Assembly (NCBI GenBank): GCA_029865945.1
Contig: JARXAH010000026.1
Coordinates: forward strand, 1-64,000
Source: Bacteriovoracaceae bacterium
Lineage (GTDB): Bacteria > Bdellovibrionota > Bacteriovoracia > Bacteriovoracales > Bacteriovoracaceae
Length of the DNA stretch: 64,000 bases
Reading direction: 5' to 3'
Shown: piece after piece, positions 1 through 64,000 of the stretch
Layout: the number at the start of each line of letters is the position of its first letter
Numbering within the stretch: position 1 is the stretch's first letter
The notes under the pieces: model-generated
The model's database searches: none
Told to the model about the DNA's origin: nothing
Seen by the model: the letters and a program-made list of their open reading frames with translations, nothing else
Position numbers and translations under genes: made by a program

Positions 1-678
1 GGTAGTGAAGAAGCACCTGTTTATAGAATTTTAAAATTGGCGCCTCAAATAAAATATCCCACTCAAACCGCCGATGTTCCTTGGGATACTCATAGTACTG
101 TCGTGAAGTGGGATGGTGAATGGTATATTACTTATGAAGTATTTCGTGATTTAGGTGGGGCCTTCGCAGTCGTCATCGTTCTCATTTATATTTTAGTCTT
201 AGGTTGGTTTAGAAGTTATGCTGTTCCTCTTGTGATTATGGCCCCTATTCCCATCAGTCTCATCGGTATTTTACCGGGGCATGCCATACTTGGCGCTTAT
301 TTCACTGCAACTTCAATGATTGGATTTATTGCAGGTGCTGGAATCATTGTGAGAAATTCCATCATCCTTGTCGATTTTATTGAGCACCAAGTGAAAAATG
401 GCATGGCCTTAAAAGAGGCCGTGATTAGTGCTGGTATTTTAAGATTTAGGCCTATGCTTCTCACGGCAGCTGCTGTCGTGGTGGGAAGTGCTGTCATGCT
501 TGCGGATCCCATTTTTCAAGGACTGGCCGTCAGTCTTATGTTTGGGGAAATCGCGGCCACTTTCTTGAGCAGATTTACAGTACCTGCCCTTTATTATTGG
601 TTTGTAGGGAAATCAAGAGAGCGTTTCATTCATGAAGAGTTAAAAATAACAAATACAGGAGAAATCTATGGCCAATAG
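1..678 (+). CDS. RND-family efflux transporter, C-terminal part (5' end outside window)
   Basis: The frame is open to the left edge, so only the last 225 or so residues are visible. They hold the final membrane-helix bundle of an AcrB/CusA-type inner-membrane pump. The diagnostic segment [15 protein letters not shown] lies near residue 115 of the visible part and matches the GxxVxNxIxLVDF signature of RND helix 11, followed by the usual [14 protein letters not shown] stretch and a final helix ending in a short cytoplasmic tail. These pumps export small molecules or metals using proton motive force as part of a tripartite complex. Substrate cannot be inferred without the porter domains. The gene overlaps the next by 11 nt, so the two DUF2892 genes are probably co-transcribed with it. 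Family assignment is firm; substrate is unknown. Confidence 0.9.
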
Positions 679-883
679 AATGAGCATTGAAAATCAGATT
701 AGGGCATTTGCAGGATTTTTTATTGTGGTGAGTTTAATTTTAGCAGAACTTTATGGCCCTTACTGGTATTTTTTTACTTTGTTTGTAGGTATCAATTTAT
801 TTCAATCGAGCTTTACAGGATTTTGCCCGCTTGAAAAAATATTAATTAAAATCCAAAAAAATAAATCAGAAAAAAGGAATTAG
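668..883 (+). CDS. DUF2892 (YgaP-type) small inner-membrane protein
   Basis: A 71-residue protein with two closely spaced hydrophobic segments (about residues 13-30 and 33-48) and the [11 protein letters not shown] ending typical of DUF2892 transmembrane domains, where a conserved cysteine-proline pair ends the second helix. The ATG is preceded by AGGAG at 7 nt and overlaps the RND gene end by 11 nt. Members of this family are often fused or adjacent to rhodanese domains or pumps, but no biochemical role is established. What I see is the family pattern and the operon; function is unknown. Confidence 0.75.
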
Positions 884-885
884 TT

Positions 886-1074
886 ATGAAAAAGAACATT
901 CATTTTGTAGAGAGAATTGTAAGAATTTTTGTTGGTATTGGCTTAGTTTCTTGTGTTTTTATTGGCCCACAAAATCCTTGGTTTTGGCTAGGTGTTATTC
1001 CATTGATTACGGGAGTAGTTGGTTGGTGTCCTCCTTATACCATGCTAGGAATTAGTACTTGTAAAATAAAATAA
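886..1074 (+). CDS. Second DUF2892 small inner-membrane protein
   Basis: A 62-residue paralogue of the preceding protein, starting two bases after its stop. It has the N-terminal NIHFVERIVRIFVGIG pattern, two hydrophobic segments, and a GWCPPYTMLGI ending that matches the conserved GxCPxYxxLG motif of DUF2892. Tandem DUF2892 genes behind an RND pump suggest a small accessory membrane module, but the partner and role are unknown. The 24-bp gap to the convergent gene at 1099 holds no convincing terminator. Confidence 0.75.
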   Translation: MKKNIHFVERIVRIFVGIGLVSCVFIGPQNPWFWLGVIPLITGVVGWCPPYTMLGISTCKIK

Positions 1075-1098
1075 AATTGAAGCTTTTTTTCGTTTTCG

Positions 1099-1467
1099 TT
1101 AAGAATTTTTTGATGAAATCCATTTGTTCGTCTGATCTTTTGCTTTTGTTTTAATTTCCTCAGGGAGTGAATTATTGATTGCTACGAGGGCCGAAATGAG
1201 CACACCAATATCATCAGTGAAACCAATGAGCGGAATAAAATCGGGAACGACGTCAAAAGGAAAAATAAAATAACCCAATGCACCTAAGATAATCGCCTTA
1301 GATATCTTAGGTGTCGTTGGTTCTTTAAGGGAAAAATAGAGAAGGAGAGCATTTTCAATTAACTCACGACTCGTTTCGATGGATAAGGATTTCATCTTTT
1401 TCCAAAGTCCAGTGTCCGAAAAATATTTAGCAAATTCTTTAACTGAATTTATTTTATTATTGTCCAT
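1099..1467 (-). CDS. DUF1232 / YkvA-like membrane protein
   Basis: A 122-residue protein whose centre carries the DUF1232 signature ALGYFIFPFDVVPDFIPLIG followed by FTDDIGVL (about residues 66-93). This is a short amphipathic/membrane segment with conserved Asp and Pro residues. The flanks are charged and helical. DUF1232 proteins are widespread and lack an agreed biochemical function. It stands alone, convergent with the DUF2892 pair and divergent from the MFS-acyltransferase gene. Family call is solid; function is unknown. Confidence 0.8.
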   Translation of the reverse strand: MDNNKINSVKEFAKYFSDTGLWKKMKSLSIETSRELIENALLLYFSLKEPTTPKISKAIILGALGYFIFPFDVVPDFIPLIGFTDDIGVLISALVAINNSLPEEIKTKAKDQTNKWISSKNS

Positions 1468-1569
1468 AGACTTAATCTAACACAATCAATTTATACTGCA
1501 CAACTATACTCTTTTTAGATTATCCATAATACACTCGTAATAAAAAAAACTAAACGGAGTGGTACAAGG

Positions 1570-3480
1570 ATGTCATTATCTCTCATGTTTCGCGACCGAA
1601 AATTTGCTCCTCTCATGTGGGCCCAATTTTTTGGTGCTCTCAACGATAATATTTTAAAAAATGCGTTAGTCGTTCTTTTAGCAATCAAAGAAATACAGTT
1701 ACTCGGTTTAAAGTCAGAATTGTTAGTGACGATGATTACCTTGATATTCATCTTACCTTTTTTTTTCTTCTCCGAACTTGCAGGCCAGATCGCTGATAAA
1801 TATGAGAAGTCTCGTTTAGTGAGGATAATCAAAACAGCAGAAATTTTTATTATGTTAATTGCGGGTTTAGGTTTTTATTTTGAAAATTATTTTGTCTTAA
1901 TCTTTTCGATTTTTTTATTAGGATTGCACTCGACCTTTTTTGGCCCCATTAAATATTCTTCAATTCCAGATTTATTATCGGAGCAAAATCTTACAAGTGG
2001 GAATGCTTACGTGGAAATGGGAACCTTTATTGCAATATTAATTGGAACCATTAGTGGAGGATATTTAATTTCCCTATCAGGGGGAGCACTTTATGTTATC
2101 GTATTTTTAATTTTAAATGCTTTGATGGGCCTCTACTTTGGTATCAAATTACCTCGAATTCCCAATGGAAATTCTCATCTAAAATTAAATTTTCACCCGT
2201 GGAAACCTTTAATTGCTACTTGTGTAGAAATAAAAAAAAATAAGACAGTTTTTCATTCTATCCTAGGGATTTCTTGGTTTTGGCTTTTGGGGGCCGTCAT
2301 CTTGAGTGTCCTGCCCTCACTTAGTATTAAAGTTTTGCATGGGAATCCCTTTGTTGTTACTTCGTTCTTGGCCTGTTTTACCATTGGGATTGCCATTGGT
2401 GCCGTTATTTGTGAACGATTATCATTTGGAAGAACTGAAATTGGTTTAGTTCCTCTTGGATCATTAGGAATGAGCCTATTCTTAGCAGACATTGCACGCG
2501 TGTTGGGTAGTTGGAATCAAACTTATGGATACGTTGAAACTAACGTATCAGTTTTGAATCTGCTCTCACGTCCTTTAGGAATAAATCTCTATTTAGACAT
2601 TTTTGCTATCGCCATTTTTGGAGGACTCTACACCGTTCCCCTTTATACTTTAGTCTCTCAGAGATCGAGTCGGGAAACGAGGTCACGTGCGGTAGGAGCT
2701 AATAACATTTTAAATTCTTTATTTATGGTTTTGGGATCTGCTCTCCTTATGGGATTTTTTGCTTGGGATTTTTCGTTGTCCAAGATTTTACTCATCTATG
2801 CGGCCCTGAATTTCATCGTTTCCTTTTATATTTATTCGATCGTACCAGAATTTACACTTCGATTTTTCATGTGGGTGGGAGCAAAAATTTTTTTTCGGTT
2901 AGCGGTGAGACATCAGACAAATATTCCAAAAGAGGGAGCTGCCTTACTGATTAGTAATCATGTGAGTTATATTGATTGGATGCTTATCGGTGCGGCCATC
3001 AAACGTCCCGTTCGCTTTGTGATGTACTATAAATTTGCTAGAACTCCTATGCTTCGCTACCTGATGAACCAAGCGGGTGTCATTTTAATCGCTGGGAAAG
3101 CGGAAAATGAAAAAATTTTTCAAGAGGCCTTTGATAAAATTTCTCAGGCCCTAATAAATGGGGAGTTAGTTTGTCTATTTCCAGAAGGATCCATAACGAG
3201 AGATGGTAAAATTCAAGAATTCAAAAAAGGGATGGAGTTCATTTTAGCAAGAAATCCTGTCCCGGTTATTCCGATGTTTCTTGAAGGTGTTTGGGGAAGT
3301 TTATTTAGCCCAGATGGGAAAAAAATTTGGAAAAAACTTTTAAAGATTCCCTTGTTTTCCTTTCTTCTTTTTAGACACAAAAGAGTCATTCTAAAGATTT
3401 CTGATGAGGTAAAACCAGGCGACACTAATGCAACTCATTTAGAGGGCCTCATACGGAAGTTAGAAACAACATATATGTAA
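1570..3480 (+). CDS. MFS lysophospholipid transporter fused to PlsC-type acyltransferase (Aas/LplT-like, two-domain)
   Basis: A 636-residue fusion. Residues 1 to about 420 are a 12-helix major facilitator domain resembling LplT, which flips lysophospholipids across the inner membrane; the N-terminal QFFGALNDNILKNAL is characteristic. Residues 430-636 form a 1-acyl-glycerol-phosphate acyltransferase domain with the catalytic NHVSYID (NHxxxxD, about residue 462) and the substrate-binding FPEGSITRDG (about 537). The combination predicts uptake and re-acylation of lysophospholipids. Many homologues carry a third, acyl-ACP synthetase (AMP-binding) domain; here the protein stops after PlsC, so the acyl donor must come from elsewhere. 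GGAG and AAGG lie just upstream of the ATG. It is a single-gene unit. Confidence 0.85.
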   Translation: MSLSLMFRDRKFAPLMWAQFFGALNDNILKNALVVLLAIKEIQLLGLKSELLVTMITLIFILPFFFFSELAGQIADKYEKSRLVRIIKTAEIFIMLIAGLGFYFENYFVLIFSIFLLGLHSTFFGPIKYSSIPDLLSEQNLTSGNAYVEMGTFIAILIGTISGGYLISLSGGALYVIVFLILNALMGLYFGIKLPRIPNGNSHLKLNFHPWKPLIATCVEIKKNKTVFHSILGISWFWLLGAVILSVLPSLSIKVLHGNPFVVTSFLACFTIGIAIGAVICERLSFGRTEIGLVPLGSLGMSLFLADIARVLGSWNQTYGYVETNVSVLNLLSRPLGINLYLDIFAIAIFGGLYTVPLYTLVSQRSSRETRSRAVGANNILNSLFMVLGSALLMGFFAWDFSLSKILLIYAALNFIVSFYIYSIVPEFTLRFFMWVGAKIFFRLAVRHQTNIPKEGAALLISNHVSYIDWMLIGAAIKRPVRFVMYYKFARTPMLRYLMNQAGVILIAGKAENEKIFQEAFDKISQALINGELVCLFPEGSITRDGKIQEFKKGMEFILARNPVPVIPMFLEGVWGSLFSPDGKKIWKKLLKIPLFSFLLFRHKRVILKISDEVKPGDTNATHLEGLIRKLETTYM

Positions 3481-3511
3481 AACTTTTGTTTAAAGAATGG
3501 AAAGTCCCAAA

Positions 3512-3517
3512 TATACT
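3512..3517 (+). promoter_or_regulatory. Candidate -10 box of the leucine-degradation cluster
   Basis: TATACT lies 37 nt upstream of the carboxyltransferase ATG, with TTTAAA 17 nt before it as a weak -35. An AGGAG ribosome site follows at 3540-3544. The -10 match is 5 of 6 to the sigma-70 consensus; the -35 is poor. Transcription from here would cover the whole 3554-9799 cluster. Confidence 0.35.
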
Positions 3518-3553
3518 GAGATGAAGATTAGTCATTCATAGGAGTATGATTTC

Positions 3554-5182
3554 ATGGCAAATATAGAGACCGCGCAAATACAAGATTCTACTTACCACGA
3601 AAATGTTCAGTTCAATAAAAAATTAGTTGATGAACTACATTCTAAAATTAAATCATCTATTAATTACGAAAATAAATATGACGACACCATTAAAAAGCAC
3701 TTGGCCCGTGGCAAACTTTTAGTGCGAGATAGAATCAAAGAATTAATCGATCCTCAAACTCCCTTCATGGAATTTAATACTCTAGCGGCCAATCAAGTTT
3801 ATGAAGAAGAAGTATATGGCGCTGGTATTGTGACGGGAATCGGACAGGTGAGCGGTCATCTCTGTGTCATTGTGGCCAATGATCCTTGTGTGAAAGGGGG
3901 AACCTATTTTCCACTTACCGTAAAAAAACATTTGCGGGCCCAAGAAATTGCGATGAATAATTTTTTACCTTGCCTCTATTTGGTCGATTCAGGTGGTGCC
4001 TTTTTACCTATGCAGGATGAAGTATTTCCTGACAAAGAACATTTTGGAAGAATTTTTTTTAATCAGGCGAATATGTCAGCGAAAGGAATTCCGCAGATCG
4101 CCGTAGTTCTTGGATCATGTACGGCCGGAGGTGCTTATGTTCCGGCCATGTGCGATCAGTCTGTTATCGTAAAAGGAAATGGAACCATTTTTTTAGCGGG
4201 CCCTCCTTTAGTAAAAGCGGCGACAGGAGAAGAGGTGAGTGCGGAAGAATTGGGTGGGGCGCAAGTCCACTCTACTACGTCAGGTGTAACGGATTATATG
4301 GCCAATGATGAGGCCGATGCTTTTATCATCGCTCGCGAAATTATGGCCCAATATCCTAAGAGCAAAAAATTATCCCAGCTTGACTTAATTTCTAAATCAA
4401 ATTTTATTAACCCACTTTATTCCTCAGAAGAAATTTTAGGAATACTTCCCAAAGATACAAAAACACCTTTTGATATCAAAGAACTTATTGCCCGAATTGT
4501 GGATGGAAGTGAATTTAGCGAATTCAAAGAGCATTACGGAAAAACTTTGATTTGTGGATGGGCCGAAGTTTTGGGCATACGAGTGGGAATTGTTGCCAAC
4601 AATGGTGTGCTATTTTCCGAAAGTGCACTAAAAGGTGCTCACTTTATTGAATTGTGCTGTCAGCAAAAAACGCCTTTGCTTTTTCTTCAGAATATTACTG
4701 GGTTTATGGTTGGAAAAAAATATGAATCCGAAGGAATTGCCAAGAATGGAGCGAAACTCGTAACAGCTGTGAGCTGTGCCAAAGTTCCAAAAATTACCGT
4801 AATCGTTGGTGGGTCTTACGGTGCCGGAAATTATGGAATGTGTGGACGGGCCTATAGTCCTGATTTTCTTTGGATGTGGCCGGGATCAAAAATATCAGTC
4901 ATGGGGGGAGAACAAGCGGCCAATGTTCTCACCACCATAAAACAAGACGCCTTAAAATATCAAAAGAAGAATCCCATGTCAGAGAATGAAATAAAAGAAT
5001 TTCAAGCTCCCATTCGCTACAAATATGAAACGGAAGGAAGTGCCTATTATAGTACGGCCAGACTTTGGGACGACGGAATTATTGATCCAAGGAAAACGAG
5101 AGAAGTGGTGGGCCTTAGTTTATGGGCATGCCTTGTCAATCGGGAAATAGAAAGTACTAAATTTGGTGTCTTTAGGATGTAA
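3554..5182 (+). CDS. liuB: Methylcrotonyl-CoA carboxylase, carboxyltransferase (beta) subunit
   Basis: A 542-residue carboxyltransferase of the crotonase-like acyl-CoA carboxylase family. It transfers CO2 from carboxybiotin to 3-methylcrotonyl-CoA in leucine and isovalerate breakdown. Signatures are GGAYVPAM near residue 192 (N-lobe oxyanion region) and, in the C-lobe, [18 protein letters not shown] and [12 protein letters not shown], the latter typical of MCC rather than propionyl- or acetyl-CoA carboxylases. Length matches bacterial MccB (about 535). AGGAG precedes the ATG. It heads a five- to six-gene cluster with the biotin carboxylase, biotin carrier, hydratase and HMG-CoA lyase, which supports the MCC assignment. 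Confidence 0.95.
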
Positions 5183-5198
5183 GAGGAAGAATATCAAA

Positions 5199-6020
5199 GT
5201 GGAAAAAAAATTAGAGAATGGAAAATATTTTCAAGTAACGAGTCATAACCAATTATTGGTGATTACTTTAAATAGACCTGAAGTTAAAAATGCCTTTAAT
5301 GCGGAAATGATTCAAGAGATCATTACCTTATTTCAAATGATTGATAAGCAAATATCAGATTTGATGAAGACCTATAAATTGATAATATTAAAATCTTCAG
5401 GTGATGTGTTTTGTGCTGGCGCCGATCTTAATTGGATGAAAGAAATGAAAAATTTTTCTTTAAAGGAAAATGAGACCGATGCCAAAAATTTAGAAAAATT
5501 ATTTCGCTCTATTCGTGATAGTTCACTACCTGTCATTGGACTTATTCAAGGGGGCTGCTTTGGCGGAGGCGTCGGAATTGCGGCCGCTTGTGATATCGTG
5601 TTTGCGAAAGAAAAAACGGCCACTTTTTGTTTGAGCGAAATTAAACTAGGATTAGTTCCGGCCGTAATTTCACCTTACGTGATCGCAAAAATGGGAGTTT
5701 CCCAATTTAAGTTTTTTGCTCTTTCTGGTGAAACATTTAGCGCCTCTCGGGCCATGCAACTTGGACTAGTTCACGGTGTCATCGATGATCAAGATTGGGA
5801 AAATAATTTGATTTTAAAAATAGAAAAAATGTTTCAAAATTTACCCACACGTGCCATGCAATCCATAAAGAATTTAAGCAACACCATGGAAAAAACTCTT
5901 TTTACTGATGCTATTGTTGATTATACGACTAAATTAATTGCTAATGTACGCCTAGGGGCAGAGGCCCAAGAGGGGATGAGTGCTCTTCTTGAAAAACGAA
6001 AACCCCTTTGGCCCAACTAA
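5199..6020 (+). CDS. liuC: Methylglutaconyl-CoA hydratase
   Basis: A crotonase-fold enzyme of about 273 residues that hydrates 3-methylglutaconyl-CoA to HMG-CoA. The segments FCAGADLNWMKEM and GGCFGGGVGIAAACDIVFA plus CLSEIKLGLVPAVISPYV are the pattern of bacterial LiuC proteins: the second catalytic Glu (in SEIKLG) is kept and the first is replaced by Gly, as is usual in this subfamily. The frame is open from 5163 (overlapping liuB), but I place the start at the GTG at 5199, because the conserved protein begins there; GAGG lies about 11 nt upstream. Its position between the two MCC genes is typical of liu clusters. Confidence 0.88.
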   Translation: MEKKLENGKYFQVTSHNQLLVITLNRPEVKNAFNAEMIQEIITLFQMIDKQISDLMKTYKLIILKSSGDVFCAGADLNWMKEMKNFSLKENETDAKNLEKLFRSIRDSSLPVIGLIQGGCFGGGVGIAAACDIVFAKEKTATFCLSEIKLGLVPAVISPYVIAKMGVSQFKFFALSGETFSASRAMQLGLVHGVIDDQDWENNLILKIEKMFQNLPTRAMQSIKNLSNTMEKTLFTDAIVDYTTKLIANVRLGAEAQEGMSALLEKRKPLWPN

Positions 6021-6032
6021 ATTAGGAAAAAT

Positions 6033-7571
6033 ATGATGACGAAAACAAATGCAAAAATAAAAAGACTTATGGTGGCCAACCGCGGGGCCATCGCTTCTCG
6101 AATTTTTGCTACCTGCCGGGAAATGGGAATTCAAACCTGTGGTATCGCCCATGAATTAGATAAAAATTTAAAATATGTTTCTCACGCGGATGAATTTCGA
6201 ATTTTACCAGGAACGACGCTCACAGAAACTTACCTAAATATGGATTTACTCATTGAAACGGCAAAATCGATGAAAGTAGATGCGATCCACCCTGGCTATG
6301 GATTTTTGTCAGAGAATTCCCAATTTGCTCAAAAAGTAATGGACTCTGGAATTATTTTCATAGGCCCTGCTCCTCAAGTGATGGAGCAATTAGGAAATAA
6401 AATTAATGCAAAAAGAGTGGCAGAAAATTTAGGCGTTCCCATTCTTCCAGGTTATCACGGTGATGATCAATCCTTGGAAAATTTAAAATCCCAATCCCAA
6501 AAAATTGGTTATCCTTTGCTCATCAAAGCTGCTGCTGGTGGTGGTGGAAAAGGAATGCGAGTCGTCGCCAGTGCCAATGAATTTTTAGAAAAATTAGAGC
6601 AGGCAAAAAGTGAGGCCCTGCGTTCCTTTGGAAATGATAAGGTTTTACTTGAGAAATACTTAGTCGGCCCAAAACATATCGAAGTTCAAATGTTGTGTGA
6701 TCGTCATGGAAATTTCCTACATCTCTATGAGCGCGATTGTAGCATTCAAAGGAGACATCAAAAAATTGTGGAAGAGGCCCCTGCTCCCTCGTTGAATGCA
6801 AAAGAGCGTGATGACGTGTGCCAAGCGGCGGTTAAACTTTGCCAAGGAATTAAATACGAAAGCGCTGGTACGGTTGAATTTATTTACGAGCAAGGAAAAT
6901 TTTATTTTTTAGAAGTGAATACAAGGCTTCAAGTCGAGCATGGAGTTTCTGAACTCGTCACGGGTGTCGATATTGTAAGAGAGCAAATTCGCATCGCTGA
7001 AGGCCAACCGATTAGCGTAAGTCAAAATGAAATTGTATTGCGCGGCCACGCCCTTCAAGTTAGAGTTTACGCGGAAGATCCCCAAAATCATTTTTTTCCT
7101 TCCGCTGGAAAAATTTTTTGCGCGGCCCCAACAGAACAAAAAAATATTCGTATCGACGCTACTTATTTTTCTGGCGATGAAATGAGCACGATGTTCGATC
7201 CCATGATGGCCAAAGTGATGGCCGTAGATTTATCGAGAGAGGGCGTGATTGCGAAAATGCGGGAAGTTCTAAAAGATGTAGGATACCTCGGGGTAAAAAA
7301 TAATATTGAATACCTCGCGGCCTTGATTAATCATCAAGATTTCAGAAATGGAACGTTTTCGACAGGTATGATCGACAAGCATGGGGGAGATATTTTAAAA
7401 TCGCTTGAAACTGAAACTGAAACTGAAGCTAATCATGAAAATTCAGTTCCCCATGATATACTTTACGCTCTCTATAATAGTCTCACTTCTTTGCAAAGCT
7501 TAAACGATAAAGACAAAAAATCCGGCCCTACTCTTTGGGAAAAAATGGGAAATTTAAGGATTCCAACATGA
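6033..7571 (+). CDS. liuD: Methylcrotonyl-CoA carboxylase, biotin carboxylase subunit (lacks fused biotin domain)
   Basis: A 512-residue biotin carboxylase that charges biotin with bicarbonate using ATP. Order of domains: N-terminal domain (LMVANRGAIASRIF), ATP-grasp with the glycine loop KAAAGGGGKGMRVV near residue 167, catalytic EKYLVGPKHIEVQ and EVNTRLQVEHGVSE, then the C-terminal domain. MccA proteins are normally about 650-670 residues with the biotinyl domain fused. Here the frame ends at a W-x(4)-L motif region and the biotin part is in the next gene, with an ATGA overlap. Two ATGs (6033, 6036) are possible starts. A GAAACT tandem repeat lies in the C-terminal linker (7407-7430). Confidence 0.92.
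   Translation: MMTKTNAKIKRLMVANRGAIASRIFATCREMGIQTCGIAHELDKNLKYVSHADEFRILPGTTLTETYLNMDLLIETAKSMKVDAIHPGYGFLSENSQFAQKVMDSGIIFIGPAPQVMEQLGNKINAKRVAENLGVPILPGYHGDDQSLENLKSQSQKIGYPLLIKAAAGGGGKGMRVVASANEFLEKLEQAKSEALRSFGNDKVLLEKYLVGPKHIEVQMLCDRHGNFLHLYERDCSIQRRHQKIVEEAPAPSLNAKERDDVCQAAVKLCQGIKYESAGTVEFIYEQGKFYFLEVNTRLQVEHGVSELVTGVDIVREQIRIAEGQPISVSQNEIVLRGHALQVRVYAEDPQNHFFPSAGKIFCAAPTEQKNIRIDATYFSGDEMSTMFDPMMAKVMAVDLSREGVIAKMREVLKDVGYLGVKNNIEYLAALINHQDFRNGTFSTGMIDKHGGDILKSLETETETEANHENSVPHDILYALYNSLTSLQSLNDKDKKSGPTLWEKMGNLRIPT
7407..7430 (+). repeat. In-frame hexanucleotide repeat in liuD (GAAACT x3 plus variant)
   Basis: Three perfect GAAACT units and a GAAGCT variant encode Glu-Thr dipeptides (LETETETEANHE) in the linker that ends the biotin carboxylase domain. 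The period of 6 keeps the frame. Similar in-frame 6- or 12-bp repeats occur in hemCD, the merR gene and gspI in this window. Confidence 0.85.
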
Positions 7572-8044
7572 TGAATAACAAAATAAAAAATATTCAAATC
7601 GACCAAGAGGCCAAGACGATTACTTGGGAGGATGATTTAGGACGCATGAAATATTTGGCCCGTTTTTCAATGGTAACCACGAACGTACTCAATCTTTATT
7701 TTGAAGATCAAGTGTTTCGTCTGACTTACGCCAAAGGCCCGCAAGGGGAAATTTGGTTAAAGTCGGATTTTAAAACTTTATTTTTTGAAAATAAAATGAC
7801 CAGAAAAAAATCCAAAAATGCCCAGTCCGCGGAATCGGGAGTTGCCCTCGCCCCGATGCCTGGTAAAGTTCTTCGCCATTTGCAAAAAACGGGAGCATCG
7901 GTGAAGCCAGGTGAGACCATTTTGATTTTGGAGGCCATGAAAATGGAGCTTCCCATTAAAGCAGAAAAAAATGGAATTTTAGATCTTGTTTCTCAACTGG
8001 GGGCGCAAGTTTCTATAGGTGATAAACTCTTTGAAATTAAGTAG
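7568..8044 (+). CDS. Biotin carboxyl carrier protein of methylcrotonyl-CoA carboxylase
   Basis: A 158-residue protein with an N-terminal beta-rich region resembling the BT/linker part of MccA and a C-terminal biotinyl domain. The acceptor motif EAMKMELP is at about residues 122-129 (biotinyl Lys near 125) and is preceded by APMPGKVL, the conserved start of the domain. I chose the ATG at 7568: it overlaps the liuD stop as ATGA and AAGGA sits 7-8 nt upstream; a longer frame from 7535 lies inside liuD. Carboxylase plus carrier add up to about 670 residues, the length of a normal fused MccA, so this looks like a split of that protein. Confidence 0.85.
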   Translation: MMNNKIKNIQIDQEAKTITWEDDLGRMKYLARFSMVTTNVLNLYFEDQVFRLTYAKGPQGEIWLKSDFKTLFFENKMTRKKSKNAQSAESGVALAPMPGKVLRHLQKTGASVKPGETILILEAMKMELPIKAEKNGILDLVSQLGAQVSIGDKLFEIK

Positions 8045-8052
8045 AATGAGTC

Positions 8053-9006
8053 ATGGATCAAAAGAAAGAACAAAAAATTGATTTCGTAGCAAAAAAAACG
8101 CCAATTCGAATCATGGAAGTTGGCCCGCGTGATGGCCTTCAAAACGAGAAGACTCAAATTTCGCTGACCGATAAAATTCAATTCATCGATCATCTTATTG
8201 AATCTGGAATTCAAGAGATTGAAATCACTTCTTTAGTTCGCAAAGAAAAAATTCCTCAATTGTCTGATGCTCAAGAACTATTGGCACACTACCAAAATCA
8301 TTCGCACTGGAAGCATTTCTGGGTTTTGATTCCAAATAAGGTCGGTTTAGAAAAGGCCGTTGATTTGAAAGTCCGCAATGTCGCATTTTTTACTTCTGCT
8401 TCCGAGCTATTTAATCAAAGAAATATCAATTCCTCAGTTCAAGAAAGCATGCAACGAATTCAAGAAATGATTTCCTATAACAACGAATTACCAACTCATC
8501 AAAAAATGCACATGCGCGTCTACCTTTCCATGGTTTTTGGATGTCCTTACGAGGGCGATGTCCCTTATGAAAAGACATTTAAACTAATTGAGCAATTATT
8601 ACAATGGGGGATTACAGATTTTGAAATCGGTGACACCATCGGAGTCGCTGGGCCTAAGCAAGTAGAAGATTTTTTAAAACAACTTAAGCAGCATTTTCAT
8701 ATTGATCAATTTGCCATGCACTTTCATGACACCAGAGGAATGGGCATTGCAAATGTGCTTATTTCCTTGGAGGTGGGCATAAAATCTTTTAGTAGTTCTG
8801 CTGGAGGAATCGGTGGATGCCCTTACGCTCTAGGATCTGCAGGTAATGTGGCCACAGAAGAAGTCATTTATCTCTTCGAGCGTTTTGGTTTGACGAACCT
8901 ACCTGACCCTAAAAAAGTTGCGCAGGCCGCCATTAAATTAAATGAAAAAATCCATCGCCCTATGTCTTCAAAACTTTCTCAGTATTATCAAAAAAATTCA
9001 AAATAA
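8053..9006 (+). CDS. liuE: Hydroxymethylglutaryl-CoA lyase
   Basis: A 317-residue TIM-barrel enzyme that cleaves HMG-CoA to acetyl-CoA and acetoacetate, the last step of leucine degradation. MEVGPRDGLQNE near residue 22 holds the catalytic Arg and the metal-binding Asp; HFHDTRGMG near 222 gives the metal-binding histidines; GGIGGCPYALGSAGNVATEE near 253 carries the family's catalytic cysteine loop. It follows the biotin carrier by 8 nt in the same operon. Length matches bacterial HMG-CoA lyases (about 300). Confidence 0.94.
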   Translation: MDQKKEQKIDFVAKKTPIRIMEVGPRDGLQNEKTQISLTDKIQFIDHLIESGIQEIEITSLVRKEKIPQLSDAQELLAHYQNHSHWKHFWVLIPNKVGLEKAVDLKVRNVAFFTSASELFNQRNINSSVQESMQRIQEMISYNNELPTHQKMHMRVYLSMVFGCPYEGDVPYEKTFKLIEQLLQWGITDFEIGDTIGVAGPKQVEDFLKQLKQHFHIDQFAMHFHDTRGMGIANVLISLEVGIKSFSSSAGGIGGCPYALGSAGNVATEEVIYLFERFGLTNLPDPKKVAQAAIKLNEKIHRPMSSKLSQYYQKNSK

Positions 9007-9043
9007 AATGTATCTACCCATCTGGTTTTAATGAGGAGTTTCT

Positions 9044-9799
9044 ATGATTTTAGTTAAGCGTGACCAAGTAACTCCTGAGATAGTTTCTTTATGCTTTAAT
9101 CGCCCCGAGAAACGTAATGCTCTCAATACCGAAATGATCGAGCAAATGATTGATCACCTAATTTTCATTGAACGCAATCACCAATCTAAGGTGATCATTA
9201 TTGAGGGAGAGGGCGAAGATTTCTGTAGTGGCGGTGACGTATCGAACATGAAACGCCATCACGATGTTTTTGAGGGAACTCCTTGGAATATAGCTGAGAA
9301 ATATAAGCACAGTTTTCAAAGGTTAACGAAAGTTTTATTGGAAATGAGCTGTTTTACGATTGCTAAAATTCAAGGGCGGGCGATTGGAGCTGGTCTTGGT
9401 ATTGCTATGCACTGCGATTTAAGAATCGCATGTGAGAAGAGTTCCATCAACGCTGGTTTTTTTTCCCTTGGGCTAATACCTGGTGACGGGTCAATGTGGC
9501 GCCTCACACGAATTCTAGGGCCTGCGAAAGTTAATGAATTTGTTTTACTGAAAAAGACACTTACCGCGCTGGAAGCTAAAGAATGGGGACTGGTTTCAGA
9601 AGTGATACCATCAGAACAATTATCAGAAAGATCTTTTGAAGTAGCTGGGCAATTATCTAAAAGTGGAAGGGAAGTGATTCAATCCTATAAGGCCTCTCTT
9701 CGGGCCGCTGATACGATGTCACTGGATGACTACTTGTTGCTACTTAGAAATATGCAATCACACTTGCACACGACCAGCTATCACCAATGTCAATTTTAG
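9044..9799 (+). CDS. Enoyl-CoA hydratase/isomerase family protein (atypical active site)
   Basis: A 251-residue crotonase-fold protein. The CoA-binding/oxyanion segment FCSGGDVSNMKRH and GRAIGAGLGIAMHCD are clear. Both glutamates used by enoyl-CoA hydratases are absent: the position in GxGxE is Gly and the one before LGLIPG is Phe. An aspartate in LGLIPGDGSMW could serve instead, as Asp does in PaaG-like isomerases. It is therefore more likely an isomerase or a different acyl-CoA enzyme than a hydratase. GAGGAG precedes the ATG. It lies 37 nt after liuE and probably belongs to the same transcript; substrate is unknown. Confidence 0.8.
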   Translation: MILVKRDQVTPEIVSLCFNRPEKRNALNTEMIEQMIDHLIFIERNHQSKVIIIEGEGEDFCSGGDVSNMKRHHDVFEGTPWNIAEKYKHSFQRLTKVLLEMSCFTIAKIQGRAIGAGLGIAMHCDLRIACEKSSINAGFFSLGLIPGDGSMWRLTRILGPAKVNEFVLLKKTLTALEAKEWGLVSEVIPSEQLSERSFEVAGQLSKSGREVIQSYKASLRAADTMSLDDYLLLLRNMQSHLHTTSYHQCQF

Positions 9800-9927
9800 G
9801 TCAAATATCTGTAAGTTTATTTTAGCATTACGCTAGAGACACAAGAACTAAAGCTTGAAATGATAAATTTAGGAATAAGCACAACAACTTCAGGGACGGG
9901 GTTTTATTTATATCCAGGGATGGATGG

Positions 9928-9996
9928 GCGATCAATCGCACAGGCCATGGATGGCTTTTGCGATTTTTTTGCTTTCAAGATAATCGCAAAAAAATC
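9928..9996. repeat. Cluster of overlapping and mutually exclusive hairpins
   Basis: Four inverted repeats are packed into 69 bp: GCGAT/ATCGC (9928-9939), GCCAT/ATGGC (9944-9955), TTTTGCGATT/AATCGCAAAA (9956-9965 with 9982-9991, perfect 10 bp) and GATTTTTTTGC/GCAAAAAAATC (9962-9972 with 9986-9996, perfect 11 bp). The last two share bases, so only one can form at a time. The location, 130 bp after the last liu gene and next to a small minus-strand ORF, fits a terminator, a regulatory RNA or an inserted palindromic repeat. Confidence 0.6.
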
Positions 9997-10006
9997 AAAA
10001 TAACTT

Positions 10007-10216
10007 CTACTTTTTGAAAAGATGAATTGCCGTCTTTATGGGCATCATGCTGGGTGTTTTTGTCAAAGAAGACATCGGCCGCATGCCTTTCGTTCTTCCA
10101 TTACAATCCAAGGTATTAGAAAAGATTTTAGAGTTTGAGGCTTGCTCTGTAGATACCGTCGCTGGTAGGGCGGAATTTACATTGTTGTTAGTGGTTGCAG
10201 TGTTGATTGTTTTCAT
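10007..10216 (-). CDS. Possible small protein of unknown function
   Basis: A 69-residue frame with a good ribosome site: AGGAAG lies 8 nt before the ATG on the minus strand. The product is rich in Thr, Asn and Ser, ends in basic residues and has no membrane segment. I recognise no family. The only other reading frame of similar size here is antisense and has no ribosome site. The gene faces the hairpin cluster at 9928-9996. It could be a genuine small gene or a remnant; evidence is limited to the ribosome site. Confidence 0.35.
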   Translation of the reverse strand: MKTINTATTNNNVNSALPATVSTEQASNSKIFSNTLDCNGRTKGMRPMSSLTKTPSMMPIKTAIHLFKK

Positions 10217-10507
10217 AGTTTTACTTCCTGATTGCTTTTGGCCAATTCAGAAAGTAAACTTCGAGTTTTACTATCTGAAGTTGGCCGTTTTCGTTAAAAA
10301 TGTAATTTTGTTCAAAATTTACCTCTTTAATGATCTACGGATAACTTATGTATTATTCTAGCACCGTATCGGAAATATTCCAAGAAGGCATTATTAATAA
10401 CATAAAATTGATCTAACTATTTGATTTTGCGTGTTTCAAAAATGATATTTTGCCGGATTTGCCAAAAAAATGGGGCAGATATTTGATTCCAAAAAAAAGT
10501 AGAAAAT

Positions 10508-12181
10508 ATGAATACAACCTCGCTCTCCCAAGTCGGTGATGCTCTCCATGAGATTCAGGAGCGCTTCGCCAGAGAATTAGATTTTACACAAGAGAAAAAC
10601 GAACCATCACAGTGGCCTGTTTGGAAAGTAGCTGCCTTCGCCATTACTGCAGGAGCTGAAGAGCGCGCAAATCTATTTCCACTCTTAAATAAAACACAAC
10701 GCAAATTTTATTTTCATTTAACTTTATGGAAAAAAGACGAAATTCTTTTGGATCAAATAGAAAATCATCTTAAATTTCTTCAAGAAATCGGATCGTCTCA
10801 TTTGCTAGACGAATTTTTAACAAGTGAAGATTTTATGTTGTACTTAAAATCTAAATATTCTATTTCCTCATTTGATTTAGAAGATCCTAATTATCCTGAT
10901 CATGATGAATATTTTTTATCACCCGATAATTCTTTTATTTTTGTATTTGAAATTGATCATCGAGAAGTTGATTTGGCCTTCGATAAAAAATTGCTCGAAA
11001 ATTACTATGGAAAAATGGGCCTAAATAATGCTTATGAATTCATTTTACAAATGATTGGGGAGAGCTTTTTAAGTATACAAGAAGAAATTTATCAGAGGAA
11101 AATTAGCTTAGATCATGAACTGGGGTGGGTGAATTATTTCGATGCTCTCGAGGTTATATCATTATATAAAAATGAGATTGAACTGCAGCAAAAAGCGAGC
11201 AAAGTTGTTAAAGACATTTCATCTATTGAATTCGAAAAAAATCATAAACTTTCCCCTCAAGATCTATCGACTCAATATTTTTATAAAACGTTAATTTATT
11301 TCTGGGTTGCGAAAGGAATGCTTAATTTGCAGAGTACTCAAACGGAGGAAGAACAAAAAGAACAATTGCTCAGTTCTTTATCCTTAGTTGGCATTGGAAT
11401 TAAGTTAGGCAAAGAATATGTGGAAAAATTAGGAAACATTTCCATTCCATTCTTTCAATATCAAAATTATTTCGAATTATTTAAAATTGGTTATTCTTGG
11501 ATAAAACTTTGCGAGAAGGAGATTCATTCGATTCAAATCTTGTTCCGAGAGAACAAAGTGGATTGGAATTTTCTCGGTCAAATTTTTACTGAACAGCTCG
11601 AGCTATTTGACGAAGATCTTTTAGCTAAGTCGGCAAAGGATATAGGACTTTCTTTCGAATACAAAGCGCTTCAATCTAAGTATTTGTGGTCCAAAGATTT
11701 CTTAAAACTCTCTTTTGAAATTGGAAAACAATTTCGCTTACTTATTAATGAATTTAAGATTCGATCAGAGTTGTACGAAAACTATGACGTGACTGAAATC
11801 ACGATGGAAGAATTTTTTATTAATTCCCTCATTCGCTCCTCGATAACCACAGTTAGTGGGGATGATACAAGCAAAGTTCTAAGCTTCGGAATTTGGAAGG
11901 AAGATTTTGATAAATTTGTCACCCATTATTGTCTTCCACTCAATAATGATCAAACGACTTTAAGATTTGATCGTGACAAAATTTCAAAAATTTTTGAAAA
12001 CTATCTCAAGCAATTAAATCTGCAACATAATCAAGCTGAATGGACACAATATTTTTGGAAAATTTTTGACTACTATTTAACAGACCTAGAGTATGCCCAT
12101 CTACAAGACGAAGATTTTGCTCATTTGGGTGGGGTCGTATTATTTAAGATCAAAAAAACTATCGAAGACACTCCCCAATAA
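10508..12181 (+). CDS. Large helical protein of unknown function (possibly DUF6178-like)
   Basis: A 557-residue, acidic, mostly helical protein with no signal peptide or membrane segment. It contains repeated short helical units such as ANLFPLLNKTQRKFYFHLTL and a following DEILLDQIENHLKFLQEIG, reminiscent of the MgtE-N-like helical repeats of the DUF6178 proteins found in delta-type proteobacteria. I hold that family link loosely. A cytoplasmic scaffold or regulatory role would fit, but no catalytic motif is visible. Its 3' end overlaps the convergent minus-strand gene by 42 nt. No strong ribosome site precedes the ATG. Confidence 0.7.
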   Translation: MNTTSLSQVGDALHEIQERFARELDFTQEKNEPSQWPVWKVAAFAITAGAEERANLFPLLNKTQRKFYFHLTLWKKDEILLDQIENHLKFLQEIGSSHLLDEFLTSEDFMLYLKSKYSISSFDLEDPNYPDHDEYFLSPDNSFIFVFEIDHREVDLAFDKKLLENYYGKMGLNNAYEFILQMIGESFLSIQEEIYQRKISLDHELGWVNYFDALEVISLYKNEIELQQKASKVVKDISSIEFEKNHKLSPQDLSTQYFYKTLIYFWVAKGMLNLQSTQTEEEQKEQLLSSLSLVGIGIKLGKEYVEKLGNISIPFFQYQNYFELFKIGYSWIKLCEKEIHSIQILFRENKVDWNFLGQIFTEQLELFDEDLLAKSAKDIGLSFEYKALQSKYLWSKDFLKLSFEIGKQFRLLINEFKIRSELYENYDVTEITMEEFFINSLIRSSITTVSGDDTSKVLSFGIWKEDFDKFVTHYCLPLNNDQTTLRFDRDKISKIFENYLKQLNLQHNQAEWTQYFWKIFDYYLTDLEYAHLQDEDFAHLGGVVLFKIKKTIEDTPQ

Positions 12182-12478
12182 TAATTTTCCAGAAAAATTT
12201 TTGTCGGCCATAGATTGCGATAACTCCAATTTTTGCGTTGAGATATTTTCTTTCAGATCACTAATGGTTTTTTCACTTGAGCTAAAGCTGTGAAGTTGCG
12301 GAATTCTTTTTTGGAAAAGTTTAATTAGTTTTTTCAGTCGTGATTCATTGTGTTCGAGGAAGCCGTAGACCTTGGCCTCATCCCCGGAACTGCCTCTGTT
12401 TTGAGTTAATTTTTTATATCTAGACTGCCAACTTAAGAACTCTTCAAAGCCGACTGGATGTTGTTTTTTTGGTTTCAT
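12140..12478 (-). CDS. Hypothetical protein, third gene of a minus-strand trio
   Basis: A 112-residue basic protein with predicted helices (EFLSWQSRYKKLTQNRG and ESRLKKLIKLFQKRIPQLHS). No family recognised. The start overlaps the upstream gene by 35 nt, and the end overlaps the convergent gene at 10508-12181 by 42 nt. Tight packing with two other small frames suggests translational coupling and argues that it is real. Function unknown. Confidence 0.5.
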   Translation of the reverse strand: MKPKKQHPVGFEEFLSWQSRYKKLTQNRGSSGDEAKVYGFLEHNESRLKKLIKLFQKRIPQLHSFSSSEKTISDLKENISTQKLELSQSMADKNFSGKLLLGSVFDSFFDLK

Positions 12479-12959
12479 TTTTGAATCCTAGTATACGATT
12501 TAATATTTCATTTTCTACGGCTAGCTGGTGAATTTCATTTTGCTTTAAAGCGTATTCTTTAATGTAGGTTTTAATTTTAACGAAAGGGATTAATTCGTAA
12601 ATTCGGTGTAAAATTTTAATATTTCGTATTTTTGACTGATGGAGCTTTGTAATTGTTTTATTTTTTAGGGTATAAAAAAGTGGAATTTCGTGACGCTCCT
12701 TAAATAAGATAAGATCTTCGTTGTACTTACTAACATCTTCAGCAACAAAAAACACCGGGTAAGGAAAATGAAAAAAAGTTCTCTTCTCCTTTACTACATT
12801 TATAATTTCTTGAATCGTAGTGGTTAAGTCGCCTTTAAATTCCGTAAGATTGAAAATAATAGGTCGTGTGTCACTTTCTATTTCTTCAAGGATGATTTCG
12901 CGCAGTTTATCTTTACTAGATTGAATTTTAATTTCTGTATAGGTAGCAATGTCGCTCAC
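12444..12959 (-). CDS. Hypothetical protein, second gene of a minus-strand trio
   Basis: A 171-residue protein starting with GTG in a GTGA overlap with the upstream gene's stop codon. The first 80 residues alternate short strands and helices (RPIIFNLTEFKGDLTTTIQE, then FFHFPYPVFFVAED), which faintly recalls a STAS or receiver-like alpha/beta fold. The rest is helical and basic. No catalytic residues or family match recognised. Coupling by overlap supports co-expression with 12956-13150 and 12140-12478. Confidence 0.55.
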   Translation of the reverse strand: MSDIATYTEIKIQSSKDKLREIILEEIESDTRPIIFNLTEFKGDLTTTIQEIINVVKEKRTFFHFPYPVFFVAEDVSKYNEDLILFKERHEIPLFYTLKNKTITKLHQSKIRNIKILHRIYELIPFVKIKTYIKEYALKQNEIHQLAVENEILNRILGFKNETKKTTSSRL

Positions 12960-13150
12960 AATTCACTTCCGTCGATTCTGAGAGTTTCATTAATGATAAA
13001 AGAAGATTTCTTTTTTTCTAAAATAGTCCATAATTGATTATAGCTCAGATTTTCTAAAGTCGTAGAATCTTTTCCAGGGGATGAAAATTGATTATTCAGT
13101 TTCCCATTATCAAGATGCCTTATTTCTTCACGAAGACTCTGCAAGTGCAT
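12956..13150 (-). CDS. Small hypothetical protein, first gene of a minus-strand trio
   Basis: A 64-residue frame beginning at the ATG at 13150 (a TTG three codons upstream is the alternative). It has a helical N-terminus (LQSLREEIRHLDNGKLNNQF) and no recognised domain. Its stop overlaps the GTG of the next gene, which suggests translational coupling. Its 5' end overlaps the opposite-strand gene that starts at 13088, so at least one of the two starts may be wrong. Confidence 0.45.
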   Translation of the reverse strand: MHLQSLREEIRHLDNGKLNNQFSSPGKDSTTLENLSYNQLWTILEKKKSSFIINETLRIDGSEL

Positions 13151-13786
13151 ATTGATCAAGAATTAAGAGAAGATCTTCAGTTGATAAAAATGCTTGGTCA
13201 TGATCCTTCACTTCGTTATCTCATGATCTACGTGTTGCCAGAAAATAGTGCAGATAAATCGCTTTCTGGAATTTTACGATTTTGGGGATGGACCTATTTG
13301 AGAAGAGCTCTTACTAATTCCTACATATTTTATAGTTACTATAAACAATGGCCTCGACTAAAAAAAAATGTGATTGGTATTGGGATAGAGGATTTTGAAT
13401 CTCAGCTCGATCCACATATGATATTGAGTGCCGGAAGACACACTCTTTTATATTTATATTTAAAATTGGTCGAGAATAAGTATGCTCAAAATGGAAATCA
13501 AGTTCAACTTAATCTTGCTCAAAATGCCATAGAAACTGCTAAGGGTCTGATAAAAAAAAGAAATCGTCGAACCAACCGAATAGATCTTTTAGTATTAATT
13601 TTGTGGCATATGGGAGAATATTTTTCCCAAGATGAAATGGAAAGTTATTTGGCGGCGAAGATAAGTTTTCAGGATTTATTTGAAAAAATGAGTAAGCACT
13701 ATCAAAATGTTATGCTTACCAATCTTTCGAACTATTGTTTGTCCGTTTATGACGATACTTTCTTCCTTGATGATCCACTCATTTGA
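13088..13786 (+). CDS. Hypothetical helical protein
   Basis: A 232-residue protein, helical, with no signal peptide. The TTG at 13088 has AGGGG 7 nt upstream; the first ATG (13115) has no visible ribosome site, so I prefer TTG. Recognisable stretches such as LRFWGWTYLRRALTNSYIFY are aromatic and could pack on a membrane or partner, but no family is recognised. It overlaps the first gene of the minus-strand trio head to head. No catalytic motif; function unknown. Confidence 0.6.
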   Translation: MIIQFPIIKMPYFFTKTLQVHIDQELREDLQLIKMLGHDPSLRYLMIYVLPENSADKSLSGILRFWGWTYLRRALTNSYIFYSYYKQWPRLKKNVIGIGIEDFESQLDPHMILSAGRHTLLYLYLKLVENKYAQNGNQVQLNLAQNAIETAKGLIKKRNRRTNRIDLLVLILWHMGEYFSQDEMESYLAAKISFQDLFEKMSKHYQNVMLTNLSNYCLSVYDDTFFLDDPLI

Positions 13787-13924
13787 TCAATGCCCAAATC
13801 CTCTTGGCCAACAAATTCTATCTTTTAAAACCATTATTTGTGATCTTGAATGTCGAACGCTAGATTAACAAGACTTTTTAAAATTCCCCTTTTATTGGGC
13901 CGTTAACTACGTGGAGAATCTAGC

Positions 13925-15343
13925 ATGAGAGGACTAATTTGTTTTTTTGCTCTTTGTAAATTTTTATCCCCCCAACACGTATACGCTGACGTTAAAACCT
14001 TTCTCTTTGAAAAAAAATTAAATCAATCATTTTTTAGTCCCAAGTCAAAAGAAAATTTATTAACTGAGGAAGGTCAAGATTTTGATCAAAAAATTAACCA
14101 TCATTCTCTTCGTTCAAAAACTTTTAAGCAAAAATATTTTGTCGATTCTACATTGGCGCTTAGTTCTGATTCACCTGTGCTTTATGTGGTTTGTGGAGAA
14201 GGGGAATGTGAAGGAGCTAGCGGTTCGCCACTTGTCAATTCACTTGCAGAAAAAATTCATGCCCACCGAGTTGCTCTTGAACATAGGTACTATGGAAAAA
14301 GCCAACCCTTTGAAACCCTAGATCGGCAAAATCTAAAATATCTTTCCATGGAGCAGGCGTTAGCAGATCTTGCAAATTTTGAAAAATATGCTCAAACCGA
14401 ATTAGGATTAAAAGGTAAATGGATTGTTATTGGAGGTTCCTATGCCGGTGAAGTGGCCGCCTTTTACCGAATGAAATATCCAGATTTAGTAGTGGGAGCG
14501 CTTGCTTCCTCGGCCCCGGTGAAGGCAAAAGCGGATTTTGAAGAGTATGATCAGTACGTTGCTAAAGTCGCTGGCCCAAAGTGTCTGAACGCCATTCAAA
14601 CGGCGGTAAAATTAGTCGAAACTAATCTAAAAGATCCTCAAGGCAAACTTAATGTAAAAAAGATTTTTAATTCCTTGGAAGTAAAAGATGATGTTGATTT
14701 TTTGTATGTGGTAGCTGATATGGCGGCGATCGCTATTCAGTACGGGTATCAGCAAAAATTTTGTACGGCCGTTACTTCTGGCCTAGATAATGGAAGATTA
14801 TTAGAGTCCTATGCGGCCGTAGGTTTATCTCTTTTGAATGCTTTTGGAATGACTCCAGTGAAAGATTCTTTTCAAGGTGCGGAAAGTATATACCCTAAAG
14901 ATTACTTGGGATGGGTTGGACTAAGATCCTGGATGTATCAATCTTGTACAGAGTTTGGTTTTTATCAAATTGCATCACCTGATCCAAAGACTTCGGCCAG
15001 ATCTGCTCAATTGTCGCTTAAATATCACGATCAAGTTTGTGAACGTTTATTTGGGATTAAAGAGACCGTCAACACAACACGAACAAATAAAGAATACTAT
15101 TGGCAACTTTTCAATAGTGAAACGAAAAATATTTTTTTCACCAATGGAGCAAATGACCCTTGGTCAACTTTATCCATTACGCAAGGCAGTGAATCTGAAT
15201 CCGGGGCGCGAAACGAATCATTGGTAATTGCCAAGATAGCAGATGCAGCTCATTGCGATGACTTAGGGGGAAGAGATTCTTTGGCCCTACGGGCGGTAAG
15301 AAACCAATTTTTTGATCTTGCAAATTCGTGGTTAGATGAGTAA
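13925..15343 (+). CDS. Secreted S28-family serine peptidase (Pro-X carboxypeptidase-like)
   Basis: A 472-residue exported peptidase. A signal peptide (hydrophobic residues 4-18, cleavage after VYA, about residue 22) leads an alpha/beta-hydrolase of MEROPS family S28, relatives of lysosomal Pro-X carboxypeptidase and dipeptidyl peptidase II. ALEHRYYGKSQP and the nucleophile motif GGSYAGEVAAFYR (Ser near 172) followed by ASSAPV are diagnostic. The catalytic Asp is in NGANDPWS (about 412) and the His in AHCDDL (about 441). These enzymes cleave after proline. S28 is common in eukaryotes and patchy in bacteria. It would suit a protein-degrading lifestyle and could be a T2SS client. It stands alone, with a strong terminator after it. 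Confidence 0.9.
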   Translation: MRGLICFFALCKFLSPQHVYADVKTFLFEKKLNQSFFSPKSKENLLTEEGQDFDQKINHHSLRSKTFKQKYFVDSTLALSSDSPVLYVVCGEGECEGASGSPLVNSLAEKIHAHRVALEHRYYGKSQPFETLDRQNLKYLSMEQALADLANFEKYAQTELGLKGKWIVIGGSYAGEVAAFYRMKYPDLVVGALASSAPVKAKADFEEYDQYVAKVAGPKCLNAIQTAVKLVETNLKDPQGKLNVKKIFNSLEVKDDVDFLYVVADMAAIAIQYGYQQKFCTAVTSGLDNGRLLESYAAVGLSLLNAFGMTPVKDSFQGAESIYPKDYLGWVGLRSWMYQSCTEFGFYQIASPDPKTSARSAQLSLKYHDQVCERLFGIKETVNTTRTNKEYYWQLFNSETKNIFFTNGANDPWSTLSITQGSESESGARNESLVIAKIADAAHCDDLGGRDSLALRAVRNQFFDLANSWLDE

Positions 15344-15374
15344 CCGGTAGCATATTTATCGTACGAATTATCTT

Positions 15375-15409
15375 AAGTCATCCAATTAAGTAAAAAAATT
15401 GGATGACTT
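15375..15409. terminator. Intrinsic terminator between convergent genes
   Basis: A perfect 13-bp inverted repeat, AAGTCATCCAATT and AATTGGATGACTT, around a 9-nt A-rich loop, with TTTTAT at the 3' side on the plus strand. It sits 32 nt after the S28 peptidase stop and 19 nt after the end of the minus-strand operon, so it may serve both, although the T-run is better on the plus strand. Confidence 0.85.
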
Positions 15410-15427
15410 TTATTCAGTAATCCAGTT

Positions 15428-16120
15428 CTAGAAAAGTATTCCCAGCTGAATTTTCAAAAATGTTAGTCTAGGAAGGTAATTGATAATTTTTTTTGCTTTT
15501 TCGATATCATCACGATCATCTTGATTGCTTGCATAATTAAGAAATTCTCCTTCATCTTTAGTAACAAAAACGGGTTGAGACCAAGAAAACCAATCCACTC
15601 CAAATGAAAATTGATCACTTAACTTCCACCTATTTCCCACTCCAAAATTAAATCCTGCCGACTGTAGTTCAAGTAAATTGGCCGATGGATAATTAGCATT
15701 GAGGCGATTAATAAAATCATCGCCTATGGTTACCGAAAAAGAAAACAAAGTAACACCATAACTAAGATTAAAACTTCCACCCCCAAAATAGGATCTTCTA
15801 ATAATGGAGTATCGCTCATCCACCATTTTTCCTAAATCTTGAATGATAGAGGGGATGGCGTAAGATCCTCTTAAATATTCAAACTCCCATGAGGAATGTT
15901 CGTTTTGATTGAGGCCAACGGTAAAACCAATTTTACTTAAGATGATGAGATCAATGGGTGAGTAATTAGCATAAAGGAAATATTTTTTCTTTTCGTTTTT
16001 GTGTAATTTTTGATTTGCAGAAGGATTATCTGACTTTGGCTGATTTTCTTTTTCATTCGCAAACGATTTTGATGTTGAAGATAACAACAAAATAAAAAAA
16101 AGAAAAATAAAGTTATTCAT
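15428..16120 (-). CDS. Outer-membrane beta-barrel protein at the end of the heme operon
   Basis: A 230-residue protein with a signal peptide (cleavage after SFA, about residue 21), a Lys/Asn-rich spacer, and then alternating hydrophobic strands with aromatic ends (FSFGVDWFSWSQPV, LTFLKIQLGILF). It ends in Phe, the usual C-terminal signal for BamA-dependent insertion. AGGAG lies 8 nt upstream of the ATG. It starts only 18 nt after hemE and is probably on the same transcript. An outer-membrane role linked to heme or porphyrin handling is possible but is inference. No closer family recognised. Confidence 0.7.
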   Translation of the reverse strand: MNNFIFLFFILLLSSTSKSFANEKENQPKSDNPSANQKLHKNEKKKYFLYANYSPIDLIILSKIGFTVGLNQNEHSSWEFEYLRGSYAIPSIIQDLGKMVDERYSIIRRSYFGGGSFNLSYGVTLFSFSVTIGDDFINRLNANYPSANLLELQSAGFNFGVGNRWKLSDQFSFGVDWFSWSQPVFVTKDEGEFLNYASNQDDRDDIEKAKKIINYLPRLTFLKIQLGILF

Positions 16121-16138
16121 TATCGCACTCCTTATTTA

Positions 16139-17176
16139 TTATGGAGAAACAAATTTATCGTGAATGAAATCTACCGTTGATCTTACGTTTTCTTCAGGCG
16201 TTTTTTGAAGAACGCCGTGGCCGAGGCCAGCTATCCATTTGTGCCATAGATCGCTTACAGGAAGCATTCGATTTTTAAATTCGATTAAATTTGATTGCAA
16301 GTGCTCTTTTGGTAAATGTAACCAAGCCGGATCAATATTTCCTTGAAGATAATAATCATTGCCAAATTCTCTAAGCGCCGCTGGTAAGTTGACTCGCCAG
16401 TCAACTCCGAGAATATCGATATGGTTAGAGGGGAGAGATCTCAAATAATCAAGGTGAGTTAACTTGGAGTAATAACAAATAGGGACGTGAGGGAATTTCA
16501 TCTTAAAGTCTGAAAGTAATTCCTCTATGGCCGGAACAATAAATTTTTCAAAATCGATTAAACAAAGTTCGCCCACAGCGGTATCAAAAAGGCATAGGAC
16601 GTCAGCACCGCCGGTAACTTGAGCATACATGCTGTTTAAAATTTCAGGTTTTAGTAATTCAAAGAATCGTTTAAAGGTATTATCAAAAAAACCTTTTTTC
16701 GATTCGATCAAATTTCCATGATGGCCGCCCTCCATGGCATAAGTGTAGAGCGTGAAAGGGGCACCAACGAAACCTAAGAGCGTTTTATTTTTTGGCAACT
16801 TTTGTTTCAAGAGCTGAATGGATTTTTTTTGGAAATCGTAAAATACGTTTCCTGGAGTTCGGGGAGAAATTAAATTTAAATTTTTTCGATCTTCAAGATG
16901 AAATTCTAAAGTGGGTGGCCCGGACTCGTAACTTAGCCCCATTCCTAAATTTTCAAGAGGGAAGAGCAAGTCGGAAAATAATATGGCCGCATCAAATTTG
17001 AAATCTTCGATTGGGCCAAGAGTTACTTCACAAGCAAGCTCAGGAGTTTTACATAATTCCATAAAGGTATGCTGTTTTTTTAAGTTTTGATAATGGGAAT
17101 GATATCTTCCGGCCTGACGCATAAACCAACACGGAACTGTCCCAACGTTTCGATCTTGAAGCATAAAGTTTTTCAT
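16139..17176 (-). CDS. hemE: Uroporphyrinogen decarboxylase
   Basis: A 345-residue cytoplasmic enzyme that decarboxylates uroporphyrinogen III to coproporphyrinogen III. PCWFMRQAGRY at residues 15-25 is the family signature; ILFSDLLFPLENLGMGL and GFVGAPFTLYTYAMEG are further conserved blocks with the active-site Asp. Length matches HemE (about 345). The ATG overlaps the stop of the response-regulator gene as ATGA, so the two are translationally coupled. It is the last enzyme gene of the hemA-hemCD-hemL operon. Confidence 0.95.
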   Translation of the reverse strand: MKNFMLQDRNVGTVPCWFMRQAGRYHSHYQNLKKQHTFMELCKTPELACEVTLGPIEDFKFDAAILFSDLLFPLENLGMGLSYESGPPTLEFHLEDRKNLNLISPRTPGNVFYDFQKKSIQLLKQKLPKNKTLLGFVGAPFTLYTYAMEGGHHGNLIESKKGFFDNTFKRFFELLKPEILNSMYAQVTGGADVLCLFDTAVGELCLIDFEKFIVPAIEELLSDFKMKFPHVPICYYSKLTHLDYLRSLPSNHIDILGVDWRVNLPAALREFGNDYYLQGNIDPAWLHLPKEHLQSNLIEFKNRMLPVSDLWHKWIAGLGHGVLQKTPEENVRSTVDFIHDKFVSP

Positions 17177-17877
17177 AGTATTTCCAATTTATATCCAACC
17201 CCACGAATGTTGGAGATGACCAATGAGTGATTAGGATCTGTTTCGGCCCATTTTCTTAAGGAAACAATATAGTTGTCCACGGTCCTGTGGGAGGGAAAGG
17301 CATTTTCTCCCCAAACTAAGTCGATAATTTCATCGCGCGTGACAACTTTTCCTTTCGCATCATAGAGAATTTTTAAGATGGAACATTCTTTATGTGACCA
17401 GTGTATTTTATTTCCATAAGCATCCTGAGATAAAAAACTAGCAAAATTGATGGATAATTTACCAATCTTAATTTCATCTATATCGGCGGTTAACAATTTT
17501 TGCAGCCCTAGGATTTTTTCCAGCCTCATTTGGAGTTCTTTCAAATGAAATGGCTTGGTTATAAAATCTTGCGCTCCCATCTCAAGTCCAGCTAATTTAG
17601 TTGTGGGATCATTCATGGCAGAGGCAAATAAAATGATGGTTTGCGGATTTTTTTTTCTCATCTCAGTACCAATTTCTAGGCCAGTGCCATCAGGTAAATC
17701 AATATCTAGAAGTGCAATTTTGAATTCTTCTTTGGCAAGAATATTTCTTGCTTCTTCGCATGTATGGCAAACTTTGCAAGAAAGTCCTTTGTCCGATAAG
17801 TATTCACTTAAAGTAGCTGAAAGCGCGATTTCATCTTCAAGAATTAAGATATTGGTATTAACAGCAACCAGATTCAT
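17173..17877 (-). CDS. OmpR-family response regulator inside the heme operon
   Basis: A 234-residue regulator. The receiver domain (1-125) has the acidic pocket ILEDE, the phospho-acceptor Asp58 in ALLDIDLPDG and the conserved Lys in ITKPFH. The C-terminal winged helix (about 140-232) shows the OmpR pattern WSHKECSILKILYDAKGKVV and VDNYIVSLRKW, ending in IRGVGYKLE. It should bind DNA as a phosphorylated dimer. It overlaps both the kinase gene upstream and hemE downstream by ATGA, so it is expressed together with heme enzymes. Targets are unknown; the heme operon itself is an obvious candidate. Confidence 0.92.
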   Translation of the reverse strand: MNLVAVNTNILILEDEIALSATLSEYLSDKGLSCKVCHTCEEARNILAKEEFKIALLDIDLPDGTGLEIGTEMRKKNPQTIILFASAMNDPTTKLAGLEMGAQDFITKPFHLKELQMRLEKILGLQKLLTADIDEIKIGKLSINFASFLSQDAYGNKIHWSHKECSILKILYDAKGKVVTRDEIIDLVWGENAFPSHRTVDNYIVSLRKWAETDPNHSLVISNIRGVGYKLEIL

Positions 17878-18809
17878 TTACGACTCATTTCTTCTGCGGG
17901 ATCTTGAATAGAAAAAATCAACTCCGAAACAAGAATGGAATTTTCTCGTTTGAAAGTAATACTTCCTTTTTGTAATTCCATTAATCTTGTTACCAAGTAC
18001 AGGCCAAAACCGTTTTTCTTAGAAAAATTTCTATTCTTTATATTTTGGTGAAGAAGAAGAAAATTAGTTTCTGAAATGCCCTCACCGTCGTCTAGTACCT
18101 GCAGGGTAAGTTGCCTGGTATTATTTTGGATAATGATGATTTTGCATTCTTTGGCATTTTTAGAATGATTTAAAATATTGGTAATTAAGTTGCTAAAAAT
18201 AATTTCTAATGCCCGGGTATCACCTAAAATATGCAGTTCATCAATGTTACTTAGTTCCTCTAATGAATCTGTTATAATCTTTCCTGTTAATCCCTTTGGA
18301 ATCAAATTCATGACCGATTGTAAAAATCTCATAAGAGGAATTGAGGTTAAATGAATTCGGTCACCCATTTCGATGGAAGAAAGCTGTAGTACATTATTAA
18401 TGAATTTAGAAAAAGTTTGGGTTGAATTTTTTAGTCGATTTGCAAGCGTTTCAATTTTGATAGGATTTTTTTCGTCGATGAGCGCTTCTGCTTGTACTTG
18501 TATGGCCGCTAAGGGATTCTTAATTTCATGGGCCATTAGTCCAAAAAAGTTTTGCATGGATTTTGATTTACCTAAATCTCGTATGAATAAATAAATGACG
18601 GTAATAGATAGGAGTGTGAGGAGTACAAAGAAACTTATTCCTTCCCAGGTGAGCATACGATAAATATTGTAGGGGGACTCTAAGTTGGGTAATTGGTCTT
18701 TTAAAATAGTACTCAAGTGAATCATTAAAAAAATCCACCAACCTCCCATTACTAAAATGAGAAATAACCAAATGAGCGCTAAATAGTAAGGCCACTTATT
18801 CACTCTCAA
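17874..18809 (-). CDS. Membrane sensor histidine kinase inside the heme operon
   Basis: A 311-residue kinase. Two membrane helices (about 7-29 and 54-75) flank a short periplasmic loop of about 25 residues, too small for a classical ligand-binding domain. The HisKA segment GLMAHEIKNPLAA carries the phosphorylated His near 95; the ATPase domain has NLITNILNHSKN (N box), DDGEGIS and GFGLYLV (G boxes). There is no HAMP domain. The gene overlaps hemL by 14 nt and the regulator by 4 nt. A small intramembrane-type sensor is implied; the signal is unknown. Confidence 0.9.
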   Translation of the reverse strand: MRVNKWPYYLALIWLFLILVMGGWWIFLMIHLSTILKDQLPNLESPYNIYRMLTWEGISFFVLLTLLSITVIYLFIRDLGKSKSMQNFFGLMAHEIKNPLAAIQVQAEALIDEKNPIKIETLANRLKNSTQTFSKFINNVLQLSSIEMGDRIHLTSIPLMRFLQSVMNLIPKGLTGKIITDSLEELSNIDELHILGDTRALEIIFSNLITNILNHSKNAKECKIIIIQNNTRQLTLQVLDDGEGISETNFLLLHQNIKNRNFSKKNGFGLYLVTRLMELQKGSITFKRENSILVSELIFSIQDPAEEMSRK

Positions 18810-20121
18810 TCCCCAATCTCAAACTTAATTCTTCTAACACATTTGCATGTGCCGTGCTTACAAAACCCACTTCGTAGGCGTTGGGAGCTAAGTATACACC
18901 TCTTTCAAGAAGAAAATGAAATAAAGGATAGAAGGAGCTCATGATCGAAGTTGAAAAATGGGAAGTATTGCTTGGCCTTGGAAGAGAATTTCCAGATTGA
19001 TCTAGGGATGGAGCAAACCAAAACAGCGATCCTTCTCTAATCACGTGGGAGGGCGAGAATTTATCGCGGTGTTGCTCGAAGAAGCGCACCCACATATTTT
19101 CTATTTTTTTTGAAAGAGCTTCTAGATTTTGATAGAAGCCCGGTTCTGCTAATATTTCAAGTTGCTTAAGCCCTGCACTCATAGCAACGGGATTGGCAGA
19201 TAAGGTACCAGCTTGATAAACTGGGCCAACCGGTGCCAGCATTTCCATGATGTGTTTTTTTCCAGCGATCGCTCCCACTGGCATCCCACCTCCAATCACC
19301 TTTCCATAGGTAATAATATCAGGAACAATATTGGTGACTTCGGCCATACCGCCAAAAGCAATTCTAAAGCCAGAAATGACTTCATCAAAAATCAGTAAAG
19401 ATTGATATTGATCACATAGAGTTCTAAGAAATTTTATAAAATTGATGTTTTGTTTTAGTAGCCCATAATTAGCTGGGAGTGGTTCTAGAATGATGGCCGC
19501 AATTTCTTGTCCTTGTGTTTCAAAAAGGAAACGCAATTTTTCTTCATCACCTAATGGGCATACGAGTGTATTTGAAATCGATTCTGCTCCTACACCAGCG
19601 CTGGTGCTTTCGCCTTCTCCCGCAAGCCCTGACCCTGACTTAATGAGCATGGAATCTAGATGTCCATGATAACATCCTTCAAATTTTAAAATTTTTTCTC
19701 GCTTGGTGTAACCCTTAGCGATTCGTATTGCTGCCATGACTGCTTCCGTCCCTGAATTGACGAAGCGAATTTGATCAATGAAGGGAATTTTTTTTACAAT
19801 GAATTCCGCCAAGGCCAATGAATATTTTTCACATGCTCCAAAACTCCAACCTCGATCGAGAGCATCGATGATGACTCGTTTCACTTCTGGATGTTGATGT
19901 CCTAAAATGAGTGGGCCAAAGCTCATACAAAAATCGATATAGTTTTTTCCAGATTCGTCCCATAGGTAGGCCCCCTCGGCCCTCGAGATAAATCGAGGTG
20001 ACATGTCTAGGCCTTTAAAACTTCTCACAGGTGAGTGAACGCCTCCGGGAACAACTTTTTTTGATCTTTCAAAAAGCAATTCACTTGAATCGTTACCATT
20101 TAAATTTTTCATATTGGACAT
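18796..20121 (-). CDS. hemL: Glutamate-1-semialdehyde 2,1-aminomutase
   Basis: A PLP enzyme of about 441 residues that converts glutamate-1-semialdehyde to 5-aminolevulinate. Conserved blocks are VPGGVHSPVRSF near the start, CMSFGPLILGHQHP, RFVNSGTEAVMAAIR, LIFDEVISGFR, and ITYGKVIGGGMPVGA, which holds the PLP-binding Lys. I prefer the ATG at 20121, which has AAGG 6 nt upstream; an ATG at 20127 is two codons earlier. It follows hemCD with a gap of a few bases and overlaps the kinase gene. Together with hemA it makes the C5 pathway to 5-aminolevulinate. Confidence 0.95.
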   Translation of the reverse strand: MSNMKNLNGNDSSELLFERSKKVVPGGVHSPVRSFKGLDMSPRFISRAEGAYLWDESGKNYIDFCMSFGPLILGHQHPEVKRVIIDALDRGWSFGACEKYSLALAEFIVKKIPFIDQIRFVNSGTEAVMAAIRIAKGYTKREKILKFEGCYHGHLDSMLIKSGSGLAGEGESTSAGVGAESISNTLVCPLGDEEKLRFLFETQGQEIAAIILEPLPANYGLLKQNINFIKFLRTLCDQYQSLLIFDEVISGFRIAFGGMAEVTNIVPDIITYGKVIGGGMPVGAIAGKKHIMEMLAPVGPVYQAGTLSANPVAMSAGLKQLEILAEPGFYQNLEALSKKIENMWVRFFEQHRDKFSPSHVIREGSLFWFAPSLDQSGNSLPRPSNTSHFSTSIMSSFYPLFHFLLERGVYLAPNAYEVGFVSTAHANVLEELSLRLGIESE

Positions 20122-20129
20122 AATCATCC

Positions 20130-21833
20130 TTAAGATTGATTGAGAAACGTAGCAGTTAATTCCTGTGGCCCAGAAATGGGATGAACTAAAATTTTATTTT
20201 CACTAAATTGCTGAGCAGTAAAGCCAAGGCCGCAAAAATGGTTTCGGGATTGAAACGTACTTTCTAAGCTATTCACTCTAAAAATATTTTTGTAGTACAA
20301 GTACTGTGGGTAGCTGGACCAAAAAAATATTTTACAACTTAAAATCGCTTGAAGATTATTTTTGGGAATATTTTCTATCTGAGTCGGTAGATGCTCATAG
20401 CTTGGAACAACGTTGGCCCGTTTCGAATCTTTTTGAGTAAAATAGAGGGGACAAAAAACGGGAAATTTCTTATCTATTACATCGACATTGACATTGACAT
20501 CGAAATCGACATTGGCCATCGCCCTCACCAACGAAGAATTTTGAAATTCTTCTACCCACTCTTCAGAATTACCAAATAAATCTCCATGAACCCATATATC
20601 TTCATTCGCCAAGTGTTCGTGAGTCTTTGATCCAGCGGCGAAAACTAAAGAACTTAAACGTTTATCAAACTGTAAATGTGCAGATTTTTTCCAATTTTTT
20701 AAAGCATATTTTGATGTAATGATGTCAAACCGGTTTAAGTGATTTGGGTTTAAGGAATTGATGGTTTCTTGAATTTTTTCAGGGCGATCTTCAATCGGCG
20801 ACTTGATATAAAAGGAATCATAAACAAATGGTCCGTGATGAATATTCATTCCCACAAACATTTCATTGGATTGAAATTGAAATTTGATTTTATTGATGAA
20901 ATTATCGTCAGCGTTACTCCATTCGGTTTGCAATATTTTTATTTTTTTTTCTTTTACGATCCCCTGCACACACATCAATTGGGAGTGGTTAGTGGGATGG
21001 GACTTAACATAAATCCCTAACGGTAAGTGGCAACCACCACCATGATTTTTAAGAATTTGTTTTTCTCTTAACGTTTCATTTTTGGTACGCTCACAATTGA
21101 CTAAGGAAAATATCTCATCTATTTCCTTTCTTCTTTCATGATCAATCCTACCTTCAATGGCGAGAGCGCCTTGTCCTGCAGATGGTGGGAAATCTCCTAA
21201 GGGCAATAATTTTATTTTAAATTGATTTAAGAGCGGAAGAATCTGGATCCTGGCCATTTCATCGGCACATAAACGATCAAGGCCAGCGGCCGCTAAAATG
21301 ATGGCATCATATTTTTTATTTTGTAGCTTTTCTAGTCGAGTGGGTACATTGCCTCTGAGCATTTCAAATTCTAAAGGAATTTTTCTTAAGCTTACAGGTA
21401 AATACTTTTCTAAATTTTCTTTTACTAAAGTATTTCGCCTAGGTGAGCTTGTTCCAATTCTGATACTTTTTGAACTTGAGCTAATGTCTTTGCTCATGAT
21501 GAGACAATCATGAGGGAAATGTCTCTTTGTAATGGCCGCTAAATAACTTTCTTTAGGACGTTCTACTCCTAAATCTTTAAAGGAATGCACAACCACATCA
21601 ACTTGATCATTTTGGAGAGCAACATCGAGCTCTTTTGTGAAAAAATTTTGCCCCTCCATTTGCCACAAAGGTTGCGCCAATTGCACATCACCAGTGGTTT
21701 TAATGGTCACAAGTTCCCAGGTAACGTTAGGTAGCCCTCGTTCTCGTCTGATATGATTAATTTGGTCCAAAATTTGTTGGGATTGAACTCTCGCAAGTAA
21801 ACTTGGCCTAGTGCCTACTCTAATGGGTCGCAT
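20130..21833 (-). CDS. hemCD: Hydroxymethylbilane synthase fused to a divergent uroporphyrinogen-III synthase
   Basis: A 567-residue two-domain protein. Residues 1 to about 310 are HemC: IRVGTRPSLLARVQSQ, VVHSFKDLG, GTSSPRRNTLV, RGNVPTRLEKL and SAGQGALAIE are all present, and the Cys that binds the dipyrromethane cofactor is in HGGGCHLPLG near 266. The remaining 250 residues have the length and position of HemD but little sequence resemblance apart from the short FAAGSKTHEHL and CGLGFTAQQF blocks, which fit HemD. A VDFDVNVNVDVIDKK insert is encoded by hexamer repeats (20481-20514). It overlaps hemA by 14 nt. Confidence 0.85.
   Translation of the reverse strand: MRPIRVGTRPSLLARVQSQQILDQINHIRRERGLPNVTWELVTIKTTGDVQLAQPLWQMEGQNFFTKELDVALQNDQVDVVVHSFKDLGVERPKESYLAAITKRHFPHDCLIMSKDISSSSKSIRIGTSSPRRNTLVKENLEKYLPVSLRKIPLEFEMLRGNVPTRLEKLQNKKYDAIILAAAGLDRLCADEMARIQILPLLNQFKIKLLPLGDFPPSAGQGALAIEGRIDHERRKEIDEIFSLVNCERTKNETLREKQILKNHGGGCHLPLGIYVKSHPTNHSQLMCVQGIVKEKKIKILQTEWSNADDNFINKIKFQFQSNEMFVGMNIHHGPFVYDSFYIKSPIEDRPEKIQETINSLNPNHLNRFDIITSKYALKNWKKSAHLQFDKRLSSLVFAAGSKTHEHLANEDIWVHGDLFGNSEEWVEEFQNSSLVRAMANVDFDVNVNVDVIDKKFPVFCPLYFTQKDSKRANVVPSYEHLPTQIENIPKNNLQAILSCKIFFWSSYPQYLYYKNIFRVNSLESTFQSRNHFCGLGFTAQQFSENKILVHPISGPQELTATFLNQS
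20481..20514 (-). repeat. In-frame hexanucleotide repeat in the HemD part of hemCD
   Basis: Five to six imperfect 6-bp units of the form ATYGAM (plus strand) encode alternating Asp/Asn-Val residues in an acidic loop. The repeat is inside a domain that is otherwise short of insertions, and its period keeps the frame. Confidence 0.75.
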
Positions 21834-22827
21834 AGGAAGGTTTAATCATGGATTCGTGGGAAGGAAAAGAAACTTCTTGAGTAAAATACTCGCGTCGCTT
21901 CTCGCTTAAAAGGTAAATTTCTTTTCGTGCGCATTCGATTTTATTCATTTTGAGCTCATGGGAGATAGCACCCTCTTCGAATATATCTTGAAGGCCATAA
22001 AAAATAGGTTGTTTTAAATTTGTTTGGACAGATACGGGTTTGCCAAAGTCGATGAATCTTAAATATCCATTATGTTGATTCGTCCAAGCTTGAAAAAATG
22101 ATTCATCATCTAAAAGCGTAAAATTTTCTACTCCGATGGTATTGAGTATGTGTGGAAACTTAATCCAGTTTTTTTTATCATTCCAGTCAATCATCTCACA
22201 AGAATACTTCGTTGCTAAAGTCTCCCGCTGAAGATCATTCCTTGCGCTGATAAAAACGGGCCGCTTTTTTATGAAATAAGCTATTAGTTCGTCGGCCAAC
22301 TTTCCAGAGCCTAGTATCAAAACAGGGAGAACACTTTCTTTTTGGAGCAATTTATGGGCAATGGAGGCGTAAGAGTGTTGTCCAACTTCACTTAATATTT
22401 GGGATCTAATTTTTTTGGTATCTTGGAGTATTTTCTCCAAAAAAAGAATAATGGGGAGAGCGGTGTTTTTTCCTTGATGACTCTGAAGGTAAACCCGATA
22501 AGCGTCTTTAAACTGTTTCACAATTTCGTTTTCTCCGATTAGACGGCTGTGAATTCCGCAGACGATTTCCAATAAAAAATGGTAGGCCTCTTGACCTGAG
22601 TAAAGGGTGAAATTTTCAATTTTATAACCAGTGATTTTTTGAATCTCTTGGGAAAACTCATCGATGTTTTCGCATACTCCTGCCAGCAGCCATCGTTGAC
22701 ACGTTTTTAGACTAAAAATTTTTTTATCGGCAGCGCCCGCGAGTCCATGAAGATCTTCTTGAAGACCTTCGAGATTACTTGACTGGCGCTCGCTTGGTAA
22801 ATTGGCCAAAAAGAGTGAATTTAACAT
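21820..22827 (-). CDS. hemA: Glutamyl-tRNA reductase, short and divergent
   Basis: About 335 residues, shorter than the usual 415-450. It reduces glutamyl-tRNA to glutamate-1-semialdehyde. The catalytic Cys is kept in SLKTCQRWLL (usual form STCNRTE), and GIHSRLIGENEIVKQFKDAY matches the conserved GLxSxVLGExQIxGQxK block. An NADPH-binding region follows (VLILGSGKLADELIAYF). The C-terminal dimerisation domain is mostly missing. I use the ATG at 22827 because homology begins there; a TTG at 22854 would add nine residues. Neither has a strong ribosome site. Being first in the operon supports the call despite low similarity. Confidence 0.8.
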   Translation of the reverse strand: MLNSLFLANLPSERQSSNLEGLQEDLHGLAGAADKKIFSLKTCQRWLLAGVCENIDEFSQEIQKITGYKIENFTLYSGQEAYHFLLEIVCGIHSRLIGENEIVKQFKDAYRVYLQSHQGKNTALPIILFLEKILQDTKKIRSQILSEVGQHSYASIAHKLLQKESVLPVLILGSGKLADELIAYFIKKRPVFISARNDLQRETLATKYSCEMIDWNDKKNWIKFPHILNTIGVENFTLLDDESFFQAWTNQHNGYLRFIDFGKPVSVQTNLKQPIFYGLQDIFEEGAISHELKMNKIECARKEIYLLSEKRREYFTQEVSFPSHESMIKPSYATH

Positions 22828-22910
22828 CTTCTCATCATATTGAGCTTTACTCAAAAAAGTGTCATGAAACTGTAGACTAACGTGATCTTAGTAGCACTAA
22901 TTTTGAGGTC

Positions 22911-23186
22911 GTGGTATTTCTAAAGCATATGAGATGGTTTGAAAATAGTTATCAAAATTTTAGAAACTTTGATCGAAAGCTAGATAGTCAGATTAGTATT
23001 TTTCTTAAGAATTTTGGAAAAAGCAAATTCATGCTTGCCATGTCTAAAAAAGCGCAAATCTTAGGGCTAGAAAAATTATTTCTTAAGGCCCCGAAGGCAT
23101 TTTTTTACTTTTTTCTTTTTTACTTAATTAGAGATACAATACTTTACATTATCATCCCGATTTATTTTGCCAAATTTTTAGGCTGA
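22911..23186 (+). CDS. Small hypothetical protein with a C-terminal membrane helix
   Basis: A frame of up to 91 residues (GTG at 22911 or ATG at 22929). The first 65 residues are basic and amphipathic and the last 25 are a hydrophobic segment (FFYFFLFYLIRDTILYIIIP). No family recognised. It lies 48 nt before the glycerophosphate acyltransferase gene and might assist it at the membrane, but that is only position. Start codon and even coding status are uncertain. Confidence 0.45.
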   Translation: MVFLKHMRWFENSYQNFRNFDRKLDSQISIFLKNFGKSKFMLAMSKKAQILGLEKLFLKAPKAFFYFFLFYLIRDTILYIIIPIYFAKFLG

Positions 23187-23234
23187 GAAGCGAATTGTGA
23201 GTATGTGTGTCTGTATGATTGAGAGTATTTGTAA

Positions 23235-25019
23235 ATGACCAGCATGGAAAAAAAATCTGAAATTTTGGATTGTGTTTTAACTTATCCCAAAATTCGTGAA
23301 GCTCTAGATAAAAAAACCATTGCCCTCGATGATATTAAAAAAAATATTCAGGAAATTCATGGAGAGGCCAAAGAAAATTGGTTGGAGTTTTCTGAATCGC
23401 TACTCGATCATACCATTGCAAAACTCTACGATTCCATTCCCTGTGAATTGCCTTACGAGGGCTTCAATCTCAGTGATCTTTCTCAAAAATATAATTTAAT
23501 CTTAGTACCGAATCATCAATCTCATGGTGATTATATTGCTTTAAGTTACATTTTTTTTAAAAAATTTAAAGTGGCGCTCTCCATCGCTGGCGGAATTAAC
23601 CTTAACATTTTTTTGTTGGGTACGTTTTTTAGGAACACAGGCGCTTTCTTTATTCGCCGATCATTTCAAAATGACATCTCTTACAAATTAAGTTTTGAAG
23701 GTTATTTGTATTACCTTTTGGCCCACGGAAAAATCGTTGAGTTTTTTTTCGAAGGGGGAAGGTCGCGCACCGGGAAATTATTGCCGCCTAAATTTGGATT
23801 ATTTCAAATGATCCTTGAGGCCCACTCATATCTACCCGATTCCATCAGAAAGCCGCTTCGTTTTATACCAGTCTCTATTGCTCATGAACAATTGCCGGAA
23901 GAAACGGCGCATGCTCGCGAGTTGTCAGGTGCAAAAAAAGAGCGAGAAAGTTTTTTTCAATTAGCAAAAATCATTAAAATATTCGGAAAAAAATTTGGCT
24001 CCCTTCACATTCGAATTGGTCATCCCATTGAAGCGATGGATTTAGAAGATCAAAAATTGCGCACTCAAGAGCTTGCCTTTGAATGTTTTCGTAAAGTCGG
24101 AGAGGGAATTCCCATCACTCCTGTTGCCCTACTTGCTTTGGTTTTATTAGATGACCCCTCAGGTTCATTAACCTTAGAGTCAATTTATGAAAAATCAGAA
24201 AGCATCATAAGTTATTGTGTAAAATTTATGATTCCGTTAGGGGCAGGACTTGGCCCTCATGATTATAAAGGTACGATAAAAAATGCTCTCGATTTGATGG
24301 TGCTCAATCAAAAATTAGAACTTATCAATCATATAAAACTCAAAAGAGCTTTCTACACCATTCGCCCGGAAGCTCGGGTAAAAGTTGTCTATTTTAAAAA
24401 TATGGTACTGCACCATTTTTTAATTCCAAGTATAATGACTTCGGCCTGGTATCTCATTGTGAATGGAACTATCAAGAATTTGCCTGAGCTCAGTCGATTT
24501 TTGATGGAAAAAAGGCGCGAGTTGAGGTTTGAGTTTTATCTTCCTTCGATTAAGCAAATGCTGGGCCTGGCTTTGTCCATCGTCGCTTATACAATTGGAC
24601 GTGAGCTATCTTCTCTCGAAGAAGTTTTTACTTTAAATAAAGAAGAACTTTTTCAAATTGGACAAAAGATTAAGCCATTTTCCAATGCGATCACCTACAT
24701 TTATGAAACGTATTATTTGGCCGTCTTGGCCTATCGTTTTTTTGGCGATCAATATTTTACTCAAGAAGAATTTTTATCTGTTTCAAAAGAAATTCATGAA
24801 CTCGAACTTTCCCATGGCCGCATCATCAAGTATCGGGAAAGCTACTTAGTTCCTATCCTGAAAGATTGCGTGAATTTTTTTATACACACTCAGTTAATCG
24901 CAAAATCAAATGATAAGTACCATGTGATTAATCCACAAAATTTAGATTATTATTTGGCCAAATTTTCTGCAGATGCCAATGATCGAGTTGGAGTTAATTT
25001 AAAAGTTAAAGGAATATGA
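23235..25019 (+). CDS. plsB: Glycerol-3-phosphate acyltransferase (PlsB/GPAT-like)
   Basis: A 594-residue acyltransferase of the PlsB/DHAPAT group, which attaches the first acyl chain to glycerol 3-phosphate. The catalytic block PNHQSHGDYIALS (HxxxxD, about residue 95) is followed by GAFFIRRSF (about 138), FFEGGRSRTGK (about 171) and IPVSIAHEQ (about 213), the four canonical GPAT motifs in order. It is shorter than E. coli PlsB (about 807) and lacks its long N-terminal region. The C-terminal 300 residues are helical. The next gene overlaps its stop (ATGA). Exact acyl donor not inferable. Confidence 0.88.
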   Translation: MTSMEKKSEILDCVLTYPKIREALDKKTIALDDIKKNIQEIHGEAKENWLEFSESLLDHTIAKLYDSIPCELPYEGFNLSDLSQKYNLILVPNHQSHGDYIALSYIFFKKFKVALSIAGGINLNIFLLGTFFRNTGAFFIRRSFQNDISYKLSFEGYLYYLLAHGKIVEFFFEGGRSRTGKLLPPKFGLFQMILEAHSYLPDSIRKPLRFIPVSIAHEQLPEETAHARELSGAKKERESFFQLAKIIKIFGKKFGSLHIRIGHPIEAMDLEDQKLRTQELAFECFRKVGEGIPITPVALLALVLLDDPSGSLTLESIYEKSESIISYCVKFMIPLGAGLGPHDYKGTIKNALDLMVLNQKLELINHIKLKRAFYTIRPEARVKVVYFKNMVLHHFLIPSIMTSAWYLIVNGTIKNLPELSRFLMEKRRELRFEFYLPSIKQMLGLALSIVAYTIGRELSSLEEVFTLNKEELFQIGQKIKPFSNAITYIYETYYLAVLAYRFFGDQYFTQEEFLSVSKEIHELELSHGRIIKYRESYLVPILKDCVNFFIHTQLIAKSNDKYHVINPQNLDYYLAKFSADANDRVGVNLKVKGI

Positions 25020-25441
25020 AGCATCAGAAATCCACTCACCAAAGCGCACTGAGACTGCTTGGAGTCAAGACGACGATTAATCAATGGCCAATAGATCTAT
25101 TAAGGGTGGATAATCTAATCTCCCAGATTGGGGAAATGAGATTAGGTTCTGCTTCTCTTTATTTCTGGTCTAATTTTTCTCACTTATTTGTTATGAGATC
25201 CGTTCATATGATTTCCCCTTTATCAGAATATGAAAGAAATACACTTGGCCATGGGTTAAATTTTTTCGACTGTAAAATTCATGATAAGCTCATCACGAAA
25301 TCTGGATACTTTCTCGAGCAGTGGAAAGATTTTCAAACTTCAGAATTGTGGGAATTTCCCCGGGAAAGTGAGTATTTTTTTGAGCAAGAGATGCGAGGGT
25401 TCGAGATTGACGAAATTAAGAGAATAGAACATATCTACTAG
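25016..25441 (+). CDS. Hypothetical protein coupled to the acyltransferase gene
   Basis: A 141-residue soluble protein whose ATG overlaps the plsB stop as ATGA, so it is translated with it. It has a compact alpha/beta pattern (MRLGSASLYFWSNFSHLFVM) and acidic C-terminus. I recognise no family and see no clear catalytic motif. Placement between a lipid enzyme and infC suggests it belongs with plsB, possibly as a helper, but function is unknown. Confidence 0.6.
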   Translation: MKHQKSTHQSALRLLGVKTTINQWPIDLLRVDNLISQIGEMRLGSASLYFWSNFSHLFVMRSVHMISPLSEYERNTLGHGLNFFDCKIHDKLITKSGYFLEQWKDFQTSELWEFPRESEYFFEQEMRGFEIDEIKRIEHIY

Positions 25442-25472
25442 GTAGGAATGTTTCTTTAATTGTTTTTATATC

Positions 25473-25487
25473 AGGAGGTAACTTATT
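25473..25487 (+). promoter_or_regulatory. Strong Shine-Dalgarno and AUU start codon of infC
   Basis: AGGAGGT is followed, after 5 nt, by ATT, then the conserved IF3 N-terminal reading frame (NQPVRPNR). AUU start codons are known for infC in many bacteria, where IF3 itself discriminates against them and so represses its own synthesis. No ATG, GTG or TTG in this frame lies near the conserved N-terminus. Confidence 0.85.
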
Positions 25488-26084
25488 AATCAGCCAGTTA
25501 GACCCAACCGAGAATCCAAAGATTTTAAAAAAGATGGACAAGGCGGACAGTTTGGACAACAAAAAAAGAATGATGGCCCGCGAGTCAATGAACAAATTAG
25601 AGCTCCTGAAATTCGGTTAATAGGGGACGATGGAAAAGCTTACGGCGTCGTAACTATCTATCAAGCTAGGTTAATTTCACAAGATACGGGTTTGGATTTA
25701 ATTGAGGTTTCGCCCACGGCCAATCCTCCCGTCGTAAAATTGATGGATTTTGGTAAATATAAATATCAACTCCAAAAGAAACAAAGTGAAGCAAAGAAGA
25801 AGCAAGTAGTCGTTGCGATTAAAGAGCTTAAGCTAAGACCGAATATTGAGAAGCATGATTTGGAAGTTAAACTGAGAAGTGTGAAGAAATTTTTTGAGGA
25901 CGGAGACAAGGTAAAAGTTACCATGCAATTTCGTGGAAGAGAGCTAAGTCACCGGGATTTGTGTGAACAACAGTTTCAAATTATCCTCGGACAAGTAGCT
26001 GCCCAGGGCGGAGAGATTGAAAGTCAGTCTCGACTTATGGGAAATAAAATTATTGCGCTATTTAACCCAGAAAAAAAGAAATAG
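25485..26084 (+). CDS. infC: Translation initiation factor IF-3 (AUU start)
   Basis: About 199 residues from an ATT start at 25485. IF3 binds the 30S subunit, keeps 50S away and proofreads the start codon and initiator tRNA. The N-terminal domain begins after a short Lys/Gln-rich extension with NEQIRAPEIRLIGDDGKAYG and contains DLIEVSPTANPPVVKLMDFG; the C-terminal domain has KELKLRPNIEKHDLEVKLR and MQFRGRELSHRDL. Length is close to typical IF3 (about 180) plus the extension. It heads the infC-rpmI-rplT group. The ATG-initiated reading would lose the whole N-terminal domain. Confidence 0.93.
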   Translation: MNQPVRPNRESKDFKKDGQGGQFGQQKKNDGPRVNEQIRAPEIRLIGDDGKAYGVVTIYQARLISQDTGLDLIEVSPTANPPVVKLMDFGKYKYQLQKKQSEAKKKQVVVAIKELKLRPNIEKHDLEVKLRSVKKFFEDGDKVKVTMQFRGRELSHRDLCEQQFQIILGQVAAQGGEIESQSRLMGNKIIALFNPEKKK

Positions 26085-26147
26085 CTCTTTCCTAAAATGG
26101 AAGGGCGTGGTATTCATTAAGGCTTGATTATTATTAAAGGATAGATA

Positions 26148-26354
26148 ATGGCAACTAAAGGTATGAAGACAAAGAAAGCAGCTGCAAAAAGATTTAAGCT
26201 CACTGCGACTGGTAAAATTAAATTTAAGCCGTCTCACATGAGGCACATATTGACGAAGAAAACTTCTAATTTTAAGCGTGCCAAGCGCAAAGGTAACTAC
26301 GTTCACCCAACTCATGAGGCGCTGATTATGAAGTGCCTACCTTTTGGACTTTAG
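26148..26354 (+). CDS. rpmI: 50S ribosomal protein L35
   Basis: A 68-residue basic protein: MKTKKAAAKRFKLTATGKIK near the start and the AKRKGNYVHPTHEALIMKCLPFG ending correspond to L35. It lies 63 nt after infC in the conserved order and precedes rplT. In many bacteria L35 and L20 are repressed by L20 binding to the leader; no such structure can be claimed here by eye. Confidence 0.95.
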   Translation: MATKGMKTKKAAAKRFKLTATGKIKFKPSHMRHILTKKTSNFKRAKRKGNYVHPTHEALIMKCLPFGL

Positions 26355-26468
26355 TTAATTTTTTTTAAAGTTGTAATTTTTATAGGTTTTTTGTGTCTCC
26401 GGTGGCCATCAAGTGAAAACCAATAATGGTTTCCCCCCGTAATAATAAGAGATGCATAAGGAGATTTT

Positions 26469-26813
26469 ATGGCACGTGTAAAGCGCGGTTTTAAACGCCG
26501 TCGTCGCAGTAACAAAATTTTTAAATTAGCGAAAGGTTTTCACTTCGATAGACGTAATAAAATACGTCATGCGATGCCGACCGTAGAGCGAGCACTAGCT
26601 TATGCATATAAAAGTAGAAGGCTATTGAAGCGCAGCATGCGTCAGTTATGGATTGCTCGTATTAATGCGGCATCTAGACTTTTGGGTTTGAGTTACTCAA
26701 AGCTAATTTCTAAGTTGAGTGCTTCTAAAATTCAACTCAATCGCAAAATGCTTGCTGAGTTAGCGGCAAGAGACTTGAACGCTTTTAATTTTGTTGTTTC
26801 AAAAGTTAAATAG
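26469..26813 (+). CDS. rplT: 50S ribosomal protein L20
   Basis: A 114-residue basic protein with the L20 start VKRGFKRRRRSNKIFKLAKG, followed by RALAYAYKSRRLLKRSMRQLWIARINAASR. It binds 23S rRNA early in 50S assembly. AAGGAG is 8 nt upstream of the ATG. The 114-nt gap after rpmI is AT-rich with one weak hairpin. A strong terminator follows the gene. pheS and pheT, often next in other bacteria, are absent here. Confidence 0.96.
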   Translation: MARVKRGFKRRRRSNKIFKLAKGFHFDRRNKIRHAMPTVERALAYAYKSRRLLKRSMRQLWIARINAASRLLGLSYSKLISKLSASKIQLNRKMLAELAARDLNAFNFVVSKVK

Positions 26814-26821
26814 ATTTATTT

Positions 26822-26864
26822 TTCGCTTCTTCCTGATTTAATCAGTTAGAAGCGAAGTTTTTAT
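26822..26864 (+). terminator. Intrinsic terminator after rplT
   Basis: TTCGCTTCT pairs with AGAAGCGAA (perfect 9 bp), with an inner CTGAT/ATCAG stem, followed by GTTTTTATT. It lies 8 nt after the rplT stop and separates the ribosomal group from ihfA. Confidence 0.88.
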
Positions 26865-27027
26865 TCTTCACTTTCCCTTCTTTGAGTATTTCAGTCTTTT
26901 CTTTTTTTAATTTTTATCTATGTTTTTTTCGTAGCTTACAATTCGATCGTTTGGTAACCTATTGAAGTAAGGTTCATTTATACTCATGGAAATTTGGATT
27001 TCAGAGTAGTGGATGAGGAGGAAAGTC

Positions 27028-27420
27028 ATGAGCTTGACCAAGGCCAACATAGTTGATCAGATTCACGATGAGCTGGGTATCTCCAAAAAGGAGGCGGCCG
27101 ATCTCGTTGACCAAGTTTTTAAAATTATGAAGGAAACTCTGGGTAAGGGTGAGAAAATTAAAATTTCAGGATTCGGCAATTTTATTATCCGAGATAAGTC
27201 CACCAGACTTGGAAGAAATCCTCAAACCGGCGAATCGATGAATATTACGGCGAGAAGAGTGTTAACTTTTCGTCCCTCACAAATACTAAAGGAAGATATT
27301 ACCGAAAGGTATGCTCATAGAATCAATGATAAAGGTGAAGAAGATACATCTATTGAACCCAAAAATACAACGAGTCGAGCACTCAGCATCCACATGCCTA
27401 ACGAGGATGAAGAGGACTAA
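27028..27420 (+). CDS. ihfA: Integration host factor alpha subunit / HU-family DNA-binding protein
   Basis: A 130-residue HU/IHF protein that bends DNA. LTKANIVDQIHDELGISKKEAADLVD forms the helical dimer part, and ISGFGNFIIRDKSTRLGRNPQTG with the following ARRVLTFRPSQ is the DNA-binding beta-arm with its intercalating Pro (GRNP). A 35-residue acidic extension (ending NEDEED) follows the core. I use the ATG at 27028 with GAGGAGG upstream; the ATG at 27013 lies before that ribosome site. The location after infC-rpmI-rplT and before a MerR gene is typical for ihfA. Confidence 0.92.
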   Translation: MSLTKANIVDQIHDELGISKKEAADLVDQVFKIMKETLGKGEKIKISGFGNFIIRDKSTRLGRNPQTGESMNITARRVLTFRPSQILKEDITERYAHRINDKGEEDTSIEPKNTTSRALSIHMPNEDEED

Positions 27421-27489
27421 GGTTAGAGGGTGGAGCAAGCACGTCCACTTTATTAGTTTCAAACAAGGGAAAATTCAGGAGGAATACCT

Positions 27490-28350
27490 ATGTTGAATAC
27501 TGCTAGTAGCTTTCCGACAGATGAATATAAAGATTCTGATGTAGTCGCTGAAATAAATAGTATTCATGAGATTGAAGTTTTCACAAAACGCTACGGCCAA
27601 ATTCCGGCCAAATCTTTTTTTAAAATTAATGAAGTATTGGAACTACTAGATATACGGCCTTATGTTTTAAGATTTTGGGAAACAGAATTTGATAAAATAA
27701 GTCCAACTAAATCTCAGTCCGGCCAATTAATTTATAGTTTTCTTGATGTGGCCTGTTTATTAATGATAAAGACTTTTTTGCTTGAAGAAAAACTTCCAGT
27801 CGAAAATGCGAGATTGAAATTAGATCAAGAATTTAATTCTGTGATCGGCCCGATTGAAAAAAAATATCGTAGAAATAGGGATTCTATTAGTAATCCTAGT
27901 GAAGAAAATTTTTCAGATCCTACCCACGAGGGGTTGCAGCATAATCAACAAGAGTTAACAAAACTTTTAGTCATCTCCTCTGATTCAGATTTTATTTTTC
28001 ATGACGATAAACAAATGGATAATGAAGCTGATAATGAAGTTCATAATGAAGTTGAAGTGAGCAAGGATTCCAATCCTGTATTCAATGAGGGTTTTGCGCA
28101 AGATTCCTTATTTTCCACCATGGCCATGGAAACATTTACTAATGAAGATGAAAGTGAAGACAACAATGAAGTAGAAGTCGAAGTTGAAGTTGATAAATTA
28201 GAACCTCAACCTGTAGCATCTTTTCAGGCAGAAGAGGATAAGTTTCCAAGGATGAAGGCAGATTCTTTGGCGCTGATTCATTCAAATTTGCAGAGTATGA
28301 GACGTGAGTTAAATCAATTAAGAGAAAACTTATCAGCGCTAATTAGATAG
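27490..28350 (+). CDS. MerR-family transcriptional regulator with long acidic tail
   Basis: A 286-residue protein. Residues about 42-115 are a MerR winged helix (FFKINEVLELLDIRPYVLRFWETEF, then SGQLIYSFLDVACLLMIKTF) of the type encoded beside ihfA in many proteobacteria. The rest is a low-complexity acidic region with two tandem repeats (28018-28053 and 28168-28194) and a C-terminal coiled coil (SNLQSMRRELNQLRENLSAL). AGGAGG precedes the ATG. The 3' end overlaps the convergent gspN by 12 nt. No metal- or ligand-binding cysteines are visible; the target is unknown. Confidence 0.85.
   Translation: MLNTASSFPTDEYKDSDVVAEINSIHEIEVFTKRYGQIPAKSFFKINEVLELLDIRPYVLRFWETEFDKISPTKSQSGQLIYSFLDVACLLMIKTFLLEEKLPVENARLKLDQEFNSVIGPIEKKYRRNRDSISNPSEENFSDPTHEGLQHNQQELTKLLVISSDSDFIFHDDKQMDNEADNEVHNEVEVSKDSNPVFNEGFAQDSLFSTMAMETFTNEDESEDNNEVEVEVEVDKLEPQPVASFQAEEDKFPRMKADSLALIHSNLQSMRRELNQLRENLSALIR
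28018..28053 (+). repeat. In-frame 12-bp tandem repeat in the merR-type gene
   Basis: Three near-identical units (GATAATGAAGCT, GATAATGAAGTT, CATAATGAAGTT) encode D/H-N-E-A/V repeats in the acidic linker. Confidence 0.85.
28168..28194 (+). repeat. In-frame hexanucleotide repeat (GAAGTN) in the merR-type gene
   Basis: Four GAAGTN units encode EVEVEVEV followed by Asp. It is the second repeat tract in this gene and has the same 6-bp period as tracts in liuD, hemCD and gspI. Confidence 0.85.
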
Positions 28351-29283
28351 TTGAGGCGCGGCAAGGTCACCTTTAAGCGAAAATTGGTAACTACTCGGTG
28401 TAGAAGTTTTAAATTTTCCCAATACCATGTCGATAATAGAAAATTCTTTTAGCAGCTTTTCACCTAGCGCAAGCGAAACTTTAACATCGAGGTTAGATCC
28501 GAACCCATTGGCGTCTGGGAGCTTGATATTTCCTTTCGCATCTAAGAAGAGGTCTTTGTCTTTTCGTCCTAAAATTAATTTTTGTAAACTAATTTTGCCT
28601 GCTTTTCCCTCTGCGTAAATGCTAATGTCTTGCAAATTAATTTGAGGAAGAATAAGTCCATAGACAGCGGCCTTTTCCAAGACAACTTCTTTTCCTTTAG
28701 ATTTAAGTAACATGAGATCCAGCTGTTGATTTTTCATAACAGCGCGAAAATCCACATCAATCTTTCCTTTGAGGGAAACATCAAGTCCGTAAATTTCCTT
28801 AATCAATTCACTAAACGACTCTAGTGGAAGTTCTTCTTGAATGGAGAATGCTATTTCCTTAAGGCCGATCGTTAACTTAGTCGGAAGATCCAGAGAGTGA
28901 TACCTGGCAGAAAGCTTAAATACGGGGCCGAGGGGAGATAAGCTTAGGCCCATAAAATAAAGCTTTATGGTTTCAAAGGTTAATTCTTTTTGAGTAGCGG
29001 CAAGACAGCCGCTAGGTAAATTAACTTTTTGTAGCTCTAAGCGCGGCAAAAACAAACCAAACTGCGTTTTTTCGATGTTCACCGAACACCCTAAGGCCTG
29101 TTGCGCTAGTTGGTTAATGGTCCCTTGTAAATTTTGAATGGGATTCCAAAAGATAACAAATGAACTTATTCCAAGCATAATAAGAATGAAGATAAAGCGA
29201 AGCGATCGCAACCACGTGGAGGAATAAATGGCGGGATCGAGATTTTCTGCTTCGATCGATTTAAGAATTTTTTTAGTCGTCAA
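28339..29283 (-). CDS. gspN: Type II secretion system protein GspN
   Basis: A 314-residue protein with one N-terminal membrane helix (about 30-48) and a long periplasmic region with AsmA-like short beta repeats (LDLPTKLTIGLKEIAFSIQ; LILGRKDKDLFLDAKGNIKL). This matches the GspN of delta-type T2SS operons, whose exact role in the machine is unclear. The start is TTG at 29283, with AGGGG 7 nt upstream. It is the last gene of the gspCDEFGHIJKLMN operon and overlaps the convergent merR gene by 12 nt. Confidence 0.8.
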   Translation of the reverse strand: MTTKKILKSIEAENLDPAIYSSTWLRSLRFIFILIMLGISSFVIFWNPIQNLQGTINQLAQQALGCSVNIEKTQFGLFLPRLELQKVNLPSGCLAATQKELTFETIKLYFMGLSLSPLGPVFKLSARYHSLDLPTKLTIGLKEIAFSIQEELPLESFSELIKEIYGLDVSLKGKIDVDFRAVMKNQQLDLMLLKSKGKEVVLEKAAVYGLILPQINLQDISIYAEGKAGKISLQKLILGRKDKDLFLDAKGNIKLPDANGFGSNLDVKVSLALGEKLLKEFSIIDMVLGKFKTSTPSSYQFSLKGDLAAPQLSN

Positions 29284-29321
29284 ACACTAACCCCTATCAT
29301 CTATCATCCAAAATCCAAATT

Positions 29322-29999
29322 TTATTCGTTTTCCGATTCGATGTTATCGATGGCCAAATTATTGAACACAAGAAATTTTATTTTTCCATTCAGTAGTCTT
29401 GTTTCATTATTTCTTGTGAAGTTAATGTCTTCGACAAAAAATTTTCCTTGAAGAATAATTTTTTCCATCATCTCCATGACTTCAACGGTACTCATTTCTC
29501 TAAAGTTTAATTCTAACTCACTCTCTTCCATTTCCGTATATTGAGAGATGCTACTCATTCCACTCCAAGTCATTCGATCTAGGTAAGGAGATAGGTCAGA
29601 GGATCCGCTACTGCTCCCGCTTCCGCCACCAGCATTGCTGCCACTAAAGGCCTCACTAATTTTAGAGGCATTGATGGATGCGAGATTGAGCGGAGTTTTT
29701 ATTCGATTAGCAATACTAGAGTGTTGCATTTTGATATTGTTGACTTGAGTAATATTATTTTGGATCTGTTCTTTTAGATCAATTCCTTGGGAAAGATTTA
29801 AGTTCCAAAAAAGCAAGATAAGCAAAAATGTTAAAGGAATAACAAAAAAAGCAAAGATCGCCACCGTAGCATAGAGATGTTTTTTTTGGTCCTGAATTTG
29901 ACCAATAGTTTCCGTGAATTTTTGGTAAAGGGGCCCATTTTTAATTTCTTCGCACTGATCAAAAATAAATTGATCGATCTTTTGGTAAATATTACTCAT
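29322..29999 (-). CDS. gspM: Type II secretion system protein GspM
   Basis: A 225-residue bitopic inner-membrane protein: cytoplasmic residues 1-43, a membrane helix at about 44-68, a coiled-coil, a Gly/Ser-rich linker (about 118-135) and a C-terminal ferredoxin-like domain (MSTVEVMEMMEKIILQGKFF). GspM partners GspL on the inner-membrane platform. It starts 2 nt after the gspL stop. Assignment rests on topology and position as much as on sequence, which is poorly conserved in this family. Confidence 0.82.
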   Translation of the reverse strand: MSNIYQKIDQFIFDQCEEIKNGPLYQKFTETIGQIQDQKKHLYATVAIFAFFVIPLTFLLILLFWNLNLSQGIDLKEQIQNNITQVNNIKMQHSSIANRIKTPLNLASINASKISEAFSGSNAGGGSGSSSGSSDLSPYLDRMTWSGMSSISQYTEMEESELELNFREMSTVEVMEMMEKIILQGKFFVEDINFTRNNETRLLNGKIKFLVFNNLAIDNIESENE

Positions 30000-30001
30000 A
30001 A

Positions 30002-31636
30002 TTAAAACTCGTATTCTATTTGAAACGTGTTGCCTTTCTCTTCAAGCTTTACACCTTTCAAAGTCGACTGGGTTAACATTTTTTTTGTATTTTCTTTGTC
30101 TTCACTCTTACAGCCTGCAATGGTAGCAATAGCGTTTTGATTACTTGATTCAAAATGGGTGAGGACACAACTATTTTTTGTGGCCATGATTTGATGAATC
30201 TGACTTAAACCAGTGAGTTTGTTGAGAGCAGTGATTGATTGAAAATGCTTTATCTCATTTAACAAAATAGATTTTTTATCTTGAATTTTTTTTAAAAGCT
30301 GAATGGGTTTTTTTGCAAGCAAGTTTTTTTGATCCTGAGGTAAATTGAGCGCCGGATTATTAATCAACGGCCTAAGTTGGGTAGTAAGCTTTTTATCTTT
30401 CATTTGCAAAAAAAAGATATGTCCGAGTAAAACTAAGGAAACCAGTAAACAAACGACAACATATCTCCAGGCGACAAACGCAACGGAGTGGAGTGGAAAG
30501 GGTTGTTGTCTAGGAGAAGTATATTGTCTGATGAGTAAGTTGCCAGACTCAGAGGGATAAATACTAGCTTTAGAGAGAGCGTGGGAGGTAAAAAAAGAGG
30601 GCATATCTCTTGGGGAAATTTTAGACTTGGAAAACGCTGATTCCCCATCACTTAAATATTCAACTGGTCGATTGAAATGATAACTTAAATAATTTTCCAT
30701 GTTCTTTAAGCGACTTGTTCCGCCACAAAGAAATACTCGGTCAATATTTTGATTTTGAGACACTCGGTAACTTAGTTCCCACAATTTAAATTCATTAACA
30801 AAAGGAATCATTAAGTCATCTAAGTTTTCTGCAAAAACTTTTTGATCCTGGGATAAATCTTGGGTAAATTGCGCTCGCGGTAATATGAATGCCGTTTCAT
30901 GTTTGAAATCCCGCGCTTCTTTCAATCCGATTTTATAAAATCCAGTTAGCATGTCATCAATTTTAGATCCAGAAACATAACTAACATAAGTTCCGACGAG
31001 GAGCTGTCCAGCAAAGAAATAGGCCTTGGTGGTGGAATGGCCCATATCCAAAATACAATAATTTCCTTCTCCGGCGATTGGCCGAATACTTTTACCGAGC
31101 AGGTGATAACCATTGGATTCGTGAATTAATAAATTGGGAATACGATGATGTTCGGCCAGCGTTTTATAAAAAGATTCAAAATTTTCATTTTTACAAAAAA
31201 CAGCAAAGGCCCAAAAGGCGTCATTTTTTTTATTTAAGGTCGAAACTAAATGGGTCTCAGTGAGAGAGTAAGGGATTTCTTCTTCAATCTGAAAAGGCAG
31301 CATGAGCTTGGCACTTTTCAAATTCTTTGCAGGGATAAGCTTGAAGCGCGAGGACATTAATTCATAAGGGCACTGAAAGATGATACGAGTCGTATCTGGG
31401 AGTTGGGATAAGTAATCATCAAGTTGAGAAAGCTGAACTCTGGTGGTTTCAAGTAATTTCCAAAATCCTAAATCAAATTTAGCTTTTGAGGCCGCATTTT
31501 GTAGCGGCGGCTGGCCAAATTGATTTTGATTAATGAGAATTTCCCAAGCTTGGATATGCACGAGTCGGCCCGCTTCTTGGCGAGACTCTAAAATCTTGAT
31601 GGAATAAGTTCCCAAGTCACAAGTTACTGTTATCAT
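30002..31636 (-). CDS. gspL: Type II secretion system protein GspL
   Basis: A 544-residue protein with a cytoplasmic PilM/FtsA-like actin-fold domain (about 1-360; YCILDMGHSTTKAYFF and VFLCGGTSRLKNMENYL), a membrane helix near 390-410 and a periplasmic ferredoxin-like domain. It links the GspE ATPase to the inner-membrane platform through GspM. Longer than E. coli-type GspL (about 400) because the actin-like domain is complete. Encoded between gspK and gspM. Confidence 0.88.
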   Translation of the reverse strand: MITVTCDLGTYSIKILESRQEAGRLVHIQAWEILINQNQFGQPPLQNAASKAKFDLGFWKLLETTRVQLSQLDDYLSQLPDTTRIIFQCPYELMSSRFKLIPAKNLKSAKLMLPFQIEEEIPYSLTETHLVSTLNKKNDAFWAFAVFCKNENFESFYKTLAEHHRIPNLLIHESNGYHLLGKSIRPIAGEGNYCILDMGHSTTKAYFFAGQLLVGTYVSYVSGSKIDDMLTGFYKIGLKEARDFKHETAFILPRAQFTQDLSQDQKVFAENLDDLMIPFVNEFKLWELSYRVSQNQNIDRVFLCGGTSRLKNMENYLSYHFNRPVEYLSDGESAFSKSKISPRDMPSFFTSHALSKASIYPSESGNLLIRQYTSPRQQPFPLHSVAFVAWRYVVVCLLVSLVLLGHIFFLQMKDKKLTTQLRPLINNPALNLPQDQKNLLAKKPIQLLKKIQDKKSILLNEIKHFQSITALNKLTGLSQIHQIMATKNSCVLTHFESSNQNAIATIAGCKSEDKENTKKMLTQSTLKGVKLEEKGNTFQIEYEF

Positions 31637-31679
31637 GAATAAATCTTACCACAAATTTGTTTGATTTTACGCAGTCAAT

Positions 31680-32972
31680 TTAGTTCATATTCATTTCTAG
31701 GACAACTGGATTTTCTAACTCGATCTTCTTTTCTGGAACTTCTCCACTGGGACTTGCGCTGGGCGTGGGAGAGGGTGATTCCTGATTTGGGGGGGCAACC
31801 GCAGTCGCTTTACTTGGTAAATACACGATGGAATTAATCGTATACTGAGCATTATCCATGGTGCCAGTGGAGCTCACCTTAAAAACTTGTGGTGCGCTAG
31901 AAAAGCGAACATCAAGTGCCTCAAATTTTTTAAATTTTTCCTCTAGGTCGGAGGCGGTTGCGGCGCGCGCCGTTTCGGCAAAATACTGGATAAAATCTTT
32001 TTTACTTCCAAAATTTATCGGCTGAGCTGGATCGTTCTTTTTTTTATAATAGGTTTGGATTTGCTCGTCAGTGATGTTGGGCATAAACCAGCGAATGATA
32101 TTTTGGGAAAATTTATTTAAATCTAAAGTTGATTGACCATAAACAGTGAATTCAGCTTTAAACATTTTAATGAGATTATCGTCCCAGTGAGGGAGCAGGC
32201 TCAATTCAGAAATAGAACTCATCGGCGCATACTTAGGGGTTAACTTGGACTTTGAAAAATCACTTTCTAGTTGATTGGAAAAGGGGCCAATATCTGTTCC
32301 ACGATCACTAACATAAAATTTAATCGTAGCAATAAGAAGCTCTGGATTGAGAGCGCTGTATTGTCGGTTAAATGTATCGTCTGTTATTCGGCGTTTTTGA
32401 ATGGTCTGCTCCATAATATCAACAAAGAGTTCATCAAATGTAATTTTGGTTTCCGGGGTGGCCGATGGGGTGGGAGTAGGGGCACCGTAATTAGTTCCTG
32501 GAGGTATACGTTTTAATTGTTCCAATTTTGAAACTCTAAGCAAATTTAAATTTAATTGATGAGAGGCCGATTCAATGGTCAAATTCATTCCTCCATTGAG
32601 TAAGGAATTTTTTTCAAAGGTTTCGATGGCACTTTTTTCAAGCGGGCCAGCTTTTTTATTTAAGGGAATGGGAAACATCAAGGGAAATTCCCAGATTTTA
32701 TTGATGGTGGCGAGGCCTACTGATTCCATGACTTGCTTATTTTTTTGCGCATAGTTGAATGCCTCTTTATAAATTTCAAGGCGAGCAATGGCCAAGGTTA
32801 GTCCCGCTTGGGCATTAAGTTTTGCTTGAGTGCGATTTTGAATATTATAAGATTTTAATTTACTAATGAGAGAATCAAATTTGAAAGTGTACATGAGCGC
32901 GGTGAGAATACCAATAATGGTCAGCACCATCATGAGTGCCATCCCTCGTTCATTTAGGGAGAAATTTTTCAT
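31680..32972 (-). CDS. gspK: Type II secretion minor pseudopilin GspK
   Basis: A 430-residue prepilin with a short leader, cleavage region ERG/MALMMVLTIIGILTAL, then a long globular domain with the alpha-domain insertion typical of GspK, the large tip pseudopilin. The canonical Glu5 after cleavage is absent, as is usual for GspK. Two Pro/Ser/Thr-rich stretches are inserted (APTPTPSATPETK near residue 167 and SPSPTPSASPSGEVPEK near 405). The start overlaps gspJ's stop (ATGA). Confidence 0.9.
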   Translation of the reverse strand: MKNFSLNERGMALMMVLTIIGILTALMYTFKFDSLISKLKSYNIQNRTQAKLNAQAGLTLAIARLEIYKEAFNYAQKNKQVMESVGLATINKIWEFPLMFPIPLNKKAGPLEKSAIETFEKNSLLNGGMNLTIESASHQLNLNLLRVSKLEQLKRIPPGTNYGAPTPTPSATPETKITFDELFVDIMEQTIQKRRITDDTFNRQYSALNPELLIATIKFYVSDRGTDIGPFSNQLESDFSKSKLTPKYAPMSSISELSLLPHWDDNLIKMFKAEFTVYGQSTLDLNKFSQNIIRWFMPNITDEQIQTYYKKKNDPAQPINFGSKKDFIQYFAETARAATASDLEEKFKKFEALDVRFSSAPQVFKVSSTGTMDNAQYTINSIVYLPSKATAVAPPNQESPSPTPSASPSGEVPEKKIELENPVVLEMNMN

Positions 32973-33886
32973 GGGGTGGCCGATGGTGAGGGGCTAGCGG
33001 TAGGAATAGGAGTGGCATTAAAATTTTTTCTTTTGCTCCATGGGTAAGGATTTCGAATAATTTTTTTTACTTCCAGAGGGTGATTTTGACGATCGCGATA
33101 TTTGACGGTGAGTTGAATGGCGTAATAAAAAAACTTAGACTCCGGCAGCGTATTAAAGTCTTCAAATTTTTTGTTGTCTGGATTCCAAAATTCCCACTTC
33201 CATTCGTCGACTTTATCAAACATGACTTGCGCCTTTGAACGGTCATTGGAAGTGAGAGCGGCCGTTTTGTCATCGTCACCAAAAGGGTCCACAGAATTTT
33301 GCCAACGCAAAATCACTTTTCCTGGTTGCGCTAAATCTTGAATTTTTTCACGCTCTTTAATGAACTCCATATCATCTTCGTCTGCTGCTGCCAGTTGATA
33401 ACTTATCCAAGAAAAATTTGATGAATGTTCATTGAGGTATTTTCTGCGATTATTATTGGTCATAAAAGTAATGCTATCATCGGCAAAATAAATTTGACCA
33501 ATAGGTAGACCATCTTCATCAAGGGAGGGAAAATTTTTATTTTCTTGAGATCGTTGTTGCATGATATTAGTGGCCGCTTCAAAAAGTTCACGATGTTCTT
33601 GAGTCGATACTTCGTTGGGACGATATTGATCTAAATTGAGTCGTTTACTAGAGAGAAGGGGAGAGTAAAAATGCAGGAGATCGTATTCCAGCAGTGCCAA
33701 GAAAGTATAAACACGAAGAGCATCAGCATCTTCAAGGCCTACTTCTTCTTGAGTTTGAAAACTTTGCTTCGTAATTGTGCTTATCGACAGTGAAAGGAAA
33801 CTGAGGAGAGTGATAGCAATGAGAATTTCAAAGAGCGACATACCTGATTGAGCGCAGTGATGAGAATTTTTAGGAAGGGAAGTCAT
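32969..33886 (-). CDS. gspJ: Type II secretion minor pseudopilin GspJ
   Basis: A 305-residue prepilin: leader MTSLPKNSHHCAQSG, cleavage before MSLFEILIAITLLSFL with Glu at position 5, then a beta-rich globular domain. It forms the pseudopilus tip with GspI and GspK. The C-terminus ends in a Pro/Ser/Thr-rich tail, ATPIPTASPSPSATP, which is not a usual feature of GspJ. Overlaps gspI and gspK by 4 nt on each side. Confidence 0.9.
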   Translation of the reverse strand: MTSLPKNSHHCAQSGMSLFEILIAITLLSFLSLSISTITKQSFQTQEEVGLEDADALRVYTFLALLEYDLLHFYSPLLSSKRLNLDQYRPNEVSTQEHRELFEAATNIMQQRSQENKNFPSLDEDGLPIGQIYFADDSITFMTNNNRRKYLNEHSSNFSWISYQLAAADEDDMEFIKEREKIQDLAQPGKVILRWQNSVDPFGDDDKTAALTSNDRSKAQVMFDKVDEWKWEFWNPDNKKFEDFNTLPESKFFYYAIQLTVKYRDRQNHPLEVKKIIRNPYPWSKRKNFNATPIPTASPSPSATP

Positions 33887-34614
33887 GTTCCGCCTCCTGT
33901 TGATGTTCCGGTTCCTGATCCTGATCCTGATCCTGATCCGGTGGTGTCAGTACCTGGTGGATTATCAGAATCAGGATTGTTGCTATTACTGTTGCCTCCG
34001 CCACCTGTCCCAACTTGAACTTTTCCTTCAGGATTTCGAAACCATGTTGAAAGTACATATTTTTCTTTGGTACTTTTTTCTGTTACCGTCACTTGAATTT
34101 GCCAAATGAGATTTTTTAAATTGGTTTGTACTTGTGTAAAGACTTGTTTCAATACGGCAGCATTGGGATTACTGGCAGCTGCGTTGGCGTCCTCTTCCTT
34201 ACCGTCCTCAGATCCAGGGTTAGAGAATAGTAAATCCGAAAAATTTGAGGGAAGTTCAAATCTTTTCCACTCCACCATGTATTCGTAGTCTTGCCACTGA
34301 CTATCTTCAAAATTTTTCGTTTCAGGAATGAGTGTGAGTGAATCATTGAGGGGCGGAGGTTTATTGAGCGTATCAGTAATGATTTGCTCGCTTAGTTGCA
34401 GCATCACCATTTCTTTTTGCCATTGAGTAGATCCCAGTAAGTTGATTCGTTCAGACGTGGCGTAGACTAAGTAAAAAACAGAAAACATAAGAACAGCAGT
34501 TAATACTTCAAGAAGGGAAAAACCACTTTGAGAGGATCGATGAATTCTCCTAAGGTTTTTCTTTCGACCAGTCTTGCAGATAATTTCTAATACTTTGTAC
34601 ATCGTCGAGACCAT
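33883..34614 (-). CDS. gspI: Type II secretion minor pseudopilin GspI
   Basis: A prepilin with QSG/FSLLEVLTAVLMF at the cleavage site (Glu5 kept). The globular domain is extended by a Gly/Ser/Thr-rich tail made partly of CCTGAT hexamer repeats (33914-33937). The frame starts at ATG 34614 or 34602, giving a leader of 30 residues or more and overlapping gspH by 50-65 nt. GspI leaders are normally 6-10 residues; AGGAGA lies near the end of gspH but no usual start codon follows it at a good distance, so the true start is unresolved. Confidence 0.85.
   Translation of the reverse strand: MVSTMYKVLEIICKTGRKKNLRRIHRSSQSGFSLLEVLTAVLMFSVFYLVYATSERINLLGSTQWQKEMVMLQLSEQIITDTLNKPPPLNDSLTLIPETKNFEDSQWQDYEYMVEWKRFELPSNFSDLLFSNPGSEDGKEEDANAAASNPNAAVLKQVFTQVQTNLKNLIWQIQVTVTEKSTKEKYVLSTWFRNPEGKVQVGTGGGGNSNSNNPDSDNPPGTDTTGSGSGSGSGTGTSTGGGT
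33914..33937 (-). repeat. Perfect hexanucleotide repeat (CCTGAT x4) in gspI
   Basis: Four perfect CCTGAT units (plus strand) encode Gly-Ser dipeptides in the C-terminal tail of GspI. This is the purest 6-bp repeat in the window and the one most likely to vary in copy number. Confidence 0.9.
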
Positions 34615-35260
34615 AAGGGTTTTTTCTATATTCTACGTCAATTTTATCCCTAACGGCATCAATGGATATTAAAGCAAATTCTTCGATGTTCGCGAGATAA
34701 ATTTGGCCTTGATCGCGAATTCCTGAAGGATAGAAGTAGAGATTGAACTCTTGTTGGAAGCTTAATTTGTTTTGATCAGCTGTTTTCGCTGCGAAAATGA
34801 TGACCGATTCAGGAATGGGCTCCACATTTTTTTTAAAATCTTCGTTTACTAAAAAACTCTGGTTTATTTCTTTTTGGCGCTTCAAGATCGTCTCTTTATC
34901 TTCAATGACGAGATTGTCGTCCTCTTTGGTGGGATCATTGATGAGTAAATCAGTTTGAGTGGTGTATTCTAGTGCCAACACTTGGGGGCCTTTATCCATG
35001 GAGATTTTTAATCTCACCGTAAAATTTCGAATGACCGCTTCATCATTTGCGAAGCGAACTCCTCGTTGGATGGTGTTAACAACTTGCTCAATTTCGTCAC
35101 GAGAATTGTTGCGCATCATGGTTGCGCCTACATAAAAAATAATGGAGATGAGGGAAATCACCGCTAGGATTTCCATTAAAGTAAATCCTAGCTCGAGGTG
35201 GTTAGATTCGTTTGAGTTTTTTAACAATTTATTACAAGTCGGCACTAGAAATGTCGGCAT
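34550..35260 (-). CDS. gspH: Type II secretion pseudopilin GspH
   Basis: About 236 residues: leader to ELG, cleavage before FTLMEILAVISLISIIF with Glu at position 5, then a globular domain. GspH links the GspG filament to the tip complex. I take the ATG at 35260 as start, because AAGGAGG lies 11 nt upstream; a GTG at 35284 lies before that site. The start is inside the 3' end of gspG (29-nt overlap), so the ribosome site is within the gspG coding sequence. Confidence 0.87.
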   Translation of the reverse strand: MPTFLVPTCNKLLKNSNESNHLELGFTLMEILAVISLISIIFYVGATMMRNNSRDEIEQVVNTIQRGVRFANDEAVIRNFTVRLKISMDKGPQVLALEYTTQTDLLINDPTKEDDNLVIEDKETILKRQKEINQSFLVNEDFKKNVEPIPESVIIFAAKTADQNKLSFQQEFNLYFYPSGIRDQGQIYLANIEEFALISIDAVRDKIDVEYRKNPYGLDDVQSIRNYLQDWSKEKP

Positions 35261-35693
35261 CCGATCCCGTTCCTCCTTCGGCACAATCTTGTCCTAAGGA
35301 TTTTACGATAAAGGTTCTTCCATTATCAGGCGAGCTGTAGCTATAAGGGCAATCAAAAGAATCTTGGGGAATGTTTCCATTTTGAAAATATCCACCTTGG
35401 CGATATTTTTTACATTCGCGTCCGCCAGTTGGTTGAGTCACAAGGGCCTGAAGGCCTTCTTCGCTGGTAGGATACCTGTTGCAGTGACGTCTAAACTCAT
35501 CAAGTACTCCCATGATGTTTCGAAGTTGAATCTTTGAAGATTCTGCCTTTCCTTCGTCGAGGCGCTGAGAGATGTTGGAGATAATGAATCCCCCGACGAT
35601 GGCGATGAGGGAAATCACGGCCAAGATTTCCATTAAGCTCATACCCGCTTCAGAATTGATCATTTTTTTATTCATTAATTTTAAAAAATTCAT
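35232..35693 (-). CDS. gspG: Type II secretion major pseudopilin GspG
   Basis: A 153-residue major pseudopilin: leader MNFLKLMNKKMINSEAG, cleavage before MSLMEILAVISLIAIVGG, then the GspG core with RYPTSEEGLQALVTQP and the C-terminal GTGSDADISSADL, matching the usual calcium-site ending GGxGxDADIxxxDL. CNRYPTSEEG and CPYSYSS carry extra cysteines. AAGGAG precedes the ATG by 8 nt. It forms the body of the pseudopilus; maturation needs a prepilin peptidase (GspO/PilD), which is not encoded in this window. Confidence 0.94.
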   Translation of the reverse strand: MNFLKLMNKKMINSEAGMSLMEILAVISLIAIVGGFIISNISQRLDEGKAESSKIQLRNIMGVLDEFRRHCNRYPTSEEGLQALVTQPTGGRECKKYRQGGYFQNGNIPQDSFDCPYSYSSPDNGRTFIVKSLGQDCAEGGTGSDADISSADL

Positions 35694-35716
35694 ACGAGTA
35701 GCTCCTTAAGAAAAAT

Positions 35717-36928
35717 TTATTTTAATTTGTTAAGTTCCATCATTGGCATAATCACTGAGAATACAATAACCCCGACAATCAGGGCCATAAAAATGATCAT
35801 GATCGGCTCAATGATGGAAGTCAAACTTCCAATCTGGGTCTCAACTTGTTCTTGATAGTTGTTCGAAATAATATTTAGCATATTCTCAAGCTCTCCCGAA
35901 CTCTCTCCCAACTTGATCATGTGGGTAACAAGTGAAGGAAATAAACCACACTCAATGAGCGGCCCTGTCATGGACAAACCTTCGGAGATGGCATCGCGAG
36001 ATTTTTCAATCGCATCACGTATCCAAACATTGGAAATTAAATTTTTTACAATATTCATCGCCGCAAGGATGGGAACTCCGGCCGCCAAAAGCGTTCCAAG
36101 AGTGGAACAAAATCGGCTAACGTTCACCATTCGTGAAAGCGTCCCAATGACGGGAAGGGCCAAAATGAGTTTGTGATAGCGACGCTCACCGCTTGGAGAA
36201 TTAACATAACGCTTTGTTAAAATAATTAATCCACCAACGGCCAAAAAAACAAACCACCAGTAGTGCACCATGAAATCAGAAATGCCTAAAACAACTTCGG
36301 TAAGAAACGGCAATTTCTTTTTTGAAGACACAAATATTTTGGCAATCTGAGGAATCACTTTAAGAAAAATGAGCGAGATGAGTAGTGTTCCCACCGTGGC
36401 CATAATAATGGGATAGGTCATCGCACTTTTTACTTTATTTCCTAGTTTCACTTGTGATTCGGAAAATTCACTTAAGCGAACTAAGACCACATCTAAGGTA
36501 CCCGATGCTTCTCCCGCTTCCACCATGTTGCAATAAATATTATTAAAAACAATCGGGTGCTGCGCCATCGCTTTCGCAAGCGAGCTACCTTCATTCACTT
36601 TCGTTTTTACATCTGACAAAACTACGCGCAAGTATTCATGATCGATTTGACTCGCTAGCGCACTCAGTGCTTCTACTACTTGAATTCTTGCTTTGACGAG
36701 CGTGGCAAATTGTCTCGTCATCAGTGAGAGCTGATTGATGGGAACTTTTTTACTAAAAAAATTGAAACTACTTTTGGATTGGGTTTGTGCTTTTTTTTCT
36801 TTCAATTCAATGAGCATGATGCCCAAAGCGCGAATTTTTTGTTTGGCGATCGCCTCAGTTTCCGAAGAAACCGTGGCATTCACTTCTTTTCCCTGCTGAT
36901 TTAATCCTTTGTAGCTATAAACTGCCAT
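35717..36928 (-). CDS. gspF: Type II secretion inner-membrane platform protein GspF
   Basis: A 403-residue platform protein with two cytoplasmic helical repeats and three membrane helices (about 170-192, 220-240, 372-398). Motifs VEAGEASGTLDVVLVRLSEF and LGESSGELENMLNIIS are the conserved repeats of the GspF/PilC family. It interacts with GspE and GspL. Gap of 20 nt to gspE upstream and 23 nt to gspG downstream. Confidence 0.95.
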   Translation of the reverse strand: MAVYSYKGLNQQGKEVNATVSSETEAIAKQKIRALGIMLIELKEKKAQTQSKSSFNFFSKKVPINQLSLMTRQFATLVKARIQVVEALSALASQIDHEYLRVVLSDVKTKVNEGSSLAKAMAQHPIVFNNIYCNMVEAGEASGTLDVVLVRLSEFSESQVKLGNKVKSAMTYPIIMATVGTLLISLIFLKVIPQIAKIFVSSKKKLPFLTEVVLGISDFMVHYWWFVFLAVGGLIILTKRYVNSPSGERRYHKLILALPVIGTLSRMVNVSRFCSTLGTLLAAGVPILAAMNIVKNLISNVWIRDAIEKSRDAISEGLSMTGPLIECGLFPSLVTHMIKLGESSGELENMLNIISNNYQEQVETQIGSLTSIIEPIMIIFMALIVGVIVFSVIMPMMELNKLK

Positions 36929-36948
36929 GATTATAATTCCATTATTTC

Positions 36949-38700
36949 TTATTCACCTTGTTTTTCATCATCATTGATCGCGCGCACCATCTCATCAATG
37001 GAAGTAATTCCGCGAAAAACTTTACTGAGCGCATGAGTTCTAAGCGTCACCATGCCTTGTTTTACGGCCATTTTTTTGATTGAAGATGCGTCCGCTTGTT
37101 TTAAAATGAGCGATCGAATTTCATCGGTAATCAGTAACATTTCTGCCACGTTGGTTCGTCCGCTATATCCTGATTCATTACATTTCACGCAACCCACTGG
37201 TTCAAAAAAAATCGCGTCTTGAGGAATCGTGGTTTCCGCACCAAGTAAGTTGCGATGAAAATCATTGAGCTTAAGTAATCGCTTACACTCTGAGCAAAGG
37301 ACTCGAATCAATCTTTGAGCGAGTACACCCACGAGGGAAGAAGATATTAAAAACGGTTGCACACCCATGTCAATTAAACGAGTGGAGGCAGAGGACGCAT
37401 CATTTGTGTGAAGCGTAGATAATACAAAGTGACCAGTGAGTGAAGCATTGATTGCCATCTCTGCCGTCTCTTGATCCCGCGTTTCTCCCACCATCACCAC
37501 ATCTGGGTTTTGGCGCAAGATAGACCTAAGCGCAGTTCCAAAAGTTAAATTAATTTTTGAGTTCACTTGAATTTGGGAGATCCCTTGAATCTCGTACTCA
37601 ACAGGATCTTCGACGGTAATAATCATTTTATCGGGATTATTAATTCGATTAAGAATCGCAAAGAGGGTAGTGGTTTTTCCGTGACCAGTTGGACCTGTGA
37701 CGTACAAGACTCCGTGTTTGCGCTGCGAGAGTTCTTCAAGGTCGCGAAGTGTTTTTCCTTCGAAGCCGAGTTGATCAAGTTGAAGGATCGTATTATTTTT
37801 TTCAAGAACCCTCATCACGATACGCTCACCATGTTGCACAGGCGTCGTGCTCAATCGAATATCAATATCTTTTCCTGCAATTTTAATTTTTATCCGGCCA
37901 TCTTGAGGTAAACGTTTTTCAGCGATATCTAATTTCGCCATTACTTTAATACGTGAACTCACGGCCGCGTGGGTTTTTTTTGGTTGCCGAAAAACTTCTT
38001 GCATGACTCCGTTAACCCGAAAGCGATAAACGGTATCACGCTCGTAGGGTTCAATGTGAATATCACTGGCGCGCTCTTTGACGGCGCGAAAAATAATGGA
38101 GTTCACAAAACGAATAACAGGCGCTTCATCAGCAGACGCATCCAAAATATCAATCGGCCCATCTAAATCTAAATTTTCTTCAAATTCTTGATCTAAATTT
38201 TCAACTAAGTTTCGATTGGCCCGCTCGTACACGCGGTTGATGGCGTCTTGAATTTTGAGCGGCGTCATACAAACGACGCGAATTTCTTTTTTAAAAATAC
38301 TCGATAAATCACCAATCACGTGCGGACGAAAGGGATCACTCATCGCCACGACTGTTTGAAAATTAGTATCCATGAGTGGAATCACTTCATGCATCTTGGC
38401 GTAATTGATAGGTAAGTCCCTCACTAATTGAGAGTCAATTTCATCAACTTTAACTTCATGCAAAAAAGGAATTCCCACTTGCAGGGCCGCGACTTTAATA
38501 ATGTCATGGGGATGAATATAATTTTTTCGCATGAGAATATCGCCAAGTAGGCCAGGCTCTCTTGACTGTATGTCGAGGGCCTCTTGCAACTGCTCTTTGG
38601 TAAGGGAAGTATGTTTTAGCAACAACTCCCCAATTTTTTCTTTCACCAAAGATGGTGCGGATCTTGGAATCTCTAGTGCGTTTTTTCCTTCACTTGCCAT
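36949..38700 (-). CDS. gspE: Type II secretion ATPase GspE
   Basis: A 583-residue secretion ATPase that powers pseudopilus assembly. It has an N-terminal MshEN-like domain, an N2 domain (ASDIHIEPYERDTVYRFRV) and the C-terminal motor. Walker A is GPTGHGKTTT near residue 342 (His in place of the usual Ser at a variable position), Asp box TVEDPVEYE, Walker B ILRQNPDVVMVGETRD and His box STLHTNDASSA. The zinc-binding tetracysteine element is CSEC (about 467) with CVKC (about 503). The ATG overlaps the gspD stop (TAATG). Confidence 0.96.
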   Translation of the reverse strand: MASEGKNALEIPRSAPSLVKEKIGELLLKHTSLTKEQLQEALDIQSREPGLLGDILMRKNYIHPHDIIKVAALQVGIPFLHEVKVDEIDSQLVRDLPINYAKMHEVIPLMDTNFQTVVAMSDPFRPHVIGDLSSIFKKEIRVVCMTPLKIQDAINRVYERANRNLVENLDQEFEENLDLDGPIDILDASADEAPVIRFVNSIIFRAVKERASDIHIEPYERDTVYRFRVNGVMQEVFRQPKKTHAAVSSRIKVMAKLDIAEKRLPQDGRIKIKIAGKDIDIRLSTTPVQHGERIVMRVLEKNNTILQLDQLGFEGKTLRDLEELSQRKHGVLYVTGPTGHGKTTTLFAILNRINNPDKMIITVEDPVEYEIQGISQIQVNSKINLTFGTALRSILRQNPDVVMVGETRDQETAEMAINASLTGHFVLSTLHTNDASSASTRLIDMGVQPFLISSSLVGVLAQRLIRVLCSECKRLLKLNDFHRNLLGAETTIPQDAIFFEPVGCVKCNESGYSGRTNVAEMLLITDEIRSLILKQADASSIKKMAVKQGMVTLRTHALSKVFRGITSIDEMVRAINDDEKQGE

Positions 38701-41252
38701 TATTGTTTTGTTCCCGCCGGTGGTAAATTTTGATCCTTACTTGCAGGTGCCGCAGGTGCTGGCGACATCGACTTCAAGTCATCTTCATTTAGTTTACTAT
38801 AATCTACATTTTGCATCTGATCTTTGCTTATCGGGCCAGAAGTATCTATGTCTTTGTTGAGTAGTGTATCATAAAGAGGCCCTTTAGATTGTTGATCAAC
38901 TTTGTCGGCCAATTCGGAGAGTGCGTCACTATAAATGTCTTTATCTTCGATTGAACCTTTAAGACTTTTCACTCTCTTGGAGATGACTTCTTTCGTGTTG
39001 GCAGCGGCCGCCTTTTCATAAGGATCAATAATTTTAGGAGTTAAAAAGAAGATAAGATTAGTTTTTTCCTTAGTCTTCGATTTCATTTTAAATAACCAAC
39101 CTAAAACCGGCACATCTCCCAGAAGGGGAATTTTATTTTCACCGACACTATCTTTGTCGCGCATGAGTCCGCCCATCGCCACCGTATCTTGATCACGCAC
39201 AATCACTTCTGTCACGGCCGTTCGAACTGTGGTCGGTGCTCCAATTCCATTATTGGTGTCGGCCGTACCTGCAATGTCTTCCACGCGCTGATCAATTTTT
39301 AATTTAATAAAGCGTGTAACTTTATTAATTTGCGGTGTAATTTTTAGAGACATTTTAATATTTTGTGTTGGCCCTGCTCCAGTTGTTTGAATTCCTGTTC
39401 CCGTCGAAGAAATTTGCCTCGTCGGAATCGTTTCTCCAGCTTCGAACACGCCTTCCGTATTATCAGTCACTAAAATTTGGGGAGTTGCTAAAATGTTTGA
39501 GTTAGTCGCTTCGGCCAATGCTTTCACTAAACCATTAACCGTATTTACTTGGTAAGAAGTTGTTCCATTGGTTCCCGGAACTTGAATATCAACTTTTTTG
39601 CCAAGTCCAAATCCCGCAAAGATCCCAGATAAATTAAAAGCATTATTGGAAAGTAGGTCAGCAAATTGCGGTGGCCCTGTAGTCGTGAATCCTGCTTTAC
39701 TTAAGGCACCCGTTCCCGTTGCGCCTACATAATTAAATCCAAAAGTGGAACCATTTCTGACTCTCGTCTCCATAATGAGACCTTCTACGTAAACCTGAAG
39801 GCGAGGAATATCGAGTTTGCTAATCACATCTTTTACGGTTAGCCAATCGGTGGCACTTGCAGTGACCACAATTGAGTTAGTTGTTTTATCACTAGTCACT
39901 TTGACTTCTTCACTAAAAATAGTTTCAGGCTGAGTGACTTGGCCTATGAATCTTGGACCTCCACCGCCGTCGCCATTAAAATTATTTCGCTGCGATTGCT
40001 GCTGTTGTTGAGCGTTGGAAATAAGGGCGGTGAGTGTTTTTGATAAACCTTCCGCATCACCGTGTTGCAAATAATAAACATGAATGCGGCCACTACCTTT
40101 GGAAGCATTTTTAACATCGAGCCTTAAAATTAATTCTTTTAATTGTTTCGTTCCTTCGGCATTGGCCATCGCAATAATGGAATTTGTTCGCGGTTCTGCA
40201 ATAAGTCTTGAAATGGAAGGGCCAGTTCCGCCGCCACTTGCTCCACTTGATCTAATACGAGCAGTTCTCGAACTACCAGATGCATTTTTATCACGAATGA
40301 TACTTTCTAGTAATTTTGCAATTTCTTGAGCAGAAGTATATTTCACTTTCACTATTTGCAGTGTTTCTTCAAATCCCGGGACGTCCACAAATTTAACTAA
40401 TTTTTCAAGTCGTGTAATATTGGTTCCCGCATCACCAATCACAACGGTATTGGTTTGTTGAATCGCAAACACTCGCCCTTGACGAGTCGCAAACTGACGA
40501 AGAGTTCGTTCTATTTCCGTTGCGTTCACATACTTGAGCGGAATAATTTTTAATACATAATTGTCCGTATCAGGAGTGAAATCTCCCATATAAATTTTCG
40601 TGGGTGTAAAACGAATATCGCGCATGGGAACAATTCGGTAGAAGGCACCACTTTTAACAAGTGAGTAGCCGGCCATACTTAGTGCGGTTAAGTACGCCTT
40701 CCAAGCATCGCCCACCGTAATGGGAGTAGGAGCGGAAATAGAAACTTTTCCTTTTACATCTTTATCTAAAATTAAATTTATTCCGGTGAGTTTTTGCATG
40801 TGCTTAGTAATTTCTAAAATATCGGCATCGGGAAAATCAAAACTTTCAACAATCTCTGGCCCGTACGCCGTTTCAGGATTGAGATTAACGTACTTTGAAT
40901 CTTTTTTTGGTAAACTAGTTTCTTTGTTGCGGCCAAAAATTTTTCCTTCACTGCCTTTCGCGTTGCCCGCACTTGTGGATCCTCCTGACGAAGGTGAGTT
41001 CCCCCCTGTCCTTGCGCCTCCATCAAAGTCATCAAAATCTCCGCCATCATCAAAGGAATTAGAAGAAGAATCCATGGGCGGAGGTGGTTCAAATCCTCCT
41101 CCCTCTTCCATCGGTGGTGGCGGAGGAGGTGCGGAATCAAAGTCGGGAGAGGAGTCGAAACGATCAAAGCCACCATCTTGTGCATGCAAAAGCGAATGCG
41201 GAAAGATAGGAAAGTTTAAAGTAATTAATCCCATCAAAAGTATTTTTTTCAT
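38700..41252 (-). CDS. gspD: Type II secretion outer-membrane secretin GspD
   Basis: An 850-residue secretin that forms the outer-membrane channel. A signal peptide (cleavage near LLHA) is followed by a low-complexity Gly/Asp/Pro region (about 27-105) not found in standard GspD, then N0-N3 ring domains (SFDFPDADILEITKHMQKLTG; VLKIIPLKYVNATEIERTLR) and the secretin domain with VYVEGLIMETRV, AMGGLMRD and KIPLLGDVPVLGWLF. A C-terminal S-domain-like tail follows. No pilotin (GspS) gene is nearby. Confidence 0.95.
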   Translation of the reverse strand: MKKILLMGLITLNFPIFPHSLLHAQDGGFDRFDSSPDFDSAPPPPPPMEEGGGFEPPPPMDSSSNSFDDGGDFDDFDGGARTGGNSPSSGGSTSAGNAKGSEGKIFGRNKETSLPKKDSKYVNLNPETAYGPEIVESFDFPDADILEITKHMQKLTGINLILDKDVKGKVSISAPTPITVGDAWKAYLTALSMAGYSLVKSGAFYRIVPMRDIRFTPTKIYMGDFTPDTDNYVLKIIPLKYVNATEIERTLRQFATRQGRVFAIQQTNTVVIGDAGTNITRLEKLVKFVDVPGFEETLQIVKVKYTSAQEIAKLLESIIRDKNASGSSRTARIRSSGASGGGTGPSISRLIAEPRTNSIIAMANAEGTKQLKELILRLDVKNASKGSGRIHVYYLQHGDAEGLSKTLTALISNAQQQQQSQRNNFNGDGGGGPRFIGQVTQPETIFSEEVKVTSDKTTNSIVVTASATDWLTVKDVISKLDIPRLQVYVEGLIMETRVRNGSTFGFNYVGATGTGALSKAGFTTTGPPQFADLLSNNAFNLSGIFAGFGLGKKVDIQVPGTNGTTSYQVNTVNGLVKALAEATNSNILATPQILVTDNTEGVFEAGETIPTRQISSTGTGIQTTGAGPTQNIKMSLKITPQINKVTRFIKLKIDQRVEDIAGTADTNNGIGAPTTVRTAVTEVIVRDQDTVAMGGLMRDKDSVGENKIPLLGDVPVLGWLFKMKSKTKEKTNLIFFLTPKIIDPYEKAAAANTKEVISKRVKSLKGSIEDKDIYSDALSELADKVDQQSKGPLYDTLLNKDIDTSGPISKDQMQNVDYSKLNEDDLKSMSPAPAAPASKDQNLPPAGTKQ

Positions 41253-41273
41253 AATGTATTGCCCACGTACCTT

Positions 41274-42353
41274 TTATTGATTCGAAAATTCATAATTTCT
41301 AGGAACATCTGCCCCATCACGATTGAGCATTAAATTAACCGAAGTCGCCGTAGCAAGTTGACTATACCAATTCATAATTTCATTAAATGAGGTGATGGTT
41401 TTTCCATTGATCTTTGTAATCATGTCCCCATTTTGTATTCCTAAATAAGAAAAAATACTTCCCGCTTCAATCTCATCAATTCGAAAAGACATCGTGCCGT
41501 CTGGATTGGTAATCGGCACCGCCTTAGCTTGAGATAAAATAGAACTATCGCCCAATTTTTCTTGGAGGAGAGCTTTAGAAATTTTAAAATTATTTCCTTC
41601 ATTTTTAATCGACTCATTGAGCTTGGATTGGAGAAATTGGTTGGCGGCCTTGGGATTCATCATCGAAATTTTATTGGACGCTGGCCCTTGCGCGGACGCA
41701 TTGGAGACAAGTTCACATTTACCATTTTGTAAATTCTTAATAACAATTTCTAGTCGACCAATTTGATCAAGCCTCGCCATGGTGCCAATTTTTTCTGAAA
41801 TTCTCAATTTCTCCGTTTCGTTTTTACTTTGTATTTGCAGTGAAGCGAGAGACTTATAAGGATCTTGCATGACCACAGTGTGAAATAATTTAATCGGAAG
41901 CGACGATCTATTTTTGGATTCCTCGCAAATTTTAGAGCTAGTATAGTCGGCCACAGCTTGGGAGCGATCGGTTAAAAATAAATCTCGATCTTTGATTAAG
42001 CGAAAATCTTTGGCGTAACTGACTTGCGGATATGAGCCGTATCCATAGCCGCCTCCACTTGGAATCATTCCTCCTGCGGGTGCGGAAGTGGGAAGTATTT
42101 TTTTTGACCAAGGGGAATCTTGGAACCATAAACCTAGTAGGGATGTTGACCCTACCACAAGAACAGTGAGTAGCGTGGCCTTAAAATAGCGATGAATCGT
42201 AGGCCTATAACTTGGAAAAAAAATACTAACAGGAAATGTACCGGTCGCAACAGAGTTAATAGGAGAGCGCATTTGATAAGAAGTGAGAGTCCCTCTTAAA
42301 CGCTTGCCGCCACCACGGATCTTTTCCTTGATCCTCGCCAATAATTTATTCAT
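41274..42353 (-). CDS. gspC: Type II secretion protein GspC
   Basis: A 359-residue inner-membrane protein: basic cytoplasmic N-terminus, one membrane helix at about 59-80, a Gly/Tyr linker, a homology-region domain (about 160-220, LASLQIQSKNETEKLRI) that contacts GspD, and a C-terminal PDZ-like domain (SIFSYLGIQNGDMITKINGK). It connects the secretin to the platform. First gene of the operon; the promoter must lie in the 144-bp divergent region shared with the acyl-CoA dehydrogenase. Confidence 0.88.
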   Translation of the reverse strand: MNKLLARIKEKIRGGGKRLRGTLTSYQMRSPINSVATGTFPVSIFFPSYRPTIHRYFKATLLTVLVVGSTSLLGLWFQDSPWSKKILPTSAPAGGMIPSGGGYGYGSYPQVSYAKDFRLIKDRDLFLTDRSQAVADYTSSKICEESKNRSSLPIKLFHTVVMQDPYKSLASLQIQSKNETEKLRISEKIGTMARLDQIGRLEIVIKNLQNGKCELVSNASAQGPASNKISMMNPKAANQFLQSKLNESIKNEGNNFKISKALLQEKLGDSSILSQAKAVPITNPDGTMSFRIDEIEAGSIFSYLGIQNGDMITKINGKTITSFNEIMNWYSQLATATSVNLMLNRDGADVPRNYEFSNQ

Positions 42354-42437
42354 ATTTTTCTCATATTATTTTATTGTCGTTAAAAATAATTTTTTGTGCA
42401 AGGCAATAGGTTTGGCCGATGCTAAATTGCTCGCGCA

Positions 42438-42446
42438 TGATATACT
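42438..42446 (+). promoter_or_regulatory. Candidate extended -10 promoter of the acyl-CoA dehydrogenase gene
   Basis: TGATATACT is an extended -10 element (TG-N-TATACT), 51 nt before the ATG at 42498. A -35 is not clear, which fits an extended -10 promoter. AAGGAG precedes the ATG. Confidence 0.45.
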
Positions 42447-42497
42447 GGATGAAGTTTTAAGACGAGTTTTTTATTAATTTGCTTTCAAGGAGTACTC

Positions 42498-44285
42498 ATG
42501 TCGACTAATGGTAGTAACGCGCAGAATGGGACGGAAATACCTTCAATTGCGAAAGCGCTTTTTTTTGGACACGTGCACGAAGAGAACGTGTTTCCCTTTC
42601 CTCATTGGGATACAGAGAGCGTGGAAACAGGTAAGTCCATGGTCGATGCGGTAAAGCGATATGCGGAGACGAGTTTTCAATCTGCGAAATATGACTTAGA
42701 AGGTCAACTTCCCAAAGAAATTTTGGCGGGGTTAGCAGAACTTGGATTATTTGGTTTAGGTGTTCCTGAAGATTTAGGTGGCCTCAATTTAAATTATAAA
42801 CTTTACGCGCGAGTATTTTCTGAAATTTCTGCTTATGATGGTGCGATCGCGACCACACTAGGTGCTCATCAATCCATCGGTTATAAAGCACTTCTCAATG
42901 AAGGCAATGATCAACAAAAAAAGAAATGGTTGCCGAAACTTGCTAGCGGCGAGTGCCTTGCTGCGTTTTGTTTAACTGAGCCGGGATCAGGATCGGATGC
43001 TTATTCTATTAAAACGAAGGCGATAAAAAATGCGGCCGGAAATTATGTCATTAATGGACAAAAACTTTGGATTACCAATGGTGGGATAGCAGGATTTTAT
43101 TCTGTGTTTTGCAAAACGGAACACGAAGGTGAGGGCGGAAAAAAAGTTGATAAAATTTCATGTTTCATTGTTGAAAAGGAAAGAAAAGGAATTAGCTTCG
43201 GAAATAAAGAAGATAAAATGGGAATTCGCGCCAGCGAGACGCGCGCCGTTTTCTTCGACAACGTGGAAGTGCCCGCGGAAAATTTAATTGGCGAACTTGG
43301 CAAAGGTTTTAAAATTGCCATGAACGTTTTGAACACAGGACGATTGAGCTTAGGTTCTGGCTCGGTTGGCGCAATGAAGTCCGTAATAAAGATGGCGGTT
43401 GCCCATGCTAAAAATCGCAAGCAATTTGGAAAATCCATTTCTGAGTATGGCCTCATTCAAGAAAAAATTTCTGGCATGGCCGCCAATATTTATGCGGCAG
43501 AATCTGTGGTTTATTTGACGACCGGAAAAATCGATCAAGGAATGGTGGACTATTCGATGGAATCCGCCATCTGCAAAGTTTATTGCTCGGAAAAACTTTG
43601 GGACACGGTGGATAAGGGCCTTCAAATTGCGGCCGGAAATGGGTACATGAAAGAGTATCCTTATGAGCGATTAATGCGTGACGCGCGGATCAATTTAATT
43701 TTTGAAGGAACCAATGAAATTTTGCGCGTGTTTATTGCGCTCACTGGTATTAAAGATCCTTCTGATTCACTTAAGGAACTTGGAAAAATTGCAGATGTAT
43801 CGAAAGCGCTCGCTGATCCCATAAAATCTTTGGGCGTGGTCGGACAATTTGCGAAGAGTCGTTTGACAAAAATGATCTCTACTAAAAAGCTAGAACTTGT
43901 TCATCCCGATTTGTCAGAGCAGAGTGATGATTTTTCTGAAATGCTGCAAGAATTTGCCATTAAGGTGGAAAACACACTTTTTAAATTGGGCCCAAATATT
44001 ATTGGAAATGAAATGCCGCAAATGCGCTTGGCCAATTGTGCGATTGAGCTTTACGCCCAGCTAGCGACTCTTGTGCGAACGACGGCGATTTTAAATAATC
44101 CTAAAATCAGTAATGCTGATAAAGATTATGTGAAAGGAATGACCCAACTTATTTGCATTAACAGCAAGCAAAATTTTATCATGAACGTGAAGCGTTTATT
44201 TAGTGATTTTGATCGCATGGTGCCTAAAGTTTCCGAAATGGTTTGCCAGCGTGATGGGTTTGGATTTGATATTATCGATTTTTAA
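42498..44285 (+). CDS. Acyl-CoA dehydrogenase (long-chain, VLCAD/ACAD9-like)
   Basis: A 595-residue flavoenzyme that oxidises acyl-CoA to trans-2-enoyl-CoA. FAD/substrate motifs AAFCLTEPGSGSDA and KLWITNGG, and the catalytic Glu in IFEGTNEILRVFI, are present. It is longer than short/medium-chain enzymes (about 385) because of a 180-residue C-terminal helical extension, as in very-long-chain and ACAD9 enzymes. It is therefore not an obvious isovaleryl-CoA dehydrogenase for the liu cluster. AAGGAG precedes the ATG. An intrinsic terminator follows at 44329-44363, inside the next coding frame. Confidence 0.92.
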   Translation: MSTNGSNAQNGTEIPSIAKALFFGHVHEENVFPFPHWDTESVETGKSMVDAVKRYAETSFQSAKYDLEGQLPKEILAGLAELGLFGLGVPEDLGGLNLNYKLYARVFSEISAYDGAIATTLGAHQSIGYKALLNEGNDQQKKKWLPKLASGECLAAFCLTEPGSGSDAYSIKTKAIKNAAGNYVINGQKLWITNGGIAGFYSVFCKTEHEGEGGKKVDKISCFIVEKERKGISFGNKEDKMGIRASETRAVFFDNVEVPAENLIGELGKGFKIAMNVLNTGRLSLGSGSVGAMKSVIKMAVAHAKNRKQFGKSISEYGLIQEKISGMAANIYAAESVVYLTTGKIDQGMVDYSMESAICKVYCSEKLWDTVDKGLQIAAGNGYMKEYPYERLMRDARINLIFEGTNEILRVFIALTGIKDPSDSLKELGKIADVSKALADPIKSLGVVGQFAKSRLTKMISTKKLELVHPDLSEQSDDFSEMLQEFAIKVENTLFKLGPNIIGNEMPQMRLANCAIELYAQLATLVRTTAILNNPKISNADKDYVKGMTQLICINSKQNFIMNVKRLFSDFDRMVPKVSEMVCQRDGFGFDIIDF

Positions 44286-46155
44286 TTTTCTTTATTTATG
44301 CTTTTTAGCTGCCATACTCATGATGTCGTCCGGGTGTTCCAACATCCGGACGCATTTTTTTAAACCAAGCGAAAAAGATAAGGCAATTAAAGAAGAAAAA
44401 AAAGTTGTTCCCCTAGGGCCTACCCAAAAAAATCTTGGGCAAGATTTTTTTACAGAGGTAAGTGGGATTTCTGGTCTAATTAATATTCGCGCCCAGCAAA
44501 TGGCCTCAGTGGATTTGAACTTTGATGGATTTCCTGATTTAGTCGTCATTCCAAGCAATCAAACAAACCCCAGAATTTTTCTTTTCAAAAGTGATACGAA
44601 GACTTATCACGAATCCCCTTTTTTGCATTTCCCGGAAGGACTTAATATGTCTTACGGATTATTTTACGATTTTGATCATGATGATGTGATCGATTGTGTG
44701 GGCGTGCAATTTTCCCTCAATCGCCAGATGACGAAATTTCCCATACGTTTTTTTCATGGAAAAAAAGTCGAAGGGAAAATACAGTTTATTGAAAATTCTA
44801 AATTTATGAATGGCCTGTCTTACATGCCAAGTGCCTCTGTGATTCCTGTTGATGTAAATCAAGATGGGCGATTAGATTTGTTAGTCGCCAATTGGTTTGA
44901 AGAAAATGCTAATGGATCCATGACAGCAAAACCTGATCTTATTTTGTTAAATACAGAAGGTGGTTTTAGATTGCAAAAAAATTATCTCATAGATCAGTGG
45001 GATGAATTAAAAAATACGAGTCCTTTAGAATACGTGAACGCTACGCCCTCTCTGGGGGCATCTCTTTGTGACCTGAATGGGGACGCAATGATGGATGTAC
45101 TCACGACGGCAGGCCATCATTTCTCCAATAAATATTGGATGCAATTGACTGATCATCGATTTCAAAATGTAGCAGGAAAGTTGGGTGTTGATCATGACGA
45201 TGTGGGTGCCTTTAAAATGACGGGTGGGGGAAATACCTACAGTGGCCTTTGTTATGATTTTAGTGGCGATGGAAAAGAGGATGTGTATTTGGGCGAAATG
45301 GTGGCACCACTAGATACTCAAGAGAGCGATCGATCGGCGATTTTAATCCAAAATAAATATGAGGGATTAAGTAAAATGCTGCGCTACGAACTGCTCGATA
45401 CTCACCTTTTGGGTGTCCATCAAGAGGCCGCAAAGCGAGCGCAGCTAGTGGATTTTAATGCAGATGGAAGAGTAGAGATATTAGTGGATAATAATGGATT
45501 TTTTCCTCACACACGAACGCAGCTTTGGTCATCAAATTTAGGCGATGGTGAGATGGGAATTTTTGAAAATGTGGCGCCAGATCATGGAATTGATATTGCG
45601 AATTCTTTTACTTCCTTGGTGGGAGATTTTAATCACGATGGAAAAATAGATTGGCTGACTTCTCAGAGCGATTTGAGAGGACAAGCTGAAAAAGAGCGCA
45701 TGCTTCTTTTTACTAATCAAATGAATTTAGAAAATTCTTTGCAAATTATTTTTTATGTCGATGGAGGATTGGGAAATCGATCGGCGGTTGGGGCGAAGAT
45801 TACGCTCAAGGTGGAAAATACAGAGAGAGGAACGGTCGCCTTTGAGCGCATTGTTCAGTATTCCTACGGATTTTTGTCGCCACAAAATCCTGAAGGAATT
45901 TGGATGTCCTGGAAGGATAGTCAAAAAAAATCAAAGATTGTGGATTTTAAAATTTCTTGGCCCACAAAAAAACAAACTGGTTCGCATCAAGAAACGAGTT
46001 TGAAGAAGCGAGCATTGGATAAACTCAATGATTTAATCATGAAGAGAAAATTGGGGAGAGGTAAGAAAAGTGAAATCGGTGACAGCTGGACGCCGCTTAA
46101 AATTCGAGTTAATCAAAATTATGAAATTTTTGAAATGACGAATTTGAGGTTATGA
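44254..46155 (+). CDS. FG-GAP/VCBS-repeat lipoprotein with ASPIC/UnbV domain (CRTAC1-like)
   Basis: About 633 residues. The lipobox MSSGC near residue 28 follows a hydrophobic stretch (LYLCFLAAILMM), so the protein should be lipidated. At least seven FG-GAP repeats with Asp-rich calcium loops follow: DLNFDGFPDLVV, DVNQDGRLDLLVANW, DLNGDAMMDVLT, DFSGDGKEDVYLG, DFNADGRVEILV, DFNHDGKIDWLT among them. The C-terminus has an ASPIC/UnbV-type segment (GLGNRSAVGAKITLKV). A beta-propeller surface or binding protein is likely. The start at 44254 overlaps the dehydrogenase by 32 nt and lacks a ribosome site; ATGs at 44321 and 44324 are too late for a signal peptide. Confidence 0.82.
   Translation: MGLDLILSIFNFLYLCFLAAILMMSSGCSNIRTHFFKPSEKDKAIKEEKKVVPLGPTQKNLGQDFFTEVSGISGLINIRAQQMASVDLNFDGFPDLVVIPSNQTNPRIFLFKSDTKTYHESPFLHFPEGLNMSYGLFYDFDHDDVIDCVGVQFSLNRQMTKFPIRFFHGKKVEGKIQFIENSKFMNGLSYMPSASVIPVDVNQDGRLDLLVANWFEENANGSMTAKPDLILLNTEGGFRLQKNYLIDQWDELKNTSPLEYVNATPSLGASLCDLNGDAMMDVLTTAGHHFSNKYWMQLTDHRFQNVAGKLGVDHDDVGAFKMTGGGNTYSGLCYDFSGDGKEDVYLGEMVAPLDTQESDRSAILIQNKYEGLSKMLRYELLDTHLLGVHQEAAKRAQLVDFNADGRVEILVDNNGFFPHTRTQLWSSNLGDGEMGIFENVAPDHGIDIANSFTSLVGDFNHDGKIDWLTSQSDLRGQAEKERMLLFTNQMNLENSLQIIFYVDGGLGNRSAVGAKITLKVENTERGTVAFERIVQYSYGFLSPQNPEGIWMSWKDSQKKSKIVDFKISWPTKKQTGSHQETSLKKRALDKLNDLIMKRKLGRGKKSEIGDSWTPLKIRVNQNYEIFEMTNLRL
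44329..44363 (+). terminator. Strong intrinsic terminator inside the lipoprotein's lipobox codons
   Basis: CGTCCGGGTGT pairs with ACATCCGGACG (11 bp, one G-T wobble) around a TCCA loop, followed by CATTTTTTT. It lies 44 nt after the acyl-CoA dehydrogenase stop and within codons for SSGCSNIRTHFF of the downstream lipoprotein. As a structure it is as good as any terminator in the window. Confidence 0.8.
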
Positions 46156-46273
46156 AGTTTATGAGTAGGTCTGGAAAGCGATATTTTTTTTGAAACTAGT
46201 GTGAGAAAAGTTTTTATAAAGTCGACGCGAATTTCGAAACTAGGGGATGGTGGCACTTCACTTCTGGTCTTAG

Positions 46274-46396
46274 ACCAATTCCGTTTAATTTTCAGGTACT
46301 AGGAGGGCGAGGCTGAAACGACGAGACGTGCTAATGCACGACGCAGCAGTAGAAGTCGATGGCCGACAACGTAGATGAAGATTAAACGGATTTGGT
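46274..46396. repeat. Inverted-repeat element A with structured GC-rich core
   Basis: A 21-nt left arm (46274-46294, beginning ACCAATTCCGTTTAAT) and right arm (46376-46396, ending ATTAAACGGATTTGGT) pair with two mismatches. The 81-nt core is GC-rich in an AT-rich setting. It contains CGTGC-TAAT-GCACG (46327-46340) and the motifs CTAGGAGGGCGAGG near its left end and CGACAACGTAGATG near its right end. The right arm ends next to the stop codon of the minus-strand gene at 46398. It could be a structured RNA, a terminator of unusual form or a small mobile repeat. Confidence 0.7.
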
Positions 46397-46397
46397 A

Positions 46398-47570
46398 TTA
46401 TTCGTCAGAGGCCGCACTTCCAGAAATCCTATCTACTAATGCTGCTTGACAAGCATTTGAATCAATAAGTTTAGCATTAATTCTATTGATTTCTCCATTG
46501 CCTAAATCAGTCCGTGTGGGTCCAAGATTTAGTGCTTGGATAGCTTCAAAGCCATTGGAAATAAAATAATAAAAATCGAGTTTATCTTTTTCACTAAGAG
46601 TTGGAAGTGGTTGTAGAGGCTCGTCATCTCTTGGATATCCAAGTGTGTACAAAAATTTTACGTTGTCACTTTCTTTAGTGCTTTTACCTTCCAGCAACTG
46701 CAACAAACCTGCAACATTCATGCGTTCACTAAGTCCCACATTTCTTGATAGCATCCAATCAGCGATATTTGAAAAATCAACGGCATGCGTAAGTTGCTCT
46801 ATGGGTATTGTGGATGCTAGATTTTGAGAAAAATAAGTGACTAATTCTGGCCATAAATCTAAGTTTTGAATTTCTGATCTTAAGAATAAAACATTTTTAT
46901 TAATTATTTTTTCTCTGAATGTTAAAAAATCTGCGTCGTTTAAGAAAATATTATTCAATTTGCCAATGGGATTTCGATTTATAATTTTTAAATAGTCGAA
47001 AAATTCATTGGCTAATTTCTTTAAAACTTTTTTATTACTAAATAACTTTCTAGTCGGGTCAATATTTGATTCATCAATTAGATTGATCATTTTCGCATTC
47101 AAATCTGAATTGTTACTTATCCTATCGATATTATCAAAAATAGATTTGAATTCATCGACATTATCAATGCCAAAGATGTTTTGCAAAAATTGAACTCGGG
47201 TTTGGGAAACTTGAAGTTGCTGATAAATGTGAAAATTAAAGGCCGTGATCGATGGTTCTAGATCAACAAAAACTACTAGTTTAAAATTTCCATAGCCCGC
47301 TCTTTGCCACACACGAAATGTACCAACACCTAAGAAAATTCCATCTAATTCCTTTAATTCATCTCTGTAGACAAAATCAAAGACTTCATTAGGGAATGAA
47401 AAATCAGCTTGGTAAAAATTAAGATCAACATAACTTGAAAGACAAGCAGCATAAAGTTTCATGTAACCTAATTTGTTTAACATTTCACAATTAATCACGG
47501 CCGAAGAACATAGAGTGTGATAAACGGAAAAAATAAAATAAATTATATAAATAAAAATTTTGTTTTTCAT
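46398..47570 (-). CDS. Exported protein, possibly LIC_10091-like
   Basis: A 390-residue protein with a signal peptide (hydrophobic residues 4-20, cleavage near CSSA). The block DGIFLGVGTFRVWQRAGYGN followed by FKLVVFVDLEPSITAFNFH resembles the conserved core of the LIC_10091 family of Leptospira (pattern GxYLGVGxxQxF..A..R..fivDxxxxN), which has a methyltransferase-like fold of unknown activity. The remainder is helical and acidic. I hold the family link at moderate to low confidence. It is a single gene with its end abutting inverted-repeat element A. Codon use looks ordinary for the window. Confidence 0.6.
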   Translation of the reverse strand: MKNKIFIYIIYFIFSVYHTLCSSAVINCEMLNKLGYMKLYAACLSSYVDLNFYQADFSFPNEVFDFVYRDELKELDGIFLGVGTFRVWQRAGYGNFKLVVFVDLEPSITAFNFHIYQQLQVSQTRVQFLQNIFGIDNVDEFKSIFDNIDRISNNSDLNAKMINLIDESNIDPTRKLFSNKKVLKKLANEFFDYLKIINRNPIGKLNNIFLNDADFLTFREKIINKNVLFLRSEIQNLDLWPELVTYFSQNLASTIPIEQLTHAVDFSNIADWMLSRNVGLSERMNVAGLLQLLEGKSTKESDNVKFLYTLGYPRDDEPLQPLPTLSEKDKLDFYYFISNGFEAIQALNLGPTRTDLGNGEINRINAKLIDSNACQAALVDRISGSAASDE

Positions 47571-47826
47571 TCTCTTAAATTATTCGATCAGACTAGTTTT
47601 ATGAATCCAGGCAGTTTTTTCCATAAATAGGCTGATGCTGAGTTAGTAGCACTTTTGTTAATTTCGGAGCACTACGTTTCGTTTTGTCTGCATCGTGACT
47701 TGAGCAAGCCTAGCTAAATAGATCTGAGATTGGATAGAAATTTCTAATAGCGATACTGCGGAAAAAAATTCCTATTGTGTTTTCTTTGGGTGGGTTTACA
47801 TGTTAAAAAATTTGGAAGAAAAGGAC
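47571..47826. other. Intergenic region with no recognised feature
   Basis: 256 bp between two minus-strand genes. No ORF with a ribosome site, no strong hairpin and no clear promoter boxes were seen. It should contain the promoter of the gene at 46398-47570. Confidence 0.5.
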
Positions 47827-48198
47827 TTAAGTTAAGTCTTCAGATTTTAAGGATTCGGCAAAAAATTTCCCATGATAATTCGTCTCTTGGAAATTATTAA
47901 TCACAAAGCCTTCTTCCACTTCACTTTGTTGGTAATCAATTTCCCCTTCCCAGAAATATTGGGCAATAAAGGGATCCAAGAGGAGGTGAGTGTCGATCCC
48001 CTCACCAGGATAACTTAGGACCACGTCATCGGGGCGGGGCAGAGTGAAGCCTGTCGCATAACGAAAGCCATCACATTCTTTGCCGTTAATAGAAATGCGC
48101 AAATGACAATTCTCAATGGTGTAATCAAATTCTTTCATTAAATGAATTTGTTCCATAGCAGCTTTAGTCAAAGCGATGTTATAATTTTGTTTCATCAT
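47827..48198 (-). CDS. A-type iron-sulfur carrier-like protein lacking the C-terminal CxC
   Basis: A 123-residue HesB/IscA-fold protein (ALTKAAMEQIHLMKEF; LRISINGKECDGFRYATGF; DTHLLLDPFIAQYFWEGEID). Canonical IscA/ErpA proteins hold clusters with one Cys in the middle and a CGC near the end. The middle Cys appears in GKECDGFRY, but the C-terminal block reads NNFQETNYHGKFF, with no cysteines. It probably cannot bind a cluster in the usual way and may have another role. It is divergent from the M61 peptidase gene. Confidence 0.75.
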   Translation of the reverse strand: MMKQNYNIALTKAAMEQIHLMKEFDYTIENCHLRISINGKECDGFRYATGFTLPRPDDVVLSYPGEGIDTHLLLDPFIAQYFWEGEIDYQQSEVEEGFVINNFQETNYHGKFFAESLKSEDLT

Positions 48199-48228
48199 CC
48201 CGACATTAACACATTTTTAGGATCTTTT

Positions 48229-49974
48229 ATGTCAAATTCTATTCACTATAAAATTTCTATCGAACAACCTCAAACTCACTTCGTTCAAGTCAGGGTGGAG
48301 TTGGATTTAGGAGAAAAAAATACCCAAACCAAGTGGCAAATCTTTATGCCTTCTTGGTCTCCTGGCTCTTATCTCATGCGAGAATACGCCCGGTATGTTC
48401 GCTCTCTGAAAGCATTTGGCCCAGCAGGAGAGCGACTCCATTTACACCAAATCGATAAAGGCACCTGGGAAATTGATACGCAAAAATCTCTCTCCTCAAT
48501 GTCTCTTGAGTACGAAGTGTATTGTCATGAACTCACGGTACGCACGAGCTGGGTGGATGAAACCCACGCCTTTTTACAAGGACCAACTTACCTCATGGGC
48601 GTCGTGGGTTGGAAAACGTTTCAAGAACCAAACGGCTTCATTTCTTTTCGCTTTAGTCAACTGTGGTCCAAGATTTCAACTGCGCTCACACCTTCCAAGA
48701 AAGAAATTGATGGATGGGAATTTAACTACGAGTTTACTTCTTACGATGAATTGCTCGACTGCCCAGTGGAAATAGGGTGCCATGAAACCGATGGTTTTTT
48801 AGTCAAAGGCAAACCTCATCACTTGGCCTCTTATGGAACGATTTATCCTCACACAAATAGTTTCAAAAATGATATTCAAAAAATTATTGAAACGATTGTA
48901 GATTTTATGGGTGGTGAAATGCCTTATAAACACTATCACTTTATTAATCATTTTTTGCCGGGAGTTTATGGGGGGCTCGAGCACGCCAATTCCACAGTGC
49001 TACAATTTGATGGAAGAAAGCTTGGGGATCGCAAAGAGTATGTTGCTTGGCTTGGCCTGGTCTCCCACGAATATTTTCATTTATGGAACGTTAAGCGAAT
49101 TCGCCCTCTCGAGCTTGGCCCATTTAATTACCAAAGCGAAAATTATACCAGCATGCTTTGGCTCGCCGAAGGGCTAACCGCCTTTATGGATAATTATTTT
49201 TTGCTCTTAAGTGGATTAATTTCTAGCGAAGAATATTTAGAATTAATTAAAAAATCTTTAAATAATTATTTTAAAACTCATGGCCGTAAATTTGAATCAC
49301 TAGAGGGCAGCTCATTTAACGCTTGGGTGAAGCTCTACCGGCCACACGAAAATTCTCACAACATGACCATTAGTTATTATTTGAAAGGAGAATTTTTATT
49401 TTTGTGGTTGGCCGCAGAATTATTAGAATTCAAATCCAGCATTAAAGAATTTGTCCATGGACTATGGTTGCACTACCAGAGAAATCCGATGCGAGGTATC
49501 ACGAAAGAAGAAGTGGGGGAGATTGTAGAAAATTTAAGTGATAAAGAACTCAAAGATCAATTCCTCTATTTTGTTGAAGGTACGGAAGATTTTGCTTATG
49601 AGAAGGTATGGAGCACGCTTGGAATTTCAAAAATAACGGAAGATTTGAATTCAAGAAATCAATATCAGTTTGGTTTCGAAACGGAAACGAGAGGCGAAAA
49701 TATTTTTGTAAGAACGGTCATGATGGACGGGGCGGCCTATCAGCAAGGTTTGAACGCGGGTGATGAAATTATTGCCTTTCATGGTGTGCGATTAAGTAAA
49801 AATGATATTTCCTTACTTAAAGAAAATTTATTAGAAAATCAGGCCTATAACTTTTTAATAAGTAGAAATGGAAAAATTTTAAATTTAAATCTCTACCCTA
49901 AAGCAGCAACGCCTGCGATTAAGGATTTTAAGATCCAAGATTTAGAAAAGTGGAATAAGTTTAAATCTCTATAA
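48229..49974 (+). CDS. M61-family metallopeptidase with PDZ domain (glycyl aminopeptidase-like)
   Basis: A 581-residue zinc peptidase. The N-terminal beta domain has MPSWSPGSYLMREYARYV, typical of M61. The zinc site HEYFHLWNVKRIRP (HExxH, about residue 281) is followed by LWLAEGLTAFMDNY with the third ligand Glu. A C-terminal PDZ domain (AAYQQGLNAGDEIIAFHGVRL, about 505-560) completes the family layout. No signal peptide is seen, so it may be cytoplasmic. I use the ATG at 48229 with AGGA 7 nt upstream; the frame extends back to 48142 but would overlap the divergent gene. Confidence 0.92.
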   Translation: MSNSIHYKISIEQPQTHFVQVRVELDLGEKNTQTKWQIFMPSWSPGSYLMREYARYVRSLKAFGPAGERLHLHQIDKGTWEIDTQKSLSSMSLEYEVYCHELTVRTSWVDETHAFLQGPTYLMGVVGWKTFQEPNGFISFRFSQLWSKISTALTPSKKEIDGWEFNYEFTSYDELLDCPVEIGCHETDGFLVKGKPHHLASYGTIYPHTNSFKNDIQKIIETIVDFMGGEMPYKHYHFINHFLPGVYGGLEHANSTVLQFDGRKLGDRKEYVAWLGLVSHEYFHLWNVKRIRPLELGPFNYQSENYTSMLWLAEGLTAFMDNYFLLLSGLISSEEYLELIKKSLNNYFKTHGRKFESLEGSSFNAWVKLYRPHENSHNMTISYYLKGEFLFLWLAAELLEFKSSIKEFVHGLWLHYQRNPMRGITKEEVGEIVENLSDKELKDQFLYFVEGTEDFAYEKVWSTLGISKITEDLNSRNQYQFGFETETRGENIFVRTVMMDGAAYQQGLNAGDEIIAFHGVRLSKNDISLLKENLLENQAYNFLISRNGKILNLNLYPKAATPAIKDFKIQDLEKWNKFKSL

Positions 49975-50071
49975 GTTCTATAAGTAAAGATGCAAGAATC
50001 AAAATTTCATAGTCAGAACTCCCGTATGTCTGCTATAAATTTCATCAGGAAAATCGTCGGAGATTAAACTT

Positions 50072-50509
50072 ATGATTAGTATGAATCGCAAATTGGTCTT
50101 TTTAGCATCTCTCTTTTTCCTTCAAGTAGAACTTCAGAGTTCTGCTTTTGCCTTCCAGTACGATTGTTTCAGTTTTGATGACAATGAACCCTCACGAATT
50201 GAAAAATTTGTCTTAAAAATAGCAAATAAAAATTTAGTTAAAATCACCATGGCAGGCCATAAGTTTGAAGAAACTTACAACGTCTTTTCCTACGCAAATC
50301 GCGCACCTGCTGATACGAGGCCTGAAGTGGAATTTTTCCTTAAAAGTGCAAAAAATAATTATGCCGACGGCAAGCCTAGTCCTTTTATTGCGGATAAAGA
50401 TTTGCTCACTGGGGGGTATACTCTTCGCAATGGAAAGAAGGGTGGCTTTATGAAAATTATGGGCACTGGACTTCGCTTTGCTAAATATATTTGCTATTTG
50501 CAGAAGTAA
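50072..50509 (+). CDS. Small exported protein of unknown function
   Basis: A 145-residue protein with a signal peptide (LVFLASLFFLQVELQSSAFA; cleavage after AFA). The mature part has a beta-rich look, two cysteines (YDCFSF and YICYLQ) that could form a disulfide linking the ends, and no recognised domain. The 3' end overlaps the convergent decarboxylase gene by 29 nt. A ribosome site is weak (GGAG at 11 nt). Periplasmic or secreted; role unknown. Confidence 0.6.
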   Translation: MISMNRKLVFLASLFFLQVELQSSAFAFQYDCFSFDDNEPSRIEKFVLKIANKNLVKITMAGHKFEETYNVFSYANRAPADTRPEVEFFLKSAKNNYADGKPSPFIADKDLLTGGYTLRNGKKGGFMKIMGTGLRFAKYICYLQK

Positions 50510-51905
50510 GTATTTCCTTTAAAAGATCGTTGATGATGTTTGCATCTTGTTTTTCGTGAGCAGTAATTAATCTAAAAAAAGTAACTCCCTCTCTCGTGGC
50601 CATGTTGATCATAAATTTTCCTGAGGCCATCAGCGATTGACGAAGTTGTTGATAAAATTTGAGAGTTTCCTCGGGTTTGCAATACTCTTCGATGTTTCTT
50701 AGAGAAAAGCACACGTTTAAAAAACAAGGATCCCACAGTAACTCAAATTCCTCACGCTGCTTAATGATATTTGCGGCCGTGCGCGCATTGTGAAAAAGTA
50801 AATCTACTAATTTTTCCATTCCTTGATCACCCAGCGAACGCCAAGCGAGCCAAACCTTGACGGCATCATTGTGTCTTCCACATTGAAGGGAGGACGGCCC
50901 CAAATCCCAAGCTCCGGCCTCAGATTCATGAAAAATATAATCGGACCCGCCACCTCTTCCAGCGTGAGAATGTCTCAAGGCATGCTGATGTGGGGTCAGA
51001 AAAAAAGAACTCACTAGCCCCGTGCCCAACATCTTGTGGGTATCCCAACTCATGCTATCGGCCAGGTGAATTCCTTTCATTAAAGGGCGATACTTTTTAG
51101 ATAACAAAACTGATCCGCCCCAAGCGCCATCCACGTGGAACCAACACTTTTCTTGCTTGGCAATAGCGGCCATTTCTTCGATGGGATCAAATTCTCCCAG
51201 TACCGTAGTTCCTGCGGTGGCCGCGATAAAAAAAGGAGTTTCGCCTCGCTTGCGACTTTTTTGTATTTGATCTTTTAAATCTTGGGTTAACAATTTTCCA
51301 TTTTGATCTGTTTCAACATTGATAAGATTTTTTAGTCCAAGTCCCAGGAGATTAAAGGCCTTCTCAAAAGAGTAATGGGATTCTTTACTAACAAAAGCAG
51401 TCAGAGTTAGTGTGTTATTTTTGCTTGGCCCATTTTCTTTGATCTCGGGAAATAATTTATTTCTCGCCATTAAAAGACCCACTAAATTTCCATTAGAGCC
51501 ACCCGTGACCATAATCCCATCAAAAGAATCTTCCCATCCGATAAACCGGCAAAGATGCCGAATCAATTCTCTTTCAATAATGGTGGCAACGGGCGACGCT
51601 TCATAAGTGGCCATCGTCGAATTGGTTAAACTTGCCAACATGTCCCCACTCATAGACCAGGGATTGAGACCAGAAAAAAGTTGATTCATGAAATGGGGAT
51701 GAAGCGTGTTGAGAGATGAGTTTAACACTAATTTAAAATCTTCAAGTGTCGCCAAGTCATCTTGGCCACTTTCTTTTAGGGAGTAAGAAAAATATTTCCT
51801 TAACTCTTTGGGATCTAAAGATTTTCCAATGCCCTTCGAATCTAAATTTTTTAAGTAACCTTCAATGATCGGATTGATTAATTGAAAAACTTTATCATGG
51901 TTCAT
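50481..51905 (-). CDS. PLP-dependent group II decarboxylase, likely cysteine sulfinate decarboxylase
   Basis: A 474-residue PLP enzyme of the glutamate/aromatic/cysteine-sulfinate decarboxylase family. HPHFMNQLFSGLNPWSMSG and TYEASPVATIIE match the animal GAD/CSAD-type pattern; the cofactor Lys is in SWDTHKMLGTGL (about residue 290), FHVDGAWGGSVLLS supplies the cofactor-binding Asp, and LQCGRHNDAVKVWLAWRSLG is typical of this branch. The gene next to it encodes cysteine dioxygenase, which makes cysteine sulfinate, so decarboxylation to hypotaurine is the most likely role. Aspartate or glutamate as substrate cannot be excluded by eye. Confidence 0.85.
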   Translation of the reverse strand: MNHDKVFQLINPIIEGYLKNLDSKGIGKSLDPKELRKYFSYSLKESGQDDLATLEDFKLVLNSSLNTLHPHFMNQLFSGLNPWSMSGDMLASLTNSTMATYEASPVATIIERELIRHLCRFIGWEDSFDGIMVTGGSNGNLVGLLMARNKLFPEIKENGPSKNNTLTLTAFVSKESHYSFEKAFNLLGLGLKNLINVETDQNGKLLTQDLKDQIQKSRKRGETPFFIAATAGTTVLGEFDPIEEMAAIAKQEKCWFHVDGAWGGSVLLSKKYRPLMKGIHLADSMSWDTHKMLGTGLVSSFFLTPHQHALRHSHAGRGGGSDYIFHESEAGAWDLGPSSLQCGRHNDAVKVWLAWRSLGDQGMEKLVDLLFHNARTAANIIKQREEFELLWDPCFLNVCFSLRNIEEYCKPEETLKFYQQLRQSLMASGKFMINMATREGVTFFRLITAHEKQDANIINDLLKEILTSANSKYI

Positions 51906-51920
51906 CGGTCACTCTCGCTT

Positions 51921-52409
51921 TTAAACTTCTACGTTTTCCCAACTATTTTTTTCGGGAAGATAAGTCTGAATAAATTTAAGAGGTTTACAATAAAGATGTA
52001 AAGAAATGGAGGGCGATAGCGCTAATAATTTATGAAAATGTTTGGAATCTTCAACTTGAGTGAGATTCGACTTATTGACGATACTTTCTTTTTTTAATGT
52101 TGTGGTAAAGGGAAAGTATAAAGATTCAAGAATCTCGCCCTTAAGAATTTTCATGAATCCATCAGATCCTCCGTGGCCATGAATGGGAGTAGATGAATTT
52201 TTTCCCCATATGATCAAAATTAATTGGAATTCCTTAGATTCCATTAAAACTTGGCGAATGCGTTGCTCTTCTGCTGGAAATTCGAGATTACTTATACACT
52301 CAAGCGGCAGGTTGCAAAGGATATTTTCGATATCAACCACATCCGCGGCGTAGAGACTCTGTAATCGATCAATCAGATCGTCAGGAAAGATAAAATGGTT
52401 GGTGGCCAT
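51921..52409 (-). CDS. cdo: Cysteine dioxygenase
   Basis: A 162-residue cupin that oxidises cysteine to cysteine sulfinate with Fe(II) and O2. The iron ligands are in IHGHGGSDGFMKILKGEILE (two His near residues 71-73) and in the third-ligand region SKHFHKLLAL; SLHLYCKPL holds the conserved Ser-His-Tyr of CDO. The Cys that forms the thioether cross-link in mammals is Gly here, as in other bacterial CDOs. It is in an operon with the decarboxylase and an ATP-grasp enzyme. Confidence 0.92.
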   Translation of the reverse strand: MATNHFIFPDDLIDRLQSLYAADVVDIENILCNLPLECISNLEFPAEEQRIRQVLMESKEFQLILIIWGKNSSTPIHGHGGSDGFMKILKGEILESLYFPFTTTLKKESIVNKSNLTQVEDSKHFHKLLALSPSISLHLYCKPLKFIQTYLPEKNSWENVEV

Positions 52410-52412
52410 AGG

Positions 52413-53441
52413 TTATTTTCTCTTTAGAAATTGAATCCAAGTTGATAGAAATTTTCTTACTGATCCACCATTATGGCCAAGTAATTTGTTTTTTCCGCTA
52501 ACCGAAGCGAGCGTCCACCAGTGACACCATAAATCTTTCCAAGCATTCAAGAGATTTTCACTAGGATCATAAATGTGGCCGGGCTCAGAAAAGGCCCCGT
52601 TTAACTCGAGAATTTTAATGTTTCTTCCCAGCTTCATTTCTGATTCGCTTAAACACTTGATATCAAACCTTCCAAAGAAAAGGCCAGGGGTGGATCGAAA
52701 GAGAGAATCAATCCATTGATTGAGCGGATCCGTTATCAAGTGTTTCCCGTTGAGGAACATGGTGCCACGCTTGTGATTGCCAATGGGTTCAATGAGGACA
52801 CACTCACCCTTTGATGGAATGGTATCAAAATCGAAACCATCTTCTTTTAACCGCGGGATTTGAAAAATAGCGCGAGGAATTCTCGAGGCCAATTCTTCGA
52901 TCGTTAATTTACCATCGCCGACAACACTTAAGAAATTTTTTGTCACGATAGAAGTGATTTTTGTCTTTAAGGTAACCGGGTCTCTAACGGCCATAATTCC
53001 TGCTTCAAAGGGATGGGAAATAAATTCTTGTAAAATAAAATCGCGCTTTAGTTGATTAGTATAAGTCATCATTTCTAATTCAGAATGTATAATTTTTACA
53101 AAGTCACCTCTTTCTCCCACATCAGGCTTAGCAATGAGGGGGTAAGTTAGATTTTCCTTACTCATCCAGCTTTTTATTGGTGGGAAGTCTAGAGCAGGGT
53201 TCGAAGGATCAAATTTAATGATGATCCATCTCGCCACATTTTCTTTCGGAAGTTGTGATAAAATTTGGTCTTTAGATTCCTCAATGCACCCCCCGAGCGG
53301 AATGAAAGGATTTGAGGAGGTAAAAAAAACGAGGGATCTACCTCGCAAGGAAAAAATCGGCCATGAAAGAAAAACTGGTAGGTAGAAAATCCAAAAGGGC
53401 CAGTATTCAAAATGATAGAGCTTATGAAAAAAATTTTTCAT
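52413..53441 (-). CDS. ATP-grasp (D-Ala-D-Ala ligase-fold) protein with membrane-associating N-terminus
   Basis: A 342-residue protein. The first 45 residues are aromatic and hydrophobic (YWPFWIFYLPVFLSWPIFSL), suggesting membrane association. The rest has ATP-grasp features: YPLIAKPDVGERGDFV (nucleotide-binding Lys and Gly loop), ILQEFISHPFEAGI, and a C-terminal metal-binding region LFFGRFDIKCLSES and KILELNGAFSEPGHIYDP (Glu/Asn). ATP-grasp ligases join a carboxylate to an amine through acyl-phosphate. I start at ATG 53441 (TAGGA 9 nt upstream). Position between kinase and CDO suggests a substrate related to cysteine sulfinate or hypotaurine; this is inference. Confidence 0.78.
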   Translation of the reverse strand: MKNFFHKLYHFEYWPFWIFYLPVFLSWPIFSLRGRSLVFFTSSNPFIPLGGCIEESKDQILSQLPKENVARWIIIKFDPSNPALDFPPIKSWMSKENLTYPLIAKPDVGERGDFVKIIHSELEMMTYTNQLKRDFILQEFISHPFEAGIMAVRDPVTLKTKITSIVTKNFLSVVGDGKLTIEELASRIPRAIFQIPRLKEDGFDFDTIPSKGECVLIEPIGNHKRGTMFLNGKHLITDPLNQWIDSLFRSTPGLFFGRFDIKCLSESEMKLGRNIKILELNGAFSEPGHIYDPSENLLNAWKDLWCHWWTLASVSGKNKLLGHNGGSVRKFLSTWIQFLKRK

Positions 53442-53451
53442 GGATTTTTTC

Positions 53452-54474
53452 CTATGACAATTGACCAATGATGTTCCACTGATCTCTCAGGTCATTCACC
53501 TGTTCTCTCCAGTAGTGTTCTGTTCCGTACCAATAAAAGGCTTTTTTGAATGATTCATCATTGAAACGTTTTCCGATCCACGCAGCAAAATGAATAAAGC
53601 GCAACGACCTTAGGGGCTCAACTAATCGAAGCGTCGAATAATCAAAATGGTGAAATTCTTCATAGGCCTCTAAAAAAATATTGCGCTGGGCTACCGATTC
53701 TTCATCTCTACCAGGAGTGACTAGCCAAATATCTTGAACGGGAGGGCCAATGACCATGTCATCAAAATCTAAAATGAAAAGTCCTTCCGGGCGCCACAAA
53801 ATATTTCCCCGGTGGCAATCGCCATGAATTCTTTGCACAGGAATTTCTTTAAAAAGTTCGTCTGATTTTTTACAAATTTTTTCCACTAATTCTTGATACT
53901 CCTCCACATGATGGGGGTGAATGAGTTTACTGCTCAAAAGAGAACTGAGATTATTTCTTCCATAGGTTTGCGGGTCAAGTTTCAATCTATGAGTCGCCTG
54001 TCTCGTTTTTCCAATTTGGTGAATCCTGGCGAGTGTTCTCCCTAGGATTTGGAGCATTTCATCGCTAAACTCATCGGGATTTCTTCCCCCTCGTTTAGGA
54101 AAGAGGGCGAAGTTTATATCTCCCTCTTTGGTAAGAAAGAGCGATTCATTATTGAAACTTAGCGGTGCAATCACGGGAATTTCATGCTCTAGTAGATCAA
54201 ATAGAAATTGGTGTTCCTCCAAAATTTGTGACCTATCCCATCTTCCTGGACGATAAAATTTAATCACTACGTAGCGATCACTTGCTAAGTTTCCCGTCTG
54301 ATCTCCCAGTGGCCTCTCAAGTTCCACTTCATAAACTCGGTTTTCCAAACTATTGAGCGCCATGACTCTTCCCGTACTTCTTAGGCCCACTGAGTCGACA
54401 CAACGAAGAATTTCATCTGGCCCGATCTCTAGGAATAGTTTTGTCTCTTGGTTGCCCCACATATTTTGAATCAT
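53452..54474 (-). CDS. srkA: SrkA (YihE)-like serine/threonine kinase
   Basis: A 340-residue kinase of the APH-like superfamily. GRVMALNSLENRVYEVELE and YVVIKFYRPGRWDRSQILEE are near-identical in type to E. coli SrkA/YihE, a stress-response protein kinase. The catalytic loop is RIHGDCHRGNILWR (about residue 215) and the metal-binding motif ILDFDDMVIGP. AAAGG lies 8 nt before the ATG. It is the first gene of the CDO operon and ends just upstream of the ATP-grasp start. Confidence 0.9.
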   Translation of the reverse strand: MIQNMWGNQETKLFLEIGPDEILRCVDSVGLRSTGRVMALNSLENRVYEVELERPLGDQTGNLASDRYVVIKFYRPGRWDRSQILEEHQFLFDLLEHEIPVIAPLSFNNESLFLTKEGDINFALFPKRGGRNPDEFSDEMLQILGRTLARIHQIGKTRQATHRLKLDPQTYGRNNLSSLLSSKLIHPHHVEEYQELVEKICKKSDELFKEIPVQRIHGDCHRGNILWRPEGLFILDFDDMVIGPPVQDIWLVTPGRDEESVAQRNIFLEAYEEFHHFDYSTLRLVEPLRSLRFIHFAAWIGKRFNDESFKKAFYWYGTEHYWREQVNDLRDQWNIIGQLS

Positions 54475-54630
54475 TTTTGATACCTTTAAATATAAAGATC
54501 ATTTTATGTTTTTTTATTTATTTTTACGAATCGACGCTTATTCACCTTTTTTTAAAACGAAATCCTTCCATGTTCTTAATATTTTGCACCATCCCGTCAT
54601 TATGCTAAAAATGTGTATCTACCTTCGTGG
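54475..54630. other. AT-rich upstream region of srkA
   Basis: 156 bp of AT-rich DNA between srkA and inverted-repeat element B. It should hold the srkA promoter. No unambiguous -10/-35 pair and no ORF with a ribosome site were found. Confidence 0.4.
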
Positions 54631-54834
54631 TTTTGTAACTATCTAAGGCCCTCTGGAAATTTCGTCACGTCGAGAGTGTGCCCAAGCACAGTCGAGGGAC
54701 GACGTTTCGAGGCTTGCTCCTGGCAAGCCGCAGATTGAGGAATCCCATACGTGGATTCCGAAGGGTTTCGATCCAACGATTTGGATCGAAACGTAGAGTG
54801 GCGAAATTTACGAGGGACCTAGGTAGTTACAAAA
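54631..54834. repeat. Inverted-repeat element B: long outer stem enclosing four hairpins
   Basis: Left arm 54631-54668 (starts TTTTGTAACTATCTAAGG, ends AAATTTCGTCAC) and right arm 54798-54834 (starts GTGGCGAAATTT, ends GTAGTTACAAAA) pair over about 37 bp with few mismatches. Inside are four hairpins in series: TGTGC/GCACA (54677-54690), GGCTTGC/GCAAGCC (54711-54729), GGAATCC/GGATTCC (54739-54759) and GTTTCGATCCA/TGGATCGAAAC (54765-54792). The core is GC-rich and non-coding. The layout is that of a multi-branched RNA or a composite palindromic element. Confidence 0.8.
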
Positions 54835-54902
54835 ATGTTAAATCCAAACTCTTACCTTACTAGTATTATGTCGGAGGTAACATATATTTGTGGGGTGTAA
54901 AA

Positions 54903-55499
54903 ATGAAAATTTCTATTGTTTGTGGCAGTCAGCGTAATGGACAATCTCAAAATGTGATGAATTATTTAAAGCAGATTTGCTTGGATAACGGTATAGAAGA
55001 GGTCAATGGTATCGATCTCTATCATCGAAATATCAAAACTTGGGACGAAAGTGTTTGGAAATTAGGAAAAAATTGGGATGCAAATTGGAATCAAACATCA
55101 GAGGAGTTGAAATCTTCTGAGGGGTGTATTTTTATTTCTCCAGAATACGGGGGAATGGTGCCGCCAATTTTAAAAAATTTTTTCCTTCTCTGCTCCCAAA
55201 ATGAATTGGCCCATAAACCAGGATTGTTAGTTGGCGTTTCTTCAACTCGCAATGGCGCTTACCCCATCATGGAACTTCGGATGAGCTCGTTTAAGAATAA
55301 TAAAATTTGCTACATGCCCGATCATCTCATTTTTAGGGACGTTGAGAAATTTTTGGCCGCCCCCAAGAGCGAAGAATTTATTTATATGGATGAGCGTAGT
55401 CACTATACGATCAAAATGTTGAAGGCCTACGTTCAGGCATTTAAAGAGATTCGAAATAAGGAAGAAGTGTTTTTGCCAAAATATAAGTTTGGGATGTAG
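54903..55499 (+). CDS. NADPH-dependent FMN reductase-family protein
   Basis: A 198-residue flavodoxin-fold protein. MKISIVCGSQRNGQSQNVM is the phosphate-binding first loop (GSxRxxS pattern) and FISPEYGGMVPPILKNFF the second FMN-binding loop (PEYN/GG). It should reduce FMN or quinones with NAD(P)H. I use the ATG at 54903, where the fold starts; a TTG at 54888 has a better ribosome site (GGAGGT at 9 nt) and would add five residues. It is a single gene next to inverted-repeat element B. Confidence 0.87.
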   Translation: MKISIVCGSQRNGQSQNVMNYLKQICLDNGIEEVNGIDLYHRNIKTWDESVWKLGKNWDANWNQTSEELKSSEGCIFISPEYGGMVPPILKNFFLLCSQNELAHKPGLLVGVSSTRNGAYPIMELRMSSFKNNKICYMPDHLIFRDVEKFLAAPKSEEFIYMDERSHYTIKMLKAYVQAFKEIRNKEEVFLPKYKFGM

Positions 55500-55537
55500 G
55501 CACCTAAGCGGATTCTCATGTCCAGGCAATCTAGACA

Positions 55538-55590
55538 ATGACAATAAAGTCATGCTCCCATTTGATGATGTAAATAATCAAATGGGAGGA
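55538..55590 (+). promoter_or_regulatory. Leader hairpins burying the metalloprotease Shine-Dalgarno site
   Basis: A perfect 12-bp stem, CTCCCATTTGAT (55555-55566) with ATCAAATGGGAG (55577-55588), contains the GGGAGGA ribosome site, 6 nt from the ATG at 55596. A smaller hairpin, ATGAC/GTCAT (55538-55553), lies just before it. There is no T-run, so it is not a terminator. It should block translation until opened. Confidence 0.75.
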
Positions 55591-55595
55591 TTATT

Positions 55596-56888
55596 ATGTT
55601 TCTTGCTATTGTTAGATTGTTAGCTTCTTTTTTATTCTTATGTTTATTTTTTGTATCGCAAATGTCTGCACAAACTCACAAGTCAACAATTCCGCACTTT
55701 GATTTAGATATGTCGACAAGTGAAATGCAAAAAGAATTATCCAAGAGTTTTTATAAAACACAAAAATCCGAAGATCCCGCCTCCATTATTAAGGCGATTA
55801 AAAATGGTGAGCGTTTGTCCGCGTGGTTAAAATGGGAAAATGAACGCCGATCAATCTCGGATCAATTGCTCCTTACTAATCCCTCTTTGCGCCGAGGACA
55901 TCCTATCAATAAACCAACTATTTACTCAGATAAAACTGTTGAGACAGATACTGAAGCTTTGATGAGAGAGATGCCTAGTGAGATGAGAATTTATTTTGAT
56001 CAACCTAAGTTGGATTTCCCATCCAAGCTACCTTTATCCGATGAGCTATTTCTTTCTTATGCAAGGAGAATGAATAAAATATATCAAACTGCCACACGCT
56101 ACCGAATGCTAAATCCTTATCGAGCAAGGTACACACTTTCCAGGCGAAAAGATGTCAGAGGATATTATTACTTATCCCAAAATCATTGGAGCGCTGAGCG
56201 CCTGGATCTGGAATATTTGACTCTGACAGAGAGGGAGCAAAGAGATTTGAAAAATGCGTTAGTGGGAATTTGCATTAATTTCGTAGGGACTCAAGATCAA
56301 GGTGCGGGTTGTGTCAATGAACTTGAAAAATCCATTAAGGAATATAAAATGGGAAAATATTTTTCGCTTTATATCGGTGCAGCTAAAAAAATTTGGAATA
56401 GTTTTTTCTTAATCCCTAATGCTGCTCGTCGTTCAGATATCATTTGGAATAGTGCCAATCCCAATGAAGCCAGCGTTCCATTTTTGACACCAAAGCAAGA
56501 TAATATCAAAAATTATCTTGAACTTAATATTGAAGATGAATGGAAATGGGATGGTTGGGGTCTCAATTTAAATTTTGGAAATGATGCGAGGTCCCCTCGT
56601 GTGGTTTTTGAAACGGGCGTAACTCCTCATGTGAATGGTCTGGGTGGAAATGAGATCGTCATGGATGCAAATGAGCCGATTGAAGAATATGAATCTAAAT
56701 GGACTATTCGTCATGAGTTTGGCCACGTGCTGGGTTTCCCCGATTGCTATCATGAATTTTACGACACTGACTTGAGCGCCTTCGTCAATTACCAACTAGA
56801 TATAACTGATTTAATGTGTTCGCGCGCAGGCAACATGAATGAGCGGTTATTTTCAGAAATGAAACGAGTTTATTACATAAAAATGTAG
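55596..56888 (+). CDS. Secreted metzincin-type metalloprotease
   Basis: A 430-residue protein with a signal peptide (LLASFLFLCLFFVSQMSA; cleavage after MSA). The C-terminal part has RHEFGHVLGFPDCYHEF (about residue 371), a zinc site HExxHxxGxxD in which Asp replaces the third His of classic metzincins, as in some secreted bacterial families. DLMCSRAG follows at about 402 and may be a Met-turn. The N-terminal 280 residues are helical with no recognised domain and could be a propeptide. The ribosome site lies in a hairpin. A terminator follows the gene. Confidence 0.8.
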   Translation: MFLAIVRLLASFLFLCLFFVSQMSAQTHKSTIPHFDLDMSTSEMQKELSKSFYKTQKSEDPASIIKAIKNGERLSAWLKWENERRSISDQLLLTNPSLRRGHPINKPTIYSDKTVETDTEALMREMPSEMRIYFDQPKLDFPSKLPLSDELFLSYARRMNKIYQTATRYRMLNPYRARYTLSRRKDVRGYYYLSQNHWSAERLDLEYLTLTEREQRDLKNALVGICINFVGTQDQGAGCVNELEKSIKEYKMGKYFSLYIGAAKKIWNSFFLIPNAARRSDIIWNSANPNEASVPFLTPKQDNIKNYLELNIEDEWKWDGWGLNLNFGNDARSPRVVFETGVTPHVNGLGGNEIVMDANEPIEEYESKWTIRHEFGHVLGFPDCYHEFYDTDLSAFVNYQLDITDLMCSRAGNMNERLFSEMKRVYYIKM

Positions 56889-56895
56889 TTTTTGG

Positions 56896-56930
56896 GGGCC
56901 AATTTTTCCTACCCATGATTGGCCCTTAAT
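56896..56930 (+). terminator. Probable terminator after the metalloprotease gene
   Basis: GGGCCAAT (56896-56903) pairs perfectly with ATTGGCCC (56918-56925) 8 nt after the stop codon. The following T-run is short (TTAAT), so efficiency is uncertain. Confidence 0.55.
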
Positions 56931-56955
56931 CCTTCTAGATCTTTGTTCCGTTCAG

Positions 56956-56988
56956 AACTCATAGAATTTTTTTTTACAACTATGAGTT
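56956..56988 (+). promoter_or_regulatory. Hairpin abutting the start codon of the VWA lipoprotein gene
   Basis: AACTCATAG (56956-56964) pairs perfectly with CTATGAGTT (56980-56988), one base before the ATG at 56990. Only GAG, inside the 3' arm, could act as ribosome site. The stem should hinder initiation unless opened. Confidence 0.6.
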
Positions 56989-56989
56989 T

Positions 56990-58789
56990 ATGAAACCCAC
57001 ATTTTTCTTAAATTTTTTCGTCCTCATTTCTTTCGTTTCTTGTGCACAGAAATCTAATTTTCGAGTAGCGGAATCACTTATTCCTCTTACACCACCTGAT
57101 GCACAATTAACTAGTACGCCAACTCAGGCACCAACTTCTACTTCTACCTCTTCACCGACGCCGACTCCGACAAGCACGCCCACAAAAACCCCGACGTCGA
57201 CTGCCACGCCGACCTCAACACCGACAGCAACCGCAACCCCAACCTCGACACCGACTTCAACACCAACAAAGTTACCGACCCCTTTCCCCACGTCAACGCC
57301 CACTTCAACCCCAACCGCAACACCTATTACTGGTTGCATGCAAGTGAAGGCGAGTAATTTTTTATCAACCGCCAAAAATGAAAATGGCAGCTGCCAATTT
57401 AAGGCATGCTTAGATGATCATTTTGAAGAGTATACAGATTCCTTAACAATCCTCATCAATCAGTATAATTCTCTCTACGGGCCGTCTTATCAAGGATCCA
57501 ATCGCGTAGAATCCACTTGTAAAAATTTAAAAAAATATTGTCAGAATATTGATGCGAAAAATTATACCGGAGCCACCAATCAAAAAGGTGAGGAGTACTG
57601 TTACTTCGCGGGATGTGATCAGCCCAAATATGCAGGGTATCAAAAATATTTAGAATATATCGAGTATTTAAAAACCCATAAAGGTGAAATCACAATTGAT
57701 AATAGTGATCCTGTGTGTGGAAAAAAATTATATGATGAATTCAAAAAAGAATTTGATGTCACGAAACAAAATCAATCGGCACCCGTTTCCGTGGCCGTAG
57801 TATTAGATGACTCAGGAAGCATGCTTGGCGAAATTGACATGACCAAAGAGGGACTTAAAGATTTAGTGCCAACCCTAAAAGATTATCAGGCCAACTTAGA
57901 TTTAAAATTTTATAAACTCAGTCAACTACACGCCAATCAAAAACAAACTTTTACCCGAATGGTGGGACAAGACCCCGAATACTTAGTGGAATACTTTAGG
58001 CCAAATCCTGTCGATACCGTAAAATTAAATCCTGGAATGAACATAGCAGAAATACAAAAGAAGATTGATGTTGCCATTAACAAAGTCAGTATCAATTATC
58101 AATATAGTAAAGAGCAAGGACTTTGCTATGCTAAAAGACTCTTAAATGATTTCGCGACGGCACAAAATAAAGATAATCATGAAATCATGCTGCTTTTAAC
58201 GGATGAAGATGACAATTTTAAAGGCACCACCGAAGAATGCTATCAGTCGGCGAAAAAATTAGAAACTTCCGATGGCTATGTTTTTAATTACACTTTATTT
58301 AAAGATTCCTTCGGAGGAAAAAATCTTATTCAAGCTTTAATGGATGATGTCAATAAACTTCCTGCGCTCCAAAAGCAATATGGATTTATTGGGATTATTT
58401 ACAATGAGAATAATTCTCTTTGTGATCCTGGTCAAAATACTCATGGAAAAAGTTATCTTCAGTATCACCAATCCTTATTGGCCAATGGAACTTCTTCCTT
58501 TATAGGTGATATTTGCAGTTACGATTACCGACAATTGCTAGAAGATAGTTTGGCCAAAATGTTGCTCGAAGTGGTCGGGTTTAAATATAAAATTTCCTCT
58601 TTAAGTAAACACCCAAAACTTTTAGAGGTAAAATTAGAATTAAATAATGGAGTTCTTGAGACTGTGGATGCTGCAGATTATGATCTCACTGACGACGGAA
58701 TTGATCTCTCTCTCATTTTCCACATCTCCATGAAACAAAGACTTCAGGCCGCCAAAAAGGTAATTGTTTTAGTGCAAGAGGATCTATAG
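56990..58789 (+). CDS. VWA-domain lipoprotein with Thr/Pro-rich stalk
   Basis: A 599-residue lipoprotein. The signal peptide ends in the lipobox ISFVSC (Cys near residue 19). Residues about 43-113 are a Thr/Pro/Ser low-complexity stalk. A Cys-rich segment follows (about 115-240), then a von Willebrand factor A domain from about 265 with the MIDAS motif VLDDSGSM and [10 protein letters not shown]. The domain should bind a protein ligand through a metal ion. The stalk would hold it away from the membrane. The N-terminal half is repeat-rich, and its antisense frame is an artefact. Function is probably adhesion or complex assembly at the cell surface, which is inference. Confidence 0.85.
57110..57330 (+). 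repeat. Thr/Pro-rich low-complexity repeat region
   Basis: Degenerate 6-bp units of the type ACNCCN encode Thr-Pro and Ser-Thr-Pro runs ([18 protein letters not shown]) in the stalk of the VWA lipoprotein. The repeats are imperfect at the DNA level. Confidence 0.8.
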
Positions 58790-58813
58790 CTCCTCAATTT
58801 GAAATTTCAAGTC

Positions 58814-58920
58814 TATACCGGTCCTGTTTTGAATTTCCAGTGGCATCTTCGTCGTCCACGTATAGAAAATACGCTCTCCTCCTCAGCTACTCACTGGAAA
58901 TTCAAAACCGAACCAGTATA
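58814..58920. repeat. Inverted-repeat element C with structured core
   Basis: A 29-nt left arm (58814-58842) and right arm (58892-58920) pair with only three mismatches; the inner 17 bp are perfect (left arm TTTTGAATTTCCAGTG). The 49-nt core carries a CGTAT/ATACG hairpin (58859-58873). Read on the minus strand, it has CTGAGGAGGAGAGCG at one end and CGACGACGAAGATG at the other, like element A. It lies between the VWA lipoprotein stop and glmM. Confidence 0.8.
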
Positions 58921-58973
58921 TAATCCTATTGAAACCCATTTAAGATTGTTGGAAATGACAAAAGAGGTATTTT

Positions 58974-60356
58974 ATGACCAGAAGTTTTTTTGGAACAGAC
59001 GGCATTCGTGGTAAGGCCAATGTTTACCCCATGACGGGAGAAGTGGCGATGTCGCTCGGTCGCGCCGTGACTTCCTATTTTCAAAAATTGCGCATGCAAA
59101 ATTCTGCCAATGTCCAAAATAATCAGCGCCCCGTGATCATTATTGGAAAAGATACTCGCCTTAGTTGTTACATGTTGGAGCATGCCATCGCTTGTGGAGT
59201 TTGCTCTCAAGGGGGAAAAGCGATTTTGACTGGCCCGCTTCCTACGGCGGGAGTTGCCTTCGCCACACAGTCCATGCGCGCGGATGCGGGAATTATGATT
59301 AGTGCCTCTCACAATCCTTACTCAGATAACGGAATTAAAATTTTTGATCACACCGGACACAAACTTCCGGATCAAATTGAATTAGAACTAGAGCGCATGA
59401 TGATGGACCCCAGCATGTTAGAAGAAAAAATTAATGCCCAGCTCGGAAGTGCCAAGCGACTTGATGAAGTGATTGGCCGCTATATAGTGCAAGCAAAAAA
59501 TGTTTTTAGTAATCGCTACAATTTATCAGGACTACGCTTAGTAGTTGATTGCGCCAATGGAGCGGCCTATAAAGTGGCGCCTATGATATTTGAAGAACTG
59601 GGAGGCGAAGTCATTCCTCTCGCCGTCAATCCTAATGGAATAAATATTAACGAGCAATGCGGAGCGCTTCATCCTCAAAATTGTGCACGCAATGTGGTGT
59701 TGTACCGCGCAGATGTGGGAATTTGCTTAGATGGTGATGCCGATAGAATCGTTATGATTGACGAAAAAGGACGAGTGGTTGACGGCGATCAACTCCTTGG
59801 GCTTCTCGCTAAATATATGGTGGATACAAAATCCATGAACGGTTCGCAAGTGATCGGCACCGTGATGACCAATGGGGGAGTCGAGCGATACCTAAAATCC
59901 ATTGGCCTAAGTCTCATTCGAACTAAAGTGGGGGATCGTTACATTGTTGAAAAAATGTTGGAAACAGGTTCTAACTATGGTGGTGAACCCTCAGGGCACA
60001 TTATCTTTAAAGATCTCTCTACTACAGGCGACGGAATTGTGGCCGCGCTTAAAACGATTGAGTGTATGCTCTATTACAAGCGTCCCCTCTCAGAATTAAT
60101 CAATGGCATCGAACTCTTTCCTCAGGTCATTCGCAACGTAAAAGTCGCGAAGCGCATTCCTTTTGAGGACGTCAAAGAACTCACAACGGAAGTAAAAAAA
60201 GTGGAGCATGATTTGGGCCCCGAGGGGAGAGTGTTGCTTCGTTACTCAGGGACGGAAAATTTAGCACGGGTCATGGTCGAAGGTGAAAATCAAGATTCGG
60301 TTCAAGGAAATTGTGAGCATTTAGCGAGTATGGTCTCAAAATTTTTAGGCCACTAA
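58974..60356 (+). CDS. glmM: Phosphoglucosamine mutase
   Basis: A 460-residue enzyme converting glucosamine-6-phosphate to glucosamine-1-phosphate for peptidoglycan and LPS precursors. FFGTDGIRGKAN starts the protein; the phosphoserine loop is ISASHNPYSDNGIK, the metal-binding loop CLDGDADRIVMID, the sugar loop GGEPSGHI and the phosphate loop RYSGTENLARVM. GAGGT lies just before the ATG. Length is typical (about 445). It heads a run of housekeeping genes (pdxJ, nnr, tsaE). Confidence 0.96.
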   Translation: MTRSFFGTDGIRGKANVYPMTGEVAMSLGRAVTSYFQKLRMQNSANVQNNQRPVIIIGKDTRLSCYMLEHAIACGVCSQGGKAILTGPLPTAGVAFATQSMRADAGIMISASHNPYSDNGIKIFDHTGHKLPDQIELELERMMMDPSMLEEKINAQLGSAKRLDEVIGRYIVQAKNVFSNRYNLSGLRLVVDCANGAAYKVAPMIFEELGGEVIPLAVNPNGININEQCGALHPQNCARNVVLYRADVGICLDGDADRIVMIDEKGRVVDGDQLLGLLAKYMVDTKSMNGSQVIGTVMTNGGVERYLKSIGLSLIRTKVGDRYIVEKMLETGSNYGGEPSGHIIFKDLSTTGDGIVAALKTIECMLYYKRPLSELINGIELFPQVIRNVKVAKRIPFEDVKELTTEVKKVEHDLGPEGRVLLRYSGTENLARVMVEGENQDSVQGNCEHLASMVSKFLGH

Positions 60357-60402
60357 CCTAATAGTATAAAATAAAAAAACGGCCCACAAAAAGGTATCAA
60401 AT

Positions 60403-61182
60403 ATGAAACCAACCTTTTTTTCTAACCCAAGGCTGGGTGTTAACATTGACCATGTCGCCACCTTGAGGCAAGCGAGAGGTGAGCGCTACCCCTCACCAGA
60501 AGTAGCGGCCGAGATAGCTCTAAGAGCGGGAGCAGAGCAAATCACCATTCACTTAAGGGAAGATCGTCGTCACATCCAAGATGGAGATTTGCCCCTCGTA
60601 AAATCGATCACCCAAAAATATAAGGCCCTTCTTAATTTAGAAATGGCCGCCTCCTTAGACATGTTTCCGATGGCATTAGAAACAGAACCTGAGTGGATTT
60701 GCATCGTTCCTGAAAAACGCGAAGAGCGCACCACCGAGGGCGGATTAAATCTTCTCGATACAAAAACTTTTGAGATGGTGAAGCGAATTTGTCATGACTG
60801 GAAATCTAAGTTTTCCATTGGGCATCAGATTTCGCTCTTCCTAGAGGCCGATGAAAAAATTCTTAAACGTGCTCTTGATCTTCCCATCGACGCCGTAGAA
60901 ATTCATACCGGCGAGTACGCAAAAAAATTTTTACTCAAGCAACCCATTGAGGGTTTCCTCAAGGCCTACCAGACTGCCCAGGATTTAGTTTTTCATCATG
61001 GGAAAAAAAATATTCACGCAGGTCACGGACTAACAATCGATTCCGTTGCGCCGCTGGTAGAGCTTGGACTTTTCTCAGAATATAATATTGGCCATTGGAT
61101 CATTTCTCAGGCGGTCTTTGACGGACTTGAGACGGTAGTGCGAAAGTTAAATAAAGTGATAAAAACAAAGGCCCAACCATGA
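60403..61182 (+). CDS. pdxJ: Pyridoxine 5'-phosphate synthase
   Basis: A 259-residue TIM-barrel enzyme that condenses 3-amino-2-oxopropyl phosphate with deoxyxylulose 5-phosphate to make pyridoxine 5'-phosphate. GVNIDHVATLRQARGERYP, ITIHLREDRRHIQDGD and VEIHTGEYA are family signatures with the catalytic His and Glu. AAAGG precedes the ATG. Overlaps the next gene by 4 nt (ATGA). Confidence 0.96.
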   Translation: MKPTFFSNPRLGVNIDHVATLRQARGERYPSPEVAAEIALRAGAEQITIHLREDRRHIQDGDLPLVKSITQKYKALLNLEMAASLDMFPMALETEPEWICIVPEKREERTTEGGLNLLDTKTFEMVKRICHDWKSKFSIGHQISLFLEADEKILKRALDLPIDAVEIHTGEYAKKFLLKQPIEGFLKAYQTAQDLVFHHGKKNIHAGHGLTIDSVAPLVELGLFSEYNIGHWIISQAVFDGLETVVRKLNKVIKTKAQP

Positions 61183-62786
61183 GAATTGTTACCGTTGAAG
61201 AAATGAAACAAATCGAAAAAAAGACTTTTGAAGATTTTCACATGCAAGAGAGACTCGTCATTGAAAATGTGGGAACCCAAATTGCGGAGGCGATCGAGCG
61301 AGAATTTTTGAGTCAACAAAATGCTTCCTATGAAATTGTTTTTTTGATTGGCAAAGGCAATAACGGATCAGACGGTTTGGCCACCGCAAGACACTTGGCC
61401 AACAATGGCCACAAAGTGGTTGTATTTCGCGCTTATCCCATTAGTGAATGTTCTCCTGAGTGTCAGGCCCAGTTAAAAATGGCCATGGCTTACGGCGTTG
61501 TTGATGTGGAAGCGCTCCAAGTGGAAACTTTACAATCTTATTTTTTGCAATCCTCTCACGATTTTTTAGTAGTGGATGCCCTCTTTGGGGTTGGCGTTAG
61601 GCTTCCGCTCTCCCAACATCTCTACGACTTAATTAATTTTGTTAATGATCACGCCAAAGTCACCATTGCCATCGATGTTCCTTCTGGCGTTTCTGGTGAT
61701 TCCGGACAAGTGATGGGCAACGCCATTAATGCTCAGCTTACCTACTGTATTGGTGCCATTAAAATTGGATGTCTACTCGCTGACGGCATTACTTATTCTG
61801 GTCGCGTGGATCTCATTAACGGCGGATTTCCCAACACGCTCTTAGAGAAGGGCGATAAATTTCAAATTACTCTTAATGACGTCATGGCCCCTTTGCAAAA
61901 GCGATCCAAGTTTTCTGATAAAAAAACTAACGGCCATGTGCTTATCGTTGGTGGTTCCTCAGGTTTAACCGGTGCCTTAGTGATGGCGACCCACGCGGCG
62001 ATGAAGGTGGGCGCCGGATTAGTGACTGCAGGGACTTGGGCAGAGAGTTATACTGAACTCATGTCACGTATCAGACCTGAAGCGATGACTTTTTCCTTTT
62101 CTAGTAATGAACAATCTTGGGATAAATTTAAAAATATTCTTCCAAAATTTGATGCGGTCGTCGTTGGCCCAGGCCTCGGTTTGGATGAAAAGGCGAGATC
62201 TGTCGTCACTTTTTTATTACAATTTTTTCATGGGCCACTCATTATTGATGCTGATGGCCTTCGAGTTTTAGACATCCCATCGGACGCAGAAATGATTCGC
62301 AACCGCAAAGGGCCAACACTCTTAACTCCTCACATGGGAGAGTTTGCTGGCCTAACAAAAAAAACGAAATCAGATATATCGCTCACCACCATGTCCTCAC
62401 TTCAAGAATTGGTACACAAACTTTCTTGCACGGTCGTCTTAAAAGGCCCTTGTACTTTTATTGCTGGCCCCACCGGAAAAACTTTTTTTCATCACTTTCC
62501 CAATGATGGAATGGCCAAGGGAGGATCGGGTGATGTGCTCGCAGGAATTTTGGGCGGTCTCCTTGCGCAGCAATATTCTTCGCAACGACAGGGAAGCGAT
62601 TTTCAAAATGAAGAATGGGCCCAATCCATATTGCTTGCCATCTATTTACATTCCCGAGCAGGTCTTCATGCGGCCCAAAAGGAAGGAACGAGGAGCATGA
62701 CTGCGATGAGTATTCTTGACGGCCTTCCGGAAACCTTTAAAGAATTTGAATCGGGAAAATTGATTACCGCCTCTAATTCACCTTAA
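61179..62786 (+). CDS. nnr: Bifunctional NAD(P)H-hydrate epimerase / dehydratase
   Basis: A 535-residue repair enzyme. The N-terminal YjeF domain (1-215; IGKGNNGSDGLATARHL) epimerises damaged NAD(P)H hydrate; the C-terminal ribokinase-like domain (about 230-525; TPHMGEFAGL and NDGMAKGGSGDVLAGILGGL) dehydrates it using ATP or ADP. The layout matches E. coli Nnr (about 515). It is coupled to pdxJ by an ATGA overlap and lies 12 nt before tsaE. No acpS gene is present between pdxJ and nnr. Confidence 0.95.
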   Translation: MRIVTVEEMKQIEKKTFEDFHMQERLVIENVGTQIAEAIEREFLSQQNASYEIVFLIGKGNNGSDGLATARHLANNGHKVVVFRAYPISECSPECQAQLKMAMAYGVVDVEALQVETLQSYFLQSSHDFLVVDALFGVGVRLPLSQHLYDLINFVNDHAKVTIAIDVPSGVSGDSGQVMGNAINAQLTYCIGAIKIGCLLADGITYSGRVDLINGGFPNTLLEKGDKFQITLNDVMAPLQKRSKFSDKKTNGHVLIVGGSSGLTGALVMATHAAMKVGAGLVTAGTWAESYTELMSRIRPEAMTFSFSSNEQSWDKFKNILPKFDAVVVGPGLGLDEKARSVVTFLLQFFHGPLIIDADGLRVLDIPSDAEMIRNRKGPTLLTPHMGEFAGLTKKTKSDISLTTMSSLQELVHKLSCTVVLKGPCTFIAGPTGKTFFHHFPNDGMAKGGSGDVLAGILGGLLAQQYSSQRQGSDFQNEEWAQSILLAIYLHSRAGLHAAQKEGTRSMTAMSILDGLPETFKEFESGKLITASNSP

Positions 62787-62798
62787 GAAGAGAAATTC

Positions 62799-63248
62799 AT
62801 GGAAAAAATTTTAAAAGAATGGAAAAAAGTTTTAGAAACAGATTTAGTCTACATCTGCTCTGAAGTGGAGTCCGAAATTGAGCGGCCCGCCGTTATTTTT
62901 CTCGAAGGAAAAATGGGAGCGGGCAAAACCACCTTTGCCCAATATTTTTCCGGCAATCGCACCATGAGCCCGACCTATTCCATCTTAAATGAAGTGGGCG
63001 CTATGCTTCACGGAGATTTCTATCGCCTTGAAGATTCTCAAGAAATTATTCATCTCGATCTTTCTACTCAACTAGAGGGAAAAGAAATTTTTCTTGCCGA
63101 ATGGGGGTGGAAATATTTGCCCATCCTTATCCAATATATTCCTGATAACTTTCATTATTATCGATTATTAATTAACGATGAAATTGATGGATCTACGTCT
63201 CCTAACTTACGAAATTTTAAGCTCTATTTTGTAAACCCACTTGTCTGA
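62799..63248 (+). CDS. tsaE: tRNA threonylcarbamoyladenosine biosynthesis ATPase TsaE
   Basis: A 149-residue P-loop protein needed for t6A37 tRNA modification with TsaB, TsaC and TsaD. Walker A is EGKMGAGKTTFAQYF; SPTYSILNEV and HGDFYRLEDS are the family motifs, and FLAEWGWKYLP carries the conserved Glu-Trp. Follows nnr closely, a common arrangement. Length is typical (about 150). Confidence 0.93.
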   Translation: MEKILKEWKKVLETDLVYICSEVESEIERPAVIFLEGKMGAGKTTFAQYFSGNRTMSPTYSILNEVGAMLHGDFYRLEDSQEIIHLDLSTQLEGKEIFLAEWGWKYLPILIQYIPDNFHYYRLLINDEIDGSTSPNLRNFKLYFVNPLV

Positions 63249-63317
63249 GCATTCACCTAAGTTTTGTTTCATTTTCTATTCGTTAGTGAAAATTACAGTC
63301 AACTATTTCCAACCCTT

Positions 63318-63347
63318 GACGTGAGAATTTGAATCAAGTCATACTAT
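63318..63347 (+). promoter_or_regulatory. Candidate promoter of the Rrf2 regulator gene
   Basis: TTGACG (63318-63323) is followed 18 nt later by CATACT (63342-63347). It is a reasonable sigma-70-like pair, although the spacing and -10 are not ideal. The regulator could act here on itself, but no palindromic Rrf2 site is certain. Confidence 0.4.
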
Positions 63348-63365
63348 CATAAGGGATGTTTTTAG

Positions 63366-63418
63366 TAGGACAAGGAAAAGTCCTATTGAAAAGTGTACCG
63401 ATAGCATGGATCAGCTAT
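63366..63418 (+). promoter_or_regulatory. Leader hairpins of the Rrf2 regulator gene
   Basis: TAGGAC/GTCCTA (63366-63385, perfect 6 bp) and ATAGC/GCTAT (63401-63418, perfect 5 bp) lie in the roughly 110-nt leader before the GGAGG ribosome site. Neither has a T-run. They could stabilise the leader or respond to a regulator. Confidence 0.4.
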
Positions 63419-63469
63419 GTTGGTCTTTGTACGAGGCAAAAACCAAAATTTTTATGGAGGAAACACGAC

Positions 63470-64000
63470 ATGAGACTTACTTCGAAAGGCCGCTACGCGG
63501 TACGAGCAATGTTGGATTTAACGATCCACACTCAAGGCAATCCGGTGCGTTTGCAAGAAATTTCCAAGCGCCAATCCATCAGCCTTCACTATCTTGAGCA
63601 ATTGTTTAGAAAATTGCGCACAGGAAATGTAGTGAAGTCGGTGAGAGGCCCAGGCGGTGGTTATGTTCTCGCAAGAAGCCGCGATGAAATTTCTGTGAAA
63701 GACATCTTGGGAAGTGTTGGGGAAAACATTAATCCTGCGCGAGACATCTTGGGAATTCCAAGTTCAGGCGTGGACATGAAAGATTCCAATGGCGAAGACA
63801 TTATTGTCGACACTCAAGAATTTAACATTACTAAAAATTATTTTGAAAACTTAGGTGTGATCATGCAAGAGTACTTAATTAGTACGACACTGGGTGATTT
63901 GTGCCGAAGATCCTCTATTACTGCCACAGCTGAAAACAATAGCAATAACGCGGGGGCGAATGGTGGAAATAATGGAACAACGACGAATACCAACAATGGC
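63470..64000 (+). CDS. Rrf2-family transcriptional regulator (IscR-like, no cluster cysteines; 3' end outside window)
   Basis: The frame starts at ATG 63470 (GGAGG upstream) and runs off the window after 177 residues. The N-terminal winged helix is clear: MRLTSKGRYAVRAMLDL, ISLHYLEQLFRKLRTGN and VRGPGGGYVLARS are IscR-type. IscR holds a [2Fe-2S] cluster with three cysteines and a His around residues 92-107. Here that loop (ENINPARDILGIPSSG) has no cysteines; the only Cys is in GDLCRRSS, later. The visible C-terminus is an Asn/Gly/Thr-rich tail. Target genes are unknown. Confidence 0.88.
   Translation, partial: MRLTSKGRYAVRAMLDLTIHTQGNPVRLQEISKRQSISLHYLEQLFRKLRTGNVVKSVRGPGGGYVLARSRDEISVKDILGSVGENINPARDILGIPSSGVDMKDSNGEDIIVDTQEFNITKNYFENLGVIMQEYLISTTLGDLCRRSSITATAENNSNNAGANGGNNGTTTNTNNG

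Follow-up and report, generated by a model that had tools for sequence, protein, structure and literature searches.

A non-autonomous IS66-type element carries a conserved, strand-specific fold shared across different transposon ends and genera

ERIC, RUP, BOX and REP/BIME are short, structured intergenic repeats that occur in many copies, and some of them are moved in trans. Correia elements are recognized by a characteristic end sequence and a TA duplication. The Correia/NEMIS elements of Neisseria are short MITEs whose transcripts form long hairpins, which RNase III cuts at the terminal repeats (PMC2229807, PMC10969869). The CIR repeats of Caulobacter and Brucella are small and intergenic, and their RNA fold is conserved phylogenetically (PMC2229807). 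In the IS66 family, ISDge4 of the ISBst12 group has the ends GTAACTGCTCAGCA and an 8-bp duplication (PMC12898284), and 8-bp duplications are also found for ISPpa5a and ISPpa7 (PMC3281130). IS66 goes unmentioned in a review of prokaryotic MITEs.

Here we describe element B, located in a 64,000-nucleotide window of a Bacteriovoracaceae genome. Like the ISBst12 group (e.g. ISDge4, PMC12898284), it has GTAWCTAC..-type ends and 8-bp duplications. Unlike these insertion sequences, it is 216 bp long, has no ORF, and its interior is not IS-derived. It resembles Correia/NEMIS in being a short MITE predicted to form a long hairpin. Correia/NEMIS have other ends and no described tandem-GA core, and the core described here spans several end types and many genera. 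Membership in Correia/NEMIS was rejected, as element B has GTAWCTACC ends and 8-bp duplications instead of the Correia end and TA duplication. The CIR repeats are alike in small size, intergenic position and a conserved fold, but their architecture, with two long arms and a GANTC loop motif, is unlike that of the present class. ERIC, RUP, BOX and REP/BIME are, by description, also short, structured and multi-copy. Our literature search found no description of such elements.

Element B is a transposable element of 216 bp (a MITE) that is non-autonomous and has ends of the IS66/ISBst12 type. Copy alignment, target duplications and a match to R1, a covariance model of the B family, place it at 54615-54830 on the plus strand. 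The initial annotation had drawn its borders at 54631-54834, which is short on the left side. Flank comparison of copies identified exact 8-bp target-site duplications, AAAAATGT at 54607-54614 and again at 54831-54838. A search of its own genome (3.08 Mb, 103 contigs) returned 90 matching pieces at about 36 dispersed places, many at contig ends as is typical of repeats; these copy counts rest on model searches of a fragmented assembly. Exact 8-bp duplications are present in 8 of the 15 complete B-family copies, element B included. They differ by site, AAAAATGT at element B and CATTTTCC, TTCCTTTT, ATTTTTTT and others elsewhere. In two further copies, L007 and L012, inspection by eye shows exact duplications once a decayed end or an inserted base at the end is taken into account.

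An intact IS66 element of 1514 bp with a single ORF, present in the same genome, has ends matching those of the B family, GTAWCTACCTA. An end-pattern search found one place with two facing ends 1514 bp apart, at 1337-2850 of contig C76 (L060 1337-2850), and the region between them encloses a 471-aa DDE_Tnp_IS66 (PF03050) transposase ORF. The element has perfect 18-bp ends, GTATCTACCTACGTCCCT, and the outer-end consensus GTATCTACCTACGT is identical to the first 14 bases at both of them. Ends of related elements read GTAACTACCCACTAAAT, GTAACTACTCACCCCCT and GTATCTATTCAGCG. Members of the ISBst12 group are marked by a single ORF, GTAAC-like ends and 8-bp duplications, and the C76 element is of ISBst12 type. 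Its flanks have no matching target duplication. The match between element B and the C76 element is confined to the terminal bases; an internally deleted IS as the source of the interior, common in MITEs and not required, is not what we found. Because its ends match IS66 and it has no transposase of its own, element B is a non-autonomous IS66-type MITE. It was probably moved in trans by the IS66 transposase at C76 or a close relative. The initial annotation had listed a transposable element without its own transposase among three possibilities, to be checked by searching for copies and target duplications, and both searches support it. BLAST with element B against 115 relatives, plasmids and phages gave no match, and neither did an exact-pattern search in IMG/VR. 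An empty site was sought through two named relatives of the neighboring gene; their identity is 41%, and the gene pair is not preserved in them. A distant relative of this gene carries the label Bdellovibrionales, which makes Bdellovibrionota the probable phylum.

Fold prediction and copy comparison divide element B into fixed and variable parts. The outer left end, GTATCTACCTTCGTGGTTTT at 54615-54634, was defined by end comparison with the C76 element. It is followed by the 5' arm of the closing stem at 54635-54671, which begins with a second, inner end, GTAACTATCTAAGG. Hairpin H1 (54674-54693) is variable and missing in most copies. The conserved core, matched by the covariance model R2, spans 54697-54745. 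It contains the apical hairpin GGCTTGC-loop-GCAAGCC (54707-54734) with a GA/GCA internal loop beneath it, an arrangement common to the families described below. Hairpin H3 (54739-54759) is absent from other copies or replaced by a different hairpin, and H4 (54765-54792), with a perfect 12-bp stem, is found in the longest copies only. The 3' arm of the closing stem and the right end, ...CCTAGGTAGTTAC, occupy 54796-54830. The aligned copies define a B-family unit starting with GTATCTACCTACGTGGTTTT and ending with CCTAGGTAGTTAC. Its length varies from 146 to 216 bp, as whole hairpins are present or absent at three positions. Several combinations of these occur, and one instance has a different hairpin in the same position. 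One copy of a second family, F2 (L194), likewise has an extra hairpin.

The predicted fold is far more stable than expected from composition. For 54631-54834, the plus strand folds at -100 kcal/mol, compared with -56.7 +/- 4.5 for shuffled sequences (z -9.68), and the minus strand folds at -88.3 (z -9.73). No shuffle reached these energies on either strand, in agreement with the multi-hairpin element initially annotated. The annotated closing stem is indeed long, but it is not an unbroken 37 bp; it consists of 33 pairs in three blocks with small internal loops between them. The four internal hairpins are present in the computed fold, with stems of 5+2, 8, 8 and 12 bp. Also as annotated, element B is GC-rich (0.495, where the whole window has 0.386 and the flanking spacers 0.27-0.33) and non-coding, the longest ORF touching it being 61 aa, and it lies between diverging genes at 53452-54474 (minus strand) and 54888-55499 (plus strand). 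Its position in this divergent spacer would suit a regulatory RNA or attenuator serving these two genes as an independent unit. However, the target duplication and the roughly 36 dispersed copies next to unrelated genes make such a role very unlikely.

The core of element B belongs to a larger class. Its plan consists of tandem-GA internal loops around an apical hairpin, reached through a long closing stem. R1 matched six other genomes in which BLAST gave nothing, and the matches have the same plan with different stems. Relatives of element B appear only with structure models. R2 was built from a cross-genus core alignment, with element A of the window and families F2, F3 and F4 outside its training. 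It finds element A at E 0.004, as well as F2, F3 and F4, further multi-copy families in the same genome with other ends. These ends are TATACTGATGC..GCATCAGTATA, flanked by TA, for F2; CCTGATTCGG..CCGAATCAGG for F3; and TACCAAGCC..GGTTTGGTA for F4. An IS630 element of this genome (C103) was rejected as the parent of F2, as its ends, TATAGATCG.., differ from TATACTGATGC. A third model, R3, was trained on F2, F4 and A plus two single elements, with no B-type sequence. It recovers copies of the B family with E-values between about 1e-5 and 6e-4; E-values of these models are rough. R3 is positive in 40 of 369 genomes of the phylum, comprising this genome and 39 others, in 34 genera. In this genome, a hand count over the union of match lists gives about 80 class elements in all, element A included. 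Copy numbers in other genomes are lower bounds; in one of them (G022), ten retrieved copies with identical ends, TATACCCTTCG..CGAAGGGTATA, lie at ten unrelated sites.

Element A is thus a second class member in the window, with its core at 46290-46379 on the plus strand and, in the predicted fold, its own closing stem at 46274-46396. Its tandem-GA core reads CGACGAGACGTGC-TAAT-GCACGACGCAG, and its ends are of the ACCAA/TTGGT type. The initial annotation had stated that element B does not share the core motifs of elements A and C. This does not hold for A, which R2 finds untrained. Element C (58814-58920, minus strand) was not significant with the models (E 0.69) and is at most a candidate member. 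It is a long hairpin resembling the class, with ends TATACTGG..CCGGTATA and inner strands AGGAGGAGA..GGACGACGA.

No covariance model in Rfam release 15 matches element B or its core. Relatives of element B gave stray weak Rfam matches. A single weak full-length match to RAGATH-9 (E 0.89) was not reproduced, and RAGATH-9 is absent from 125 genomes. The Mu-gpT downstream RNA, considered because of the phage loci described below, gave no Rfam match either.

Homologues were compared for compensating changes, the absence of which had been named in advance as a refutation of the fold. They keep the pairs, and double changes are pervasive. In a cross-genus core alignment made by sequence alone (A4), 80.2% of paired cells can pair, compared with 32-41% when the alignment is slid, and double changes occur at 20 of 28 pairs. 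A second alignment (A5) is 91.8% paired. In 20 loci matched by R3, 19 of them in other genomes (A6), the corresponding values are 88.1% versus 30-39%, with double changes at 24 of 26 pairs; this alignment was made with the model and leans towards its structure. Among the A6 paired cells, G-U occurs 29 times and A-C twice. Single-stranded A and G are near-invariant in A6, and A12, A39, G69, A79 and A93 are present in 20 of 20 loci. Most unpaired positions read GA on the 5' side, opposite GA or GNA on the 3' side, and they probably form tandem G-A pairs between short helices. A tandem-GA core with compensatory pairing is found throughout the class of A, B, F2-F4 and others. Of 40 elements, 39 fold better as the plus strand than as the complement, and one is a tie. 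Compensatory changes, conserved unpaired purines and the excess of G-U over A-C together indicate that one strand has been selected to fold. The conserved, strand-specific fold is shared across different ends and genera.

These data bear on two simpler readings. A dispersed GC-rich palindrome could be a binding site for a nucleoid protein, as initially suggested. Strand asymmetry and compensatory changes that leave the sequence unconserved are unexpected for a site in duplex DNA, and we regard this suggestion as unsupported and its chance as minimal. Alternatively, element B could be an ordinary MITE, in which the palindromes are by-products, template switching or gene conversion keeps the arms symmetric, and the fold has no function. 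MITEs are inverted repeats, and correction between arms can mimic compensatory change. However, such correction leaves unexplained the unpaired purines conserved across genera, G-U pairs far above A-C, and a core common to families with unrelated ends. Within the B family, one decayed copy left out, the apical stem is free of differences across 252 cells and the closing stem has 6 among 828 (0.7%), while the ends differ by 3-8% and the apical loop by 21%. The loop varies and the stem does not. Stems that are near-invariant while the ends needed for transposition vary by 3-8% do not fit neutral MITE decay. The ordinary-MITE reading is weakened by these results, and we consider it improbable.

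The folded strand could also be DNA. The plus strand would then fold during replication or transposition and be recognized by an enzyme, HUH/RAYT-like or other, with the pairing describing a DNA substrate. Strand asymmetry and stable tandem G-A mismatches also fit this, and single-stranded DNA folding also gives G-T over A-C. Class members tend to adjoin 3' ends of genes and tRNAs; REP elements likewise adjoin 3' ends of genes. On the other hand, the 8-bp duplications and IS66 ends of the B family need no folded single-stranded substrate, and one core is found with different ends. We consider a DNA substrate unlikely, though it deserves weight.

We therefore favor, as the probable explanation, that element B is an IS66-type MITE with a structured-RNA module not described before. 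The core fold probably acts as RNA. The multi-branched non-coding RNA of the initial annotation stands as far as a selected, strand-specific fold is concerned, and its transcription is presumed. Element B would be transcribed from a host operon or spacer and would then fold as RNA. The closing stem may be trimmed by RNase III, or the GA loops bound by a protein; RNase III cleavage of Correia/NEMIS RNA is the best-known parallel. Such a fold could make the insertion tolerable or useful, which would explain how one RNA module came to be taken up repeatedly by different transposon ends. Additional hairpins would be tolerated side branches. More tentatively, the class as a whole may be an undescribed structured RNA with short Watson-Crick blocks and tandem-GA loops, a module in small mobile elements with unrelated ends in one phylum and in phage head-gene clusters, possibly an RNA satellite for which different transposases serve as vehicles. 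MITEs are usually viewed as passive IS leftovers, whereas here selection keeps a folded core across genera and unrelated ends. The thing that spreads, or that makes insertions tolerable, may thus be the RNA (or single-strand) fold. The analysis yields a consensus, three covariance models and about 80 loci in one genome plus 39 further genomes; RNA databases would gain a new family from it.

By simple ORF calls, 67 of 74 class elements are intergenic. In other genomes, the gene on the 3' side of the element is antisense in 26 of 34 cases and sense in 8, which indicates that sense transcription is not the rule; no antisense bias is seen in the genome of element B. Two members in different genera (L218 508-599 and L225 1501-1591) lie in the 23S-5S spacer, sense to the rRNA and about 20 nt before 5S. 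Three others, in three genera (L215 1501-1594, L223 1501-1592 and L227 201-292), are antisense and lie some 20-25 nt away from the 3' end of a tRNA. Two IMG/VR phage contigs have class members (L321 4182-4273 and L293 4558-4651, E about 1e-7), which are GC-rich and lie antisense between phage head-protein genes, named from their ORFs.

Two B-family copies are located at gene starts. One (L024 1509-1654; C97:80444-80589 of the same genome, G000) sits in the opening codons of a gene resembling an oxidoreductase, where the AGGAG..GTG of the element could provide a new in-frame start. The other (L019 1-140, contig C50 of G000) stops 3 bp short of the ATG of a miaA-like gene. Elsewhere in the window, 56990-58789 encodes a predicted protein in which a long T/P/S/A repeat (TPTSTPT..) lies close to the N terminus.
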